DNA from: Streptomyces sp. ICC1
GTDB taxonomy: Bacteria; Actinomycetota; Actinomycetes; Streptomycetales; Streptomycetaceae
Reading direction: 5' to 3'
Assembly (NCBI RefSeq): GCF_003287935.1
Contig: NZ_CP030287.1
Location: 8,076,487-8,140,486 of the forward strand
DNA length: 64,000 nt
Shown: positions 1-64,000 of the stretch, one piece after another
Layout of the letters: every line of letters starts with the position of its first letter
Numbering within the stretch: the first letter of the stretch is position 1
Made by a program: the position numbers and the translations under genes
Notes under the pieces: model-generated
The model's database searches: none
What the model was told of the DNA's origin: nothing
The model's input: the letters and a program-made list of their open reading frames with translations, nothing else

Positions 1-47
1 GTGTCAACCCCTGCTGTGGGGCCACCCTCCGCGCTACGCTCGTACCC

Positions 48-95
48 ATGACTACGCGTGCGCTCACGCTCGACCTTCGCTGGTGGGCCGCCTGA
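48..95 (+). CDS. trpS leader peptide with tandem Trp codons
   Basis: This is a 15-codon open frame, ATG to TGA, encoding MTTRALTLDLRWWAA. The two adjacent Trp codons at 81-86 are a tryptophan sensor: a ribosome short of Trp-tRNA stalls there. The stop codon lies directly before the second arm of the attenuator described in the next entry. No convincing Shine-Dalgarno sequence precedes the ATG, so the message may be leaderless; a TACGCT hexamer at 35-40 could serve as the -10. The frame was chosen because its Trp codons sit exactly where ribosome-mediated attenuation needs them. Confidence 0.8.
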   Translation: MTTRALTLDLRWWAA

Positions 96-165
96 CGGCG
101 GCCGACCATCCACGCGAGCACGCATGCGCTCGACGGCCGCCTCCCGGGGCGGCCGTTTTCGTTTC
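79..165 (+). promoter_or_regulatory. Ribosome-mediated transcription attenuator of trpS
   Basis: Four mutually exclusive arms are visible. Arm 1 (86-92, GGCCGCC) pairs with arm 2 (97-103, GGCGGCC). Arm 2 (97-104) can instead pair with arm 3 (134-141, CGGCCGCC). Arm 3 (133-141, ACGGCCGCC) pairs perfectly with arm 4 (148-156, GGCGGCCGT), followed by TTTCGTTT, which makes an intrinsic terminator. A ribosome stalled at the Trp codons (81-86) would cover arm 1 and free arm 2 to form the 2:3 antiterminator. Normal translation to the stop at 93-95 would favour the terminator. The pairings are read directly from the sequence; the mechanism is inferred from the known trp-type attenuators. Confidence 0.85.
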
Positions 166-241
166 TCCCTCCCGGGAGTGGCTCGGTCGCCCGACGCGGC
201 GGCTTCGAGGACCACACCGGCACGAGCAGGGAGACAGGAAC

Positions 242-1240
242 ATGACGAGGATCTTCAGCGGGGTCAAGCCGACCGGGCACCTGACGCTGGGCAACTACCT
301 GGGCGCCGTGCGGCAGTGGGTCGCCGCCGAGCAGAAGCCCGACGAGGCACTGTTCTGCGTGGTCGACCTGCACGCCCTGACCGTCGAGCACGATCCGGCG
401 CGGGTGCGCCGGCTCAGTCGGCAGGCGGCGACGCTGCTCATCGCCGCCGGACTGACCCCCGACACGTGCACGCTGTTCGTGCAGAGCCATGTGGACGAGC
501 ACGCGCGGCTGGCCTACCTGCTGGAGTGCACCGCCTCCGACGGGGAGCTGCGCCGGATGGTGCAGTACAAGGAGAAGGCGGCGAAGGCGCAGGCCTCGGG
601 GGAAGGCGTACGGCTGTCGCTGCTCACCTATCCCGTGCTGATGGCCGCCGACATCCTGGCCTACCGGACCGATGAGGTGCCGGTCGGTGAGGACCAGCGC
701 CAGCACGTGGAGCTGACCCGGGATCTGGCCGTGCGGTTCAACCAGCGCTACGGGCACACCTTCACCGTGCCCAAGGCCACGCATCCCGTGGTGGCCGCGC
801 GGGTCATGGACCTGCAGGAGCCCACCTCGAAGATGGGGAAGTCCGGGGACGCGGGCCCCGGGGTGGTGTTCATGCTCGACGAGCCCGAGGCCGTGCGGAA
901 GAAGGTGATGCGGGCCGTCACCGACAGCGGGGACGGCGGGGTCGTCTACGACCGGGAGGCGCGGCCGGGGGTCGCGAACCTGCTGGACGTCCTCGCGGCG
1001 TGCACCGGGGGCGAGCCGGCCGTGCTCGCCGACGGGTACACCGGGTACGGGGCGCTCAAGCGGGACGTGGCCGACGCCGTGGTGGAGCTGCTGCGGCCGG
1101 TCCGTGCGCGGCACGCGGAGCTGGCGGCCGACCCGGGCGCGGTGGAGGCGGTGCTGCGCGCGGGCGCCGGGCGGGCCCGGGCGCTGGCGCGGCCCGTGGT
1201 CGACGAGGCGTACCGGGCCATCGGGCTGCTGGAGCCCTGA
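242..1240 (+). CDS. trpS: Tryptophanyl-tRNA synthetase
   Basis: This class I aminoacyl-tRNA synthetase (332 aa, the normal TrpRS length) charges tRNA-Trp in the cytoplasm. The HIGH-type motif appears as GHLTLGN near residue 12 and the KMSKS loop as KMGKS near residue 197. GEDQRQHVELTRDLA is the conserved TrpRS core segment. The start ATG at 242 follows a GGAGACAGGAAC ribosome site. It sits downstream of a Trp-responsive attenuator and convergent to proC. I recall that the inducible, indolmycin-resistant TrpRS1 of S. coelicolor also lies near proC and is controlled by attenuation. This gene is therefore probably that isozyme, with a constitutive TrpRS elsewhere; drug resistance itself is not visible here. 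Confidence 0.96.
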   Translation: MTRIFSGVKPTGHLTLGNYLGAVRQWVAAEQKPDEALFCVVDLHALTVEHDPARVRRLSRQAATLLIAAGLTPDTCTLFVQSHVDEHARLAYLLECTASDGELRRMVQYKEKAAKAQASGEGVRLSLLTYPVLMAADILAYRTDEVPVGEDQRQHVELTRDLAVRFNQRYGHTFTVPKATHPVVAARVMDLQEPTSKMGKSGDAGPGVVFMLDEPEAVRKKVMRAVTDSGDGGVVYDREARPGVANLLDVLAACTGGEPAVLADGYTGYGALKRDVADAVVELLRPVRARHAELAADPGAVEAVLRAGAGRARALARPVVDEAYRAIGLLEP

Positions 1241-1257
1241 GGGCGCGGAGCCGCGCG

Positions 1258-1305
1258 CGCCGTGCCGGTACGGGGCCGCGCGCGCGGCCCCGTACCGGCA
1301 CGGCG
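1258..1305. terminator. 48-bp perfect palindrome, bidirectional terminator
   Basis: Two 24-bp arms with no spacer (axis between 1281 and 1282) pair perfectly and fill the gap between the convergent trpS and proC stop codons. The run of U is absent, as is usual for actinobacterial hairpin terminators. It should end transcription from both sides. Confidence 0.8.
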
Positions 1306-2115
1306 TCAGCTGTTGCCGGAGGCGAGCTCGCGGCTGCGGTCGCGGGCCGCTTCGAGGGCGGCGATCAGGGCGGCCCGTACGCCGTGCTTCTCGAGTTCCA
1401 CGATGGCGTTGATGGTGGTGCCGGCCGGGGAGGTGACGGCCTCGCGGAGCTTGACCGGGTGCTCGCCGCTGTCGCGGAGCATCACGGCGGCGCCGATGGC
1501 GGCCTGGACGATGAGGTCGTGGGCCTGGGCGCGGGGCAGGCCCAGGAGGATGCCGGCGTCGGTCATGGCCTCGACGAGGAAGTAGAAGTAGGCCGGGCCC
1601 GAGCCGGAGAGGGCGGTCGCCGCGTCCTGCTGGGACTCGGGGACGCGCAGGGTCTTGCCGACGCCGCCGAAGATCTCCTCGGTGTGCAGGAGGTGCTCGG
1701 CGGTGGCGTGGCTGCCGGCCGAGATGACGGACATGGCCTCGTCGACGAGGGCGGGGGTGTTCGTCATGACGCGGACGACGGGGGTGCCGGGGGCGAGCCG
1801 TTCCTCGAAGAAGGAGGTCGGGACGCCGGCCGCGCCGCTGATGACCAGGCGGCCGGCGGGGACGTGCGGGGCGAGCTCTTCGAGGAGCTTGCCCATGTCC
1901 TGCGGCTTCACGGTGAGGATGAGGGTGTCGGCACGCTTGGCGGCCTCGGCGTTGGAGACGGCCTCGACGCCGTAGCGGGCGACGAGCTCGGCCGCGCGCT
2001 CGGGGCGGCGGGCGGTGACGAGGAGCTTCGAGGCGGGCCAGCCGCCGCGGATCATTCCGCTGAGCAGGGCCTCGCCGATCTTGCCGGTACCGAGGACTGC
2101 GACTGTCTGGGTCAT
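1306..2115 (-). CDS. proC: Pyrroline-5-carboxylate reductase
   Basis: This enzyme catalyses the last step of proline synthesis, NAD(P)H-dependent reduction of 1-pyrroline-5-carboxylate. It is 269 aa. The N-terminal Rossmann fold shows the dinucleotide loop VLGTGKIGEALL at residues 6-17. The C-terminal dimerisation domain carries the P5CR signature SGSGPAYFYFLVEAM around residues 163-178. The start ATG (2113-2115) has a GAGGTG ribosome site seven bases upstream; longer in-frame extensions toward 2577 have no family similarity. It is convergent with trpS. Confidence 0.96.
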   Translation of the reverse strand: MTQTVAVLGTGKIGEALLSGMIRGGWPASKLLVTARRPERAAELVARYGVEAVSNAEAAKRADTLILTVKPQDMGKLLEELAPHVPAGRLVISGAAGVPTSFFEERLAPGTPVVRVMTNTPALVDEAMSVISAGSHATAEHLLHTEEIFGGVGKTLRVPESQQDAATALSGSGPAYFYFLVEAMTDAGILLGLPRAQAHDLIVQAAIGAAVMLRDSGEHPVKLREAVTSPAGTTINAIVELEKHGVRAALIAALEAARDRSRELASGNS

Positions 2116-2228
2116 GCCCGATTCACCTCGCCGAACTGTTGGTGCGTGTACGCGCGCCGCGTGTGCGGTGTCCGCGTGGTCATCCTCGCACCCGGGCGGG
2201 GAGCGGCGGCGCGGTGTCCGGACTGCGG

Positions 2229-2966
2229 TCAGGGGGTGCGGCGGCGGAGGGTGGCGGCGCCGAGGGTGAGGACGAGCAGGGCGCACCCGGCGACGATCAC
2301 GGCGTCGCGGACGAAGTCGGCGGTCATGTCGGTGTGGGTGAGGACCTGGGTCATGCCGTCGACCGCGTAGGACATGGGCAGGACGTTGGAGATTCCTTCG
2401 AGGACCGGCTGCATGGTGTCGCGCGCCGCGAAGAGCCCGCACAGCAGGAGCTGGGGGAAGATCACGGCCGGCATGAACTGGACGGCCTGGAACTCGGACG
2501 CGGCGAAGGCGGAGACGAAGAGGCCGAGCGCGGTGCCGAGGAGCGCGTCGAGCAGGGCGACGAGCAGGAGCAGCCACGGGGAGCCGACGACGTCGAGGCC
2601 GAGGACCCAGAGGGCGACGCCGGTGGCGAGCAGGGACTGGACGACGGCCACGGCGCCGAAGGCGAGGGCGTAGCCGGCGATGAGGTCGCCCTTGCCGAGC
2701 GGCAAGGCGAGGAGGCGTTCGAGGGTGCCGGAGGTGCGCTCGCGCAGGGTGGCGATGGAGGTGACCAGGAACATCGTGATCAGCGGGAAGATGCCGAGGA
2801 GGCTGGCGCCGATGCCGTCGAAGGTCTGCGGGCTGCCGTCGAAGACGTAGCGGAGCAGGATCAGCATGAGTACGGGGACCAGCAGCATCAGGGCGATCGA
2901 GCGGGGGTCGTGGCGGAGCTGGCGCAGGACGCGGGCGGCGGTGGCGGCGGTGCGGGCCGTGCTCAT
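2229..2966 (-). CDS. ABC-2 type exporter permease (DrrB/NodJ-like)
   Basis: This 245-aa integral membrane protein is the permease partner of the upstream ATPase. About six hydrophobic helices are visible, starting with LMLLVPVLMLILLRYVF and ending with VAGCALLVLTLGAATL. The segment REIRTSGTLERLLALPL-like (here RERTSGTLERLLALP) is the conserved cytoplasmic loop of ABC-2 permeases that carry drugs or lipids. Its ATG overlaps the ATPase stop codon by two bases (ATGA), so the two are translationally coupled. The substrate cannot be read from the sequence; export of a drug or lipid is the family expectation. Confidence 0.9.
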   Translation of the reverse strand: MSTARTAATAARVLRQLRHDPRSIALMLLVPVLMLILLRYVFDGSPQTFDGIGASLLGIFPLITMFLVTSIATLRERTSGTLERLLALPLGKGDLIAGYALAFGAVAVVQSLLATGVALWVLGLDVVGSPWLLLLVALLDALLGTALGLFVSAFAASEFQAVQFMPAVIFPQLLLCGLFAARDTMQPVLEGISNVLPMSYAVDGMTQVLTHTDMTADFVRDAVIVAGCALLVLTLGAATLRRRTP

Positions 2967-3811
2967 CGGGTGCTCCCCTGGGTGGCTTCGGCGGCAGCGG
3001 AGCCGGAGGCGGCAGCGGCGGTGGCAGCGGCAGCGGCGTTGGCGTTGGCCGCGTCGACGAGGCGCAGGAAGCCCTCCTCGACGGTGTCGGCGTCGGTCCG
3101 GGCGCGCAGTGCGTCCGGAGTGTCCTGGGCGAGGATGCGGCCTTCGCGCATGAGGAGCAGGTCGTGGCAGCGCTCGGCTTCGTCCATGACGTGGGAGGAG
3201 ACGAGGAGGGTGGCGCCGCGGGTGGCGGCGATGTCGTGGAAGAGGTTCCACAGGTCGCGGCGCAGGACGGGGTCGAGGCCGACGGTGGGTTCGTCGAGGA
3301 CGAGGAGTTCGGGGCTGCCGAGGAGGGCGACGGCGAGGGAGACCCTGTTGCGCTGCCCGCCGGAGAGGTTGCCGGCGAGGGCGGTGGCGTGGCTGGCGAG
3401 GTCGACGTCGTCGATGGCGCGGGTGACGGTCTCGCGGCGGCGGTCCGCGGCGGCGCGGCCGGGGTCGAGGATGGCGGCGAAGTAGTCGAGGTTCTGGCGG
3501 ACGGTGAGGTCGTCGTAGACGGAGGGTGCCTGGGTGACGTAGCCGATGCGGGAGCGGAGCTCGGGGTGGCCGGCGGGGCGGCCGAGGACTTCGAGGGTGC
3601 CGGTGACGTGGGCCTGGGTGCCGACGACGGCGCGCATGAGGGTGGACTTTCCGCAGCCGGAGGGGCCGAGGAGGCCGGTGATGCGGCCGCGGGGGACGTC
3701 GAAGGCGAGGGCGTCGAGGACGGTGCGGGGGTTGCGGCCGGTGCCGCGGCGGACGGTCAGGCCGTGGGCATGCACGGCTGGTGCGGTGGCGGCCGCCTCG
3801 TTATTCATCAT
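2963..3811 (-). CDS. ABC transporter ATP-binding protein, drug-exporter type
   Basis: This is the ATPase of a two-gene ABC-2 exporter (282 aa). Walker A is GPSGCGKST near residue 47, the Q-loop is YVTQAP, the signature is LSGGQ near 147, Walker B is LLVLDEPT near 167, and the H-loop is LLVSSH. The preferred start is the ATGATG at 3806-3811. It lies inside a perfect palindrome and about seven bases after a good -10 element, which suggests a leaderless message. A longer frame to 3847 exists but would place its start within the -35 element. It is followed directly by its permease. Confidence 0.92.
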   Translation of the reverse strand: MMNNEAAATAPAVHAHGLTVRRGTGRNPRTVLDALAFDVPRGRITGLLGPSGCGKSTLMRAVVGTQAHVTGTLEVLGRPAGHPELRSRIGYVTQAPSVYDDLTVRQNLDYFAAILDPGRAAADRRRETVTRAIDDVDLASHATALAGNLSGGQRNRVSLAVALLGSPELLVLDEPTVGLDPVLRRDLWNLFHDIAATRGATLLVSSHVMDEAERCHDLLLMREGRILAQDTPDALRARTDADTVEEGFLRLVDAANANAAAAATAAAASGSAAAEATQGSTR

Positions 3812-3847
3812 GTGATGAATAATGCTCCCGGCGGTGCCGGGGCGCAA
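3801..3847 (-). promoter_or_regulatory. Leaderless promoter with embedded perfect operator
   Basis: Reading leftwards, TTGCGC (3847-3842), a 17-bp spacer and CATTAT (3824-3819) form a sigma70/HrdB-like promoter. Overlapping the -10 and the ATGATG start is a perfect inverted repeat, TTATTCATCA then TG then TGATGAATAA (3801-3822). This is strikingly AT-rich in a genome above 70% GC. Its position would block both RNA polymerase and initiation. The repressor is unknown and no regulator gene is adjacent. Confidence 0.65.
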
Positions 3848-3865
3848 GCCTCGGGGAGCCGGCGC

Positions 3866-4420
3866 CTACTTCTTGCGCTTGGTGCGGCGGGCGGCCGGGT
3901 TGCCGGTACGGGAGCTGCGGCGGCGGGCGAACTCGGCCGTGGCGCGCTCGTACTCGGCGCGGGCCAGCTTCTCGCCGGGGGCCTCGACGAAGCAGCGCAG
4001 GAAGTAGGCGATGAGGCCGCCGATGAAGCCGATCGCCTTGAGGCCCTTGAGGGCCGCCTCGTCGGAGGAGGGAGCGGGGCGGCGGGAGAAGGACTCCCAG
4101 GCCTTGACGAAGGCGATGGAGCTCGCGATGGCGAAGAGGACGACGACGGAGATGCTGAGGAACGGGCCGACGTTGCCGATCTCCAGGCCCTCGTAGGAGA
4201 AGCGGAGCAGGAAGGCTCCGATGACCGCGGCGGCCAGCGCGCCCGCGGCGACACCGACGCGGCGCAGGCCGTAGCCGCCGTCGTGGTTCACCCAGGTGGT
4301 GCCGAAGAACCGGAGCGGCTCGGGTTCGGGGCCGGTGGTCACCGGTGCCTGGGCCTGGGCCTGGTCAGGGGCCTCGGCGGCCGGCTCGGCGGGGGTCTGG
4401 TCTCGCTGGTCGTCGCTCAC
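3866..4420 (-). CDS. Small conserved membrane protein, function unknown
   Basis: This is a 184-aa protein I cannot name. Residues 1-35 are acidic and rich in Ala, Pro and Gln. Two or three hydrophobic helices follow (GVAAGALAAAVIGAFLL, LSISVVVLFAIASSIAF, and a shorter GFIGGLIAYFL). The C-terminus is strongly basic (RRSSRTGNPAARRTKRKK), suggesting a cytoplasmic tail that could bind DNA or acidic lipids. It lies upstream of the ABC exporter on the same strand, 54 bp from that gene's promoter. The ATG is at 4418-4420. Confidence 0.75.
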   Translation of the reverse strand: MSDDQRDQTPAEPAAEAPDQAQAQAPVTTGPEPEPLRFFGTTWVNHDGGYGLRRVGVAAGALAAAVIGAFLLRFSYEGLEIGNVGPFLSISVVVLFAIASSIAFVKAWESFSRRPAPSSDEAALKGLKAIGFIGGLIAYFLRCFVEAPGEKLARAEYERATAEFARRRSSRTGNPAARRTKRKK

Positions 4421-4500
4421 ACCAGCGATTATCCCCCGCCGGCCGGTCCGGGCCCGGGCTGTCTCACGGGTCAGACCGCGCGGATGGCCCGGATGGACCC

Positions 4501-4576
4501 CAGGCGCGGCGGGACCTCAGGCGCGTCGGGACCCCAGGCGCGGCGGGACGTCAGGCGCGGCGGGACGTCAGGCGCA
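4501..4576. repeat. 17-bp tandem repeat, about 4.5 copies
   Basis: Units start at 4501, 4518, 4535 and 4552, each a variant of CAGGCGCGGCGGGACGT, with a partial unit at 4569. The last copies supply the final codon and stop of the SH3-protein gene. The array fills most of the gap to the membrane-protein gene (4421-4567). It may act as a spacer or terminator; nothing else is visible in the gap. Confidence 0.85.
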
Positions 4577-4870
4577 GTGGTTGGCCACGTAGCCGTCGCT
4601 GCCGGTCTTGACGTAGGCGTCCGAGACGAAGAGGCCGTTGCCGATGCAGTCCCAGATGTCGGTGGTGCCGTACGGACCGCTGACGCGCTCGCCCGGCGTC
4701 TGGCAGCGGATGGTCACGCTCGCGCCGTAGGGCAGGACCTTCTCGACCGAGAAGTTCGTGCCCGGACCGCTGCGGACGTTCACCCGGTAGCCCGGGGCGA
4801 CCGGGAACGTCTGATAGCCGGACCCCGCGGCCAGGGCGACGATGTGGCTCGATTCGTTCTCAACGGACAT
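4568..4870 (-). CDS. SH3-domain (SH3b-like) small protein
   Basis: This 100-aa protein consists mainly of a bacterial SH3 domain: YRVNVRSGPGTNFSVEKVLPYGA matches the VRSGPGTxxxVIGxLxxG repeat of SH3_3 proteins, which usually bind peptidoglycan. Four Cys residues (TIRCQ, WDCIG, HCA and neighbours) could form disulfides, but no signal peptide is visible from the chosen start. The start ATG at 4868-4870 follows a GGGGGGAA ribosome site. An upstream ATG at 4886-4888 is possible but less well placed. The stop codon lies inside a tandem repeat. Confidence 0.75.
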   Translation of the reverse strand: MSVENESSHIVALAAGSGYQTFPVAPGYRVNVRSGPGTNFSVEKVLPYGASVTIRCQTPGERVSGPYGTTDIWDCIGNGLFVSDAYVKTGSDGYVANHCA

Positions 4871-4977
4871 GACTCGGTTTCCCCCCATGGGCGCTGCCCT
4901 GCGCAACTCGCGCAGGGTAGCAGGACCTTGGAGATTCGCACGGGCCATCGACTAGGCTCCGGCGGGGGTGGTGAGCG

Positions 4978-6114
4978 GTGCATTCGCTGCGCGCGGACTA
5001 CGCGGGGTTTCCGGAGTACGCCGGGCAGTACCGGCTCGAATCCGTGCTCGGCTCCGGCGGCATGGGCGTCGTCCACCTGGCCACCTCCGAGTCGGGGCTG
5101 AAACTCGCCGTCAAGATCGTGCACGCCGAGCACGCCGTGGACCCGGAGTTCCGGGCCCGGTTCCGGCAGGAGGTCGCGGCCGCCCGGCGGGTGAGCGGGG
5201 CCTTCACCGCGCCCGTCGTGGACGCGGACCCCGATGCCGAACGCCCTTGGATGGCGACCCTGTTCATCGACGCCCCGACGCTCGCCGAGCGGGTGCGCGA
5301 GCGCGTGCTGGAGGCCCGGGAGCTGACCCGGCTCGCCGCCGGACTGGCCGAGGCGCTGCGGGACATCCACCGGGCGGGGGTCGTGCACCGGGACCTGAAG
5401 CCCAGCAACGTGCTGATGGCCCCGGACGGGGTGCGGGTCATCGACTTCGGCATCTCGCGGCCCGCGGACAGCGATCTGCGGACCGAGACCGGGAAGCTGA
5501 TCGGGACCCCGCCGTTCATGGCGCCGGAGCAGTTCCAGCGGCCGCGCGAGGTCGGGACCGCGGCCGACGTGTTCGCCCTGGGGGCGGTGCTGGTGCACGC
5601 GGCGACCGGGCGGGGGCCGTTCGACTCCGACAGCCACTACCTCGTGGCGTACCAGGTGGTGCACAGCGAGCCCGATCTGACCGGGCTGCCGGAGCGGCTC
5701 GTACCGCTCGTCGCGCAGTGCCTGGCGAAGGACCCGGCGGAGCGGCCGAGCGCGGGCGCGCTGATCGTGGCGCTGCGGGCGCTGGTGTACCCGACGGACC
5801 TGGACACGCAGGTCTTCGTCCCCAGGCCGAGGCGGCCGGCCGAGGCGGAGGAGGTCACGCACCGGCGGGACCGGATCGAGGGCCGGGGCGAGGGCCGTGG
5901 CGATGACCGGGGCGATGACCGTGGCGAGGGCCGGATCGGTGGCCGGATCGGTGGCCGGATCGGAGGTCGGATCGGAGGTCGGGCCGGGGGCCGGGCACCG
6001 GGCCGACCTCCGATCCGACCTCCGATCCGGCCACCGGGCTCGGGGAGCGGGAGGCCGAGGGGCTCGGCTTGGCGCTCGCGGAGGACTGCGAGGGGGCCAC
6101 CTCGGTCAGGCTGA
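4978..6114 (+). CDS. Serine/threonine protein kinase with low-complexity tail
   Basis: This is a Hanks-type kinase. Residues 10-270 hold the kinase fold: glycine loop GSGGMG, VAIK-type lysine in LAVKIV, catalytic loop HRDLKPSNV, DFG in VIDFGISR, and APE in FMAPEQF. No transmembrane helix or sensor domain follows. From about residue 300 the frame becomes a simple-sequence tail of Arg, Gly, Asp and Ile (repeats of GGRI) and then Pro/Arg. This tail is encoded by an inverted repeat shared with the convergent gene on the other strand, so the natural C-terminus may be near 5860. The GTG start at 4978 follows a GGCGGGGGTGG ribosome site; a weak TTGGAG/TAGGCT promoter pair lies at 4928-4958. Confidence 0.85.
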   Translation: MHSLRADYAGFPEYAGQYRLESVLGSGGMGVVHLATSESGLKLAVKIVHAEHAVDPEFRARFRQEVAAARRVSGAFTAPVVDADPDAERPWMATLFIDAPTLAERVRERVLEARELTRLAAGLAEALRDIHRAGVVHRDLKPSNVLMAPDGVRVIDFGISRPADSDLRTETGKLIGTPPFMAPEQFQRPREVGTAADVFALGAVLVHAATGRGPFDSDSHYLVAYQVVHSEPDLTGLPERLVPLVAQCLAKDPAERPSAGALIVALRALVYPTDLDTQVFVPRPRRPAEAEEVTHRRDRIEGRGEGRGDDRGDDRGEGRIGGRIGGRIGGRIGGRAGGRAPGRPPIRPPIRPPGSGSGRPRGSAWRSRRTARGPPRSG

Positions 6115-6580
6115 TGACGGGGGAGGAGGGTTTCGCGTCGAGAAGGGTCGTCTCGGGCTCCGCGGAGCCCGCGAAGGCCGTCAGGGCCAGGGCGGCCGCG
6201 CCGAAGACGACCACCGCGGACGCGGCGATCAGCACCGGGCGCATGCGGCGGCGCGGCGGTGCCCCGTACGGCGGTACGGGCGGCACGGGGCGCAGCTGCA
6301 TCGTTTCGTCAGGCCAGGAACCCGCCGGAGCCATCGGCGACGCGGAGGCCACGGGTGTGCCGTACGCCGGGGTGTGCGCCTCGGGTATCGGTGGCGGGGC
6401 GGCCGCCCGGGCGGGGTGGGGCTGCCGCGTGGCCCCCGGGCCGCCTCGCGGTGGCCGGGCCTCGGCCTGACCGGGGTCGGGCAGCGTGACGTACGGGCGG
6501 ACGCGCAGGGGCTCGAACCCCTGCGGGCATCCGCACCCGTCTCCCACGGCGCCGCATTCCGTACAGCGGTCAGCGCTCAC
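5855..6580 (-). CDS. Zinc-ribbon, single-pass membrane protein with abnormal C-terminus
   Basis: This is a 241-aa frame. Its N-terminus has a zinc-ribbon-like Cys cluster (CTECGAVGDGCGC, residues 5-17) and then about 90 residues of Pro-rich cytoplasmic linker. One transmembrane helix follows (VLIAASAVVVFGAAALALTAFAG, near residues 119-141), then an extracytoplasmic Ser/Pro stretch. The last 60 residues are simple Arg/Gly/His/Pro/Ser repeats produced by the inverted repeat shared with the kinase gene. Related Streptomyces proteins, as I recall them, usually continue into an extracytoplasmic domain, so this one may be truncated. The GTG start at 6580 follows AGGGGAGGGG. The kinase/Zn-ribbon pairing suggests a signalling unit, but this is inference. 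Confidence 0.65.
   Translation of the reverse strand: MSADRCTECGAVGDGCGCPQGFEPLRVRPYVTLPDPGQAEARPPRGGPGATRQPHPARAAAPPPIPEAHTPAYGTPVASASPMAPAGSWPDETMQLRPVPPVPPYGAPPRRRMRPVLIAASAVVVFGAAALALTAFAGSAEPETTLLDAKPSSPVISLTEVAPSQSSASAKPSPSASRSPSPVAGSEVGSEVGPVPGPRPDLRSDLRSGHRSGHRSGPRHGHRPGHRHGPRPGPRSGPAGA
5950..6035. repeat. 33-bp perfect inverted repeat inside overlapping gene tails
   Basis: The left arm 5950-5982 and right arm 6003-6035 are exact reverse complements, separated by a 20-bp G-rich spacer. Direct repeats of GGCCGGATCGGT and GGTCGGATCGGA surround the left arm. The structure encodes the ends of two convergent genes. It could be a terminator hairpin expanded by replication slippage, or an assembly fold-back. 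Confidence 0.85.
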
Positions 6581-6708
6581 TTGTACCCCTCCCCTGGCCA
6601 CTGCCTGCGATTATGCAGACCCGCGGAAGCACTCCCAACCCGTCCGACAGGCCATAACGGGACACACCACTCAGGATGGAGTTGTCGATCAGGCCTGAGG
6701 AGGAGCCG

Positions 6709-8763
6709 ATGGTGCAGGACGTGACCACGGAGCCCGACCCGCGGAAATCCGGCCCGAGTGCCGAACACGCCTCTCGTGAGGTGCTCGTCTCCATCGGCGC
6801 ACTGCTGCTGGGGCTGCTCATCGCCGCGCTCGACCAGACGATCGTGTCGACGGCGCTGCCGACGATCGTCAGTGACCTGGGCGGCATGGCGCACCTGTCG
6901 TGGGTGGTCACCGCCTACATGCTCGCCTCGACGGCCGCCACACCGCTGTGGGGCAAGCTCGGGGACCAGTACGGGCGCAAGAAGCTCTTCCAGTACGCCA
7001 TCGTGCTCTTCCTGATCGGGTCCGCGCTGTGCGGGCTCGCGCAGGACATGCCGCAGCTCATCGGGTTCCGCGCGCTCCAGGGCCTGGGCGGCGGCGGTCT
7101 GATGGTGCTGTCGATGGCGATCGTCGGAGACATCGTCCCGCCGCGCGAACGCGGCAAGTACCAGGGCCTCTTCGGTGCGGTCTTCGGGGCGACCAGTGTG
7201 CTGGGTCCGCTGCTCGGCGGACTGTTCGTGGACCACCTGTCGTGGCGCTGGGTCTTCTACATCAACCTCCCCATCGGTCTCGTCGCGCTCGTCGTCATCG
7301 CCGCCAGCCTGCACATCCCGGTGCGCTCCGAGAAGCACACCATCGACTACTTCGGCACCTTCCTCATCGCTTCCGTCGCGACCTGTCTCGTCCTCGTGGC
7401 CTCCCTCGGCGGGACCTGGGGCTGGAGCTCCCCGCAGATCATCGGGCTGGCCGTGCTGGGCGCCGTGCTGCTGATCGCCTTCGTCCTGATCGAGCGGCGG
7501 GCCGCGGAGCCCGTGCTCCCGCTCAAGCTGTTCGGGATCCGCACCTTCACCCTCTGCTCGGTGATCAGCTTCGTGGTGGGCTTCGCGATGTTCGGCGCGA
7601 TGGTCTACCTGCCGACCTTCCTCCAGGTGGTCCAGGGCGTCTCGCCGACGATGTCGGGCGTCCACATGCTGCCCATGGTGCTCGGCATGCTGATCACCTC
7701 CACCGGCTCCGGCCAGATCGTCAGCCGCACCGGGCGCTGGAAGGTCTTCCCGATCGCGGGCACGGCCGTGACCGCGATCGGTCTGCTGCTCCTGCACCAA
7801 CTGGAGCGCACCAGCTCCACCTGGGAGATGAGCGTCTACTTCTTCGTCTTCGGCGCCGGCCTCGGACTGGTCATGCAGGTGCTCGTGCTGGTGGTGCAGA
7901 ACTCGGTCACCTACGCCGACCTGGGTGTCGCCACTTCCGGTGCCACCTTCTTCCGCTCCATCGGCGCCTCCTTCGGCGTGGCCATCTTCGGCACGATCTT
8001 CACGAACCGGCTGGACGACAAGCTGGCCGCCGCGCTGGCCGGAGTACCACTGCCGCCCGGGATGGACGCGGCCCGGCTGGAGGCGGATCCGCGCGCCATC
8101 GCGAGCCTGCCCCCCGACCTGCAGCCGACCGTGCTGGACGCCTACTCCACCGCCATCACCGACGTCTTCCTCTATGCGGCGCCCGTGGTGCTGGTGGCCT
8201 TCGTCGTGGCCTGGTTCCTCAAGGAGGACAAGCTGCGCGGCTCGGTGACGGCGCCCGACGTCAGCGAGACCCTCGCCTCCAACCCCGTCCAGCGCTCCTC
8301 CCGCGACGAGGTCGCCCGCGCGCTGACGGTGCTCGGCACCCTCCAGGGCCGCAAGCACGTGTACGAGAAGATCACCGCGAAGGCCGGCTACGACCTGCTG
8401 CCCGCCTCCAGCTGGATGCTGCTGCGGATCAACCGGTACGGATCCGTCGATCCCGCGGTGGTCGCCGAGCGGACCATGGTGCCGCTGAAGGCCGTCACGG
8501 ACGCGGCCCGCGAGATCGAGGGGCGCGGGCTGGCCGTCCGCGACGGGTTGTCGCTGCTCCTCACGGACAAGGGTCGCGAGAACGCGGCGAAGCTGTCCGC
8601 CGCCCGGGAGGAGTCGCTCGGCGAGCTCCTCGGCGACTGGTGGGGCCCGGACCGGCCGACCGACCTGTCCGAGCTGGTCGCGGAGATCAACTCGGAGCTC
8701 TGCGGATCCGCCTCGGAGGAGCCCTACGAGGCCCTGCCGCGCCGGGACCACTCCGCGACGTGA
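6709..8763 (+). CDS. MFS drug exporter (DHA2, 14 TM) fused to MarR-like domain
   Basis: This is a 684-aa fusion. Residues 20-510 are a 14-helix EmrB/QacA-type proton antiporter: motif [14 protein letters not shown], motif C near [12 protein letters not shown], and an early [13 protein letters not shown], diagnostic of this family. Residues 535-680 resemble a MarR winged helix ([29 protein letters not shown]), facing the cytoplasm. This could let the exporter sense substrate or bind its own DNA. The ATG at 6709 follows GAGGAGG; an upstream ATG at 6676 has no such site. The gene is divergent from the zinc-ribbon gene. The substrate is unknown. Confidence 0.9.
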
Positions 8764-8767
8764 CCGG

Positions 8768-9385
8768 TCAGGCCAGCCGCTTCTCGAACCAGTGCTCCGC
8801 ATACTGCCCCGCGTTGTAGGCGGGTATCTCGCTGTATCCGTGGCGCGCATACAGCGCGCGGGCCTCCACCAGGTCCGACCGGGTGTCCAGCCGGACGCGC
8901 TCGGCGCCGAGCTCGCGGCCGGCCTCCTCCAGTGCCCGGAGGAGCGCCGCGCCGCCGCCGGTGCCGCGGGCGCGCCCGTCCACATACACCCTGGTGAGCT
9001 CGGCGGTGGCCGGGTCGAGGAGGCGTATGCCGCCGCAGGCCAGGGCCTCGCGGCCGAGTCTGCCGACGACGAACCGGCCCGTCGGCGCCGCGAGCTCGTC
9101 GTCCGGGAAGTCCAGCAGCCCCTGGTCGATCTCGGCCTCGGTGACCGACCGCTCCCAGTACCGGCCGGCGACCTCCGCGTAGTACGCGCGGCGCAGCCGT
9201 GTGGCGTCCGCGGTGGTGAACGCCTCGGTGACGACCTCCCAGGCGCCCGTTCCCGTTCCCCCTTCCGTGCCCGTGCCCGTGCCCGTTCCCGCTTCCGTGC
9301 CCGTAGTCGTGTCCGTGTCCGTGCCCGGACTCGTGCCCGTGGTCGTCCTCGTCGTGGCGGTGGTGTTCGTCTCGTCGCTGTTCAT
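8768..9385 (-). CDS. GNAT N-acetyltransferase with Thr/Gly repeat leader
   Basis: Residues 60-200 form a GNAT domain: ELTRVYVDGRARGTGGGAAL is the acetyl-CoA pyrophosphate loop (RGTGGG) and LDTRSDLVEARALYARHGY is the typical C-terminal beta-strand and helix. Residues 5-50 are a low-complexity Thr/Gly/Asp tract encoded by CGTGCC-type hexamer repeats (9245-9330), which is likely to vary in length between strains. The start ATG at 9383-9385 precedes the repeats. It is tail-to-tail with the MFS gene, with a 4-bp gap. The acetyl acceptor is unknown. Confidence 0.88.
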   Translation of the reverse strand: MNSDETNTTATTRTTTGTSPGTDTDTTTGTEAGTGTGTGTEGGTGTGAWEVVTEAFTTADATRLRRAYYAEVAGRYWERSVTEAEIDQGLLDFPDDELAAPTGRFVVGRLGREALACGGIRLLDPATAELTRVYVDGRARGTGGGAALLRALEEAGRELGAERVRLDTRSDLVEARALYARHGYSEIPAYNAGQYAEHWFEKRLA

Positions 9386-9492
9386 GGCGTCATTGTGGAG
9401 CGGGCCGGGGCTGCCCCGCGTTGGAATATCCACAGGCCCGGGCCGATGATAGGAAAAAGGGCAAACCGTACACATGAAGGGCGTGAACCGTC

Positions 9493-9888
9493 ATGTCGGA
9501 GCATCCTGACTGTGCCCTGATCCGCCGCGGCTACGAGGCCTTCGGCAAGGGCGACATGGAGAAGCTGAGCACGATGATGACGGCCGACGTCATCCAGCAC
9601 GTCCCGGGCACGAGCCCCATCTCCGGACACCACAAGGGGCGGGAAGCCGTCTTGGACCTCTACCGCCGACTCGGCGAGGAGACGAACGGCACCATGCGGC
9701 TCCATCTCGACAAACTGCTCGCCGACGGCCGCGGCCACGTCATGAGTTTCCACACAACGCGCGCGGACCGCGGCGACCGCGGGATCGAGATCCACGAGGG
9801 CATCTTCTTCACGATCGTCGCGGGGAAGATCAGCGACCTCGACGTCTGCATCGAGGACATCGACGAGGCCGACGCCTTCTGGAGCTGA
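9493..9888 (+). CDS. NTF2-like / SnoaL-fold protein
   Basis: This 131-aa protein has the cone-shaped alpha+beta NTF2 fold: RRGYEAFGKGDMEKLSTMM at the N-terminus and later strands HVMSFHTT and IHEGIFFTIVAGKISDLDV. SnoaL-type proteins act as cyclases, isomerases or simple ligand binders; no family-specific catalytic set can be assigned here. The ATG follows GAAGGGCGTG. It is divergent from the GNAT gene and separated from the convergent ABM gene by a perfect hairpin. Confidence 0.85.
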   Translation: MSEHPDCALIRRGYEAFGKGDMEKLSTMMTADVIQHVPGTSPISGHHKGREAVLDLYRRLGEETNGTMRLHLDKLLADGRGHVMSFHTTRADRGDRGIEIHEGIFFTIVAGKISDLDVCIEDIDEADAFWS

Positions 9889-9950
9889 GGGCCGAGCCGA
9901 GGGCTGAGGGCCGAGCCGAGCAGCCCGCACGTGCGGTGAGAGCCCGAAAG

Positions 9951-9986
9951 GGCAGGGGCCCGGAGCGCGCGCTCCGGGCCCCTGCC
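9951..9986. terminator. 36-bp perfect palindromic terminator
   Basis: Arms 9951-9968 and 9969-9986 are exact reverse complements without a loop spacer (GGCAGGGGCCCGGAGCGC and its complement). It lies between the convergent NTF2-like and ABM genes and should work in both directions. Confidence 0.8.
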
Positions 9987-9990
9987 ACGC

Positions 9991-10377
9991 TCACGCCTGC
10001 TTCGGCGCCGCCTGCTGCACGACCTCGAACGACCACACCGACGAGCCCGTGGCGGCGGGCTTCGGCCGCTCCCCGCCGCCCGCCGGACCGCCCGCGCCGC
10101 CCGCCGGACCGCCCGTGCCGGCCCCCGGACCGCCCGCCGCGCCGCCGCCCTGGTGGGCCGCCTTCATGGGCCCCTCCATCCACGCCTGGAAGTCCTCCTC
10201 GGACCGCCACCGCGTGTACACCAGGTACTGGTCGGTGCCCTCGACGGGCCGCAGCAGCTCGAACCACTCGAAGCCGTCCGAACCCTCCACGGAGCCCGCC
10301 CGGGAGGCGAACCGCTGCTCCAGAACCTCCCGCTGTTCGGCCGGGACGGTGAGTGCGTTGATCTTCACGATGCTCAT
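9991..10377 (-). CDS. Antibiotic-biosynthesis-monooxygenase (ABM) fold protein
   Basis: This 128-aa protein has a ferredoxin-like ABM domain at residues 1-75 (IVKINALTVPAEQREVLEQRF, FEWFELLRPVEG, YLVYTRWRSEEDFQAWM). The pattern is close to actinobacterial MhuD/IsdG-like or HmoB-like dimeric proteins, some of which degrade haem. A Gly/Ala/Pro-rich linker occupies residues 78-110 and a final strand SSVWSFEVV follows. I cannot see enough to claim haem degradation. The start is ATG 10375-10377; ATG 10384-10386 is an alternative. Confidence 0.8.
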   Translation of the reverse strand: MSIVKINALTVPAEQREVLEQRFASRAGSVEGSDGFEWFELLRPVEGTDQYLVYTRWRSEEDFQAWMEGPMKAAHQGGGAAGGPGAGTGGPAGGAGGPAGGGERPKPAATGSSVWSFEVVQQAAPKQA

Positions 10378-10511
10378 GCCCGACATCCTAGGTATCGCGC
10401 GGGGGATATCGTCGTCCGGGTAAATGAAGCACGCGGTATGAAACGCGGTATGAAGCGCGGCAGCCAGGCGAAGTCAAGGTTGCGGTCAACAGGGCGGGAG
10501 GCCGGCGAGGC

Positions 10512-12647
10512 GTGGCTAACGCGGCGGAGCACAGTGGTGCGAACGGACATGCCGGGGTCATAGGCGGTGGCGGCGGCAGGCTTGGGGCCGCGCGCCTCAT
10601 GCTGTGGGCGCTGGCGGGGTTGCTCGCCGTCAGGCAGGCCGCGGTCGTGCTGCGCGTGCCGCCCGGCGAGTGGCTCAGTGATTTCCACCTCCCCGGCACC
10701 CCCGGCAGCCTGCCGGGCTCGCTCTACGAGAACGGCCAGTTCACCGGGACCCCCTTCGCGGGGCTGGTCCTCAAGCCGCTGCTCGGCCTCGCCGCGCCGT
10801 CCCTGGAGGTGGCCTGGACCTGCGTGACCCTGCTGTTCGTCGCCGCCGTCGGGCTCGTCGCCGCGCGCGGACTGCCCGACCCCGTGCCCCGGCGCACCGC
10901 GCTGCTGGCCGCGCCCGTGCTGGTGGCGCTGATGATGGTCTCGCTGCCCGTCCGCGAGGCCGCCTCCCCCGGCCAGACCGCCGTACTGCCCGTCCTGCTG
11001 GTCCTGCTGGCCGTCTTCCGGGTCCCGGCCGAACGCCCCTCCGGCTTCCTGATCGGCCTCGCCGCGGCGCTCCAGCCCGCGCTGCTGCTCTTCGCCCCGC
11101 TGCTGTGGCTCACCGGCCGCAGGCCCACCGCGCGCGCCGCCGCCGCGACCTTCGCCGGCGCCACCGCCCTGTCCTGGGCGGCCCTGCCGCGCGACTCGTG
11201 GACGTACTGGGTCCAGCACCTGGCCGGCACCGGCCTCGGCGGCGCCCCCGACAGCCTCGCCAACCAGTCCGTGCACGGCGCGCTGCTGCGCCTGGGCCTG
11301 TCCGGCCCCGGCGAGATCCTGCTCTACCTCGCGCTCGCGGCGGCCATCGCCTGGATCGGCCTGCGCCGCGCCGCCCGCTACGCCCGCGACGGACAACTGC
11401 TGCTCGCCGTCGCCGTCACCGGCTGCGTGGCCGTCGCCGTGTCCCCGGCCGGCTGGCGCCACCAGCTGCTGTGGGTGCTGCTCGCGGTCGCCGGCAAGGT
11501 CGGCAAACGGGCCGCCGACCGGCCGGTGTGGCCGGTCGCCGTGGTCCTGGCCATGACCCTGCCGAGCTCCGTCCTGCTGCCCAACCTGGTCGCGCTGGCT
11601 CCCGTACGGGACAACGTGCTGCTGCTCGCGGCCCTGGCCGCGGCCTGCGCGGTGCCGTTCCTGCCGCGCTCCTCGCCGTACTGGCGCGAGCCGGTCGCGA
11701 CGGCCTACGGGCGGCCCGCGCCCGCGCGCTGGGCCCGGGTGCCGCTGCTGCCGTTCTGGCGGCGCGTGCTGTCGCGTCCCAACCTGCTGCTGGAACTGCT
11801 GCTGATACGGGTCGGCTACTCGCTCTACTCGCACATCCGGGCCGCCGCGCCCACCAGCCGCACCCTCGCCGAGGGCAACGGCAGCCAGATCCTCGGCATC
11901 GAGAAGGCGCTCGGCATCGACATCGAGCACGCCGTGAACCACGCGGTGGTGAACACGCCCTGGCTGGAGGCGTTCTTCAACTTCTACTACACCTCCTTCC
12001 ACTTCGTGGTCCCGCTGACCATCCTGGCCGTCCTGTACTGGCGCCGCCCCAAGGACTACCGCTGGGCCCGCGCCTCCCTGGGCCTGGCCACCGTCCTGGC
12101 CCTCATAGGCTTCTGGCTGTATCCGCTCGCACCGCCGCGCCTGATGCCCGGGCTGGGCTTCATCGACACCGTGCACGGGGCGCAGGACCTGGCGAACCCG
12201 AGCTACGGGGCGATGACCGCGATCTCCAACCAGTACGCGGCGATGCCCTCGCTGCACTTCGGCTGGTCGCTGTGGTGCGGGGTCGTGATCGTGATGCTCG
12301 CGCCGAAGGGCTGGCAGAAGCTGCTGGGGGCGCTGCATCCGGCCATCACGGTGTGCGCGATCGTCGCCACCGCCAACCACTGGGTGCTCGACGCGGTCGG
12401 CGGCGCGGTGGTGGTCGGGGCCGGGTTCGGGCTCGTGTACGTGCTTTCGGGGCCCCGGGGGGCGGCTGTGTCGGCCGGGGTGGCCGTGCCGAGGCCGCGG
12501 CAGCGGCAGCCGGAGCGGGTCGGAGCGGGGTCGACTTCGGGGTCGACATCGGGGTCAGGGTCAGGGTCAGGGTGGGGGGACCGTACGCGCCTGCGGAGAA
12601 CGAGTACGACTACGTCGTCGTCGGCGGCGGCACCGCCGGCTCGGTGA
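10512..12647 (+). CDS. Bifunctional GT87-type membrane protein / PAP2 (Aur1-like) phosphatase
   Basis: This is a 711-aa polytopic protein. The N-terminal half (residues 25-380, about ten helices) resembles GT87 mannosyltransferases that use polyprenyl-phosphate sugars. The C-terminal half is a PAP2/inositol-phosphorylceramide-synthase-like domain with the PSLHFGWSLW and ANHWVLDAVGG histidine motifs. Such fusions are common in Streptomyces and are presumed to act in membrane glycolipid or phosphoinositide metabolism. The tail after residue 640 is repetitive ([15 protein letters not shown]), from GGGGTC repeats at 12530-12570, and overlaps the start of the next gene. The start is GTG at 10512. 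Confidence 0.85.
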   Translation: MANAAEHSGANGHAGVIGGGGGRLGAARLMLWALAGLLAVRQAAVVLRVPPGEWLSDFHLPGTPGSLPGSLYENGQFTGTPFAGLVLKPLLGLAAPSLEVAWTCVTLLFVAAVGLVAARGLPDPVPRRTALLAAPVLVALMMVSLPVREAASPGQTAVLPVLLVLLAVFRVPAERPSGFLIGLAAALQPALLLFAPLLWLTGRRPTARAAAATFAGATALSWAALPRDSWTYWVQHLAGTGLGGAPDSLANQSVHGALLRLGLSGPGEILLYLALAAAIAWIGLRRAARYARDGQLLLAVAVTGCVAVAVSPAGWRHQLLWVLLAVAGKVGKRAADRPVWPVAVVLAMTLPSSVLLPNLVALAPVRDNVLLLAALAAACAVPFLPRSSPYWREPVATAYGRPAPARWARVPLLPFWRRVLSRPNLLLELLLIRVGYSLYSHIRAAAPTSRTLAEGNGSQILGIEKALGIDIEHAVNHAVVNTPWLEAFFNFYYTSFHFVVPLTILAVLYWRRPKDYRWARASLGLATVLALIGFWLYPLAPPRLMPGLGFIDTVHGAQDLANPSYGAMTAISNQYAAMPSLHFGWSLWCGVVIVMLAPKGWQKLLGALHPAITVCAIVATANHWVLDAVGGAVVVGAGFGLVYVLSGPRGAAVSAGVAVPRPRQRQPERVGAGSTSGSTSGSGSGSGWGDRTRLRRTSTTTSSSAAAPPAR

Positions 12648-14122
12648 TCGCCTCCCGCCTGACCGAGGACCCGGACGTCACCGTCGCCGTCATCGAGGGC
12701 GGCCCCAGCGACGTGGACCGCCCCGAGGTGCTCACCCTGCGCCGCTGGATGGGCCTGCTCGGCGGCGAGCTCGACTACGACTACCCCACCACCGAGCAGC
12801 CCCGCGGCAACTCGCACATCCGCCACAGCCGCGCCCGCGTCCTCGGCGGCTGCTCCTCGCACAACACCCTGATCGCCTTCAAGCCGCTCCCGTCCGACTG
12901 GGACGAGTGGGAGCGGGCGGGCGCCGAGGGCTGGGACGCGGCCGCGATGGACCCGTACTTCGACAAGCTCCTCAACAACATCGTCCCGGTGGCCGAGAAG
13001 GACCGCAACGCCATCGCGCGCGACTTCGTCGACTCGGCGCAGACCGCCCTGGGCGTCCCGTGCGTCGAGGGCTTCAACCGGAAGCCCTTCCACGAGGGCG
13101 TCGGCTTCTTCGACCTCGCCTACCACCCCGAGGACAACAAGCGCTCCTCCGCGTCGGTGGCCTACCTCCACCCCGTCATGGACGAACGCCCCAACCTCCA
13201 CATCCTCCTGGAGACCTGGGCCGACCGCCTGGAACTCGACGGCACCCGCGCGCGCGGCGTCCACGTACGGGCCGCGGACGGTACGCGGTCCCTGGTCACG
13301 GCTCGCCGCGAGGTGCTGGTGTGCGCCGGCGCCGTGGACACCCCGCGGCTGCTGCTGCACTCGGGCATCGGCCCGCGCGCTGACCTGGAAGCCCTCGGCA
13401 TCCCGCCGGTGCACGACCTGCCCGGAGTCGGGGAGAACCTGCTCGACCACCCCGAGTCGGTGATCGTCTGGGAGACCGACGGCCCGATACCCGAGAACTC
13501 CGCGATGGACAGCGACGCGGGACTGTTCGTCCGCCGCGACCCCGACTCCGCCGGGCCCGACCTGATGTTCCACTTCTACCAGGTCCCCTTCACCGACAAC
13601 CCCGAGCGCATCGGCTACGAACGCCCCGCGCACGGCGTGTCGTTGACCCCCAACATCCCCAAGCCCCGCAGTCGCGGCCGCCTCTACCTGACCAGCGCTG
13701 ACCCCGAGGTCAAACCGGCCCTGGACTTCCGCTACTTCACGGACGAGGACGACTACGACGGCCGGACCCTGGTCGACGGCATCAAGCTCGCCCGGAAGAT
13801 CGCCGCGACCGAGCCGCTCGCGGGCTGGCTGGGGCGCGAGGTCTGCCCCGGCCCGGAGATCACCGGAGACGAGGAGCTGAGCGCCTACGCCCGCGCCGTC
13901 GCGCACACCGTCTACCACCCGGCCGGCACCTGCCGGATGGGCGCCGCAGACGACCCCGGTGCCGTCGTGGGCCCGGACCTGAAGATCCGCGGGCTCGAAG
14001 GCATCCGCATCGCGGACGCCTCCGTCTTCCCGACGATGCCCGCGGTCAACCCGATGATCGGAGTGCTCATGGTCGGCGAGAAGGCAGCCGAACTGATCGC
14101 CCGGGACGGTGGTACCCGATGA
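12572..14122 (+). CDS. GMC oxidoreductase, choline-dehydrogenase-like
   Basis: This 516-aa flavoenzyme opens with the FAD-binding motif [16 protein letters not shown] (residues 13-28). It contains GMC signature 1 ([10 protein letters not shown]) and signature 2 ([15 protein letters not shown]), and the C-terminal active-site region [13 protein letters not shown] followed by [16 protein letters not shown]. It probably oxidises choline, or a related alcohol, to betaine aldehyde, because it overlaps by ATGA with a glycine-betaine/proline ABC importer. The start is uncertain: GTG 12572 follows AGGGTCAGG inside a repeat and overlaps the upstream gene by about 75 bp. Confidence 0.85.
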
Positions 14123-15270
14123 ACGCCAACGCCAACGCCAACGCCAACGCCACCGCGCCCGTCGGCCCGACCACCGCGGCCGACCCCACCACCCCGGCCG
14201 ACCCCGTCGACTCCGCCGCGCCCCCGGTCTTCGCCGTGGACGGCCTGTGGAAGGTCTTCGGCCCGGACAAGGCGGCCGCGCAGGTCCCCGGCTCCGCCGA
14301 CGCCGAGCTCTCCGCCGCCGAACTGCGCGAGCGCACCGGCTGCACCGCCGCCGTCCGCGACGTCACCTTCGACGTCCGCAAGGGCGAGGTCTTCGTCGTG
14401 ATGGGCCTGTCCGGATCCGGCAAGTCCACCCTCGTGCGCTGCCTCACCCGGCTGATCGAGCCCACCGCGGGCCGCCTCTCCATCGACGGCGAGGACGTCC
14501 TCGCCATGGACGCCACCCGGCTGCGCGCCCTGCGCCGCCACCGCGCCGCCATGGTCTTCCAGCACTTCGGCCTGCTCCCGCACCGCACCGTCCTCGACAA
14601 CGTGGCGTACGGACTGGAGATCCAGGGCGTCGGACGCGGCGACCGCCGCCGCAAGGCCGCCGAGCTCGTCGCCAAGGTCGGCCTCGAAGGGCTGGAGGAC
14701 CGGCGCCCCGGCCAGCTCTCGGGCGGCCAGCAGCAGCGCGTCGGCCTGGCCCGCGCCCTCGCCGCCGACCCCGAAGTCCTGCTGTTCGACGAGCCGTTCA
14801 GCGCCCTCGACCCCCTCATCCGCCGCGAGATGCAGGAGGAGGTCGCCCGGCTCCACCACGAGGAGGGCCGCACCATGGTCTTCATCACCCACGACCTCGC
14901 CGAGGCCCTGCGCCTCGGCGACCGGATCGCGCTGATGCGCGACGGCCGCATCGTGCAGCTCGGCACGCCCGAGGAGATCGTCGGCTCGCCCGCCGACGAC
15001 TACGTACGGGACTTCGTCCGCGGCGTCCCCCGCGAACGGGTGCTCACCGTCCGCACCGCGATGCGCCCGGCCGCCGCCGGCGAGGCCGGGCAGGGACCCG
15101 CGCTGAACCCCGCCACCACCGTGGCCGAAGCCATCCAGGCCGTCGTCCGCAGCGGTGGTCCGGCCCGTGTGGTCGACCGCGGCCGCTGCCTGGGCGTCGT
15201 GGACGACGCGGGGCTGCTCGCCGTCGTGGCCGGGCTCCCGGCCGCCACCGGACGGGGGGTGGCGGCGTGA
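14119..15270 (+). CDS. proV: Glycine betaine/proline ABC importer, ATPase
   Basis: This 383-aa cytoplasmic ATPase drives osmoprotectant uptake. It starts with an Asn-Ala repeat (NANANANANA, from five AAC-GCC units) and an Ala/Thr/Pro linker. Next comes the OpuAA/ProV-specific insertion before Walker A ([15 protein letters not shown]). Walker A is GLSGSGKST, the signature is LSGGQQQRV, Walker B is [12 protein letters not shown], and the H-loop is FITHD. A CBS-like C-terminal region ([12 protein letters not shown]...) may sense ionic strength, as in OpuA. Its ATG overlaps the GMC stop. Confidence 0.94.
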
Positions 15271-15322
15271 CCTGCCCCGCCCGTCCCGCGCCCCCCGTCC
15301 CCGACGCCCGGAGGTGGCGCGC

Positions 15323-17464
15323 ATGACCGCGGCCTCTACCCCGATCCCGACCCCCACCCCGAGCCCCACCCAAGATTCGACCCGGGAATCGAGCCCGAGC
15401 CGCGCCCCGTCCGACGCGCACGCCCCGTCCGACAGCCGCGCCGCCGCCCCTTCGGACGACCCGCAGTCCTCCGAACGGCCCGCCGGCCGGCACCCCTCCC
15501 GCACCGCGCCCGCTTCCCAGGACCGCCCCCGCAGACCGCTGGCCGCCCTCGCCGCGCGCCGCGGAGCGCTCCTCCCGCTGGGCATCGCCGTGGTCCTGCT
15601 GATCCCGCTCGCCGTGGCCTTCCCGGGCGCCGGCAGCTGGCCCGCGGCCCTGGCCGTCGACCTGTCCGGGCCGCTCGGCCGCGCCGGCGACTGGATCATC
15701 GAGCACCGCGACAGCCACCCGCTGTTCCTCTACTTCTTCGGCCACCTCAGCAACGCCATCGTGGTGTCCGTCCGCGTCGTGTACGTGCTTCTCCTCGCCG
15801 CCGGCTGGACCGGGGTCACCGCCCTGACCGCCCTCGTCGCCTGGCGCCTCGCCGGCATCCGGCTCGCCCTGACCTGCGCCGCAGCCTTCGCCGCCTGCGG
15901 GCTGCTCGGCATGTGGGTGCCGACCATGCAGACCCTCGCGCTGATGGTCGTGGCCGTCGCCGCCTCCGTCGTACTCGGCGCCCTGCTCGGCCTCGCCTCG
16001 GGGCTCTCCCCGCGCGCCGACCGAGCCCTGCGCCCCGTACTCGACACCATGCAGATCCTCCCCGCCTTCGCGTACCTGCTCCCGATGGTGCTGGTCTTCG
16101 GCATCGGCGTGCCCGCCGCCGTCCTCGCCACCGTCGTCTACGCCGCCCCGCCCATGGCCCGCCTCACCGCCCTCGGCCTGCGCGACGCCGACCCGGGCGT
16201 CATGGAAGCCGCCGCCTCGCTCGGTGCCACCGGACGCCAACGCCTGCTCACCGCCCGGCTCCCGCTCGCGCGCCGACAGATCCTGCTCGGCGTCAACCAG
16301 GCCATCATGACCGGCCTGTCCATGGCCGTCATCGCCTCCGTGATCGGCGCCGGCGGCCTCGGAGACCGCGTCTACCAGGCCCTCGCCTCCGTGGACGTCG
16401 GCGCCGCCCTGGCCGCCGGCATCCCGATCGTGCTGCTCGCCGTGGTCATGGACCGCACGGTCGACGCTGCCGGCCGCCGCATCGGCGCCGCCCCCGTACC
16501 CGGAGGTGAACAGCACCTGCTGCGGCGGGTGTTCGCCGGCTGGTACGGCCGCCTGCTCACCCTCCTCGCGGCCGTCGCCGTCGCCGTCGCCGGCCGCATC
16601 GCCGGCAGCTCCCTGTGGCCCGAGGCCTGGACCGTCCCCCTGGCCGGGCCGGTCAACTCGGCCGTCGCCTGGATGACGGACCACCTCTACTCCGGCGTAC
16701 CCCTCGTCGGCGGCACCGCCGACTGGGCCGCCCGTTTCACCGGCTGGATCCTCGACCCGCTGCGCGGCGCACTCCAGGCCGCCCCCTGGTGGCTGCTCCT
16801 GCTCCTCGCCTGCGCGCTCGCCCTCCTCGCGGGCACCTGGCGCACCGCGCTCACCGCCGTCCTCGCCCTGGGCGCCATCGGAGTGCTCGGCGTGTGGGAA
16901 ACCTCCCTGGACACGCTCTCCCAGGTCCTGGCCGCCGTCGCGGTCACCCTCGTCCTCGGCTTCGCGATCGCCGTGGGAGCCGCCCGCAGCGCCCGGGCCG
17001 AGCGGCTGCTGCGGCCCGTCCTCGACGTGTGCCAGACCCTGCCGCAGTTCGTCTACCTCATCCCCGTGGTCGCGCTGTTCGGCGTCGGCCGCGCACCGGC
17101 CGCCGCGGCCGCCGTGGTGTACGCGCTCCCGGCCGTCGTCCGGATCACCGTCCAGGGCCTGCGCGAGGTGGACCCGGCCGTCGTGGAATCCGCCCGCTCA
17201 CTCGGCGCCACCCGCACGCAGCTCCTGCGGCAGGTCCAACTCCCGCTGGCCCGGCCCGCGTTGCTGCTCGCCGTCAACCAGGCCGTAGTGCTGGTCCTCG
17301 CCGTCGTCATCATCGGCGGCCTGGTCGGCGGCGGAGCGCTCGGCTACGACGTCGTCCTCGGCCTCGCGCAGGGCGACCTGGCCACCGGCCTGGTGGCCGG
17401 CGCCGCGATCGTCTGCCTCGGCCTGCTCCTCGACCGCCTCACCCAGCCCGCGAAGGAGGCCTGA
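15323..17464 (+). CDS. Glycine betaine/proline ABC importer, tandem-duplicated permease
   Basis: This 713-aa protein contains two ProW-type permease units. Unit 1 is near residues 200-400 and unit 2 near 530-710. Each has the EAA loop (unit 1 VMEAAASLGATGRQRLLTARLPLARRQ; unit 2 VVESARSLGATRTQLLRQVQLPLARP) and a QILPAFAYLLP / QTLPQFVYLIP segment. The duplication probably replaces the homodimer of single-unit systems. The N-terminal 75 residues are disordered Ser/Pro/Thr repeats. The ATG at 15323 follows GGAGGTGG. The gene is 52 bp after proV and 1 bp before proX. Confidence 0.93.
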   Translation: MTAASTPIPTPTPSPTQDSTRESSPSRAPSDAHAPSDSRAAAPSDDPQSSERPAGRHPSRTAPASQDRPRRPLAALAARRGALLPLGIAVVLLIPLAVAFPGAGSWPAALAVDLSGPLGRAGDWIIEHRDSHPLFLYFFGHLSNAIVVSVRVVYVLLLAAGWTGVTALTALVAWRLAGIRLALTCAAAFAACGLLGMWVPTMQTLALMVVAVAASVVLGALLGLASGLSPRADRALRPVLDTMQILPAFAYLLPMVLVFGIGVPAAVLATVVYAAPPMARLTALGLRDADPGVMEAAASLGATGRQRLLTARLPLARRQILLGVNQAIMTGLSMAVIASVIGAGGLGDRVYQALASVDVGAALAAGIPIVLLAVVMDRTVDAAGRRIGAAPVPGGEQHLLRRVFAGWYGRLLTLLAAVAVAVAGRIAGSSLWPEAWTVPLAGPVNSAVAWMTDHLYSGVPLVGGTADWAARFTGWILDPLRGALQAAPWWLLLLLACALALLAGTWRTALTAVLALGAIGVLGVWETSLDTLSQVLAAVAVTLVLGFAIAVGAARSARAERLLRPVLDVCQTLPQFVYLIPVVALFGVGRAPAAAAAVVYALPAVVRITVQGLREVDPAVVESARSLGATRTQLLRQVQLPLARPALLLAVNQAVVLVLAVVIIGGLVGGGALGYDVVLGLAQGDLATGLVAGAAIVCLGLLLDRLTQPAKEA

Positions 17465-17465
17465 C

Positions 17466-18452
17466 ATGCGCGACGCACACCCCCGGCGCACCCCGCGCCA
17501 CCGCCGCGGCGCGGCCGTACTGGCCGCCGCGACCGGACTCGCCGTCCTCACCGGCTGCGGGGCCGCCGACATGACCCGCCAGTCCTCCCCGTACGCCGCC
17601 GCCCAGGGCGCCAAGACCGTCACCCTCTCCGTGCAGTCGTGGGTCGGCGCCCAGGCGAACACCGCCGTCGCCTCCTACCTCCTCGAACACGAGCTGGGCT
17701 ACCGGGTGGACACCGTCCAGGTCGACGAGGTCCCCGCCTGGGACGCCCTCAGCCAGGGCCGCGTCGACGCGATCCTGGAGGACTGGGGACACCCCGAGCA
17801 GGAGGAGCGGTACGTCGCGGGCAAGAAGACCATCACCCCCGGCGGGGACCTGGGAGTGACGGGCCACATCGGCTGGTTCGTCCCCACGTACTTCGCCGAG
17901 GCCCATCCGGACGTCACCGACTGGAAGAACCTCGACAAGTACGCCGACCAGCTGCGCACCCCCGAAAGCCGCGGCAAGGGCCAGCTGCTGGACGGCTCCC
18001 CGTCCTACATCACGAACGACAAGGCGCTGGTGGAGAACCTGGGCCTGGACTTCGAAGTGGTCTTCGCCGGCTCCGAGGCCGCCCAGATCACCCAGATCAA
18101 GCAGTTCGCCAAGGAGCAGAAGCCCTTCCTGACGTACTGGTACGAGCCGCAGTGGCTCTTCGAGCGGGTCCCGATGACCGAGGTGAAGCTCCCCGAGTAC
18201 ACCGAGGGCTGCGCGGACGATCCCCAGAAGGTGGCCTGCGCCTACCCGAACACCCCGCTCCAGAAGTACCTCAACACGCGCTTCGCGGAGTCGGGCGGGA
18301 AGGCGGCCGGCTTCCTGAAGAAGTTCCACTGGACCAAGGAGCAGCAGAACGAGGTGTCCCTGATGATCGCTGAGGAGAAGCTGCCGCCGCAGCAGGCGGC
18401 GAAGCGGTGGGTCGAGCGCAACGAGAACGTGTGGAAGCCCTGGGTGGAGTGA
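17466..18452 (+). CDS. proX: Glycine betaine/proline substrate-binding lipoprotein
   Basis: This 328-aa secreted lipoprotein delivers ligand to the ABC importer. A signal peptide ends in the lipobox LAVLTGC (residues 25-31). The mature part is an OpuAC fold, with VQSWVGAQANTAVASYLLE and DAILEDWGHPEQE typical of betaine-binding proteins. Aromatic residues for a cation-pi cage (GHIGWFVP, TYWYEPQWLF) are present. The ATG begins 1 bp after the permease stop, confirming the operon GMC-proV-proW-proX. The stop codon is the first of four tandem GTGACGGA-like octamers. Confidence 0.94.
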   Translation: MRDAHPRRTPRHRRGAAVLAAATGLAVLTGCGAADMTRQSSPYAAAQGAKTVTLSVQSWVGAQANTAVASYLLEHELGYRVDTVQVDEVPAWDALSQGRVDAILEDWGHPEQEERYVAGKKTITPGGDLGVTGHIGWFVPTYFAEAHPDVTDWKNLDKYADQLRTPESRGKGQLLDGSPSYITNDKALVENLGLDFEVVFAGSEAAQITQIKQFAKEQKPFLTYWYEPQWLFERVPMTEVKLPEYTEGCADDPQKVACAYPNTPLQKYLNTRFAESGGKAAGFLKKFHWTKEQQNEVSLMIAEEKLPPQQAAKRWVERNENVWKPWVE

Positions 18453-18493
18453 CGGGGTGACGGAGTGACGGAGTGACGTAGCGCCGACGCTAC
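18449..18493 (+). repeat. Octamer repeat at proX stop, then hairpin
   Basis: Four copies of GTGACGGA-like octamers (18449, 18457, 18465, 18473) repeat the proX stop codon. They lead into the stem GTAGCG (18478-18483), loop CCGA and CGCTAC (18488-18493), a likely terminator shared with the convergent tetR gene. Confidence 0.7.
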
Positions 18494-19095
18494 GGCCCGG
18501 TCAGGGCGGCGTCGATCATGCGGCGGGCCGTGGCCGTCAGCTCGGCCCGGTCCGGGGCCGGGCGGGAGCGGGCGAGGGCGCCGGCGAGGCGGTCGTAGAG
18601 CAGGCCGTCCGTCCAGGCTGCCAGCAGCTCGGCGGACTCCTGCGGCCGCCGCGCGCCGAGGGCCGCGAGCACGGCGGCCGCACGGGCCCGCGCTCCGAGG
18701 CCGGCCTGATGGAGCTCGGCCTCCAGTTCCGTGTTCCGTGCGGCCTCCAGGCTCAGCTCGAAGCGCGCGAGCTGCCGCGCCCGGCCGGCGGTCAGCCACC
18801 GGTACAGCAGGGCGCCGAGCGCCCCGGCCGCCGCATTCCGGTCGGACCCCACCGCGGGGGCGTCGCCGTCGAAGTCCGCGAGGTCGAGCTCGGCCAGCCT
18901 GCGGTAGCAGGCGCCGATCAGCGCCGTCCGCGTGCGGAAGTAGTAGGAGGTGCTCCCCGCGGGCAGCGCCGCCGCGCCGTCGACCGCGCGGTGCGTGAGC
19001 CCCCGCAGGCCCGCGTCGGCCACGAGGCCGATCGCCGTGTCCGCGATCAGGGTCCGGCGGTCGGGGGCGGTCGCGGGCGGCGGGGGGGTGGACAT
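18490..19095 (-). CDS. TetR-family transcriptional regulator
   Basis: This 201-aa repressor has an N-terminal helix-turn-helix (IADTAIGLVADAGLRGLTHRAVDGAAALPAGSTSYYFRTRTALIGA, residues 16-60) with the GSTSYYF recognition-helix pattern, and an all-helical ligand-binding C-terminus. The start ATG at 19093-19095 is used here; a GTG lies two codons upstream. It is convergent with proX and head-to-head with a truncated pyrK. The true divergent partner, and probable target, is therefore likely missing from this assembly. Confidence 0.9.
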   Translation of the reverse strand: MSTPPPPATAPDRRTLIADTAIGLVADAGLRGLTHRAVDGAAALPAGSTSYYFRTRTALIGACYRRLAELDLADFDGDAPAVGSDRNAAAGALGALLYRWLTAGRARQLARFELSLEAARNTELEAELHQAGLGARARAAAVLAALGARRPQESAELLAAWTDGLLYDRLAGALARSRPAPDRAELTATARRMIDAALTGP

Positions 19096-19097
19096 GA

Positions 19098-19667
19098 GCA
19101 CACTCTACCCCCCTCCCCGACGGCCCGGTCCGCGCGGTCCTGGTCGCCGGCGGCTACGGCAGCGCCCCGATGTTCGCCCTCGCCGAGGAGATACGGCGCC
19201 GCGGCGGCCGCGTCGCCTTCGTGCTCGGCGCTTCCACCGCCGACCGCCTGTTCGGAACCGACCGTGCCGAGGCCCTCTCCGAGCACGTGTACGTCGTCAC
19301 CGACGACGGGTCGGCCGGCCGCGCGGGCCGGGTCACGGACCTGCTCCCCGAGGCCATCGCGGCGATCGGCGCCACCGAGGTCCACTCCTGCGGGCCGATG
19401 GGCATGCTCAAGGCCGTCACGGAGATCGCCGCCGCCGCCGGCGCGGCCAGTCACACCGCCGTGGAGGAGGCCATGGCCTGTGGCATCGGGATCTGCATGA
19501 GCTGCGTCCTGCCCGTGACCGGCCCCGACGGCGTCGCCCGTTTTCTTCGCTCCTGCACATCCGGCCCCGTTTTCGACGGCACCACCGTCCGCTGGGACGA
19601 GGTGGGGACCTTGCCCGAAGACCTCGAGGGCGCCGGTGCCATGACCCCGAAGGCGGGCACGCGGTGA
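19098..19667 (+). pseudogene. pyrK: 5'-truncated dihydroorotate dehydrogenase electron-transfer subunit
   Basis: The open frame begins immediately after an in-frame TGA at 19095-19097 and lacks the N-terminal FAD-binding barrel, about 100 residues. The NAD-binding half is present (AVLVAGGYGSAPMFALAEEI, VHSCGPMGML). So are the four [2Fe-2S] ligands in ACGIGICMSC and RSC, spaced C-x4-C-x2-C as in PyrK. The only ATG is at 19170, inside the Rossmann fold. PyrK normally passes electrons from FAD and the Fe-S centre to PyrD, so this product should be non-functional if the sequence is right. Its stop overlaps the pyrD GTG (GTGA). The break coincides with the tetR start and may be an assembly join. 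Confidence 0.8.
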
Positions 19668-20620
19668 ACCCCGAAGACGTCGACATGTCGGCACCGCTGG
19701 GTGCCCGCGTCACCCTCCCCAACCCCGTCTCCACTGCCTCGGGCTGCGCCGGCTACGGCCGCGAGCTGCACCGCTTCACCCCCCTCGGCGAGCTCGGCAC
19801 CATCACCACCAAGACCGTGATGCCGTACGTGCGCTCGGGCCGTCCCGCTCCGCGCATGGCCGAGACCCCCAGCGGCATGCTGAACTCGATCGGGCTCCAG
19901 GGCTCCGGCATCGACCACTTCGTCGAGCACGAGCTGCCCTGGCTGGCCGAGCGCGGGGCGCGGGTGCTCGTATCGGTCGCGGGGGAGCGCGCGGAGGAGT
20001 TCGCCGAGGCGGCGGCAAGGCTGACCGGGCAGCCCGGCGTGGTCGGCATCGAGGTCAACATCTCCTGCCCCAACGTCGCGAGCCGCGGCCTCGTCTTCGC
20101 CTGTGACGCCGACGCCTCGTACGAGGTGGTCAAGGCCGTCAAGGCGGCGGCCGATCCCGCGCTGCCCGTCTACGCCAAGCTGACGCCCGATGTGACCCGG
20201 ATCACCGATGTCGCGGCGGCCTGCGCGGACGCGGGCGCCGACGGGCTCTCGATGATCAACACCGTGCTCGGCATGGCCATCGACACCGACACGATGCGCC
20301 CGGCCCTCGCCGGGGTCACCGGGGGGCTGTCCGGGCCCGCGATCCGGCCCGTCGCCGTCCGCTGCGTCTTCCAGGTCCACGCGGCGATGCTGGCGGGCGG
20401 CGTCCGGCGGGTCCCCATCCTCGGCATGGGCGGGATCGCCTCCGGCCGGGACGCGCTGGAGTTCGTCCTCGCCGGGGCTTCCGGGGTGGCGGTCGGCACC
20501 GCGCTGTTCAACGATCCGTCCGCGCCGCTGAGGATCCGCGACGACCTGCGTTCGGCGCTCGCCGCACGTGGAATCGGGGCGTTCGAGGACGCCGTCGGGC
20601 TCGCTCATCGCACTGTCTGA
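19664..20620 (+). CDS. pyrD: Dihydroorotate dehydrogenase, class 1B type
   Basis: This 318-aa TIM-barrel flavoprotein oxidises dihydroorotate to orotate in pyrimidine synthesis. The FMN/substrate motif VEVNISCPN appears as IEVNISCPNVASRG with the catalytic Cys characteristic of class 1 enzymes. KLTPDVTRI, the SMINTVLG segment and the phosphate-binding GMGGIASGRDALEFVLAGA are present. Being class 1B it needs PyrK. The GTG start overlaps the pyrK stop by GTGA, which indicates coupling; an ATG at 19685 is an alternative. pyrF, which usually follows in Streptomyces, is absent. Confidence 0.93.
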   Translation: MNPEDVDMSAPLGARVTLPNPVSTASGCAGYGRELHRFTPLGELGTITTKTVMPYVRSGRPAPRMAETPSGMLNSIGLQGSGIDHFVEHELPWLAERGARVLVSVAGERAEEFAEAAARLTGQPGVVGIEVNISCPNVASRGLVFACDADASYEVVKAVKAAADPALPVYAKLTPDVTRITDVAAACADAGADGLSMINTVLGMAIDTDTMRPALAGVTGGLSGPAIRPVAVRCVFQVHAAMLAGGVRRVPILGMGGIASGRDALEFVLAGASGVAVGTALFNDPSAPLRIRDDLRSALAARGIGAFEDAVGLAHRTV

Positions 20621-20714
20621 CGAAATTCGAACGTCTTCCACCGGACAAAACAGGGGTAGTTTGTCCGTGATGTACGGTTCAGTGGAGGCTGACCAGGACT
20701 TTTCGTCCGTTCTC

Positions 20715-20744
20715 GCTGACGGGAGCGGTCATGGCCGCTAGTCT
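20715..20744 (+). promoter_or_regulatory. Candidate promoter for mihF-gmk
   Basis: GCTGAC (20715-20720), an 18-bp spacer and TAGTCT (20739-20744) lie in the 245-bp gap between pyrD and mihF, the only sizeable gap before this gene group. The -10 fits the TAnnnT pattern; the -35 is weak. Confidence 0.35.
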
Positions 20745-20865
20745 CCGACCAGAGTGAACGAGCAGTGATCGAGCAACACCGCTGTTCGGGCGCTTCCCTG
20801 GTGTGGTGCCCTCAAGCTCCCCACCGGTCCGTATCCGACAGTTCGACATCCGAGGTGACGTAGGC

Positions 20866-21189
20866 GTGGCTCTTCCGCCCCTTACCCCTGAACAGCGCGC
20901 AGCAGCGCTCGAAAAGGCCGCCGCGGCTCGCCGGGAGCGGGCCGAGGTGAAGAATCGACTCAAGCACTCCGGCGCCTCCCTCCAAGACGTCATCAAGACG
21001 GGCCAGGAGAATGACGTCATCGGCAAGATGAAGGTCTCCGCACTTCTGGAGTCCCTGCCTGGCGTCGGCAAGGTGCGCGCCAAGCAGATCATGGAGCGCC
21101 TCGGCATCTCCGAGTCCCGGCGTGTCCGAGGTCTCGGTTCCAACCAGATCGCTTCTCTGGAGCGTGAGTTCGGCACTCCTGCCGGCTGA
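20866..21189 (+). CDS. mihF: Integration host factor, actinobacterial type (mIHF/sIHF)
   Basis: This 107-aa nucleoid-associated protein has exactly the Streptomyces sIHF length. Its long N-terminal helix is [28 protein letters not shown] helix-two-turn-helix DNA-binding motif follows, with [22 protein letters not shown] and [18 protein letters not shown]. It binds DNA without sequence specificity, affects supercoiling, and in S. coelicolor influences sporulation and antibiotic production. The GTG at 20866 follows GAGGTGACGT; the longer frame to 20803 has no family support. It lies 61 bp before gmk. Confidence 0.96.
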
Positions 21190-21250
21190 CGCGCCGCCTG
21201 AAGTGCGACCGGCGTTCTCAGGCAGTCCCGAGAAGCTGGATAATCGCTCT

Positions 21251-21814
21251 ATGGCAGCAGAGGTTCGTCCGCGGCTGACCGTGCTCTCCGGCCCTTCGGG
21301 GGTCGGCAAGAGCACGGTCGTCGCGCATATGCGCAAGGTTCACCCCGAGGTCTGGCTCTCGGTTTCGGCCACCACCCGCAAGCCGCGGCCCGGTGAGCGA
21401 CACGGAGTCCAGTACTTCTTCGTCAACGACGACGAGTTCGACAAGCTGATCGCCAATGGCGAGCTGCTGGAGTGGGCCGAGTTCGCGGGCAACCGCTACG
21501 GCACACCCCGCGGCGCAGTGCTGGAACGCCTGGAGAACGGCGAACCGGTCCTGCTGGAGATCGATCTCCAGGGCGCCCGGCTGGTCCGGGATTCGATGTC
21601 CGAGGCACAGCTGGTCTTCCTGGCGCCTCCGAGTTGGGACGAGCTGGTTCGCCGGCTCACCGGTCGGGGCACCGAATCGGCGGAGGTCATCGAGCGGAGG
21701 CTCGGCACCGCGAAGATCGAACTGGCTGCCGAATCCGAGTTCGATACCACCCTGGTCAACACCTCGGTCGAGGATGTGGCGCGCGAGCTGCTAACCTTGA
21801 TGAATGTTGTTTGA
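21251..21814 (+). CDS. gmk: Guanylate kinase
   Basis: This 187-aa enzyme phosphorylates GMP to GDP. The P-loop is [10 protein letters not shown] (residues 12-21). The GMP-binding segment contains [21 protein letters not shown] and the [15 protein letters not shown] motif. The lid is [14 protein letters not shown]. The ATG at 21251 is preferred over upstream starts inside the mihF gene because it matches the usual Streptomyces N-terminus. It is probably co-transcribed with mihF and rpoZ. Confidence 0.96.
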
Positions 21815-21883
21815 TCGTTGATCGATGTTCAGTCGATCGGTGTTCCTCAACTGATCTTTCAACCCATCTTCGGAAGGTAGAGC

Positions 21884-22156
21884 GTGTCCTCTTCCATTAC
21901 TGCGCCCGAGGGCATCATCAACCCGCCGATCGACGAGCTGCTCGAGGCCACGGACTCGAAGTACAGCCTCGTGATCTACGCGGCCAAGCGTGCCCGTCAG
22001 ATCAATGCGTACTACTCGCAGCTCGGTGAGGGCCTGCTCGAGTACGTCGGCCCGCTGGTGGACACCCACGTCCACGAGAAGCCGCTTTCGATCGCGCTGC
22101 GCGAGATCAACGCGGGTCTGCTGACCTCCGAGGCCATCGAGGCCCCGGCTCAGTAA
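21884..22156 (+). CDS. rpoZ: RNA polymerase omega subunit
   Basis: This 90-aa subunit assists assembly of the beta-prime subunit. The conserved core is [36 protein letters not shown], with a Streptomyces-type N-terminus (SSSITAPEG). The GTG at 21884 follows GGAAGGTAG. It is in the conserved order gmk-rpoZ-coaBC-metK-priA. Confidence 0.97.
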
Positions 22157-22173
22157 GGCACGAGTTTTTCCTT

Positions 22174-22212
22174 CACCACAGGCCCGGCAGAACATCTGCC
22201 GGGCCTGTGGTG
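22174..22212 (+). terminator. Intrinsic terminator after rpoZ
   Basis: A perfect 17-bp stem (22174-22190 with 22196-22212) with a 5-base loop AACAT lies between rpoZ and coaBC. No U tract follows. It probably ends or attenuates the mihF-gmk-rpoZ transcript. Confidence 0.8.
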
Positions 22213-22290
22213 TGTCATAGGTGTCACAGGTGTGGGCGTCACGGGGTCGGTACAGGTCCAGGTCCAGGTCCATCCGAAGGGGCGTGTGTG

Positions 22291-23520
22291 GTGGGTAAGC
22301 CGAAGGTCGTACTCGGAGTCAGCGGCGGGATCGCCGCCTACAAGGCGTGCGAGCTGCTGCGCCGGCTGACCGAGTCGGGACACGACGTGCGGGTGGTGCC
22401 CACGGCGGCGTCGCTGAACTTCGTCGGCGAGGCCACCTGGGCCGCCCTCTCGGGCAACCCGGCGTCCACCGAGGTCTGGGAGACCGTCCACGAGGTGCCG
22501 CACGTGCGCATCGGGCAGTCCGCCGACCTCGTCGTCGTCGCCCCGGCCACCGCCGACATGCTGGCCAAGTCCGCCCACGGGCTCGCGGACGACCTGCTCA
22601 CCAACACCCTGCTCACCGCACGTTGCCCGGTGGTGTTCGCACCCGCGATGCACACCGAGATGTGGGAGCACCCGGCCACCCAGGAGAACGTGGCCACGCT
22701 GCGCCGGCGCGGCGCCGTCGTCATCGAGCCGGCCGTCGGCCGGCTCACCGGCAAGGACACCGGCAAGGGGCGGCTGCCCGACCCCGAGGAGATCTTCGAG
22801 GTCTGCCGCGGCGTCCTGCGCAGGGGCGCCCTGCCGGGCGGCACGGGCGGGCCCGACCTCGCCGGCCGGCACGTGGTGATCAGCGCGGGCGGCACGCGGG
22901 AGCCGCTGGACCCGGTCCGCTTCCTCGGCAACCGCTCCTCCGGCAAGCAGGGCTACGCGCTGGCCCGCACCGCCGTCGCGCGCGGGGCCCGGGTCACCCT
23001 GGTCTCCGCCAACGCCGCGCTCGCCGACCCGGCCGGGGTGGACGTCGTACGGGTCGGGACGGCCCTGCAGCTGCGCGAGGCCGTGCTCAAGGCGGCCGCG
23101 GACGCCGACGCCGTGGTGATGGCCGCCGCCGTGGCCGATTTCCGGCCGGCGCGGTACGCGGACGGGAAGATCAAGAAGAAGGACGGGCAGGAGCCCGATC
23201 CGGTCGCCCTCGTGCGCAATCCCGACGTCCTCGCCGAGATCTCCGCCGACCGGGCCCGGGAGGGGCAGGTCGTCGTCGGATTCGCCGCCGAGACCGACGA
23301 CGTACTCGCCAACGGGCGCGCCAAACTCATCCGAAAGGGGTGCGACCTCCTCGTGGTGAACGAAGTGGGAGAGACCAAGACCTTCGGTTCCGAGGAGAAC
23401 GAGGCGGTCGTCCTTGCCTCCGACGGGACCGAGACCTCCGTCCCTTACGGTCCGAAGGAAGCACTCGCGGACGTGATTTGGGACCAGGTCGCACCGCGCA
23501 TCGGAACGCGACGCGCCTGA
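22291..23520 (+). CDS. coaBC: Phosphopantothenoylcysteine decarboxylase / phosphopantothenate-cysteine ligase
   Basis: This is a 409-aa bifunctional coenzyme A enzyme. The N-terminal CoaC flavoprotein (residues 1-185) shows VLGVSGGIAAYKA, the PHVRIGQSADLVVVAPATADML region and the PAMHTEMWEHPA substrate-recognition clamp. The C-terminal CoaB domain shows VVISAGGTREPLDPVRFLGNRSSGKQGYALA and the NEVGETKTFGSEENEAVVL segment. Start GTG 22291 or 22288, after CCGAAGGGGC. It is separate from rpoZ because a strong terminator intervenes. Confidence 0.95.
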   Translation: MGKPKVVLGVSGGIAAYKACELLRRLTESGHDVRVVPTAASLNFVGEATWAALSGNPASTEVWETVHEVPHVRIGQSADLVVVAPATADMLAKSAHGLADDLLTNTLLTARCPVVFAPAMHTEMWEHPATQENVATLRRRGAVVIEPAVGRLTGKDTGKGRLPDPEEIFEVCRGVLRRGALPGGTGGPDLAGRHVVISAGGTREPLDPVRFLGNRSSGKQGYALARTAVARGARVTLVSANAALADPAGVDVVRVGTALQLREAVLKAAADADAVVMAAAVADFRPARYADGKIKKKDGQEPDPVALVRNPDVLAEISADRAREGQVVVGFAAETDDVLANGRAKLIRKGCDLLVVNEVGETKTFGSEENEAVVLASDGTETSVPYGPKEALADVIWDQVAPRIGTRRA

Positions 23521-23715
23521 GCGGTGCCTCTTCTCCCCGGCAATTCCTTGCGTCAGAATGGAGTGCCGCAGGTCACACGCCTCCCACAGGGCGAGACGGG
23601 TGGTCCAGCGCACGGTGGCGACCGATAAACTGCATCCGGAACGTGATCGGGCGCAGCCTCCGATGTGGTTCCGCCAATGATTCAGCCAGCAGCCGCTGCA
23701 ACCCCAGGGAGCGTT

Positions 23716-24924
<1,209 letters not shown>

Positions 24925-24940
24925 GCACCAGAGCCCGTGA

Positions 24941-24976
24941 CGCGAGGCCCCGGACCCCACGGTCCGGGGCCTCGCG
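24941..24976 (+). terminator. Intrinsic terminator after metK
   Basis: A 16-bp perfect stem, 24941-24956 with 24961-24976, and a CCAC tetraloop (24957-24960) lie 17 bp after the metK stop. Confidence 0.85.
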
Positions 24977-25048
24977 CGTGCCCGTGGGAAAGCGGGCGGG
25001 CGCGGCCGGATCCGGCCGCTGTCGGTGGGGTTTGGTAAGAATGCGGGT

Positions 25049-25597
25049 GTGAGCAGCACGAACGAAACCGGGCAGCGGGGCGGGGACGGGCCCGGCGGCC
25101 CGCCGGAGCAGCTCGCGCTGATGCGGGAGATGGTCGCCGAGGCGAAGGCCAAGGCGCCCAAGGCCAAACCGCGGACCTGGCGCGGAGCCGCCGTCGCCGA
25201 GGACCTGCCCGTCGCCCGCGTCCTCGTGAACAAGGGCGTGCTCCACCTCGACCGGCTCTTCGACTACGCGGTTCCCGCCGAGCTCTCCGAGTCCGCCCGG
25301 CCGGGCGTCCGCGTCCGGGTCCGCTTCGGCGCCGGATCCCACCGCGTCCACGGCGGCCGCCGGGAGGGCGGCGGGCTCATCGACGGCTTCGTCGTCGAGC
25401 GCCGCGCCGAATCCGACTACGACGGCGCGCTCGCGGCCCTCGCCCAGGTCGTCTCGCCCGAGGTCGTCCTAGGCCCCCGCATGCTCGCCCTGGCCCGCGC
25501 CGTGGCCGACCGGTACGCCGGCAGCCTCGCCGACGTGCTCCAGCTCGCGCTGCCCGCGCGCAGCGCGCGCGCCGAGGGCAGGCCGGCCCCCGAACGG
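25049..25597 (+). pseudogene. priA: Primosomal helicase PriA, N-terminal fragment only
   Basis: From GTG 25049 the frame encodes about 180 residues of Streptomyces-type PriA. It has the disordered start, RVLVNKGVLHLDRLFDYAVP (the 3'-DNA-end binding domain), GVRVRVRFGAG, and GPRMLALARAVADRYAGSLADVLQLALP. After ARAEGRPAPE near 25597 PriA similarity stops. The helicase domains and zinc-binding Cys cluster, about 500 residues, are missing. The position right after metK is the normal one, so the gene start is authentic and the loss is at the join. The frame happens to stay open into the PKS, which makes a spurious 2423-codon fusion. Confidence 0.85.
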
Positions 25598-25599
25598 GC

Positions 25600-25765
25600 A
25601 TGTCCCGACAACTCCTCACGCCCCCACGGGCCGCCGCCCTCGCCACCGCGGTCCTCGCCACGATCCTGCCGGCCGTGGCCTGGATGGCCGGCGGCGCGGC
25701 CAGCGCCGCCCCGGCCCCGGCCCTCGCCGCCGCGGCCGCCCCGGCAGCCCGGCGGGACCGGCTCC
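25600..25765 (+). other. Unplaced segment with secretory-leader-like frame
   Basis: Between the priA and PKS similarities is a short stretch matching neither. In a different frame, ATG 25600 starts a segment resembling a signal peptide (TPPRAAALATAVLATILPAVAWMAGG, then AASAAPAP). That frame loses any protein character after about 50 residues. It may be a third DNA fragment at a compound chimeric join. No function is assigned. Confidence 0.4.
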
Positions 25766-28700
25766 GCCGACCGCGGGCTGGTCGTCGCGGTCAGCCCGTT
25801 CGAGGAGCCCAATCCGCGGATCGTCGCCGCCGCCGAGCGCGCCGGGGCCCTCGGCCTGCTGGACCTCGGCCGTGACGAAGGGGCCTCGCGGCGTGCCGTC
25901 GCCGAGCTCGCCCACCGCCTCACCGGGCGCCCTTACGGGGTACGGGTGCCCGCGGGCTGCCCGACCGGGCCGCGCGACCTGCCGGCCGAGGTGGACACGG
26001 TCCTCCTGGCCGACCCCGCGTCGCACACCGCCGAGCGGATCGCCGACTGGGCGGCGTCCGCCGGGAGCCCCCGCGTCTGGGCCGAGGTCACCGATCTGCC
26101 GCAGGCCCTCGCGGCCGCGGCCGCCGGGGCGGACGCGCTCGTCGCCAAGGGGCACGAGGCCGGCGGCCGGGTGGGCGGGGCCACCACCTTCGTCCTGCTC
26201 CAGCAGCTCCTCGCCGACCCCGCGATCGGGTTGCCCGTACGGGCGTACGGCGGGATCGGGCCGCACACGGCGGCCGCGGCCGTCGCGGGCGGAGCCCGCG
26301 GGGTGCTGGTCGACGCACAACTCGCCCTCACCCCCGAGGGGGAGGCCGATCTGCCCGCCGAAGTGGCCGCGGCGCTGCGGGCCATGGACGGCTCCGAGAC
26401 CAGGCTCCTGGACGGCCACCGGGTCTACGCGCGCCCCGACCTGACCCCGCCCGTGGGCCCCGCCGCCGGCCTGCTCGGCGCCCGGGACCTGCGGACGCAA
26501 CTGCTCCCCGTCGGACAGGACGGGGCCGCGGCGGCCCGGCTGGCCGCACGCCACCGCACGACCGGCGGCGTCCTCCAGGCCATCCGGGCGGCCGTCACGG
26601 GCCACCTGGCGGCCGCCGTACGGGCCCGGCCGCCCGGCGGCGCACAGGGCCCGGGGCAGCCGCTCCACGTGGCCCAGGGCCCGATGACCCGGGTGAGCGA
26701 CCAGGCCGCCTTCGCCGAAGCGGTCGCCGCCGAGGGCGGGGTCCCCTACCTGGCGCTCGCCGTGATGGAAGGCCCCGAGGTGCGCCGGCTGCTCGCCGAG
26801 GCCGCCGACCGCCTCGGGGACCGGCCCTGGGGCGTGGGACTGCTCGGCTTCGCCCCGGCCGAACTGCGGGCCGCGCAACTGGCGGCCGTCGCCGAGGTGC
26901 GTCCCCCGCACGCGATCATCGCGGGCGGCACCCCGGGGCAGGCCGCCCCGCTGGAGGCGGCCGGGATCCGCACCCATCTCCACGTGCCCTCGCCCGGGCT
27001 GCTGGAGCGCTACCTCGCCGAGGGGGCGCGCAGGTTCGTGTTCGAGGGGCTGGAGTGCGGCGGCCACGTCGGACCGCGCGCCTCGTTCCCGCTGTGGGAG
27101 GAGCAGATCGAGCTGCTCCTGTCGTGTCGCGAACCGGCCGCGCTGGACGTGCTGTTCGCCGGCGGCATCCACGACGGGCGCTCCGCCGCGATGGCCGCGG
27201 CCGCCGCGGCGCCGCTCGCCGATCGGGGCGCCCGGATCGGCGTGCTCATGGGCACCGCCTACCTCTTCACCGAGGAGGCGGTCGCGGCCGGCGCCGTGCT
27301 GCCGCGCTTCCAGCGCGCCGCCGTGGAGTGCGCCGACACCGTACTGCTGCACACCGCGCCCGGGCACGCCACACGGTGTGCCGCCACCCCGTACGCCGCC
27401 GCCTTCGAGGAGACCCGGCGCCGGCTCGAAGACGGCGGCGCGCAGCCGCGCGAGGTGTGGGAGGAGCTGGAGCGGCTCAACCTGGGCCGGCTGCGGATCG
27501 CCAGCAAGGGCCTGCGGCGCACGGCCGGCGGCACCGCACTGGAGCCCGTGGACGAGGAACAGCAGGAAGCAGAAGGGCTGTTCATGCTCGGCCAGGCCGC
27601 CACCCTGCGCTCCGGGACCACCACGATCGCCGCGCTGCACGCCGAGGTCACCGAGGGAGCGACCGAGCAACTGCGCCGGCGCGCCCGGGAGCTGGCCGCA
27701 CCCGCGGCCGACGAGGCGCCGCCCGAGCCGCTGGACATCGCCGTCGTCGGCATGGCCTGCGCCTATCCCGGCGCACCCGACCTCGCCGCCTACTGGGCCA
27801 GGATCCTGGCCGGGGCCGACGCGGTGACCGAGGTGCCGGCCGAACGCTGGGACCCGGCGCTCTACTTCGACCCCGACCCGGCCCGGGCCGGGGAACGCAC
27901 CCCCTCCCGGTGGGGCGGCTTCCTCGGCCCGATGCCCTTCGACGCCCTGGCCCACGGCATCCCGCCCGCGTCGCTGGCCGGGATCGAACCGGTCCAGCTG
28001 CTGGCCCTGGAGATCTCCGCGCGCGCCCTGGCGGACGCCGGGTACGGCAAGGACCGCGCATTCGACCGGTCCCGTACCTCCGTGGTCTTCGGCGCGGAGG
28101 CCGGCACCGAACTGGCGGGAGCGTACGGGCTGCGCGCGCTGTACCCCGGATACCTGGGCGAGCTCCCCGCGGGGCTCGACGCGCAACTGCCGCGGCTCAC
28201 CGAGGACTCCTTCCCCGGAGTGCTCGCCAACGTCATCGCGGGCCGGGTCGCCAACCGGCTGGACCTCGGCGGCGCCAACTGCACGGTCGACGCCGCGTGC
28301 GCCTCCTCGCTGGCCGCACTGGACCTCGCCTGCCGCCAACTGCGCGACCAGGACAGCGACATGGTGCTGTGCGGCGGAGCCGATGTCCACAACGGCATCA
28401 ACGACTACCTGCTGTTCTCCTCCGTCCGCGCCCTCTCGCCGCGCGGCCGCTGCCGGCCCTTCGACGCCACCGCGGACGGCATCGCCCTCGGCGAGGGCGT
28501 GGGAGCGCTCGTGCTGAAGCGGCTCGCGGACGCGGAACGGGACGGCGACCGGGTGTACGCCGTGATCAAGGCGGTCGGCGCGTCCAGTGACGGACGGTCC
28601 CTCGGCCTGACCGCCCCCCGGCCGGAAGGGCAGCGCCGGGCCCTGGAGCGGGCCTACGCGCGGGCCGGGATCAGCCCCGCGGAGGTCGGCCTGGTCGAAG

Positions 28701-31700
28701 CGCACGGGACCGGCACCGTCGTCGGCGACAGCACCGAACTGGCCGTACTGAGCGAGCTGTTCACCGGGGCCGGCGCGGCGCCGGGCGCCTGTGCGCTGGG
28801 TTCGGTGAAATCGCAGATCGGGCACACCAAGTGCGCGGCCGGGCTGGCCGGGCTCATCAAGGCGGCCCGGGCGGTCCACTCGGGCGTACGGCCGCCGACC
28901 CTGCACATCGACGGCCCGGTCCCGGCCTGGCAGGCGGGGACCAGCCCGTTCTTCTTCGACGCGCAGGCCCGGCCGTGGGCGGCGCCCCCGGAGCGGCGGA
29001 TCGCCGGGGTGAGCGCCTTCGGCTTCGGCGGCACCAACTACCACGCCGTGCTCACCGGTTACGCCGGATCCGAAGAGCCCCGGCACGGGCTGGAGGAGTG
29101 GCCGGCCGAACTGTTCTGCTTCCGCGGCGCGGACCGCCGCGCCGCGGGCCGGGCGATGGCACGGCTCGCGGCCCGGCTGGAGGAGAACGACGCGGCCGGG
29201 CGGCCGTGGGCGCTGCGGGACCTCGCCGCGGAGGCCGCGGCGGACCCCGGCGCGGTGCGGGTCGCCGTCGTGGCCGCCGACCTGGACCAGCTCGCCGCCC
29301 GGCTGGAGCGCGCCCGGGCCTTCGTCCCGGGCGAGGGGGTCCACGTACGGGAGGAGGCGGCGGACCCCGGCCTGGTGGCCTTCCTGTTCCCCGGACAGGG
29401 CAGTCAGCGCCCGGGAATGCTGGGCGAGCTGTTCACCGCCTTCCCGGCGCTGCGGGAGCTCCTGGACGCGGCCCCGGCGGGGGTGGTCTCCGCGGTGTTC
29501 CCGCCGGCGGCCTTCACCGCGCCGGAGCGGGCCGCACAGCGCGCCGCGGTCACCGACACCCGGGTGGCCCAGCCGGCCCTGGGACTCGCGGGCTCGGCGG
29601 CGCACTTGCTGCTCGGGACCCTGGGCGTACGGCCCGACTGCGTGGCCGGGCACTCCTACGGCGAGCTCACCGCCCTGTGGGCGGCGGGCGTGTGGGACAC
29701 GGAGAGCCTGCTGAGGCTGAGTGCCCGCCGGGCCGAGGCCATCCTGGCCGCCGCGGGGGACGATCCCGGGTCGATGGCGGCGGTCAAGGCCGCACCGGAG
29801 CAAGTGCGCCCGATCGCCGAGCGCTCCGGATGCGTGGTGGCGAACCACAACGCGCCACGGCAGTGCGTGGTCTCGGGGCCCACCGCCGCCGTCCTCGAGG
29901 CGGTGGCCGCCCTGCGGGAGGCGGGCCTGTCGGCGGAGCCGATCCCGGTGGCCTGCGCGTTCCACAGCGAGGTGGTGGCGGGGGCCTCGGCGGCCCTCGC
30001 CGAGGAGCTGGCCGGGACGGCGATGGCCGATGCCGCCGTCCCGGTCTGGTCGAACACGACGGCCCGTCCGTACCCCGGGTCCGCCGGGGAGGTACGGGAC
30101 CTGGTGGCCCGTCAGGTCGCCGAGCCGGTCCGGTTCGTGGAGCAGGTGGAGAACATGTACGCGGCCGGAGTCCGGACCTTCGTGGAGGCGGGGCCGGGCC
30201 GTGTGCTGTCCGGCCTGATCGGCCGCATCCTGCACGACCGGCCGCACACGGTGGTCCCGCTGGACGTGCCGGGGGAGCACGGCCTCGTCAGGCTTGTCAC
30301 GGCGCTGGCGGAACTGGCGGCGGCGGGCGTGTCCGTGGCCCCGGAAGCCCTGTTCCGCGGCCGGACCTCGCGGCTCCCCGAGCGGGCGCCGCGCCGCCCG
30401 GGCTGGCTGGTGGACGGCCACCTGGTCCGCACGTCGGACGGCGCCCCGGTCCCGGGAGGCCTCCGGCCGGCCGGCCGGGTGGGTGTGGCGGTGCCGGTGC
30501 CGGTCGTGGTGACCGCGGCCGCGGGTCCGGATCCGGCCGCGTACGGGCCCGCGGGCCCGGTTCCGGCCGCCGGGTGGGCGCACGGCGCCGAGGTCCACGC
30601 AGTGAACGGTTCCCGGGCCGCCGGAGGTCTCCGGTCCGCGTCAGCACACGACATGGGAGGACACCAGATGGCCCAGACGACGAACGGCGCCCCGGCCGGA
30701 GGCCATTGGCCTCCGGCGGCCGCGGAAACCCCCGGCCGGGCAGCGGCCGGGTCCGCGCCGGGCCCGCTCCCCGGCCACCCGGACGGCCCGGCCGCGGGCC
30801 CGGGCCCGGCGGACGGTCGCGCCGTCCGCGCCGCGGACGACGACCGGTTCGGGGGACGGGCGGACGGCCACCCGGTCCGCGCGACGGGCGACGGCCCGGC
30901 CGTGGCCCCGGCCGACGGCCACCGGGGGCGGTCCGCGGACGGCACGCAGGCCGCCGCGGTCTTCCGGTCCGTCCCGGTGGACTGCCGGGACGAGGCGGTC
31001 CTGGAGTACCTGCGCGGCTCGCGCGAGCTGGTCCAGGCACAGCGGGACGTGATGCTGGGCTATCTGGGCACGACGGCGCCGGGCGCCGGGCGACCCTGGA
31101 CCGGCGCGCTCGCGGCCCCGCTCCCCGCCCTCGGCGCCGCGCCGGACCAGTGGCCGGTGCTCGAAGCCGCCGGGACCACCGGCCAGGGCTCCGCGGACCC
31201 GCGGTACGTGGCAGCCGCCACCGGCCCGGGCTCCGCGACGCCGCAGGGTGCGGCCGTGCGCAACGGCCAGGTCCCGGCGGGGCCGTACGGCGCGGCCGCC
31301 GCCCCGGGAGCGGACGCGGCCACCGGCCAGGGCCAGGCGGGTCCGCCCGACGCGCGGGCTCTGCCGGGAGCCGGCGGCGGCTCGTGGACCGCGGCCTTCG
31401 GCGCGGCTCAGGCCGGTGCGGCCGACGGGCCCGGGGGGTCCGGGACCTGGCCGCCGGTCCCGGGCGGCGCGGCCACCGGACAGGCACCGGACGGCCCGGG
31501 CCTGCCGGGAGGCTCCGGCGGCTCGTGGGCGGCCACGGCCTACGAGACTCCGGCGGGCGCCGGTCACGGCCCCGAGGACGGCGCCACCCGGCCACCGGCT
31601 CCCGGCGGCGCGGCCCCGGCGGGGGCCCCGTACGGCCCGCCGCCGGCGTACGGCGGCGCGGCTCCGGCCGTGGCGCCGCCCGGCGGCACCGTCTCCCCCG

Positions 31701-32028
31701 GGTCCGGCCCCGGCGCCGGAACCGCCGACGCGGTGACACCACCGCCCGGGGGCTCCCACCGCACACCGGAAGAGGTGATGGACGTGATCGTGGAGATCGT
31801 CCACACCCGGACCGGATACCCGCGGGACATGCTCGAACCCGAACTGGACCTGGAGGCGGACCTGTCCATCGACTCCATCAAGCGGGTCGAGATCATCGGA
31901 GCGCTGGCCGACCGGATCGGCCTGCCCCAGGACCCGGGCGGCTCCGCCGAGTCCGCGGTCGAGGAACTGTCCCGCATCAAGACCCTGCGGGGCATCGTCG
32001 ACTGGGTCACGGCCCACACCGCCCACAC
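25766..32028 (+). CDS. PUFA-type iterative polyketide/fatty acid synthase (NPD-KS-AT-ACP), partial
   Basis: Domain order: a nitronate-monooxygenase/PfaD-like flavin barrel region (about 25770-27400; GLECGGHVGPR, GGIHDGRSAAMA, GVLMGTAYLFT). Next is a ketosynthase (27727-29070) with Cys at 28298-28300 in DAACASSL, His in EAHGTGT and His in GHTKCAAG. Next is an acyltransferase (29370-30320; FPGQGSQRPGM, active Ser at 29654-29656 in GHSYGE). A 1.4-kb Ala/Gly/Pro linker (30420-31770) leads to an ACP with phosphopantetheine Ser at 31874-31876 in DLSIDSIKRVEI. That ACP signature is typical of PfaA/HglE-type synthases. Both ends are lost: the 5' end at a compound join and the 3' end at an adapter-like sequence. 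Ketoreductase and dehydratase domains are not seen. The product is unknown. Confidence 0.85.
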
Positions 32029-32061
32029 CCGTCCCCTATACCCCTCTGACGCGGCCGACCA
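32029..32061 (+). other. Degenerate sequencing-adapter sequence inside the window
   Basis: Bases 32029-32061 match the Nextera mosaic end CTGTCTCTTATACACATCT followed by GACGCTGCCGACGA at 26 of 33 positions without gaps. Coding potential of the PKS ends exactly here. The following 32062-32219 has no convincing gene, only a 28-bp palindrome at 32091-32118. This is most simply a library or assembly artefact. Confidence 0.85.
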
Positions 32062-32090
32062 GCTCGCCCCCGGGCCACCCCCACCTCGCC

Positions 32091-32118
32091 GGCGCCCGTC
32101 CGGCCCCGGACGGGCGCC
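32091..32118. terminator. 28-bp palindrome before serine hydrolase gene
   Basis: GGCGCCCGTCCGG (32091-32103) pairs with CCGGACGGGCGCC (32106-32118) around a CC spacer. It could terminate the leftward serine-hydrolase transcript, which ends about 100 bp upstream. Confidence 0.6.
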
Positions 32119-32219
32119 GGCACGGCCACCACTACGTCATCGACCGCCACCACCAGCGCTGGCCCCACCCGGCCGGGGCCGCGCGGGGACGCGCTCCGCG
32201 GTCTCCCTGACCGCCGGGA

Positions 32220-33413
32220 TCACTTGCGCAGCAGGGCGCAGACGAAGTCCTCCTGGACCTCCCGGACCTGTGCGAGCAGGTCGGGGTTGGTGGTGAGGGA
32301 GGTCTGCGCGGTGATCGAGAAGGTCAGCGAGCGCCGGCCGTCCGCCGTGGCCGCCGCCAGCTGCGTGTAGCCCGCCGTGTTGCCGGTGTGGCCGTACACG
32401 ACTCCGCAGCGCGTGGTGTAGCGGAAGATCGCCAGGCCCGCCTCGGTGCGGCCGGGGCCGGGGGGCTGGGACAGTGCGCCGGGGATGAACCGGAACTGCT
32501 GGCGCCGGGTGCGCTCCGAGACGAGCGCGCCGCCCGCGTAGCCCCGGATGAACGCGGTCAGGTCCTTCGGCGTCGAGACGATGCCCCCGGACGCCCAGGC
32601 TCCCGAGGCGCCCACCGCCTCGCTGACGTCGACGGGCCCGGCCTGCGGGTCGATCTGGTAGCCGTGGAGGAAGGGCGCGGGCAGCCGGTAGCCCTGGGGC
32701 AGGCTCGTGGCGTGCAGGCCCAACGGCTCGTAGACGAGCTCGCGCAGCAGGTCCTCGTACCGGCGCCCGGTGGCGGCCTCGGCCATGAGGGCGACGGCGA
32801 TGTTGTCGGAGTTGGAGTACTGGTAGCGGCTGCCCGGCCGGAAATCGAGGTCCTCGTCGGCGACGAACTCCAGCAGGCGCCGGGAGTCGAAGCGGTGGCG
32901 GGGGTCCTCGGAGATGACGTCGATGAAGCCCTGGGACGCCGAGTAGTCGGGCAGTCCGCTGGTGTGGTTGAGCAGTTGACGCAATGTCACCCGGTGCCAC
33001 GCGTCCGGCTGGCCGGGCAGCACCCGGCCGATCGTGTCGTCCAGGTGCAGCTTGCCGCGGTCGACGAGCGTCAGGGCCACCGCCCCGCTGAAGGCCTTGG
33101 CGACGCTGGCGATCCGCATGTGGTCGGTGGCCTTCGGCGGCCGGCCGCTCTCCACGTCGGCCACGCCCGCCCGGTAGACCTCCGTACGGTCGCCGTCGCG
33201 CAGGACGGCGATGACCCCGGGCGGCCCGTCGGGCCGCTCCACCAGTTCCCTCAGCTCCTGGCGGAGGGAGGGCCCGGGCGGCGGGTTGCGGTCCGCGCCG
33301 GCCTGCGCGGGCTGCACGGAGACGGCGAGCACGGCGCCGCACACTGCGGTGGCGGCGGCCAGGCGCAGCGAAGGGCGGATCCGGCCGGTGCGGCCGTACG
33401 GGCGTCGGGACAC
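32220..33413 (-). CDS. Secreted serine hydrolase, beta-lactamase / D-Ala-D-Ala carboxypeptidase family
   Basis: This is a 397-aa exported protein. A Tat/Sec-like signal spans residues 1-38 (RRPYGRTGRIR, hydrophobic stretch, VQPAQA cleavage). It carries the class C beta-lactamase / R61 DD-peptidase motifs: SVAK (SxxK nucleophile) near residue 88, YSN in YQYSNSDN near 186, and HTG in GHTGNTAGY near 340. It may act on peptidoglycan or as an esterase; sequence alone does not decide. The GTG start follows GGAGGTACCCCC. The 276-bp gap to the divergent P450 gene holds only GTCCGTGGCCC direct repeats. Confidence 0.9.
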   Translation of the reverse strand: MSRRPYGRTGRIRPSLRLAAATAVCGAVLAVSVQPAQAGADRNPPPGPSLRQELRELVERPDGPPGVIAVLRDGDRTEVYRAGVADVESGRPPKATDHMRIASVAKAFSGAVALTLVDRGKLHLDDTIGRVLPGQPDAWHRVTLRQLLNHTSGLPDYSASQGFIDVISEDPRHRFDSRRLLEFVADEDLDFRPGSRYQYSNSDNIAVALMAEAATGRRYEDLLRELVYEPLGLHATSLPQGYRLPAPFLHGYQIDPQAGPVDVSEAVGASGAWASGGIVSTPKDLTAFIRGYAGGALVSERTRRQQFRFIPGALSQPPGPGRTEAGLAIFRYTTRCGVVYGHTGNTAGYTQLAAATADGRRSLTFSITAQTSLTTNPDLLAQVREVQEDFVCALLRK

Positions 33414-33689
33414 GGGGGTACCTCCGGGGGGAGAGACGGAGCGGCGGTGGCCCACGATGACAGGAGCCCTCCGGATCCGGCCGCGACACGGCCGCGCGCC
33501 GCCCGTCCGTGGCCCGTCCGTGGCCCGTCCGGCCCTGGCGGGGGCGGTGCGAGCCGGTCGAACACCTGCCCGCGGCTTGGACTTCCCGGCGGGGCAACCA
33601 ATGGCGCCGATCCGCGTCTTGAACTTCTGGCGGTCCGCATCCGTTCGCACCGTCCGTGACCGTCCCCCCGCTTCGAGAGGTTCTCCGCC

Positions 33690-34940
33690 ATGCCCCTGGT
33701 CGGTTCCGGTTTCAGCGTCCTTTCCGAGGAGTTCGCCTCGGCCCCCCAACTCTTCTTCGCTTGGCTGAGGGAGCATGCACCGGTGCACCACGAGCCGTCG
33801 ATCGACGCCTACTTCCTCTCCCGCCACCAGGACGTGAGACGGGTGCTCACCGACCACGAGGCGTTCACCACGGAGATGCTCCAGGTGCGCGCCGAGCCGG
33901 TGATGCGCGGCCGGGTCCTCTCCCAGATGACCGGGGCCGAACACACGGCCAAGCGGAAGATCTTCGTCCGCGGCTTCACGGGGCAGGCCCTGCGGGACCA
34001 GGTGCGCGCCGTCCACACCCGTGCCGCCGAGCTCGTCGCGCCCTTCCTGGCACGGGGGCGGATGGACCTCGTCAACGATTTCGGCAAGCCCTTCGCCGTG
34101 CTCGTGACGCTCGACGTCCTCGGCCTGGACACGGCGGACTGGCGTGACGTGGCCGCCTGGAACAGCGGGATCACCGAGTTCGTCACCAGCGTCGTCCTCA
34201 CTCCCGAGCGCCGGCGGCACTGTCTGGACTGCGCCGATCGGCTGGAGGCGTACCTGGCCCCCGTCATCGGGCAGCGGCGCCGCCATCCGGGCGAGGACCT
34301 GATATCGAAGCTGGTCACGGCCGAGTTCGACGGCATCGCCATGAGCGACCGCGACGTCACCGCGCTGATCACCAACGTCCTCGTCGCCGCGACCGAGCCC
34401 GCGGACAAGACGCTCGCCTACCTCTTCAAGCACCTGATCGACCACCCCGGGCAGATGGCCCGGGTCCGCCGGGACCCGGGCCTGCTGCCCGCCGCGATCG
34501 CCGAGACCCTGCGCTACACCCCGCCCGTGCAGCTCATCCCCCGACTGGCCGAGCGGGAAGCCGTGTTCGACGGCACCACCGTCCCGGCGGGCGCCACCGT
34601 CTTCTGCATGACCGGCGCGGCCAACCGCGACCCCGAGGCCTTCACCGACCCGGACACCTTCGACATCGACCGCCCCGATCTGGGCACCGCCCGCTCCTTC
34701 ACCGCCGCCGCCCAGCACCTCGCCTTCGGCACCGGGCTCCACCAGTGCGTCGGCGCCGCCTTCGCGCGCGCCGAGATCGAGACCGTCGCCGCACTGCTCC
34801 TGCCCCTGCTGGAGCAGGTCCGCCACAGCCCCGGCTCCCCCTACCGGGAGACCGGCCTGTACACCCGCGGTCCCGCCGCCCTGTCCGTGGACTTCACCCC
34901 CGTCCGCCCCGACGGCCGGGACCTCGGACCCGTCCGGTGA
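33690..34940 (+). CDS. Cytochrome P450
   Basis: This 416-aa soluble bacterial P450 has the ExxR motif in AETLRYTP and the haem ligand in FGTGLHQCVGAAFARAE. The I-helix oxygen-activation region reads LVAATEPADKTLA, in which the usual acidic/Thr pair is shifted. Membrane anchor and signal are absent. The ATG follows GAGAGGTTC. The next gene starts 53 bp downstream on the same strand. The substrate is unknown; no adjacent ferredoxin gene is seen. Confidence 0.93.
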   Translation: MPLVGSGFSVLSEEFASAPQLFFAWLREHAPVHHEPSIDAYFLSRHQDVRRVLTDHEAFTTEMLQVRAEPVMRGRVLSQMTGAEHTAKRKIFVRGFTGQALRDQVRAVHTRAAELVAPFLARGRMDLVNDFGKPFAVLVTLDVLGLDTADWRDVAAWNSGITEFVTSVVLTPERRRHCLDCADRLEAYLAPVIGQRRRHPGEDLISKLVTAEFDGIAMSDRDVTALITNVLVAATEPADKTLAYLFKHLIDHPGQMARVRRDPGLLPAAIAETLRYTPPVQLIPRLAEREAVFDGTTVPAGATVFCMTGAANRDPEAFTDPDTFDIDRPDLGTARSFTAAAQHLAFGTGLHQCVGAAFARAEIETVAALLLPLLEQVRHSPGSPYRETGLYTRGPAALSVDFTPVRPDGRDLGPVR

Positions 34941-34993
34941 CAATGGGGGCCACACCGGTACGGCACGCACAACAAGGGGGAACGGCGAGCGTC

Positions 34994-37003
34994 ATGGTGT
35001 CCGTGGGAGAAAGACTGAGCACCGCACGGGTTCGGGCCTTCATCGGCCGGAACGAGCAACTCGCGCGGTTCGGGGAGGCCTTGGCCGGCGATCCGCGGGC
35101 GCCGTTCGCGTTCTACGTGTACGGGCCGGGCGGCATCGGGAAGTCGACGCTGCTGCGCAGGATGGCGGACGACGCCCGTGCGGCGGGCCGGCCCCTCGTC
35201 GAACTCGACGGCCGCTTCGTCAGCCGGGACCCGGCCGAGTTCGAGCGCGCGGCCGGCCCCTTCCTGGACGCTCCCGGCACGGTCCTCGTCGTCGACTCCT
35301 TCGAGCACTGCCAGTGGCTGGAGAGCTGGCTGTGGCACCGCTTCCTGCCGCGGGCCGCGGACGGCGCCCTGGTCGTCCTGGCCGGTCGCCTCGGACCGCA
35401 GCCGCAGTGGGCCGCCGACCCCGCCTGGGCGGGGCTCCTGCACGTGAGCGAACTCGAGCCGTTCTCCGAGGACCAGGCGCGGAGCCTGCTGGCCGCGGCG
35501 CGGCTGCGGCCCGAACTGCGCGGCCGCGTACTCCGGTTCGCCGGGGGCAACCCCCTGGCCCTGTCGCTCGCGGCGGCCGCGGGTTCGACGGGCTGCGGCG
35601 AGGCGGAGAACTGGTCCCCTTCCGCGGACGTCCTGCGCACCCTGCTGGCCGGGCTGATCGGCGAGGTGCCCACGGCCGCGCACCGCCGCGCCCTGGAGGT
35701 GGCGGCGCAGGCGTACGCGACCTCCGAGGAGCTCCTCTCCGCCGTGCTGCACGGGGAGGACGCCCACCTCCTCTTCTCCTGGCTCAGGGACCTGCCCTTC
35801 ATGGAGTCCACCCACCGCGGGATCCACCCCCACGACGCCGCACGCGAGACCCTGGCCGCCGACCTGCGCTGGCGGGCGCCCACCGCCTTCACCTCGATGC
35901 GCGGGCGCCTGATGGAGGAGTACCTGCGCGTCCTGCGCGAGGCGCCCGAGGAGCGGGTGTGGACCGTCACCGACGAGCTCTTCTACCTCTTCCGGGAGGG
36001 CGAGACCCTGGCGCGGCTGCGCACCTGGTCCCGCGAGGACGAGGTCCACGACCGCCCCCTGCACCCCGACGACCTGCCCGTCGTCCTGCGCATGGCGGCG
36101 GAGACCGAGGGGGCGGCCTCGGCGGAACTGGTCCGCTACTGGGCGCGGCGCCAGCCGCAGGCCTTCAGCGTCTACCGGCTCGTGAGCACGGGCCGCATCG
36201 TGGCGTTCACCGCCCGGCTCGCCCTGCCGGCGCCGCCCGACCCCGAGGACCTGGCCACCGATCCGGTCGTCGCCGCGGCGTGGGAGCACACCAGGACCAC
36301 CGACCCGGTGGGCCCCGGCGAGCACATCGGCATCAGCCGCTTCTCGGTCTACCCGGAGCGCTACCAGGTCCCCTCGCGCGTCATCGACCTGAGCAGCTCC
36401 CGCGCCCAGGCGGAATCCGCCCGGGCCCGCGGCCGCGCCTACGGCTTCGCCGTCTACCAGGACGCCGAGACGTGGGCCGGGCGCGTCAAGGGCACCCTCG
36501 ACGACACCGGGGCCCGGCCGCGGGTCGGTGAGCACACCTACGGGCTGTTCAGCGTCGACTGGCGCCGGGTACCCGTGGAGACGTGGCTCCGCCGCTTCAC
36601 ATCGGCCCCCGACGGGCCCGTCCGGGCGGGGCCGTCGCCCGTCTCGCGCGCCACGTTCGACCAGTCCGTGCGCGAGGCGCTGACGCACTGGCGCGACGCG
36701 GCCGCCTTCGCCGCCGGAGCCCTGATGCGCGCCCGTCTCGCGGCCGACTTCGCCGATCCCGTCGAGGAGTTGCGCGCCCTGCTGCGCCGGGCCGTCGACG
36801 ACCTCGCCCAGGATCCGCGCGGCGTGCGGGCCCGCGAGGCCCTGACGACGGGCTACTTCTCCGGTGCGCCCACGCAGGAGGCCGCGGCCCGCCGCCTCGG
36901 CCTTCCGTACGGCACCTACCGGCGCCACCTGCGCCAGGGCCTCGACCTGCTGTGCGAGGCCCTGTGGCAGCGGGAACTGCACGGCCCCGTCGAGACGCCG
37001 TAG
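34994..37003 (+). CDS. P-loop NTPase regulator with C-terminal helix-turn-helix
   Basis: This 669-aa protein has an STAND-like ATPase at residues 15-330: Walker A YGPGGIGKST, Walker B-like GTVLVVDSFEHC, and ADGALVVLAGR. A middle region (residues 345-540) resembles a GNAT fold (LHPDDLPVVLRMAAETEGA, HIGISRFSVYPERYQ). The C-terminus (610-665) has a sigma-region-4/LuxR-like HTH (PTQEAAARRLGLPYGTYRRHL). It is probably a large cytoplasmic transcriptional regulator or signal integrator. ATG 34994 follows AAGGGGGAA; ATG 34943 is an alternative. Its target may be the P450 or the downstream MFS gene. Confidence 0.75.
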   Translation: MVSVGERLSTARVRAFIGRNEQLARFGEALAGDPRAPFAFYVYGPGGIGKSTLLRRMADDARAAGRPLVELDGRFVSRDPAEFERAAGPFLDAPGTVLVVDSFEHCQWLESWLWHRFLPRAADGALVVLAGRLGPQPQWAADPAWAGLLHVSELEPFSEDQARSLLAAARLRPELRGRVLRFAGGNPLALSLAAAAGSTGCGEAENWSPSADVLRTLLAGLIGEVPTAAHRRALEVAAQAYATSEELLSAVLHGEDAHLLFSWLRDLPFMESTHRGIHPHDAARETLAADLRWRAPTAFTSMRGRLMEEYLRVLREAPEERVWTVTDELFYLFREGETLARLRTWSREDEVHDRPLHPDDLPVVLRMAAETEGAASAELVRYWARRQPQAFSVYRLVSTGRIVAFTARLALPAPPDPEDLATDPVVAAAWEHTRTTDPVGPGEHIGISRFSVYPERYQVPSRVIDLSSSRAQAESARARGRAYGFAVYQDAETWAGRVKGTLDDTGARPRVGEHTYGLFSVDWRRVPVETWLRRFTSAPDGPVRAGPSPVSRATFDQSVREALTHWRDAAAFAAGALMRARLAADFADPVEELRALLRRAVDDLAQDPRGVRAREALTTGYFSGAPTQEAAARRLGLPYGTYRRHLRQGLDLLCEALWQRELHGPVETP

Positions 37004-37090
37004 CCGGTGGACAGGTGCGGACAGGGATGAACAGTCCCGGCCCGTTTTCGACCTGGAGAGTGGACACCGTCCCGCACGAGTCTGTGCGTC

Positions 37091-38550
37091 ATGAACCTCC
37101 CCCGCACACGGAAGGCCCCGGCTCCGCCCGCGCACCGACCGGGAGCCGCGCTCGCGGCGCTCGCCGCGGCCCAGTTCACGGTCATGCTCGCCACGTCGAT
37201 CGTGAACGTGGCGCTGCCGCAGATCAGCGCCGGGGTGGGCCTGTCGGACGGCGGAACCACCTGGGTGGTCAACGCCTACGGCCTGGCGTTCGGGGCGCTG
37301 CTCCTGGCGGGCGGCCGGGCGGCCGATCTGCTCGGCCGCCGCCGCGTGCTGGTCCTGGGCCTCGCGCTCTTCGCCGTAGCCTCGCTGGCGGCGGGGCTGG
37401 CCTCCTCCGCGGGCGCGCTGATCGCGGCGCGCGCCGTTCAGGGCCTCGGTGCCGCGGCCGTCGCCCCGGCCGCGCTCGCCCTGGCGATGGACCTGTTCCC
37501 GCCCGGACCCGGGCGGGGCAGGGCACTGGGCGTGTGGGGCGCGGTCTCCGGTGCGGGAGGGGCGGGCGGCGTACTGCTCGGCGGCGTCCTGACCCAGGCC
37601 TGGGGCTGGCCCTGGATCTTCCATTGCGTGGCGCTCGGGACGGCGGCGGTCCTGGCCGCCGTGGTGGTCCTCGTACCGGGCGGGGCCGCCCGGACGGCCG
37701 GGCGGTTCGACCTGCTGGGCACCGCCGTCATCACCGTCGCCCTGACCTGCCTGGTCTGGGGGCTGACCACCGCGCGCGGCGCGGGCTGGACGGACGCCCG
37801 GGTGCTGGGCTCGCTCGTCGGCGCCGCCGCGCTGCTCGCGGCCTTCGCCCTGATCGAGCTCCGGCGGCCGGACGCCCTGGTGCCGCCGCGCCTGTTCGCC
37901 ACCGGCCGGGTCGCCGCGGGCAACCTGCTGATGGCACTGCTGGGGTCCGTGTGGATCGCGCTGTTCTTCTTCCTGCCGCTCTACCAGCAACAGGTCCTCG
38001 GGGCCGATCCCCTGGTCACCGGAGCCGGCCAACTCCCGCTCGCGGCGGCCAACATGCTCGGCGCGACCGTGGCGCCCCGGATCGCCCGGCGGATCGGCGC
38101 CACCACGACGCTGGCCGCGGCCCTGTTCACCGACGCCGCGGGCCTGCTGTGGCTGTCCCGGATCAGTGCCCACGGCAGCTACGCCACGGACGTCCTCGGT
38201 CCGAGCATCGTGGTCGGCCTGGGGCTGAGCATCGCCTTCGTCCAGCTCACCGCGCTCTGCGTGGAAGGCGTCCCGTCGCGGGACGCGGGGCTGGCGGGCG
38301 GCCTGGTGAACACCACCCGCCAGGTCGGAGGCGCGATCGGCCTCGCCGCCCTGGCGACCCTGGCCGGGTCCGTCACCGCGCACGCCGCCGTCCACCAGCC
38401 GCGCCTGGAGGCGCTCACCGCGGGCTACCGCACCGCCTTCGCCGTCTCGGCCGCGGTCCTGGCCGCCACCGCGCTCCTCGCGCTGTTCCTCGCCCGCCGC
38501 GCCGGGCCGCGTACCGCGGCCGCCGCCACCGAGTCATGCCGAGGTCGGTG
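37091..38550 (+). CDS. MFS exporter (DHA2 type), no in-frame stop before aceA
   Basis: About 480 residues show a 14-helix EmrB/QacA-type exporter: TSIVNVALPQI, motif A GGRAADLLGRRRVLV, motif C-like GAVSGAGGAGGVLLGG, and final helices ending in LLALFLARRAG near 38510. The ATG is at 37091. The frame has no stop where homologues end. It stays open antisense through the entire isocitrate lyase gene to 40063, which cannot be a real protein extension. Either a small indel near 38520-38640 removed the stop, or the true C-terminus reads through. The end given here is the limit of family-like sequence. Substrate unknown. Confidence 0.8.
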
Positions 38551-38647
38551 GGCTGCGGGAGTGGGAAAAGGGACAGGTCGGACGGCGGGCGCGCGGCGCC
38601 GGTTCGGACCGGTGCCGGGTTCGGACCGGCGCCGGGCCCGAACGGGC

Positions 38648-39931
<1,284 letters not shown>

Positions 39932-40321
39932 GACCGTCACCGTTTCCGTCGTCGCTTGTCTTGCCAATGCCGTCGCCGATGCCCCGACAGGCATCCACGC
40001 ATTGGCACTCTGTGCCTGGATAAGAGGGTGCGGCCACCGGACCCGCCCATGGGCCGGAGCTGAGCAATGCTGCCGATCTACCGGGAGCGGGCTGACCGGA
40101 TCACCGCAATCAGGGCATGAATCGGTGGTCCGGAGTCCGTTCCGGCCACCGGTTCCGGCTGGCCGCAGAACAGACTCTGGCATTGGCACTGGGTGCCAAC
40201 AAGCGGGTACGTCTGCCAAGATGTGCGAATCTTCGAGGCTGAAATTGCCAAGTTTGCGAAGGCTCGTGGCACGTGCGGTCCTCGTATGCTGACCGGGCCC
40301 GTCCGACGGTGGAGGAGTCCG
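39932..40321. promoter_or_regulatory. Divergent aceA/ramB control region with duplicated operator
   Basis: Two copies of a GCATTGGCACTNNGTGCC element lie at 39999-40016 and 40180-40197. The second is a perfect inverted repeat (TTGGCAC, TGG spacer, GTGCCAA; 40183-40199); the first is imperfect on its right arm. They are 181 bp apart, a distance suited to DNA looping. A third element, ATTGCCAAGTTTGCGAA (40244-40260), resembles the corynebacterial RamB box TTGCAAAGTT. No gene is present in this 390-bp gap. Confidence 0.65.
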
Positions 40322-41719
40322 GTGAGCAAGACGTACGCGGGGGTGCGGCTGCGGCGGCTGCGCGAGGAGCGGCGGATGACGCAGGCCGACCTGGCCAGGG
40401 TGCTGGGCATCTCGCCCAGCTATCTGAACCAGATGGAACACGACTCCCGGCCGCTGACCGTCCCGGTGCTGCTGCGGCTCACCGAGGCCTTCGGGGTCGA
40501 TCCGGGCTTCTTCTCGGAGCGCGACACCAGCCGCATGGTCGCGGACCTGCGCGAGGCCCTGGCGACCGAGGTCGCCGAGGCCCGCGTCTCCGCCTCCGAC
40601 CTGGCCGAACTGGCCACCCGGATGCCGGCGGTCGCCGCGGTCCTGCTGGACCTGGGCCGGCGCGGCCAGCTCCTGTCGGAGCGGCTCGCCGACGCGGCCG
40701 AAGGCCGGGGCGGCCCGGCGCAGGCCCCGCGTTCACCCCACGAGGAGATCCGCGAGTTCTTCTACCGCCGGCAGAACTACCTCCACGACACCGATCTCGC
40801 GGCCGAGGAGCTGGCCCGCGAGATCGGCATCCGCCCCGGGGACGTCATCCGCGCCCTGACCCGCCGCCTCGCGGACCGGCACGGGGTCAGGACCGCCGCG
40901 GACTGCGACCGGCTGCACCACTACGACGCCGGCTCCCGCGTCCTGCACCTGTCGAACCGGCTCCGCCCCGGGCAGCAGGCCTTCCGCATGGCCACCCAGC
41001 TCGCCCTCCTGGAGTACGGGGACGAGCTGGACCGGCTGGCCGCGGAGGACTTCCCGGCCGGGTCCGAGGCGCACCCCCTGGCCCGGATCGGCATCGCCAA
41101 CTACTTCGCGGCCGCGCTGGTCCTGCCGTACCGCGCCTTCCACACGGCCGCCGAGGAGTTCCGCTACGACATCGAGCGGCTGACCGACCACTTCGGCCTC
41201 GGGTACGAGACGGTCTGCCACCGGCTCAGCACCCTGCAACGCCCCAGGTTGCGCGGGGTTCCGTTCTCCTTCGTCCGTGTGGACCGGGCCGGGAACATGT
41301 CCAAGCGGCAGTCCGCCACCGGATTCCACTTCTCCCGCGCGGGCGGCACCTGCCCGCTGTGGAACGTGTACGAGTCCTTCGCCGCTCCCGGCCGCATCCA
41401 CGTCCAGGTCGCCGCCATGCCCGACGGTCAGCGCCACCTGTGGACCGCCCGCGCCGTCACCCGGCACCGGGGCGGCTGGGGCGAGCCGGGCAAGACCTTC
41501 GCCATCGGCCTCGGCTGCGAGATCCGGCACGCCTCCCGGCTCGTGTACGCGGACGGGCTCGATCTGGACAACACGGCGGCCGCCACCCCGATCGGCATGG
41601 GGTGCCGGCTCTGCGAACGCCTGGACTGCCCGCAGCGCGCGGTGCCGCCGCTGGGCCGACCCCTGGCCATCGACGAGAACAGCAGCACCTTCGTCCCGTA
41701 TCCCGTCGCGGAGCGGTGA
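40322..41719 (+). CDS. ramB: RamB/ScfR-type short-chain fatty acyl transcriptional regulator
   Basis: This 465-aa regulator has an N-terminal Xre-type HTH ([39 protein letters not shown], residues 7-46). A central DUF955-like region follows ([52 protein letters not shown]). The C-terminal domain has a Cys pair cluster ([16 protein letters not shown]) that may bind metal. RamB proteins control acetate and propionate metabolism genes, including aceA, in Corynebacterium and Mycobacterium. Its position opposite aceA supports that role. The GTG start follows GGAGGAG. Confidence 0.88.
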
Positions 41720-41754
41720 GCGCTGACCGGGGCGCGGCAGGGGGTCTGGATTTA

Positions 41755-41935
41755 CTAGGACGTCCAACTACATGTTCGTGGGCAAAGGTCCGCGGTACAG
41801 GGAAGCCGGTGTGAATCCGGCACGGTCCCGCCACTGTGACCGGGGAGTGTGCTGCCATCCACACGCCGCTGACGAGGTCTGCCGGGAAGGCGGGCGGCAC
41901 GCGGGGATCCGGGAGTCGGGATACCGGCCGCGGAA
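41755..41935 (+). promoter_or_regulatory. Cobalamin riboswitch 1
   Basis: The B12-box core is present: ACAGGGAAGCCGGTGTGAA, then TCCGGCACGGTCCCGCCACTGTGA (41797-41838). Further downstream is AGTCGGGATACCGGCC (41913-41928), which closes the cobalamin-riboswitch fold. An ACTAGGACGTCC palindromic promoter-like motif starts near 41755. The gene it should control is not clear: downstream are only a 28-codon frame and an aldehyde-dehydrogenase fragment. Confidence 0.9.
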
Positions 41936-41956
41936 CGTTCCGTGTTGTCCACGAGG

Positions 41957-42043
41957 ATGGAGCAGACACGCACGGCACCGGTTTGTACCCACGACCCTGG
42001 TGATCCGGCGGAGCGCGCGCACCACCTGTCCGCGCGCTCGTAG
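41957..42043 (+). CDS. Possible short ORF after riboswitch 1
   Basis: ATG 41957 opens a 28-residue frame (MEQTRTAPVCTHDPG..., ending RSARS-like with TAG at 42041-42043) just after the riboswitch. GAGG lies directly against the ATG, too close for a good ribosome site. I do not recognise it. It could be the surviving start of the riboswitch's true target gene, or non-coding. Confidence 0.25.
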   Translation: MEQTRTAPVCTHDPGDPAERAHHLSARS

Positions 42044-42087
42044 TTCTCACGATCCCTCCCAGCGGCACACCCGACCGGGTCCGTCCG

Positions 42088-42243
42088 TCCGTACCCCTGC
42101 GCGTCGGCCGCTCCGACGATCCGGAGGCCGACTTCGGGCCGCTGGTCAGCCGTGACGCGCTCGACCGGGGGGAGCGCTACGTCGGCATCGGAGCCACCGA
42201 GGGCGCCGAACTCGTCGTCGACGGACGGGGGTTCACCCTGCCC
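42088..42243 (+). pseudogene. mmsA: Methylmalonate-semialdehyde dehydrogenase fragment
   Basis: In one frame, SDDPEADFGPLVSRD then ERYVGIGATEGAELVVDGRGFTL matches about 50 residues from the middle of MmsA-type aldehyde dehydrogenases, between the catalytic Glu and Cys regions. No start, no catalytic Cys and no C-terminal domain are present; similarity ends near 42243. It is a relic or a misassembled piece. It sits between an orphan B12 riboswitch and the end of the secreted repeat protein gene. Confidence 0.65.
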
Positions 42244-42300
42244 GGGCGTTCGCGGACAAGCGCCCGCCGCACTTCACCCACGGCTGAGCGCCGGTGCCGG

Positions 42301-42326
42301 GTGCGGCCCCGTCCGCGGGGCCGCAC
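42301..42326 (-). terminator. Terminator after the B12-regulated secreted protein gene
   Basis: An 11-bp perfect stem (GTGCGGCCCCG at 42301-42311 with 42316-42326) and a 4-base loop lie 12 bp beyond the stop of the leftward gene. Confidence 0.75.
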
Positions 42327-42337
42327 CCGGCCGCGGA

Positions 42338-43750
42338 TCAGGCGCCCCAGCGCAGGGCGATGGTGTCGCCCACGTTGATGACCTTCTCGCGCAGCGCGCC
42401 GGCGGAGGCGGAGCCGTCGACGCTGACCTTCCAGGTGTTCGCGCCGTTGTTGGCCTTGCCGTTGACGTGGGTGATCGTCCCGGTGCCCGAGGACGGGGTC
42501 ACGCTCGTGACGCAGCCGGACGGGGTGGCGGCGCCGGTCGCGGCGGCGAGGACGTCGCCGAGGGTGGTGGTCGCGGCGGTCGGGGTGAAGGCGACCGAGC
42601 AGACCTTGAGGCCGCCCGCGCCGTCGTCGACGGTCAGCGCCAGCTTGGTGGCCGTGCCGGCGGTGAAGGCGGACTGCGCGACCCACTGCGGGGCGCCGGG
42701 GGTGACCGGGACGGGCGGGGCCGCCGTGAAGCCGCCGCCGGCCACGGCGCGCAGGGCGTCGATGGAGGCGTAGGCCGACGGGACGGCGTCCGAGGGCTTG
42801 TACTTGAAGCCGCCGGCCGGGTTGTACTGGTTGGCGATCAGGAAGTCGATCGGGGTCTTGCCGCTGCCGGTGAGGAAGTCACCGGTCTGCGGGTTGAATC
42901 CGCAGGCGTTCAGGCCGGCGACGCCCCAGCCGTTCGAGCTGGTGTTGACCCCGTAGAGGGAGTTGAAGGCGCCCGTGCCCGAGACGAGCGTGCCCTTGAG
43001 GAAGTTCTTCGCCTGGACGACGTCCGCGTCGGTGTTGGGGACCCCGGAGACGCAGAGGGCGGCCATGGCCGCGCCCGTCATGTCGACGTCGCTCGCGGAG
43101 TTGAGGACCGTCGGGTTGCCCTCCGCCTTCTGGAAGGTCCAGCCGCCGTCCACGTGCTGGTTGGCGCGGATGCGGGTGACCATCGAGTCGGTCAGCGCCT
43201 GCGGGATGCGCTGCGCGCCGCCCTGGGTCTTGGCCCCGCGCAGCGAAAGGGCCGCGAAGACGGTGCCGTTGAAGTTTCCCGACGGGCCGAAGTAGCCCGC
43301 CTCGGCCGTCTGCCAGTAGGAGTAGACGTTCGCCACGAGGTTGCGCGAGGCCGAGACGCGGGCCGGGTCGATGCCCGCGGCGTACGCGTTCAGGGTGCCG
43401 CGCTCGTAGTCGGTGACCACCGGGGAGGCCTGCGGCCAGCCCGCCGTGGAGAGGAGGTTGCGGTAGACCGTGCGGGCGTTCTTCGTGGTGTCGCCGCCGG
43501 GGTAGACGTCGACGACGGCGGTGCCGGAGGCGGCGAGGGCGCTGAACGCCCACTCGTTGGACAGGCCGGAGCCGGCGTACGAACCATCGGCCGCCTGAAG
43601 CGACTTGAGGTGGGCGACACCGTTCGTCTTGGACGTGGCCAGCTGCGCCGGCGACGAGGTCGCGGAGGCGGGCAGCACCGTGAGGGCGAAGGCGCCGAGT
43701 GTGGCGGGCACCGCGAGCGCGAGGCGGCGGGAGGTGCGGGGACGGGACAT
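42338..43750 (-). CDS. Secreted transcobalamin/intrinsic-factor-like protein (alpha/alpha repeat plus DUF4430)
   Basis: This 470-aa exported protein has a signal peptide at residues 1-31 (RRLALAVPATLGAFALTVL, PASA cleavage). Residues 40-330 are repeats of the prenyltransferase/squalene-cyclase alpha-alpha barrel type (LKSLQAADGSYAGSGLSNEWAFSALA, IRANQHVDGGWTF, AAMAALCVSGV, SSNGWGVAGLNACG, NQYNPAGGFKY). The C-terminus (370-470) is a DUF4430-like beta domain ending ITHVNGKANNGANTWKVSVDG, then VNVGDTIALRWGA. Vertebrate intrinsic factor and transcobalamin share this two-domain plan. With a cobalamin riboswitch in its leader, a secreted B12-binding role is likely, though not proven. ATG 43748-43750 follows AGGAG. 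Confidence 0.8.
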   Translation of the reverse strand: MSRPRTSRRLALAVPATLGAFALTVLPASATSSPAQLATSKTNGVAHLKSLQAADGSYAGSGLSNEWAFSALAASGTAVVDVYPGGDTTKNARTVYRNLLSTAGWPQASPVVTDYERGTLNAYAAGIDPARVSASRNLVANVYSYWQTAEAGYFGPSGNFNGTVFAALSLRGAKTQGGAQRIPQALTDSMVTRIRANQHVDGGWTFQKAEGNPTVLNSASDVDMTGAAMAALCVSGVPNTDADVVQAKNFLKGTLVSGTGAFNSLYGVNTSSNGWGVAGLNACGFNPQTGDFLTGSGKTPIDFLIANQYNPAGGFKYKPSDAVPSAYASIDALRAVAGGGFTAAPPVPVTPGAPQWVAQSAFTAGTATKLALTVDDGAGGLKVCSVAFTPTAATTTLGDVLAAATGAATPSGCVTSVTPSSGTGTITHVNGKANNGANTWKVSVDGSASAGALREKVINVGDTIALRWGA

Positions 43751-43875
43751 GGCCTGCTCCTGGAATCGGCGGACGCCGGCTCCTCCCGCGCAGGCCGCAC
43801 GTGACCACCGCAGGGCACGGCGGGGCACGGCAAGGGCCCGGTCGGAGAGCCGCCGTCCGGAACGCGTGGTACGGC

Positions 43876-43995
43876 TTCCTGTAGTGCATCGCCGTTTGGG
43901 CATTCGGGCTCGGAGACGGCCCCCGCCGTCCCACACCGCTGCGCGTCAGCTCCGGCATCTCACCGGATTCCCCCATGTGGCAGCCCTGGACGCTA
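43876..43995 (-). promoter_or_regulatory. Cobalamin riboswitch 2 (leader of the transcobalamin-like gene)
   Basis: Reading leftwards from about 43995: GGGGGAATCCGGTGAGATG, CCGGAGCTGACGCGCAGCGG, a GC hairpin (GGGACGGCGG...CCGTCTCC) and GAGCCCGAATGCCC (near 43912-43899). These are the P4-P6 core and the closing segment of the cobalamin fold. About 125 nt of expression platform follow before the ATG at 43750. It is oriented correctly for the leftward secreted-protein gene. Confidence 0.88.
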
Positions 43996-44100
43996 CCCGA
44001 GTGATCAAGGGACCGCCAGCCGCCGGGAACCGGGGCGCGCGGCGGGCGTCCGGGACGGGCCGGCTGAGGTTCGTGCCACCTTGACGCGTCGGCGAGATCC

Positions 44101-44225
44101 GTGTTGCACTCCGGCTGATAACTGCTCAGCACCAGGGGAAGCCGGTCGAATTCCGGCGCTGACCCGCAACCGTAGGCCCGGGCTCGTTCCGGGTGAGCCG
44201 GAATGCCTGGAGCCGGGCCACAGTA
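44101..44225 (+). promoter_or_regulatory. Cobalamin riboswitch 3 (leader of the second secreted protein)
   Basis: GGGGAAGCCGGTCGAATTCC, GGCGCTGACCCGCAACCGTA, a GGCCCGGGCTC hairpin and GAGCCGGAATGCCTGG (44194-44209) form the complete cobalamin-riboswitch core. It is back-to-back with riboswitch 2, with only about 100 bp between them for two divergent promoters. The gene it controls starts at 44340. Confidence 0.92.
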
Positions 44226-44339
44226 CGAAGAGCGCCGTCGCGGATTGCGGTGTGGTCGTCGCAGCCTCCCCACGGCGCAGGAAGCCGTGCGGGGGCAGTT
44301 CGCCACGCACGCAGCCGCCCGGCAGAGACGAGGGCCGCG

Positions 44340-44906
44340 GTGGGGACCGAACAGCAGGCGAAACGGCAGTCGGGGACGAGGCGGCGGTTCCTCTCCCTCG
44401 TGACCGCGTCCCTCCTGACGCTCGGTGCGGGAGTGGCCTTCCTCACGGTTCCGTCCTCCGCGAACGCCGATCCGATCGAGCAGTGCACGGCCACCACGGG
44501 CGCCATCGTGGCGGTGGACTTCGGCCCTTTCGGCGGCAAGGTCGAGCGCGGCTGTGACACCACCCCGACCACCGGGTTCGAGCTGCTGCGCACCGGCCGC
44601 TTCACGACCGAGGGCACCGTCCACGACGGCGACGGGTTCATCTGCCGGATAGGCAACGCCTCCTTCAACTCCGGTACGCAGTACCCCACTCCGGACAAGG
44701 AGGAGTGCGTCCTCACGCCGCAGGCCACCGCCTACTGGTCGTACTGGATCGCCTCCCCGGGGCAGAAGAACTGGACCTACAGCTCGCTCGGCGCCATGTC
44801 GCGCACCCCGAAGGCCGGCGACGTGGACGCCTGGGTCTTCGGCGGCACCGACACCGGCGGCACCCAGGGCAAGCCCTCCTTCTCCCCCGACGACGTCCGG
44901 GCCGCC
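44340..44906 (+). CDS. Secreted DUF4430-like protein under B12 control, 3' end lost
   Basis: GTG 44340 (after GACGAGGG) starts a signal peptide (RRRFLSLVTASLLTLGAGVAFLTV, PSSANA cleavage near residue 38). The mature part has four Cys residues and a DUF4430-like pattern: GFELLRTGRFTTEGTVHDGDGFICRIGN, then YWSYWIASPGQKNWTYSSLGA. That YWSYW-type strand is typical of DUF4430. It probably works with the divergent transcobalamin-like protein in B12 capture. Authentic sequence ends at the axis of a 102-bp fold-back palindrome (44906/44907). The remaining frame to 44993 reads palindrome and adapter, so the natural C-terminus (and any downstream transporter genes) is missing. Confidence 0.75.
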
Positions 44907-44957
44907 GGCGGCCCGGACGCCGTCGGGGGAGAAGGAGGGCTTGCCCTGCGTGCCGCC
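44856..44957. repeat. 102-bp fold-back inverted repeat with no spacer
   Basis: Arms 44856-44906 and 44907-44957 are reverse complements at 49 of 51 positions. The right arm re-encodes part of the secreted protein (GTQGKPSFSPD) on the opposite strand. It is followed immediately by an adapter-like sequence, so it is probably a library fold-back. Confidence 0.9.
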
Positions 44958-44990
44958 TGGCTCTTCGACCCATCTCCGAGCCCCCGAGAC
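44957..44990 (+). other. Degenerate sequencing-adapter sequence after the fold-back
   Basis: It matches the Nextera mosaic end CTGTCTCTTATACACATCT followed by CCGAGCCCACGAGAC at 29 of 34 positions without gaps. All five differences are A to C or T to G, the usual Illumina dye-crosstalk errors. The kinase frame on the other strand reads through it, giving that kinase a false C-terminus. Confidence 0.9.
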
Positions 44991-45918
44991 TAGGCGGGGT
45001 GGGCGCCGGGGCGGGCAGTTGGAGCCGCTCGGTGATGGAGCCGGCGACCGCCCGCGGCAGCCAGTCCTCGCCCTGGCGCAGCGGCTGCGCCGCGGCCTCG
45101 TGGCACAGCGCGATGACCTCGGTCAGGGTCGGGCGGTCGGCCGGGTCGCGGCTGAGGCAGCGGGTCACCACGGGCCGCAGCTCCTCGGGCAGGGCGCTGA
45201 GGTCGGGGTCCTCGTGCACGATCCGGTAGAGCACGGCGTGCGAGGGCCCGTCGCCGAAGACGGACGCCCCGATCGCGGCGAAGGCCGCGATCTGGCCGAG
45301 GGCGAAGACGTCGGTGGCCGGGGTGACCGTACCCGCCGAAGCCTGTTCGGGCGCCATGAACGCCGGGGTGCCGACGCTGACGCCGGTGCTGGTCAGCGCG
45401 GTGCTGTCGGCCGCCCGGGCGATGCCGAAGTCGATGACGCGCGGGCCGTCGGAGGCGAGCAGGACGTTGGCGGGCTTCAGGTCGCGGTGGACGATGCCCG
45501 CGCCGTGGATGACGTGGAGGGCCTCGGCGACCCCGACGGTCAGCAGCAGCACGCTGCGCGGCGGCAGCGCGCCGTGCCGGGCCACGGCGTGCGCGAGGGA
45601 GGGACCGGGCACGTAGGCCGTGGCCAGCCAGGGCTGGTCGCCCTCGGTGTCCGAGTCGATGACCGGCGCCGTGTAGAGGCCCTGGACCCGCTCCGCGGCC
45701 CGCACCTCCTGCTGGAAGCGCCGCCGGAACTCGGGGTCTTCGCTGAACTCGGACCGGATCACCTTGACGGCGATGGGCCGGCCGCCCGGCGTGTAGGAGA
45801 GGTAGACCTTGCCCATGCCGCCCGCGCCCAGCACCGCCGCCAGACGGTAGCCGCCCACGACGGCCGGGTCCTCCTCCTTGAGCGGCTGGAAGAAGCCGTC
45901 CGAAGGCGCACTGCCCAT
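44991..45918 (-). CDS. Serine/threonine protein kinase, 3' end lost
   Basis: This is a Hanks-type kinase: glycine loop GAGGMG near residue 29, Lys in IAVKVI, catalytic loop HRDLKPANV, VIDFGIAR, and MAPEQA. About 300 residues are authentic. The catalytic domain is complete to about residue 275 (CLSRDPADRPTLTEVI) and the juxtamembrane linker LQLPAPAPTPPS begins. The frame then enters an adapter-like sequence and a palindrome, running to 44713. Any transmembrane helix or sensor domain is missing. ATG 45916-45918 follows AGGGGATG. It resembles the other kinase in this window (4978). Confidence 0.85.
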
Positions 45919-46081
45919 GAGCAACCATCCCCTTGCTGGCGGCGGTCCGGCTGCTGCCGGCGCACCGAAGTCAACCGCGAGGGTACCCAATGTCCGGCTC
46001 GCCGGGCGCGCCGGAACCCGTGGGGCCCCCGGGAGTTGGGTCCGCCGGGTGCCCGCCGGGAGTCGGGCGCGCCGGAATCCG

Positions 46082-46492
46082 CTAGCCGAGTACCGCCAGG
46101 GCGTCGATCTCGACGAGCAGACCGGTGGGGAGGCCGACGTACACCGTGGTGCGGGCGGCCGGGACCTCCTTCAGCCCCTGCTCCTCGAAGTAGGTGTTGT
46201 AGATGCCGTTCATCTCGGCGAAGTGGCCGGTGTCGGTGAGGTAGACGCGGATCATCACCACGTCGTCCCAGCTCGCGCCGCCGGCCTCCAGGACGGAGCG
46301 GACGTTCTCCAGGGTCTGGAGCGTCTGCTCGCGCAGCGTCGGCCCGGCCGGGGTGGGCGGCTGCCCGTCCACGTGCGGCAGGAAGCCGACCTGTCCGGCG
46401 ACCTGGAGGATGTTGCCCTTGCGCACTCCGTGCGAGAACCTCGCGGGCGGCGCGGTGTGGGTGTCGGGGGTGACGGCGGTCTTCTCGGTCAT
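46082..46492 (-). CDS. RidA family reactive enamine/imine deaminase
   Basis: This 136-aa protein has the RidA/YjgF fold: LQVAGQVGFLPHVDG, NVRSVLEAGGASWDDVVMIRVYLTD, FAEMNGIYNTYFEEQG, and the catalytic Arg in PAARTTVYVGLPTGLLVEIDALAVL. It hydrolyses unstable enamines and imines released by PLP enzymes. Its ATG overlaps the iclR stop (ATGA). A PLP-dependent amino-acid deaminase is divergently transcribed next door, a fitting source of 2-aminoacrylate-type intermediates. Confidence 0.94.
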   Translation of the reverse strand: MTEKTAVTPDTHTAPPARFSHGVRKGNILQVAGQVGFLPHVDGQPPTPAGPTLREQTLQTLENVRSVLEAGGASWDDVVMIRVYLTDTGHFAEMNGIYNTYFEEQGLKEVPAARTTVYVGLPTGLLVEIDALAVLG

Positions 46493-47253
46493 GGCCGGTC
46501 TTCCTGTGCGGGGCCCGAGCCTGAGTACTCGCGGCCGATGGTGTCGGCGGTCTGCCGGACGAGCGGGAGCAGTTCGAGCAGGGCCTCGGCGGAGAGGACC
46601 ACGCCGGGGGCCGAGACGGACATCGCGGCGACCACGCGTCCGCCGGGTCCGCGGATGGGCGCGGCGAGGCAGTTCAGCGCCTCCTCGTGGCCGCCGAGGT
46701 CGGTGGCCCACCCCTGCGCGCGCACGAGGTCCAGCTCGCGCAGGTACGCGGCCGCGTCGGGGGTGGAGCGGGCGGTGTACGCCGGGTACTCGATGCGCAG
46801 CGCGAGGGCGCGGCGCTCCTCCTCCGGCAGGTCGGCGATGAGCAGCTTCGCCACCGCCGCGACGGTCAGGGGCACGGGCCGGCCGATGCGCGAGTACATC
46901 CGCACCGGATATCGGCTGTCCACCTTGTCGATGTAGACGACCTCGTCGTCCTGGTGGAGCGCGAGGTGGACGGTGTGCCCGGTGGTCCGGTTGAGCTCGA
47001 CGAGGTGCGGATGCGCGACGTCCCGCACGTCGAGGTTCTCGATGGACTCGGCGGCCAGCGCGAAGAGGGCGGCTCCGAGCCGGTAGCGCCCGTCGCCCTG
47101 CCGGTAGACGAAGCCGTGCTCGTGCAGGGTCCGCAGCAGCCGCAGCGCGGTGCTCTTGTGCACGCCGAGGACCTCGGCGACGTCACCGAGCCCGGCCGGT
47201 CCCTTGGCCAGGGCGGGCAGGATCCGCAGCGCCCGCTCCACCGACTGGCTCAC
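46489..47253 (-). CDS. IclR-family transcriptional regulator
   Basis: This 254-aa regulator has an N-terminal winged helix (SVERALRILPALAKGPAGLGDVAEVLGVHKSTALRLLRTLHEHGFV) and a C-terminal IclR ligand domain (HTVHLALHQDDEVVYIDKV, GRPVPLTVAAVAKLLIADLP, CLAAPIRGPGGRVVAAMSVSAP). The GTG at 47251-47253 follows GGAGGTACG. It forms an operon with ridA and is divergent from the D-amino-acid genes, which it probably controls through the palindrome at 47343-47358. Confidence 0.94.
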   Translation of the reverse strand: MSQSVERALRILPALAKGPAGLGDVAEVLGVHKSTALRLLRTLHEHGFVYRQGDGRYRLGAALFALAAESIENLDVRDVAHPHLVELNRTTGHTVHLALHQDDEVVYIDKVDSRYPVRMYSRIGRPVPLTVAAVAKLLIADLPEEERRALALRIEYPAYTARSTPDAAAYLRELDLVRAQGWATDLGGHEEALNCLAAPIRGPGGRVVAAMSVSAPGVVLSAEALLELLPLVRQTADTIGREYSGSGPAQEDRP

Positions 47254-47342
47254 GCCGCGTACCTCCGTGTGCCGTCCTGCGGCTGCCGCGGGCCCCGTTG
47301 ACCCGCCGTCATCCGGGATGTTAGACAGCATGCAGCGGCATA

Positions 47343-47358
47343 CGCAACGCTCGTTGCG
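47343..47358. promoter_or_regulatory. Likely IclR operator
   Basis: CGCAACG (47343-47349), CT, CGTTGCG (47352-47358) is a perfect inverted repeat in the 142-bp divergent gap. A further half-site GCGCAAC follows at 47363-47369. Confidence 0.55.
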
Positions 47359-47395
47359 GTCCGCGCAACAACCGCGATGCCCGGGAGGCACGTAC

Positions 47396-48679
47396 ATGCC
47401 CAGCGACCCCGTCCAGGCCCTCGCCGAGGAACCGGTCGACCACCGGTTCAAGGGACTCCCCCCGGACGCCGAGCGCGCGGGCCTGACCGTCGGGCAGCTC
47501 GCCGCCCAGCAGCGCAATCTGCACACCGGCGGGTTCACCACCCCCGTCCTGACCCTCGACGCCGACGCGCTGAGCCACAACCTCGCCGCCCTCGGCGCGT
47601 ACGCGGAGCGCCACGGGCTCGCCTTCGCCCCGCACGGCAAGACCTGCATGGCGCCGCAGCTGTTCCACCGTCAGCTCGCCGCGGGTGCCTGGGGCATCAC
47701 GGCCGCCGTCCCCCACCAGGCGCGCGTCTACCGCGCGTTCGGCATCCAGCGCATCTTCCTCGCCAACGAGCTCGTCGACACCGCCGCCCTGCGCTGGGTC
47801 GCCGCCGAGCTCGCCGCCGACCCCGGCTTCCGGTTCGTCTGCTACGTGGACTCCGTGCGCGGGGTCGAGCTGATGAACCGCGCCCTCCAGGGCCAGCCCG
47901 CCATCGCCGTCGTCGACGTCGTCGTGGAGCTCGGCGCCGGCGAGGGCGCCCGCACGGGGGCCCGTACCGACGAGGACTGCCGGGCGGTCGCCGACGCCGT
48001 GGCGCGGACGCGGACGCTGCGCCTCGTCGGCATCGCCGGGTACGAGGCCGAAGTGCCCGGCGCCGAGCTGGAATCCGTGCGCGCCTACCTGGGCCGGCTC
48101 ACCTCCCTGGCCGTCGAGTTCGACAAGGCGGGCCGGTTCGCCGGTGTCGAGGAGATCGTCGTCAGCGCCGGCGGCTCCGCCTGGTTCGACGCGGTCGCCG
48201 ACGTGTTCGCCGAGCTCCCGGAGCTGTCCCGGCCCGTGCTCAAGCTGCTGCGCTCGGGCGCGTACGTCTCCCACGACCACGGCTGGTACACCCGGCTGAC
48301 CCCCTTCAACCGGATCCCGGAGGAGGGCGGGCTGCGCCCCGCCTTCCGGCTGTGGGCGCAGGTCGTCTCCCGCCCCTCCCCCACCCAGGCCTTCATCAAC
48401 GCCGGCAAGCGCGACATCGCCTACGACCTCGGGCTCCCCGAGGTCGAGCTCGTGCGCGATCCCCTCGACGGATCCGAGCGCCCGGCCCCGGGCGTGCGCG
48501 TCCTCAAGCTCTCCGACCAGCACACCTGGCTGGAGACGGACCGCGCCGAGGACCTGAACGTCGGGGACTGGGTGGCGCTCGGCATGTCCCACCCCTGCAC
48601 GATCTTCGAGAAGTGGCCGCTCATCCCGGTCGTGGAGGCCGACGGCACGGTCACCGAGTACGTCCGGACGTTCTTCTAA
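47396..48679 (+). CDS. PLP-dependent D-amino-acid deaminase / D-threonine-aldolase-like (fold III)
   Basis: This 427-aa protein is of the alanine-racemase/D-serine-dehydratase fold. TPVLTLDADALSHNLAAL precedes the PLP-binding Lys in APHGKTCMAP (near residue 83). The C-terminal DSD-type metal-binding pair is visible in SDQHTWLETDRAEDLNVGDWVALGMSHPCTIFEKWPLIPVV (His and Cys). Such enzymes release pyruvate-type keto acids and ammonia from D-amino acids. ATG 47396 follows GGGAGG. It is 4 bp before the N-acyl-D-amino-acid deacylase gene, so the two form one operon. Confidence 0.87.
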   Translation: MPSDPVQALAEEPVDHRFKGLPPDAERAGLTVGQLAAQQRNLHTGGFTTPVLTLDADALSHNLAALGAYAERHGLAFAPHGKTCMAPQLFHRQLAAGAWGITAAVPHQARVYRAFGIQRIFLANELVDTAALRWVAAELAADPGFRFVCYVDSVRGVELMNRALQGQPAIAVVDVVVELGAGEGARTGARTDEDCRAVADAVARTRTLRLVGIAGYEAEVPGAELESVRAYLGRLTSLAVEFDKAGRFAGVEEIVVSAGGSAWFDAVADVFAELPELSRPVLKLLRSGAYVSHDHGWYTRLTPFNRIPEEGGLRPAFRLWAQVVSRPSPTQAFINAGKRDIAYDLGLPEVELVRDPLDGSERPAPGVRVLKLSDQHTWLETDRAEDLNVGDWVALGMSHPCTIFEKWPLIPVVEADGTVTEYVRTFF

Positions 48680-48683
48680 CCCG

Positions 48684-50252
48684 ATGGACCTGGTCATCCG
48701 CGGGGCCCGCGTCGTCGACGGCACGGGCGGGCCCTCCTACACCGCCGACGTGGGGATCCACGAGGGCCGCATCGCCGGGATCGGCCGGATCGGCGGCGGG
48801 CGGCAGACCCTCGACGCCGACGGGCTGGTCCTGGCCCCCGGCTTCGTCGACATGCACGCCCACAGCGATCTGGCGCTGCTCCGCGATCCGGACCACAGCG
48901 CGAAGGCCGCCCAGGGGGTGACCCTGGAGGTCCTCGGCCAGGACGGCCTGTCGTACGCCCCCGCCGACGACCGGACCCTGTCGGAGGTCCGGGCCGCCAT
49001 CGCCGGCTGGAACGGCACGGGCGAGGACATCGACTTCACCTGGCGGGACGTGGGCGGCTACCTCGACCGCCTGGACGCGCAGGGCATCGCCGTCAACGCC
49101 GCGTACCTGGTCCCCCAGGGCACCGTCCGCGCGTACGCCGTCGGCTGGTGCGACCGGCCCGCGACCCCCGCCGAGCTGGACCGGATGCGCGCCCTGGTCG
49201 CCGAAGGCCTCGCGCAGGGCGCCGTCGGCATGTCCTCCGGCCTCACCTACACCCCGGGCATGTACGCGTCGGGCGCCGAGCTGACCGAGCTGTGCCGGGT
49301 GGTCGCCGACCACGGGGGCTACTACTGCCCGCACCACCGCTCGTACGGCCGCGGCGCGCTCGCCGCCTACGCCGAGATGGTCGAGCTGACCCGCGGGGCC
49401 GGCTGCGCCCTGCACCTGGCGCACGCCACGATGAACTTCGGCGAGAACGAGGGCCGCGCCCCCGAGCTGCTCGCGCTCCTGGACCGGGCCCTGGCCGACG
49501 GCGCCGACATCACCCTCGACAGCTACCCGTACACCCCCGGCTGCACCACCCTGGTCGCCCTCCTGCCCGGCTGGGCGAACGAGGGCGGACCCGAGGCGGT
49601 CCTCGCGCGGCTGCGCGACGACGCCGAGGCCGAGCGGATCCGGCGCGCGCTGGAGGTGGAGGGCTCCGACGGCTGTCACGGCGTGCCCGTCGACTGGTCC
49701 ACGATCGAGATCGCCGGGACCACCGATCCGGCCTTCGGGTCCCACGTCGGCACGCGCGTCCGCGACTGGGGCACCGCCCGGCGGCTGCTGCTGGGCGACC
49801 GGCTGGGCCCGAGCATCCTGCAGCACGTCGGGCACGAGGAGAACGTCCGGGCGATCATGCGCCACCCGGTGCACACGGGCGGCTCGGACGGCATCCTGCA
49901 GGGTGCGAAACCGCACCCGCGGGCCTACGGCACCTTCCCGCACTACCTCGGGCACTACGTGCGCGAGCTGGGCGTCCTGTCCCTGGAGGAGTGCGTGGCC
50001 CACCTGTCGGGCCGCCCGGCGGCCCGGCTGCGCCTGCCCGACCGCGGGACCGTCACGGAGGGCAACCGCGCGGACCTGGTCCTGTTCGATCCGCTGACGG
50101 TCGCGGCCGGGTCGACGTACGAGCGGCCGCGCGCCCTGCCGACCGGGATCCCGCACGTGCTGATCGACGGGCGGTTCGTGATGCGGGACGGGCGCAGGAC
50201 GGACGTCCTGGCCGGGCGGTCCGTCCGCCGCACGCCGTACCGCGGCCGCTAG
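48684..50252 (+). CDS. N-acyl-D-amino-acid deacylase
   Basis: This 522-aa amidohydrolase removes the acyl group from N-acyl-D-amino acids. The N-terminal metal motif is GFVDMHAHSDLALL. The catalytic and metal-ligand regions include GMSSGLTYTPGMYAS (where D-aminoacylases bind the first zinc), YYCPHHRSYG, LHLAHATM, and HTGGSDGILQG with the catalytic Asp. The C-terminal beta-sandwich closes with GTVTEGNRADLVLFDP. It supplies free D-amino acids to the upstream deaminase. Confidence 0.94.
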   Translation: MDLVIRGARVVDGTGGPSYTADVGIHEGRIAGIGRIGGGRQTLDADGLVLAPGFVDMHAHSDLALLRDPDHSAKAAQGVTLEVLGQDGLSYAPADDRTLSEVRAAIAGWNGTGEDIDFTWRDVGGYLDRLDAQGIAVNAAYLVPQGTVRAYAVGWCDRPATPAELDRMRALVAEGLAQGAVGMSSGLTYTPGMYASGAELTELCRVVADHGGYYCPHHRSYGRGALAAYAEMVELTRGAGCALHLAHATMNFGENEGRAPELLALLDRALADGADITLDSYPYTPGCTTLVALLPGWANEGGPEAVLARLRDDAEAERIRRALEVEGSDGCHGVPVDWSTIEIAGTTDPAFGSHVGTRVRDWGTARRLLLGDRLGPSILQHVGHEENVRAIMRHPVHTGGSDGILQGAKPHPRAYGTFPHYLGHYVRELGVLSLEECVAHLSGRPAARLRLPDRGTVTEGNRADLVLFDPLTVAAGSTYERPRALPTGIPHVLIDGRFVMRDGRRTDVLAGRSVRRTPYRGR

Positions 50253-50348
50253 GGGCCGCGGTACGGAAAGGCCTGCCGGGTCACGGCGGACCCGGAGGAC
50301 CCGGAGGAAACCGGCCTGCCGTTCGACCCGGCCGCCTACGATGGCGAC

Positions 50349-51359
50349 ATGTTCGCCTTTGTCCCCGCCGCCCTTTTCCTCGTCCTCTTCGGCGTCAGCG
50401 TCCGGGAGGACCGGCGGCGCTTCCGCAACGCGGTCTACCTGGGCCTCACCTTCATATTCGCCTCGGTCGGCCTGCTCACCCTGGTCCCGGTCCTGCCCCA
50501 CGGGCTCGGCGCGCTCATCGTCGCGCTGGTCTTCCTCGTCCCGGCCCTCGGCACGGTCGCCCTGGGCCTCTTCCTGATCGGCAACGGCCTGACGATGGTC
50601 CGCAAGGAGGGCCGCCGGCCGGCCAACCTGCTCTCCTTCACGGCGGGGGTGGGGATCTTCGCCCTGATCGCGTTCGTCCTGACCCTGGGCAGCCAGGGCT
50701 CCCGGATCTGGGACGCGGTGGTGGGGGGCGTGGTCTTCCTCGCCGGGTACGTCTCCTTCCTCTTCCTCTGCTTCCTCGCCTACGCCTTCCTCTACGGCCG
50801 GATCAAGGTGCGCGGGGACGTCGACTACGTGGTGATGCTCGGCTCCGGCCTGATCGGCGGCGACCGGGTCCCGCCGCTGCTGGCCTCGCGGCTGCGCAAG
50901 GGCAAGGAGATCCACGACGCCCAGATCGCGCGGGGCGGCCGGGTGCCGCTGCTGCTCACCTCGGGCGGCAAGGGGACGGACGAGAAGCTCGCGGAGGCGC
51001 GGGCGATGGCCGACTGGCTGATCGCGCAGGGCGTGCCGCAGGACCACCTCCGGCTGGAGGACCGCTCCCGCACGACGGAGGAGAACCTCCTCTTCAGCCG
51101 CGAGATCATGCTGACCGGGGACCCGTCCTACCGCTGCGTGGTGGTCACCAACAACTTCCACGCCTTCCGTGCCGCGATGATGGCCCGCAAGGCCGGGGTG
51201 AACGGCCAGGTCCTGGGCTCGCCGACGGCGAAGTACTTCTGGCCGAGCGCGACGATCCGCGAGTTCGTCGCGGTGTTCTGGGAGCACAAGACCGTCAACC
51301 TCAGCATCTGCGGCGCGGTCGTCGCCCTGACCGCGGTACTGGCGGTCAGCAGCGCCTGA
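50349..51359 (+). CDS. YdcF/ElyC-like DUF218 membrane protein
   Basis: This 336-aa protein has four or five N-terminal helices (residues 1-145). A DUF218 domain follows: VDYVVMLGSGLIGGDRVPPLLASRLRKGKEI, LLLTSGGKGTDEKLAEARAMADWLIAQGVP, LEDRSRTTEENLLFSREI, and VVTNNFHAFRAAMMA. Related YdcF/SanA/ElyC proteins act in envelope and lipid-carrier homeostasis. The ATG at 50349 gives a typical start. It lies 44 bp before cydCD, where cydAB would be expected. Confidence 0.87.
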   Translation: MFAFVPAALFLVLFGVSVREDRRRFRNAVYLGLTFIFASVGLLTLVPVLPHGLGALIVALVFLVPALGTVALGLFLIGNGLTMVRKEGRRPANLLSFTAGVGIFALIAFVLTLGSQGSRIWDAVVGGVVFLAGYVSFLFLCFLAYAFLYGRIKVRGDVDYVVMLGSGLIGGDRVPPLLASRLRKGKEIHDAQIARGGRVPLLLTSGGKGTDEKLAEARAMADWLIAQGVPQDHLRLEDRSRTTEENLLFSREIMLTGDPSYRCVVVTNNFHAFRAAMMARKAGVNGQVLGSPTAKYFWPSATIREFVAVFWEHKTVNLSICGAVVALTAVLAVSSA

Positions 51360-51403
51360 GGCCCACCCGGCCCCGTCCCGTCCCGCCCGATCCTGCCTGG
51401 GGG

Positions 51404-54400
51404 ATGTTTCACGTGAAACCGATCGACCCGCGCCTGCTTCGGTACGCCCGTTCCACCCGCCTCTTCCTGGGGGCGGTGGTGGCCCTCGGGCTCGCCGGGG
51501 CGGGGCTGGTCGTCGGCCAGGCGATGCTGATCGCCGAGATCGTGGTCGGTGCCTTCGAGGACGGTCTGGACGGCGGGGCCCTGCGGACCCCCCTGCTGCT
51601 GCTCGCGGCGGTGGCCTGCGGCCGGGGCCTGGTCGCCTGGCTGACGGAGCTGGCCGCACACAGGGCGAGCGCGGCGGTCAAGTCGGAACTGCGGGGCCGG
51701 CTGCTGGAGCGGGCCGCGGATCTGGGCCCCGGCTGGCTGAGCGGCCAGCGGACCGGCTCCCTCGTGGCCCTGGCCACGCGGGGCGTGGACGCGCTCGACG
51801 ACTACTTCTCCCGCTACCTGCCCCAGCTGGGACTCGCGATCGTGGTCCCCGTCGCGGTGCTCGCCCGGATCGTCACCGAGGACTGGGTGTCGGCGGCGAT
51901 CATCGTGGTCACCCTGCCGCTGATCCCGGCCTTCATGATCCTCATCGGGATGGCCACCCAGTCCCGGATGGACCGCCAGTGGCGGCTGCTGTCCCGCCTG
52001 TCGGGGCACTTCCTCGACGTGGTGGCCGGCCTGCCGACCCTGAAGGTCTTCGGCCGGGCGAAGGCGCAGGCGGAGTCCATCCGCAAGATCACCGATGACT
52101 ACCGCCAGGCGACCATGCGCACGCTGCGCATCGCGTTCCTGTCCTCGTTCGCGCTCGAGCTGCTGGCGACCCTGTCGGTGGCACTGGTCGCCGTGACGAT
52201 CGGCATGCGGCTGGTCCACGGGGAGCTGGACCTGTACACGGGGCTCGTCATCCTGGTGCTGGCGCCCGAGGCGTACCTTCCGCTGCGCCAGGTCGGGGCG
52301 CAGTACCACGCGGCGGCGGAGGGACTGGCCGCCGCCGAAGAGATCTTCGAAGTCCTGGAGACCCCGGTCTCCGTGCCGGCCGGGAGGGCCGCCGTCGCTG
52401 CCTCGGGGCTGCGGATCGAGCTCGACGGCGTGGCGGTCCGCCACCAGGGCCGGGGCGAGGACTCCCCCGGACCGGTCTCGCTCTCCGTGGGACCGGGCGA
52501 ATGCGTGGCTCTCACCGGGCCGAGCGGAGCGGGCAAGTCCACGCTGCTCCAGGTGCTGCTGGGATTCGTGGCGCCGAGCGCGGGCCGGGTGCGGATCGAC
52601 GGCGCGGACCTGGCCGGGCTGTCGGCCGAGCAGTGGCGCGAGCGGATCGCGTGGGTGCCGCAGCGGCCCCACCTGTTCGCCGGGACGATCGCGGAGAACG
52701 TCCGGCTGGCTCGGCCGGGGGCGACCGACGACGAAGTGACCGCCGCGCTGGAGGACGCCGGGGCCTGGGAGTTCGTACGGGTCCTGCCGCGCGGTGCGCG
52801 GACGGCGCTCGGCGAGGGCGGGGTCGGGCTGTCCGCCGGGCAGCGCCAGCGTCTCGCGCTGGCGCGGGCCTTCCTGGCGGACCGGCCGGTGCTGCTTCTG
52901 GACGAGCCCACGGCGGCGCTGGACGGCGAGACCGAGGCGGCCGTCGTGGAGGCCGTACGCCGGCTCGCGGTGGGCCGGACCGTGCTGCTCGTGGTGCACC
53001 GGCCGGCGCTGCTGGCGCTGGCCGACCGCGTCGTACGCGTCGGGACCGGCGCCGAGGGGCCCTCCCCCGTGCCGGGCCTCGCGGCATCGGCCGCCCTTCC
53101 CGCGCCGGGTGTTCAAGCGCCCGGTGTTCCCGCGCCCGCCGGGGGCGCGGCTCCGGCGCCCGGCGCCGGGCCGGGAGTGGGGCCGGGAGTGGGGCCGGCC
53201 GATCCCGGGGAGTGGATCCTCGGGGCCACCGCGGAACGGACGGACCGCAAGGGCGCGGCGGACGCCGGCGGGCAGGACCCGCTCAGGCGGGTCCGCGGGG
53301 TGGCCAAGGCCTGGCAGGGACGGTTCAGGCTCGGGCTGTTGCTCGGGGCACTGGCCGTCGGGTGCGGCGTCGGGCTGATGGCCGTCTCCGGATGGCTGAT
53401 CTCGCGGGCCTCCGAACAGCCGCCCGTGCTCTACCTGATGGTGGCCGTCACCGCCACGCGCGCCTTCGGCCTGGGCCGTGCCGTCTTCCGTTACGCGGAG
53501 CGGCTCGTCTCCCACGACGCGGTGCTGCGCATGCTCGCCGACCTGCGCGTGTCCGTGTACCGCCGGCTGGAGCGCATCGCGCCCGCCGGACTGCGCGCCC
53601 AGCGGCGCGGCGATCTGCTGACCCGGCTGGTGGCCGACGCCGACGCCCTGCAGGACTACTGGCTGCGCTGGCTGCTGCCCGTCGGCACCGCCGTGCTCGT
53701 CGGGACCGGTTCGGTCGCCTTCACCGCCTGGCTGCTGCCCGGGGCCGGGGCCGTCCTCGCCGTCGGCCTGCTCGCCGCCGGGGTCGGGGTACCGCTGCTC
53801 AGCGCCGTCTGCGCGCACCGTACCGAGCGCCGGCTCGCGCCCGCCCGGGGCGAGCTCGCCACCCGTGTGGCCGATCTGCTCACCGGGACCGCCGAGCTGA
53901 CCGTCGCCGGCGCGCTGGGCGGCCGGAAGGCCGCCGCGAAGGACAGCGACCGCACGCTGACCGGGATCGCCGCCCGCGCGGCCGCCGTCACCGGACTCGG
54001 GAGCGGTCTGTCCGCCCTGGTGTGCGGACTGACCGTGGTGGGCGCGGCCGCCGTCGGTGCGGGTGCCGTCGCGGGGGGCCGGCTGTCCGGGGTCGCCATG
54101 GCCGTCGTGGTCCTGACCCCGCTCGCCGCGTTCGAGGCCGTCACCGGGCTTCCGCAGGCCGTCCAGTACCGCCAGCGGGTCCGCCGCAGCGCCGAGCGGG
54201 TCTACGAGGTCATCGACGCGCCCGTTCCGGTCGCCGAGCCGGAGCGGCCGCTGAAGCTGCCCGCCTCGCCCTTCCCGCTGCGGCTGTCCGGACTCGCCGC
54301 CCGCCACCCCGGGCAGGAGCGCGACGCGCTGCACGGGCTCGATCTGACCTTGGAGGCGGGCCGCCGGATCGCTGTCGTCGGCCCCTCGGGATCCGGCAAG

Positions 54401-55054
54401 ACCACGCTGGCGCAGGTCCTGCTGCGCTTCCTGGACCAGCACGAGGGCTCGTACACCCTGGGCGGGACCGACGCGCGCGCGGTCGACGGCGACGACGTGC
54501 GCCGGGTCGTGGGCCTGTGCGCCCAGGACGCGCACATCTTCGACAGTTCGGTACGCGAGAACCTGCTCCTGGCCCGGCCCGGGGCGAGCGAGGCACAACT
54601 GCGGGAGGCGCTCGCGGCGGCCCGGCTCCTGGAGTGGGCCGACGGGCTCCCGGACGGGCTGGACACGCTGGTCGGGGAGCACGGCGAGCGGATCTCGGGC
54701 GGCCAGCGCCAGCGCCTGGCGCTGGCGCGGGCACTGCTCGCGGACTTCCCGGTCCTCGTCCTGGACGAGCCGGCCGAGCACCTGGACCTGGCGACCGCCG
54801 ACGCGCTGACGGCGGATCTGCTGGCGGCGACCGAGGGCCGCACCACCGTGCTGATCACGCACCGGCTGGCCGGGCTGGAGGAGGTCGACGAGGTGCTCGT
54901 CCTGGACCGCGGAGCGGTGGTCCAGCGCGGTGCGTACGCGGAGCTGGCCGCCGCCGAAGGGCCGCTGCGCAGGCTGCTGGAGCGCGAGCGGGAAGCGGAC
55001 GCGACGACGGCCGGTTTCCTCCAGTCCCGACTCACTCTCGACTTTCCTCGCTAA
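51404..55054 (+). CDS. cydCD: Fused CydD-CydC ABC transporter for cytochrome bd assembly
   Basis: This 1216-aa fusion exports thiols (glutathione/cysteine type) and supports haem insertion into cytochrome bd oxidase. The CydD half has six helices (15-320), then Walker A GPSGAGKST near 372, LSAGQRQRLAL near 476 and LLLDEPTAALD near 496. A 60-residue Pro/Ala/Gly linker follows (53060-53230). The CydC half has helices at 645-900, Walker A GPSGSGKTT near 993, ISGGQRQRLAL near 1097 and LVLDEPAEHLD near 1117. The start ATG 51404 overlaps a parS site, which encodes the N-terminus MFHVKP. cydA and cydB are not upstream. Confidence 0.95.
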   Translation: MFHVKPIDPRLLRYARSTRLFLGAVVALGLAGAGLVVGQAMLIAEIVVGAFEDGLDGGALRTPLLLLAAVACGRGLVAWLTELAAHRASAAVKSELRGRLLERAADLGPGWLSGQRTGSLVALATRGVDALDDYFSRYLPQLGLAIVVPVAVLARIVTEDWVSAAIIVVTLPLIPAFMILIGMATQSRMDRQWRLLSRLSGHFLDVVAGLPTLKVFGRAKAQAESIRKITDDYRQATMRTLRIAFLSSFALELLATLSVALVAVTIGMRLVHGELDLYTGLVILVLAPEAYLPLRQVGAQYHAAAEGLAAAEEIFEVLETPVSVPAGRAAVAASGLRIELDGVAVRHQGRGEDSPGPVSLSVGPGECVALTGPSGAGKSTLLQVLLGFVAPSAGRVRIDGADLAGLSAEQWRERIAWVPQRPHLFAGTIAENVRLARPGATDDEVTAALEDAGAWEFVRVLPRGARTALGEGGVGLSAGQRQRLALARAFLADRPVLLLDEPTAALDGETEAAVVEAVRRLAVGRTVLLVVHRPALLALADRVVRVGTGAEGPSPVPGLAASAALPAPGVQAPGVPAPAGGAAPAPGAGPGVGPGVGPADPGEWILGATAERTDRKGAADAGGQDPLRRVRGVAKAWQGRFRLGLLLGALAVGCGVGLMAVSGWLISRASEQPPVLYLMVAVTATRAFGLGRAVFRYAERLVSHDAVLRMLADLRVSVYRRLERIAPAGLRAQRRGDLLTRLVADADALQDYWLRWLLPVGTAVLVGTGSVAFTAWLLPGAGAVLAVGLLAAGVGVPLLSAVCAHRTERRLAPARGELATRVADLLTGTAELTVAGALGGRKAAAKDSDRTLTGIAARAAAVTGLGSGLSALVCGLTVVGAAAVGAGAVAGGRLSGVAMAVVVLTPLAAFEAVTGLPQAVQYRQRVRRSAERVYEVIDAPVPVAEPERPLKLPASPFPLRLSGLAARHPGQERDALHGLDLTLEAGRRIAVVGPSGSGKTTLAQVLLRFLDQHEGSYTLGGTDARAVDGDDVRRVVGLCAQDAHIFDSSVRENLLLARPGASEAQLREALAAARLLEWADGLPDGLDTLVGEHGERISGGQRQRLALARALLADFPVLVLDEPAEHLDLATADALTADLLAATEGRTTVLITHRLAGLEEVDEVLVLDRGAVVQRGAYAELAAAEGPLRRLLEREREADATTAGFLQSRLTLDFPR
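51406..51419. other. parS chromosome-partition site
   Basis: GTTTCACGTGAAAC is an exact copy of the 14-bp palindrome bound by ParB; with its flanks it matches 15 of 16 bases of the general bacterial parS. Streptomyces parS sites cluster around oriC, so this locus is probably origin-proximal. It overlaps the first codons of cydCD and so constrains the protein's N-terminus. Confidence 0.9.
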
Positions 55055-55078
55055 TCCGGACTAACTAGGCTCAAGGGC

Positions 55079-56827
55079 ATGTCAGCGCAGCAGTCCCAGG
55101 AAACGCCCGAGTCAGCTCCGGAGCCCGCGCCGCGGCAGCCCGACCCACTGGAGGCCGCGACCGCCGCCACCCGGAGTCTCCAGGGGCTGTCCACCGAGCT
55201 CACGGCCCGGGTGCCGCAGCTGCTGGAGGCCATGCGGTCGGTGGGTACCGGCCTCGAACTGCACTCCACACTGGACCGGATCTGCGAGACGGCCGCCGAA
55301 CTCGCCGACGCCCGCTACGCGGCCATCGGCGTCGTCGACACCGAAGGCCGGGGGCTCTCGGACTTCGTCACCTTCGGGATCAGCGACGCGCTGGCGAAGA
55401 AGATCGGGCACCGCCCGGACGGGAAGCGCGGGCTGCTCGGCGCGCTGATCTCGCACCCCGACACGGTGCACCTCGCCGATCTGACCAAGGACCCGCGCTC
55501 GGCGGGCTTCCCCGCGCACCACCCGCCCATGAAGACCTTCCTCGGCGTTCCGATCCGGGTGCAGGGGGAGATCTTCGGAAACCTCTACCTCGCTGAGAAG
55601 AACGGCGGCGGCGAGTTCAACGACTACGACGTCCACATGGTCCGGGTGCTGGCCACCGAGGCGGGCATCGCCATCGGCAACGCCCGGCTCTACGAGGCCG
55701 CCACCCAGCGCGAGCGCTGGATCGACGGCTCCGTCGCCGTCACCACCGCCCTGCTGTCGGGCGGGGACGCGGACGACGCACTGGCGGTCGTCGCCGAACA
55801 GGCCCGCCGGCTCGCCGATTCCGCCGCGGGGATCGTCATGCTGCCGGCCGAGGAGGGCGGCATGGAGATCGTCGCGGTCTCCGCCGAGAACCCGGCCACC
55901 TCCCTCGGCGTCGTCATCCCGGCCGAGAGCCCCGTGGTGGCCAGGCTGCTGGAGGGCGAGCCGGTCTTCGTGGACGACGCCTCCTCGGACCCGCGCATGA
56001 TCAGCCGGCTGACCAGCCAGTACGGGGCCTGCATGATGCTGCCCCTGCACAGCGGCGGCCGGGTGCTGGGTGCGCTCGTCACGCCCCGGGCGCGCGGCAA
56101 GCGGCCGTTCAGCGAGGCCGAGCGGACCCTGGCCACGCAGTTCGCCTCCCAGGCGGCCCTGGCACTGATGATGGCGGAGGCCCAGCGAGACCGGGAGCGC
56201 CTCGCCGTCTTCGAGGACCGCGACCGGATCGCCCGCGATCTGCACGACCTCGTCATCCAGCGGCTCTTCGCCACCGGGATGATGCTGGAAGGCGCCCAGC
56301 GCCGGTCCGTCGTGCCCGAGGTACGCGACGGGGTCGGCAAGGCCGTGGACGAGCTGGACGTGACGATCCAGGAGATCCGCACCGCGATCTTCGCGCTCCA
56401 GCAGGGTCCGGCGGAAGCGCCCTCGGGTCTGCGCACCAGGGTGCTGCGGGAGATCAACATGGCAGCCGTGCCGCTGGGCTTCAAGCCCGCGCACCGCTTC
56501 CTCGGCCCGATCGACGCGGTCGTCGGCGAGCTGGTCGGCAAGAACCTGATCGCCGCCCTGCGCGAGGCCCTGTCCAACGCGTTCCGGCACGCGGAGGCCT
56601 CCCGGATCGAGGTGGTGCTCGACTCCACCGTCACCCTGGCCGACGGGCGGCCAGGGGTCCGGCTGGAGGTCGCCGACGACGGGGTGGGCATCCCGGAGGG
56701 CGGGCGCCGCAGCGGGCTGCGGAACCTGCGCCGGCGGGCCGAGTCCCTCGGCGGTGCCAGCTCGTACGGCCCCGGCCTCGGCGAGGAGGGCGGCGGGACC
56801 ACCCTGGTGTGGGAGGCCCCGCTCTAG
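55079..56827 (+). CDS. GAF-GAF sensor histidine kinase (DevS/OsdK-like)
   Basis: This 582-aa soluble kinase has two GAF domains (residues 60-205 and 225-375). A HisKA_3 dimerisation domain follows, with the phosphoacceptor His in DRIARDLHDLVIQRLF near residue 388. The HATPase_c domain has an N-box in LREALSNAFRHAEAS, G1 in VADDGVGIPEG and GLRNLRRRAESLGG. DevS/DosT and OsdK relatives bind haem in the first GAF and sense oxygen, NO or redox state. Its place 25 bp after cydCD (microaerobic respiration) fits that role. The cognate response regulator is not adjacent. Confidence 0.93.
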   Translation: MSAQQSQETPESAPEPAPRQPDPLEAATAATRSLQGLSTELTARVPQLLEAMRSVGTGLELHSTLDRICETAAELADARYAAIGVVDTEGRGLSDFVTFGISDALAKKIGHRPDGKRGLLGALISHPDTVHLADLTKDPRSAGFPAHHPPMKTFLGVPIRVQGEIFGNLYLAEKNGGGEFNDYDVHMVRVLATEAGIAIGNARLYEAATQRERWIDGSVAVTTALLSGGDADDALAVVAEQARRLADSAAGIVMLPAEEGGMEIVAVSAENPATSLGVVIPAESPVVARLLEGEPVFVDDASSDPRMISRLTSQYGACMMLPLHSGGRVLGALVTPRARGKRPFSEAERTLATQFASQAALALMMAEAQRDRERLAVFEDRDRIARDLHDLVIQRLFATGMMLEGAQRRSVVPEVRDGVGKAVDELDVTIQEIRTAIFALQQGPAEAPSGLRTRVLREINMAAVPLGFKPAHRFLGPIDAVVGELVGKNLIAALREALSNAFRHAEASRIEVVLDSTVTLADGRPGVRLEVADDGVGIPEGGRRSGLRNLRRRAESLGGASSYGPGLGEEGGGTTLVWEAPL

Positions 56828-56867
56828 ACCCGAGAAGCCCCCCTGGACCGCTGCCAAGGCTCTGGAC

Positions 56868-57740
56868 TTACGGCTGGGCGCCGGCGGCCCGTTCGGCCAG
56901 GATGCGCTCGATGACGAGGGCGACGCCGTCCTCGTTGTTGGCGACCGTGCGGCCCGACGCGGCCGCGATCACGTCCGGATGGGCGTTGCCCATCGCGTAG
57001 GAGGTGCCGGCCCAGCCGAGCATCTCCACGTCGTTCGGCATGTCCCCGAAGGCGACCACCTCGGCCGGTGAGATCCCGCGCTCCTCGCAGCACAGCGCCA
57101 GGGTGCTGGCTTTGGAGACGCCCGGGCCACTGATCTCCAGCAGGGAGGTCGGGCTGGAACGGGTGATCGAGGCGTACGCGTCGGCGACGGAGCGGGCCAG
57201 TGCCAGGAACTCGTCCGGAGCCAGCTCGGCGTGGTGGGCCAGCACCTTGAGGACGGGCGCCGAATCGTCGTCCGAGGCCTCGTCGAGCAGCTGCTCGGCG
57301 GTGGCGACATTGCCGCCCGGGTCCTGGAAGAACGGCGGGTAGGTGGGCTCGTAGTTGATGCCCGTGGTCATCTCCACGGCGAAGGAGGTGCCCGGGGCGG
57401 CGGCCCGCAGGGCCTCCACCACCTTGAGTGCCGTGATCCGTGGCAGTGGCCTGACCTGCACGAACTCCCGGCCGGTGGGCTCCGAGCCCATGGCGTGCAG
57501 ATCGACGACGGCGGCGCCGTTCGCGCAGATCGCCAGGCCGTGACCCTGAACGTGGTCGCTGACGACGCCCATCCAGCGGGCCGGGCGGCCGGTCACGAAG
57601 AACACCGCGATGCCGGCTTCCTCGGCGGCCGCGAGCGCGGCGACGGTGCGCCGCGAGACGGACTTGTCGTCGTGCAGCAGGGTGCCGTCGAGGTCGGTGG
57701 CGATGAGCCGGGTCACGGGGGTGGGCGGGGTTACGGGCAT
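56868..57740 (-). CDS. HAD-superfamily (Cof-type, IIB) phosphatase
   Basis: This 290-aa sugar-phosphatase-like enzyme has motif I IATDLDGTLLHDD, motif II FFVTGR, motif III Lys in GVSKAS, and motif IV VVAFGDMPNDVEML, the full HAD set. The long cap insertion is typical of class IIB. ATG 57738-57740 follows GGGAGC; a longer frame to 57773 exists. It is tail-to-tail with the histidine kinase. The substrate is unknown. Confidence 0.93.
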   Translation of the reverse strand: MPVTPPTPVTRLIATDLDGTLLHDDKSVSRRTVAALAAAEEAGIAVFFVTGRPARWMGVVSDHVQGHGLAICANGAAVVDLHAMGSEPTGREFVQVRPLPRITALKVVEALRAAAPGTSFAVEMTTGINYEPTYPPFFQDPGGNVATAEQLLDEASDDDSAPVLKVLAHHAELAPDEFLALARSVADAYASITRSSPTSLLEISGPGVSKASTLALCCEERGISPAEVVAFGDMPNDVEMLGWAGTSYAMGNAHPDVIAAASGRTVANNEDGVALVIERILAERAAGAQP

Positions 57741-58059
57741 GACGTGCTCCCGGAGGGGGGAAGGCGGCGACATTCGCGCGGCGGCTCGTGTAACTGCCGG
57801 GGAACTTGGACTGCCCGTGCTCTTGTGGTCTGCGGAAACGCGTCGCTAGAGTCGTGATTACACGTGTAACACGCTAAGCCTCCGCCATGGCTCGCGCAAG
57901 CAATCCGGACATACGTTACGAAGCCTTGTCCGTGGTGGTGGCCGCAGCCGTGGCGGGACCCGGACCCACGACCGGACCCGCACCCGGACCCGGACTGACG
58001 ACCGGACCCGTACCCGTACCCCCTCGGCCCTCGGGGCCGAGCAGATTGGAAGGGCCGCA
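57741..58059 (+). promoter_or_regulatory. Promoter with LacI-type operator upstream of esterase; simple repeats
   Basis: TTGTGG (57823-57828), an 18-bp spacer and TAGAGT (57847-57852) form a good promoter. The palindrome TTACACGTGTAA (57858-57869) lies at the expected transcription start. It matches 10 of 12 bases of a second element at 61098-61109, upstream of the lacI-type gene. The rest of this 319-bp gap is GGACCCG- and GTACCC-type simple repeats (57957-58022), and no gene is evident. Confidence 0.6.
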
Positions 58060-59010
58060 ATGACGCAATCGCCCCCCGCCACGATCGACCTGGCGGACAT
58101 GACCTGGCCGCCCCCGCCGTTCCGGACCCCCGTGTCCGCGGTGGTCGGCGCCGACGGGATCCGCCGCTTCGAAGGGGTGACGTACGCGACCTCGCCCGGC
58201 TACCGGCCGCGGCTCCTCGACGTCCTGGTGCCCGAGGGCGAGGGGCCCTTCCCGGCGGTGGTGTGGATCCACGGCGGCGGCTGGCTGGACGGCGACCGCC
58301 GCTACCCGCCGCCGACCGTTCCCGTGGAGCTGCTGCACGGATCGGTGCTGGGGGCGGGCCTCGCGCTCGTCTCCATCGACTACCGGCACAGCCTGGAGGC
58401 CCCCTTCCCGGCCCAGTTGCACGACGTGAAGGCCGCGATCCGCTACGTCCGGCAGTTCGCCGCCGTCCTGGGCGTGGACCCGGACCGGATCGGGGTCTGG
58501 GGCGAGTCCGCCGGAGGCCACCTGGCCGCCCTCGCCGGGGTCGTCGGCGCGGACACCCCGGACGCCGCCGCGCTGGAGGGCGTACAGGGAGTGGGCGCGG
58601 GGGACACCGCGGTACGGGCCGTCGTCGACTGGTACGGGGTCTCCGACCTGGTCACCCTCGCCGAGCACCCCATGCCGCCGATGCCCGGCGGAGCCGAGTT
58701 CCCCGACCCGTACGAAGCCCTGCTCGGCGCGGCCGTCGCCGAACGCCCCGAGCTGGCGCGGGCCGCGAGCCCGGTCACGTACGCCGTCGAGGGTTCGGAC
58801 CCGCCGCCGTTCCTGCTGATCCACGGAACGCTCGACGGGCTGGTCCCCTACAGCCAGAGCGAGCAGCTCGCCGCGGTCCTGACGAAGGCCGGGGGCGAGG
58901 TCACCCTGACTCCGGTGGAGGGCGCGGACCACATCTTCCTCGGATCGCCCGACATCGGGCGGATCGTCGCGGACAGCGTCGCCTTCCTGGCCGGCCACCT
59001 GGTGCTGTGA
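58060..59010 (+). CDS. Alpha/beta hydrolase, hormone-sensitive-lipase-type esterase
   Basis: This 316-aa cytoplasmic esterase has the oxyanion-hole motif HGGGW near residue 70 and nucleophile GESAGG near 148. The Asp is in [10 protein letters not shown] near 254 and the catalytic His in EGADHIF near 286. It has no signal peptide. ATG 58060 follows GGAAGGGCCGC. Its promoter carries a likely LacI-family operator, suggesting induction by a carbohydrate or ester-derived ligand. Confidence 0.93.
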
Positions 59011-59342
59011 CCGGAAGGGTTCACCGGGTCGCGGCGCCCGGCACGGCACCTCGCCGCGTTGTCGGACCACACCGGTACGTCCAGTACGAGGCGTGGTCCT
59101 CCGTCCGGGGGCCCCTCCCGGCGGTAGCTGGGGGAGATGCACCGCACCGGACACCGCGACCCGGCAAACCTTCCCGGTCACAGCACTGGGCGCCTGAGGC
59201 CCCGCGCCCCCCGGAAACCGGCAGGATCCGAAAGCCGCCGCGCCGGGCCCCCGTCACCGGGGCGCCCGGCGCCGTTCCGTTCAGGTCCGGGGCCGAGCTC
59301 CGCCGCCGTCGTCCCGCCCGATGACGACGGTCCCGCGGGGGC
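59011..59342. other. Non-coding gap with Streptomyces-type intergenic repeat
   Basis: No gene is supported here. Bases 59107-59135 (GGGGGCCCCTCCCGG then CGGTAGCTGGGGGAG) resemble a GC-rich imperfect palindrome that I recall as dispersed in Streptomyces genomes. Further GC hairpins lie near 59250-59280 and may end the convergent transcripts. Confidence 0.4.
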
Positions 59343-59911
59343 TCAACAGGGTGTCACCTCGGAGTCGAACAGCCGCAGGCCCGGGGGCTCCAGCGTGCCG
59401 TCGCAGAGTTCTGCCAGGAACTGCACGGCCCCGCCCTCGTAGTGCCACCAGCCCCGCCGTGACCCGCCACGGTGACGCACCACTCCTGCGGGGTCCCGCC
59501 GGTCGTCCTCCACGCGAACGTGTCGCTCTCGTCCGACTCGGCCCAGGGCAGAAGACCGCCCGGTGCGGGATGGGGCGGCACGCCGGGGCCGGGTTCCGGC
59601 CGGGCCTCGACGAGCGCCTCCAGCAGGCTCCTGATGTCACGGAGCACGTGGTGTTCCGCGCCCGGCTCCGGCAGGCCGAGGAGTACGCAGTGGCCGATGG
59701 CGAACGCCGGGTACCACTCGGCGAGGTGCTTGTAGTCGGAAGGCAGCGCGGTGCCCAAGCCCTCCTCGAGCAGGGCCCAGTCGAGTACGGCGGGAGTCGG
59801 CCGGCGGTGGTCGGCCATGTCCGGAACGGCGCGCTCGAGCGCCGCGAGCGCCTCGGCCGGATCCGTGATGCGGCGCTTCGGCGTCCATGTGTCGATGAGG
59901 TCATCCGTCAT
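59343..59911 (-). pseudogene. SMI1/KNR4 (SUKH) family protein with a frameshift
   Basis: ATG 59909-59911 opens MTDDLIDTWTPKRR, followed by SUKH-type sequence (PAVLDWALLEEGLGTALPSDYKHLAEWYPAFAIG, WAESDESDTFAWRTTGG, EWCVTVAGHGG). Near 59465-59475, in a G-rich run, the reading must shift frame to continue with WWHYEGGAVQFLAELCDGT and PGLRLFDSEVTPC, ending at 59343-59345. Both halves are clearly one protein of about 188 residues. SUKH proteins are often immunity proteins for contact-dependent toxins, but no toxin gene is nearby. The frameshift may be real or a sequencing error. Confidence 0.75.
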
Positions 59912-60039
59912 GGACGGCAGACTGCCAGACCGGTGTGACACCCCAGGGGCTCCCGGCGGGCTCGGACTGCCCCGAGGCGCCGGAACCGGCTCATGACGCG
60001 TTCACGGGGGATCGACGGGCGGGCCCGGAATCGGGGCCC

Positions 60040-61047
60040 TCAGGAGGTCTCGCGTTCGATCAGGACCGCTTCTATCTCCGGGATGGGCGCCGTCGTGCCC
60101 GTTTCGATCAGATCGTGCACGGCGTCCGCGACCGCGGCGGGCGAGACCAGATCCAGGCGGATCGAGGTCAGCGGGGGCTGCTGGAGGGCGGCGAGGACCA
60201 GGTCGTCGGAGCCCACGACGGCCACCTCCCCGGGTACGTCGATCCCCTCGGCCCGCAGGGCGTGCATGAGCAGCGCGGCGTACTCGTCGTTGTAGGCGAA
60301 CACGGAGTCCAGGCCGAGGCTCCGCCAGCGCCGGGCCAGCGAGGTCGCCGACTCCCGGGTGTAGGCGAGCTCCACCGGGGTCACCGTGGCCATGTGCCCG
60401 GCGGCGACCGACTCGGCGCCGGCGAGCCGCGGCGCGGCGAGGGTGCCGAGACCGCGCTCCTGCGGCATGACCACGCCGATACGGGTCCGGCCGCGCGAGA
60501 TCAGGTGCTCCGCGGCGGTGGCGCCGATGCGGGCGTGGTCGAAGCGGATGGTGTGCACGCCCGGCACGGGACGGGCGGCGAAGGCGAGCAGCCCCCGCAC
60601 CCCGGCGCGCCGCAGCAGTTCGGCGGCCTGTGCGGTGAGCCGGTCGCCGTCGAGGGCGATGACGGCGGCCGGGCGCAGCTCGGCCCAGGCGCGGGCGGCG
60701 TCGAGGGGGTCGGCGAAGCGCCCCGCGTGCAGGACGGCGGTGTAACCGTGCCGGTCGAGCTCGCTGTGCAGGTCGTCGACCCAGTCGCTGACGAGGCGGC
60801 CGACCGCGGAGATCGACGAGGGCATCAGCACGAGGTTGCTGCGCCCGGCCCGCAGGGACCGGGCCGCGGCGTGCGGTACGTAGCCGAGCTGCCGGGCGGC
60901 GTCGAGGACGCGGGCGCGGGCCGCTTCGCCGACGCGGTGGCCCTGGGTGTCGTTGAGGACGAAGGAGACCGTGGCGCGGGAAACCCCCGCGAGGCGGGCC
61001 ACGTCGGCGCTGGTGGGGGACGCCGGGACAGGAGTGTCTTTGGCCAT
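60040..61047 (-). CDS. LacI-family transcriptional regulator
   Basis: This 335-aa repressor has the LacI HTH (SADVARLAGVSRATVSFVLN, hinge AARSLRAGRSNLV) and a periplasmic-binding-protein-like ligand domain (FAYNDEYAALLMHALRAEGIDVPGEVAVVGSDD). The ATG is at 61045-61047. An operator-like TTACACGAGTTA lies about 50 bp upstream and a near-identical perfect palindrome sits at the promoter of the esterase at 58060. It therefore probably autoregulates and controls that esterase, and perhaps the type-B carboxylesterase upstream. Confidence 0.93.
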   Translation of the reverse strand: MAKDTPVPASPTSADVARLAGVSRATVSFVLNDTQGHRVGEAARARVLDAARQLGYVPHAAARSLRAGRSNLVLMPSSISAVGRLVSDWVDDLHSELDRHGYTAVLHAGRFADPLDAARAWAELRPAAVIALDGDRLTAQAAELLRRAGVRGLLAFAARPVPGVHTIRFDHARIGATAAEHLISRGRTRIGVVMPQERGLGTLAAPRLAGAESVAAGHMATVTPVELAYTRESATSLARRWRSLGLDSVFAYNDEYAALLMHALRAEGIDVPGEVAVVGSDDLVLAALQQPPLTSIRLDLVSPAAVADAVHDLIETGTTAPIPEIEAVLIERETS

Positions 61048-61097
61048 GACGTCGCTCGACGCTCCTTTTGTTCGGCTCGGTGCCTTCCCTTCGGAGG

Positions 61098-61109
61098 TTA
61101 CACGAGTTA
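61098..61109. promoter_or_regulatory. LacI-type operator at its own gene
   Basis: TTACACGAGTTA matches the palindrome TTACACGTGTAA (57858-57869) at 10 of 12 positions and has the central CG step typical of LacI-family sites. Confidence 0.55.
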
Positions 61110-61210
61110 GATCAACGGAGCGCGGGCCCGCCCGGATGTGCGAGCAGCTCTGCGGGGGCGGGTCCCGGTCGGTTCGGGCGGCCTGCTCGGCGGTCCGGTC
61201 GCTGGTCGGC

Positions 61211-61483
61211 TCAGGCGGCGGGTGTGACCGGGGTGGGGCTGACGACCAGCACGGTGGGGCGGTCCGCGGGGCCCGCGGGGAACTCCGTCGACGCTTCCGG
61301 GGTCCGTGGGGCATTCGGTGCCCCGCCGGTGAGCGGCAGCACTTCCGTGATCTCGTACGCGGACACGGCCACGTGGGGCGACGGCTCCGGGCTGTCCTCG
61401 GTGAAGCGCAGCCCGGGCGCGGACTCCCCGAACTTCGCCGCCGCCCGCCGGCGCAGCCGCACTTGCTCCGCTGCCGCGGACAC
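61211..61483 (-). CDS. Possible small hypothetical protein
   Basis: A GTG at 61481-61483 opens 90 residues (SAAAEQVRLRRRAAAKFGES, SPEPSPHVAVSAYEITEVLPLT, then a Pro/Ala/Thr-rich tail). The frame continues upstream without a start as Ala/Asp/Pro repeats (PAADPADAPAADPADEPG). I do not recognise it and there is no good ribosome site. It lies between the carboxylesterase and lacI genes, on their strand. It may be the C-terminus of a frameshifted gene. The remainder of the 61048-61631 gap shows only the lacI operator. Confidence 0.3.
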   Translation of the reverse strand: MSAAAEQVRLRRRAAAKFGESAPGLRFTEDSPEPSPHVAVSAYEITEVLPLTGGAPNAPRTPEASTEFPAGPADRPTVLVVSPTPVTPAA

Positions 61484-61631
61484 CGGGGCGGCGGGATGCT
61501 CCCGCAGTCGCCCGGCCGCCGCCCCGGGCTCGTCGGCCGGGTCCGCGGCCGGCGCATCGGCCGGGTCGGCGGCCGGGAGGGCGGCCGGCAGGCTCTGGCC
61601 CTCATCCCGGCCGCCGCCCCGGGGGCGGCCC

Positions 61632-63194
61632 TCAGGCGGGCCGGGAGCCGAGCGCCCTCTCGTGCAGGCGCAGGGAGTCCCCGGCGAGGTCGGCGAGCGC
61701 GGTGACGACGGAGTCGAAGCGCATCGTGGTGCGGGTGTCCTTCTCGTACGGGTTCCACGTCGGCATGTCCGGATGGTTCGGGTCGCCGGTGCGGATGAAG
61801 GCGATCCAGGCCTCGTGCATGGTGTGCGCGAGCCCGTCCCGGACGGCGGGGTCCAGCCCGGACGTCAGGGGCGCGTGGGTCCACTGGTCGAAGTTGGCGA
61901 ACGCGAAGGGCAGTTCGAGGCAGTGTGCCGCGCCGAGCCGGCCGTCGTGGGCGGCCGCGGGAAGGTCGAACTGGTAGGCCCACACCGGATGGCCCGCCTC
62001 GGCCCGGGCCTCGGCCAGCCGCAGCGCGGGGACCCGGAAGAGCTCGTCCGTGATGAGGTCCATCAGGACGTCGGCCGGACCGGCCCCGGGCCGGGTGCGC
62101 TCGTACGCCGCGTACACGGCGGGGGCCGCCTCGGGGCCGAAGGTGTCCGCGATCCGGTCGGTGACCTGGTCCCGGTCCGCCGCTGCGTGCACCTCGTTCA
62201 GGGCGAAGCCGAAGTTGGCCTCCTCCCGGGTCCAGCCGATCATCACCTCGATGCCGGCCGCGGCCCCGTGCAGCAGGGCCTCGGCCGGGTGGCGGGGCAG
62301 CGTCACGCCGTCGACCACGGGCAGGAACGGCGTGGGCCAGTAGCCCCAGCGGGTCGTCCGGGCGAAGAGCCCGCCGACGGCGCCGATCAGCTCGGGCCAG
62401 GGCAGGGTGCGCAGCTCGGCCAGGGTCTTGACCCCGGCGGCCTCGAGGTACGCGGCCGTGCGCTCCGGGCCGTCCTCGGACCCGGGGAGGTCCAGCCCGA
62501 AGGGCGGGCTCATCAGGATCACCCGCCGGATCAGGCCCCGGGTCTCGGGCAGTCCGGCGAGGGCGGCGGTGGACACGGCGCCGCCCGACTGGCCCGCGAC
62601 GGTGATGGCGTCGGGGTCGCCCCCGAAGGCGGCGATGTTGTCCCGCACCCAGCGCAGGGCGGCGAGCTGGTCGGTCAGCCAGTGGTTGGCGCCGGGGTCC
62701 GCCGCGCCCTCCTCGGGGCCGGTGTGCAGGTAACCGAGGGGGCCGATGCGGTAGTTGATGCTGACGACGACCAGGTCCCCGTCGCGGGCGAAGGTGGCGC
62801 CCGAGTAGTTCGGCAGCGACCCGGAGCCGGACACGAAGCCGCCTCCGTGGATCCAGACGAGCACGGGCCGCCGGGCGTCGTCGGCCGCGGGGGTCCACAC
62901 GTTGAGGGTCAGGCAGTCCTCGTCGAAGGGCGGCGAGCCGTGCCCGCCGAGGACGGGGTCGCCGCCCTCCAGGTACATCTGCGGGGCGCTGGGGCCGTCG
63001 GCGGTCGCGTCGCGGGTGCCGCTCCAGCCGGGGTGCGGCCGGGCGGCCCGCCAGCGCAGTTCGCCGACCGGGGGTGCGGCGTAGGGCACGGCCCGGAAGA
63101 CGGCGAGCCCGTCCTCGACCGCGCCGCGCAGCCGGCCCGCGGGCGGGTGTGCCACGGGCCGACCGGGTCCTGGGGGTCCTGGGGTGGGTGCCAT
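61632..63194 (-). CDS. Type-B carboxylesterase
   Basis: This 520-aa esterase has the cholinesterase/PnbA fold. DEDCLTLNVWTP precedes the oxyanion hole HGGGF, the nucleophile elbow is GQSGGAVS, and the acidic member is probably in WTREEANF. The catalytic His lies near GAAHCLELPFAF. There is no signal peptide. ATG 63192-63194 follows AGGAAGGATC. An inverted repeat GGCGAA, AA, TTCGCC at 63249-63262 lies in its promoter region. Confidence 0.94.
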   Translation of the reverse strand: MAPTPGPPGPGRPVAHPPAGRLRGAVEDGLAVFRAVPYAAPPVGELRWRAARPHPGWSGTRDATADGPSAPQMYLEGGDPVLGGHGSPPFDEDCLTLNVWTPAADDARRPVLVWIHGGGFVSGSGSLPNYSGATFARDGDLVVVSINYRIGPLGYLHTGPEEGAADPGANHWLTDQLAALRWVRDNIAAFGGDPDAITVAGQSGGAVSTAALAGLPETRGLIRRVILMSPPFGLDLPGSEDGPERTAAYLEAAGVKTLAELRTLPWPELIGAVGGLFARTTRWGYWPTPFLPVVDGVTLPRHPAEALLHGAAAGIEVMIGWTREEANFGFALNEVHAAADRDQVTDRIADTFGPEAAPAVYAAYERTRPGAGPADVLMDLITDELFRVPALRLAEARAEAGHPVWAYQFDLPAAAHDGRLGAAHCLELPFAFANFDQWTHAPLTSGLDPAVRDGLAHTMHEAWIAFIRTGDPNHPDMPTWNPYEKDTRTTMRFDSVVTALADLAGDSLRLHERALGSRPA

Positions 63195-63317
63195 GAGTCG
63201 ATCCTTCCTGGGTCCCGCGCCGAACGCGCGCCGACCCGTCGAGAGTATGGCGAAAATTCGCCGACCGTCAATGTTGCGCGATACCGCGAAGAGTGTCGCC
63301 GGCCGGTCGGGGGCGCG

Positions 63318-63979
63318 TCACAGCCAGAGCGTGTCCGCCGCCATCCGCTCGGCCTCCGTCTTCAGCAGGGGCGCGAAGGCCCGCCACAGGAGCAGGCAGG
63401 CCCCCGCGGCGGCCAGGGCGCCGGCGAAGGTGTCGCTCAGCCACTGGGCGTGCTGCCAGGTGCGGCTCCACATCATGGCGCCGGCGTACCCCGTGCCGAA
63501 CAGCCACCACCAGCGCCGGCCGTCCGGCGGGAACAGCACCACCGCGGCGGCGATCATCAGGGCCACGGCGCTGAAGACCTGGCCGGAGGGGTACGAGCCG
63601 TCGTTGACCAGGACCCAGGTGTGCGGCGGTCGCGGCCGGTCGGCCAGGGCCTTGAGGGGCAGCACCACGAGCATGTTGGCCAGGATCGCGGTGGTGAAGA
63701 CGAAGAGCGCCGAGCGCCAGCGCCCGTACATGCACAGGCAGCCCATCAGCAGCAGCGGCACGACCGTGCCGAGCGGGCCGCCGAGACGGTCGAGCACGGT
63801 GGCGAACCCGCTGGCGGAATCGGCGGGCGAGCCCTGCAGCGAAGCGGCCCAGGCGTCGTCGAGGCCCTGGAAGAAGGGCCGTTCGTCGATGCGGACGAGC
63901 AGTCCGATCAGCAGGGACAGCAGGAGCAGCGCCGTGCCCCAGACGAGCGCGTGGCGGGGCGGCGCGGCGGGGACCTGGC
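63318..63979 (-). CDS. PAP2-family membrane phosphatase, 5' end lost
   Basis: This is a partial protein of about 220 residues entering at the right edge. Visible helices include LVWGTALLLLSLLIGLLV, TVVPLLLMGCLCMY and MIAAAVVLFPPD. The PAP2 motifs are KALADRPRPP (KxxxxxxRP), SYPSGQVFS (PSGH with Gln in place of His) and SRTWQHAQWLSD (SRxxxxxHxxxD). The PSGQ change alters a residue that normally supports catalysis. The start codon lies beyond the window; the frame stops being authentic at the adapter-like end. Confidence 0.85.
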
Positions 63980-64000
63980 CTGTCTCCTATAGACATCTCT
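63980..64000 (+). other. Degenerate adapter sequence at the window end
   Basis: The last 21 bases match the Nextera mosaic end CTGTCTCTTATACACATCT plus CC at 18 of 21 positions. This marks a physical contig end rather than genomic sequence. Confidence 0.85.

Follow-up and report, generated by a model that had tools for sequence, protein, structure and literature searches.

We analysed a window of 64,000 nucleotides from Streptomyces sp. ICC1 and found that a locus with two divergent genes is probably the left edge of a vitamin B12-repressed corrinoid-acquisition operon, acting as a capture relay that would feed an ECF importer. The coordinates of all features are given in Table 1.

Table 1. 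Features of the locus, in positions of the window.
Feature	Position	Strand	Description or basis
Third cobalamin riboswitch	41776-41946	+	RF00174, 85.6 bits; strongest of the three
mmsA-like gene fragment, about 150 bp	42096-42247	+	Comparison with relatives
Left gene, 470 aa	42338-43750	-	Toroid, linker, C-terminal beta-grasp
Cobalamin riboswitch aptamer, left gene	43881-44013	-	RF00174, 36.8 bits
Cobalamin riboswitch aptamer, right gene	44095-44231	+	RF00174, 30.1 bits; supported by relatives
Right gene, native 5' part only	44340-44906	+	Signal-peptide-like N-terminus and SCO2322-like domain
Zero-gap inverted repeat, 51-nt arms, 96% complementary	44856-44957	.	Very probably a false junction

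An Infernal search with RF00174 recovered both of the riboswitch cores that the preliminary description had placed back to back. The left leader scored above the gathering cut-off (36.8 against 31.5 bits, covariance model), while the right one fell just below it (30.1 bits; E 3.6e-5 when 2.8 kb were searched) and is supported mainly through its relatives. In particular, both leaders showed a conserved core together with two-sided changes, at 7 of the 23 predicted pairs on the left (38 aligned copies) and at 8 out of 23 on the right (37 aligned copies); since the aligned copies are related, these changes are non-independent events. The copies (38 out of 84 and 37 out of 89, respectively) were taken from a core scan based on a regular expression, not on a covariance model. 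Because of the conserved core and the two-sided changes, we consider it very likely that the right leader works as a cobalamin riboswitch despite its score, and each of the two divergent genes is probably switched off by vitamin B12. Paired riboswitches were present in most relatives, and the regular-expression scan detected no core in the named loci L141, L151, L168, L169, L171, L172 and L173. The stretches between aptamer and start codon folded no clearly more strongly than shuffled sequences (z of -0.34 and -1.48), and for this reason we claim no expression platform.

The most likely start codon of the left gene is the ATG at 43750 rather than the start of the open reading frame (43936), and its product has a signal-peptide-like N-terminus, judged by eye without a predictor. 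The protein was modelled confidently (pLDDT 90.6, pTM 0.89) as an alpha/alpha toroid (about residues 34-339), a linker and a DUF4430/SLBB-like beta-grasp (about residues 360-470), with the order strand-strand-helix-short strands-strands after the toroid. Of the 50 PDB matches listed by Foldseek, those at ranks 1-14 and at rank 17 were structures of transcobalamin, intrinsic factor or haptocorrin, with a best E of 7.4e-9 and 468-494 alignment columns that covered both domains. These matches support a predicted fold closest to the three vertebrate carriers, at only 12-15% sequence identity. The model and the two-domain matches thus bear out the alpha-alpha barrel and DUF4430-like domain that had been read from the sequence, with the protein's own Pfam matches staying below cut-off (SQHop_cyclase_N, E 0.06; DUF4430, E 0.085 and 13.8 bits against 23.8). 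For a transcobalamin-like placement the outcome was mixed: the order of the domains, a toroid followed by a beta-grasp, is that of transcobalamin, but their relative placement differs in the model (rmsd of 18.9-20.2 A to holo-transcobalamin over the whole alignment, for an apo model built without ligand). Among 51 left homologues, chosen from 120 listed proteins and 77 loci, DUF4430 was matched by 7 (best E 2e-4) and SQHop_cyclase_C by 22 (best E 8.4e-6) at E <= 0.01, and four cysteines were invariant in all 51. Searched against PDB sequences, the left and right family profiles matched no transcobalamin and returned squalene/terpene cyclases, prenyltransferases, other toroids and chance matches. 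Toroid enzymes also dominated the VIA-align list for the left model, in which intrinsic factor was present. The left toroid was related to the first toroid of the right protein (hhalign probability 95.2, E 2.8e-8).

For the right gene, the GTG at 44340 is the most likely start codon, and native sequence extends only as far as about 44906. In all 26 relatives the match to it continued across two toroids of a protein of about 925 residues, and an LAxTG signal was found within the last 70 residues in 43 out of 44 right homologues (the aligned part of 120 listed). The notion of a pair of secreted proteins has accordingly been given up: the right gene is the start of this long LAxTG protein, very probably cut by an assembly break. 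Its supposed DUF4430-like segment was not recovered either, as Pfam matched DUF4430 neither in the window fragment nor in any of the 44 full-length homologues (E <= 0.1), and the N-terminal domain instead matched SCO2322_fam (E 1.6e-4, far under the family cut-off). Against the SCO2322 family NF040672, with a cut-off of 85, the window fragment scored 22.1, and the right protein and paralogue of a relative (L034) scored 17.1 and 22.3; against the SCO2321 family NF053823, the full-length L034 right protein scored 150.9 over five matched stretches, where the cut-off is 300. By sequence, the toroids of the right protein are therefore related to the SCO2321 family and are not members of it, and the right protein and its paralogue reach the cut-off of neither family. 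For PF01122, the eukaryotic cobalamin-binding protein family, the right toroid stayed below cut-off (best 20.7 bits against 25), and 6 of the 44 homologues matched at E <= 0.1 (best 2.3e-4). The model of the right protein had low confidence in the N-terminal domain; its 50 VIA-align rows listed were toroid enzymes with no cobalamin carrier among them, a result that excludes nothing.

In relatives, the right gene is followed by a paralogue of the right protein and then by an ECF transporter. The order left gene, divergent right gene, T, A and S was found in 26 out of 26 relatives of the unnamed set and in 55 of the 62 named loci that offered 8 kb or more of room (the exceptions being L141, L143, L151, L168, L170, L172 and L173); the 26 relatives and the 77 named loci overlap in some genomes (e.g. 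G094 is S. roseus). For L034 we detected CbiQ (E 1.2e-9), ABC_tran (E 3.1e-47) and ECF_trnsprt (E 1.6e-6), the first two over cut-off and the S component just under it (28.7 against 30.7). Domain matches and gene order thus assign the surface genes and those of putative T (CbiQ), A (ATPase) and S components to a single operon. The paralogue matched no Pfam family at E <= 0.1. The operon was found in named Streptomyces, e.g. S. roseus (L099), S. griseus (L107) and S. goshikiensis (L100). In a survey of 295 same-genus genomes, scored on 5 first-look candidates per genome, the left protein was near full length in 27, own genome included; matches occurred in 31 genomes, and those of G235, G260, G280 and G285 were partial or weak and fall outside the 26, G280 and G285 having been inspected without entering the count. 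SCO2321_fam was over cut-off in 95 of the 101 sampled Streptomyces genomes, and the best explanation is that the present system is an accessory one beside a near-universal SCO2321 locus.

Judging from the known behaviour of the riboswitch family, scarcity of cobalamin would release expression in both directions. The secreted left protein would bind a corrinoid between toroid and beta-grasp, as transcobalamin does, and the full-length right protein, with its SCO2322-like domain, two toroids and LAxTG wall anchor, would hold the corrinoid at the cell surface, as would the paralogue with its C-terminal hydrophobic segment. The gene order in relatives suggests that these surface proteins hand the corrinoid to the adjacent T-A-S transporter. 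A bolder version is possible, although we think it unlikely: the left protein would serve the cell much as a siderophore does, as a diffusing B12 carrier or "bacterial intrinsic factor". Cells short of B12 would release it, and it would pick up corrinoid away from the cell; the double-toroid protein in the wall would then recognise it, strip off the cargo and send this to the ECF importer by way of the membrane-anchored paralogue. If true, such a system would be the bacterial equivalent of the relay from intrinsic factor to receptor.

The ligand might also be a B12-related molecule (cobinamide or other corrinoids) or something else altogether, with only the regulation involving B12. Since the host carries B12 biosynthesis gene(s), salvage of incomplete corrinoids is plausible, and the S component had no sequence match in the PDB. 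We nevertheless hold this to be improbable, as cobalamin itself is favoured both by the paired riboswitches in most relatives and by the left fold, closest to cobalamin carriers in Foldseek.

The operon looks broken in the window, very probably because unrelated pieces were joined at 44906/44907 during assembly. The second arm of the inverted repeat (44907-44957) is very probably a fold-back copy and not native coding sequence, and beyond 44906 this fold-back runs into a truncated Ser/Thr kinase gene. Outside the window, the pieces of the operon lie on the same contig at about 8.773-8.776 Mb and 5.488-5.492 Mb. They comprise the rest of the right gene (L033, 12546-10456, minus strand) with part of the paralogue, and the genome's own T, A and S, found at 92-94% identity. 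A genuine truncation by chromosomal rearrangement, leaving a free protein of the N-terminal domain, is quite improbable. The contig as given does read so, with fold-backs on both sides of the break, and the right gene's own break has no adapter match. However, when the three pieces are set against L034, they account for the operon except for gaps of only about 108 and 75 bp, and in the second piece an adapter-like sequence (L033, 9813-9837) lies about 40 bp past the point where the match to the paralogue ends. The contig holds 77 Nextera-adapter-like matches and 8 other genomes hold 0, and for this reason we regard the break as very probably an assembly artefact. We also considered that a real inversion, of about 650 kb, had split the operon, and dropped this in view of the adapter-like sequence near the second break. 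The locus shows how a mis-joined genome can turn a conserved operon into an apparent oddity.

Withholding of B12 from competitors by a freely secreted left protein that does not feed its producer is very improbable in our view. The C-terminus of the left protein is a beta strand, and because no wall anchor or membrane helix is visible by eye, the protein should diffuse away, as withholding would have it. On the other hand, the left gene shares its divergent promoter region with the importer operon in 26 out of 26 relatives, and repression by B12, the usual behaviour of the riboswitch family, fits need-driven uptake. The preliminary description had left scavenging and withholding side by side. 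Of its proposal, the divergent genes behind their own riboswitches and the carrier-like left fold are supported and the secreted pair is not, and the conserved linkage to the ECF importer in relatives favours scavenging. That the toroids are catalytic, the proteins being class II terpene-cyclase-like enzymes, is scarcely credible: the best VIA-align toroid neighbours are squalene-hopene and related cyclases, and many right homologues are named prenyltransferase/squalene oxidase repeat proteins in databases, but class II cyclases carry a DxDD acid motif, unlike the left family with its invariant D221-x-D223-M-T, and neither secretion nor linkage to an ECF transporter suits a terpene cyclase.

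Corrinoid acquisition of this kind has several parallels. The vertebrate carriers are secreted, as the left protein appears to be by eye, and use an endocytic receptor, whereas the left gene lies behind a riboswitch and is paired with an ECF importer in relatives. The preliminary description called extracellular capture unusual for a Gram-positive, a statement that does not stand beside the 95 Streptomyces genomes with SCO2321_fam and a 2007 study (PMC1796856), the available part of which describes Gram-positive-anchored toroid and beta-grasp proteins from CbiO/CbiQ operons and predicts B12 scavenging; a system of this kind was thus already predicted for Gram-positives. In that part of the study, the SLBB proteins have the toroid N- or C-terminal to the beta-grasp, anchors and a second paralogue, and their clade comprises mainly low-GC Gram-positives and planctomycetes, less often euryarchaea, with hosts that usually lack key B12 biosynthesis enzymes; the superfamily alignment includes two actinobacteria (PMC1796856). 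The present hosts differ from these in being actinomycetes with a B12 biosynthesis gene, and the present system in its two divergent riboswitches, its anchored protein that contains two toroids and its additional protein that lacks an anchor. In the SCO2321/SCO2322 arrangement (NF053823, NF040672), the own-genome locus L038 likewise has toroid-anchor and SCO2322 proteins near CbiQ-like/ABC genes, behind a cobalamin riboswitch. Those are separate short proteins, whereas the present system fuses an SCO2322-like domain to two toroids and adds the left protein. ECF-CbrT of Lactobacillus delbrueckii is also an ECF-type importer in a B12-related gene neighbourhood, but other S components use its energising module as well, and the available part of the source mentions no extracellular carrier (PMC5997447); in the present case a single operon encodes T, A and S together with surface proteins. 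BtuG of Bacteroides likewise supplies an importer with B12 that it captures extracellularly; it is a Gram-negative surface lipoprotein and works with BtuB (PMC6143338). Among open PMC papers we found no experimental account of the present proteins. If the proposed function is true, soil bacteria with B12 biosynthesis genes also capture B12 extracellularly, one of the proteins being like the human carriers. The operon in named Streptomyces would make directly testable an idea in the 2007 study, as far as available, that animal transcobalamin descended from Gram-positive scavenging proteins (PMC1796856).

Finally, we observed a third cobalamin riboswitch, which was absent from the preliminary description. 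The idea that it is a metE leader was dropped, as an mmsA-like gene lies behind it in relatives. By eye, we take this gene to encode methylmalonate-semialdehyde dehydrogenase. Compared with relatives, the rest of the gene appears to be missing here, through either a real deletion or assembly loss, and in S. roseus (L099) the same leader precedes the mmsA-like gene and other catabolic genes.

Of 295 same-genus genomes sampled (ICC1 included; five candidates scored per genome), 31 contained a match to the left protein, near full length in 27; its best relatives among the matches listed were Streptomyces proteins with 90–91% identity. In all 26 other genomes with a near-full-length left copy, the left gene stood beside the right gene and the ECF transporter components T (CbiQ-like), A (ATPase) and S (substrate component), in the order left | right-T-A-S. 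The right match spanned both toroids in all 26, as separate pieces in one locus (L086), while at least one riboswitch core was present in 26 and both in 22. A set of 77 loci, which overlaps with these relatives, comprised mostly Streptomyces but also Kitasatospora, Actinacidiphila, Micromonospora and Dactylosporangium, with Solirubrobacter and Patulibacter as distant members. Here the divergent right gene was found in 71 loci, at least one riboswitch core in 70 and both in 54, and the whole gene order in 55 of the 62 loci where 8 kb or more was available; several of the exceptions were distant or broken copies.

The window, spanning 8076487-8140486, lies on a single contig 9.03 Mb long, and the ICC1 genome contained 11 cobalamin riboswitch matches, 9 of them above the cut-off. 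The divergent riboswitch pair of the preliminary description was recovered by Infernal above the cut-off on the left side only; the right leader fell just under the cut-off and was upheld through the copies in relatives. A common core, GGGAA..CCGGT..CCGG.GCTG, was shared by 38 left and 37 right aligned copies, and RNAalifold gave 23 pairs per leader, with two-sided changes in at least one sequence at 7 left and 8 right pairs (the copies are mutually related, so these changes are not independent events). Because the two-sided changes occur together with the conserved core, the sub-threshold right riboswitch is a convincing prediction. A Streptomyces-metK RNA was also present within the window.

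Features located in the window
Feature	Position	Strand	Remark
Nextera-adapter-like match	32037-32061 (C1:8108523)		2 mismatches
Cobalamin riboswitch, third	41776-41946	+	Infernal 85.6 bits
Cobalamin riboswitch, left leader	43881-44013	-	Infernal 36.8 bits
Cobalamin riboswitch, right leader	44095-44231	+	Infernal 30.1 bits, under cut-off 31.5
AfsK-like Ser/Thr kinase gene, cut at right-gene junction	44713-45990	-	~310 residues vs 809-position AfsK model
Mosaic-end-like sequence	63980-63998		2 mismatches

In the relative's locus L034, the right gene runs on to about 925 aa; its product begins with an SCO2322-like domain, carries two toroids and ends in a tail of the LASTG-hydrophobic-basic type. 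Among 44 right homologues, 43 had an LAxTG motif within 70 residues of the C-terminus. In Streptomyces, signals of the form LAXTG are recognised by class E sortases. The term also occurs in a paper on the S. coelicolor enzyme (PMC5148588). Downstream in L034 lies a paralogue whose C-terminus has a hydrophobic segment (read by eye). It is followed by CbiQ (E 1.2e-9), a double ATPase and the S component (ECF_trnsprt E 1.6e-6, slightly below the cut-off). The structure model of the full-length right protein (P0123) was confident for two toroids, at about 203-502 and 518-821, and of low confidence in the N-terminal domain. The first of these toroids is related to the left toroid (profile comparison probability 95.2, E 2.8e-8), and the models show the folds of the left protein and of the toroids. 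The right protein had been called DUF4430-like, a label now unsupported for its N-terminal domain, because this gave no alignment to the left C-terminal domain in profile comparison and DUF4430 matched 0 of the 44 right homologues. The right N-terminus (44340-44460, +) carries a twin-arginine-like RRRFLSL (by eye) and a PF10399 TAT-signal match (E 0.0016, below the Pfam cut-off); judged by sequence, export may be by the Tat route.

In the ICC1 assembly the operon is in pieces. The right reading frame is native up to about 44906; the stretch 44856-44906 then recurs as a fold-back copy at 44907-44957 (96%, zero gap), after which comes the truncated kinase gene. The remainder of the right gene and the paralogue start were found elsewhere in the genome (L033, 12546-9879, minus strand), also adjoining a fold-back (135-nt arms, 76%), and the paralogue end with T, A and S in L096 (T-A-S identity 92-94%), leaving gaps of about 108 and 75 bp relative to L034. 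Nextera-adapter-like sequence lies at L033 9813-9837, about 40 bp past the paralogue match end. The contig contained 77 such matches, 68 of them in its second half, against none with the reversed control pattern and none in any of 8 relatives; at the 44906 junction itself there was no adapter match. Most simply, this reflects end-to-end joining of short-read contigs, some of which ended in adapter or fold-back sequence, and the operon is probably intact in the organism. Findings from the window that rely on gene order across adapter-like points are unreliable. A zero-gap inverted repeat at 5949-6036 (44-nt arms, 93%) is possibly another false junction, though it lies in a short GC-rich repeat.

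The analysis shows riboswitch leaders, a conserved linkage to an ECF importer, and anchor signals. B12 would repress both genes through the leaders, a corrinoid would be held between toroid and beta domain, and the secreted and anchored proteins would pass it to the S component. Since SCO2321_fam exceeded its cut-off in 95 of the 101 Streptomyces genomes sampled and ICC1 has an SCO2321/SCO2322-type locus with its own riboswitch (L038), the system in the window is a second, accessory one. ICC1 also encodes CbiC, and cbiM- and cobD-like genes lie behind riboswitches (by eye); going by these genes only, corrinoid uptake would therefore spare synthesis rather than fill an absolute need.

In the account of Burroughs et al. 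2007 (PMC1796856), secreted and anchored proteins combining a toroid with a beta-grasp domain, the toroid being N- or C-terminal, occur as paralogue pairs and in CbiO/CbiQ operons, with B12 scavenging predicted; they found that clade mostly in low-GC Gram-positives and planctomycetes, usually without key B12 biosynthesis enzymes. Compared with that account, the hosts here are actinomycetes that carry a B12 biosynthesis gene, the unanchored protein is a separate one with the transcobalamin order and its own riboswitch, the anchored partner has a double toroid, and the system coexists with a second related one. No experimental work on the left or right proteins was found in the open papers searched.

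On the left flank, genes for isocitrate lyase and a RamB-like regulator (38648-41719) lie beside the locus, an order beside the left gene that recurs in the relative's locus L036 (by eye). In S. roseus (L099), the leader corresponding to the third riboswitch stands ahead of an mmsA-like gene, a gene for acyl-CoA dehydrogenase and other catabolic genes (named from translations); by comparison with this operon, the third riboswitch possibly places the methylmalonate-semialdehyde step under B12 control. Of the mmsA-like gene, the window retains no more than about 150 bp, through either deletion or assembly artefact, which the assembly problem makes indistinguishable. Also in L099, a secreted-looking protein with a DUF4430-like pattern (10933-11583, -; by eye) adjoins the left gene, and a BtuF-like protein (named by eye) comes after it.
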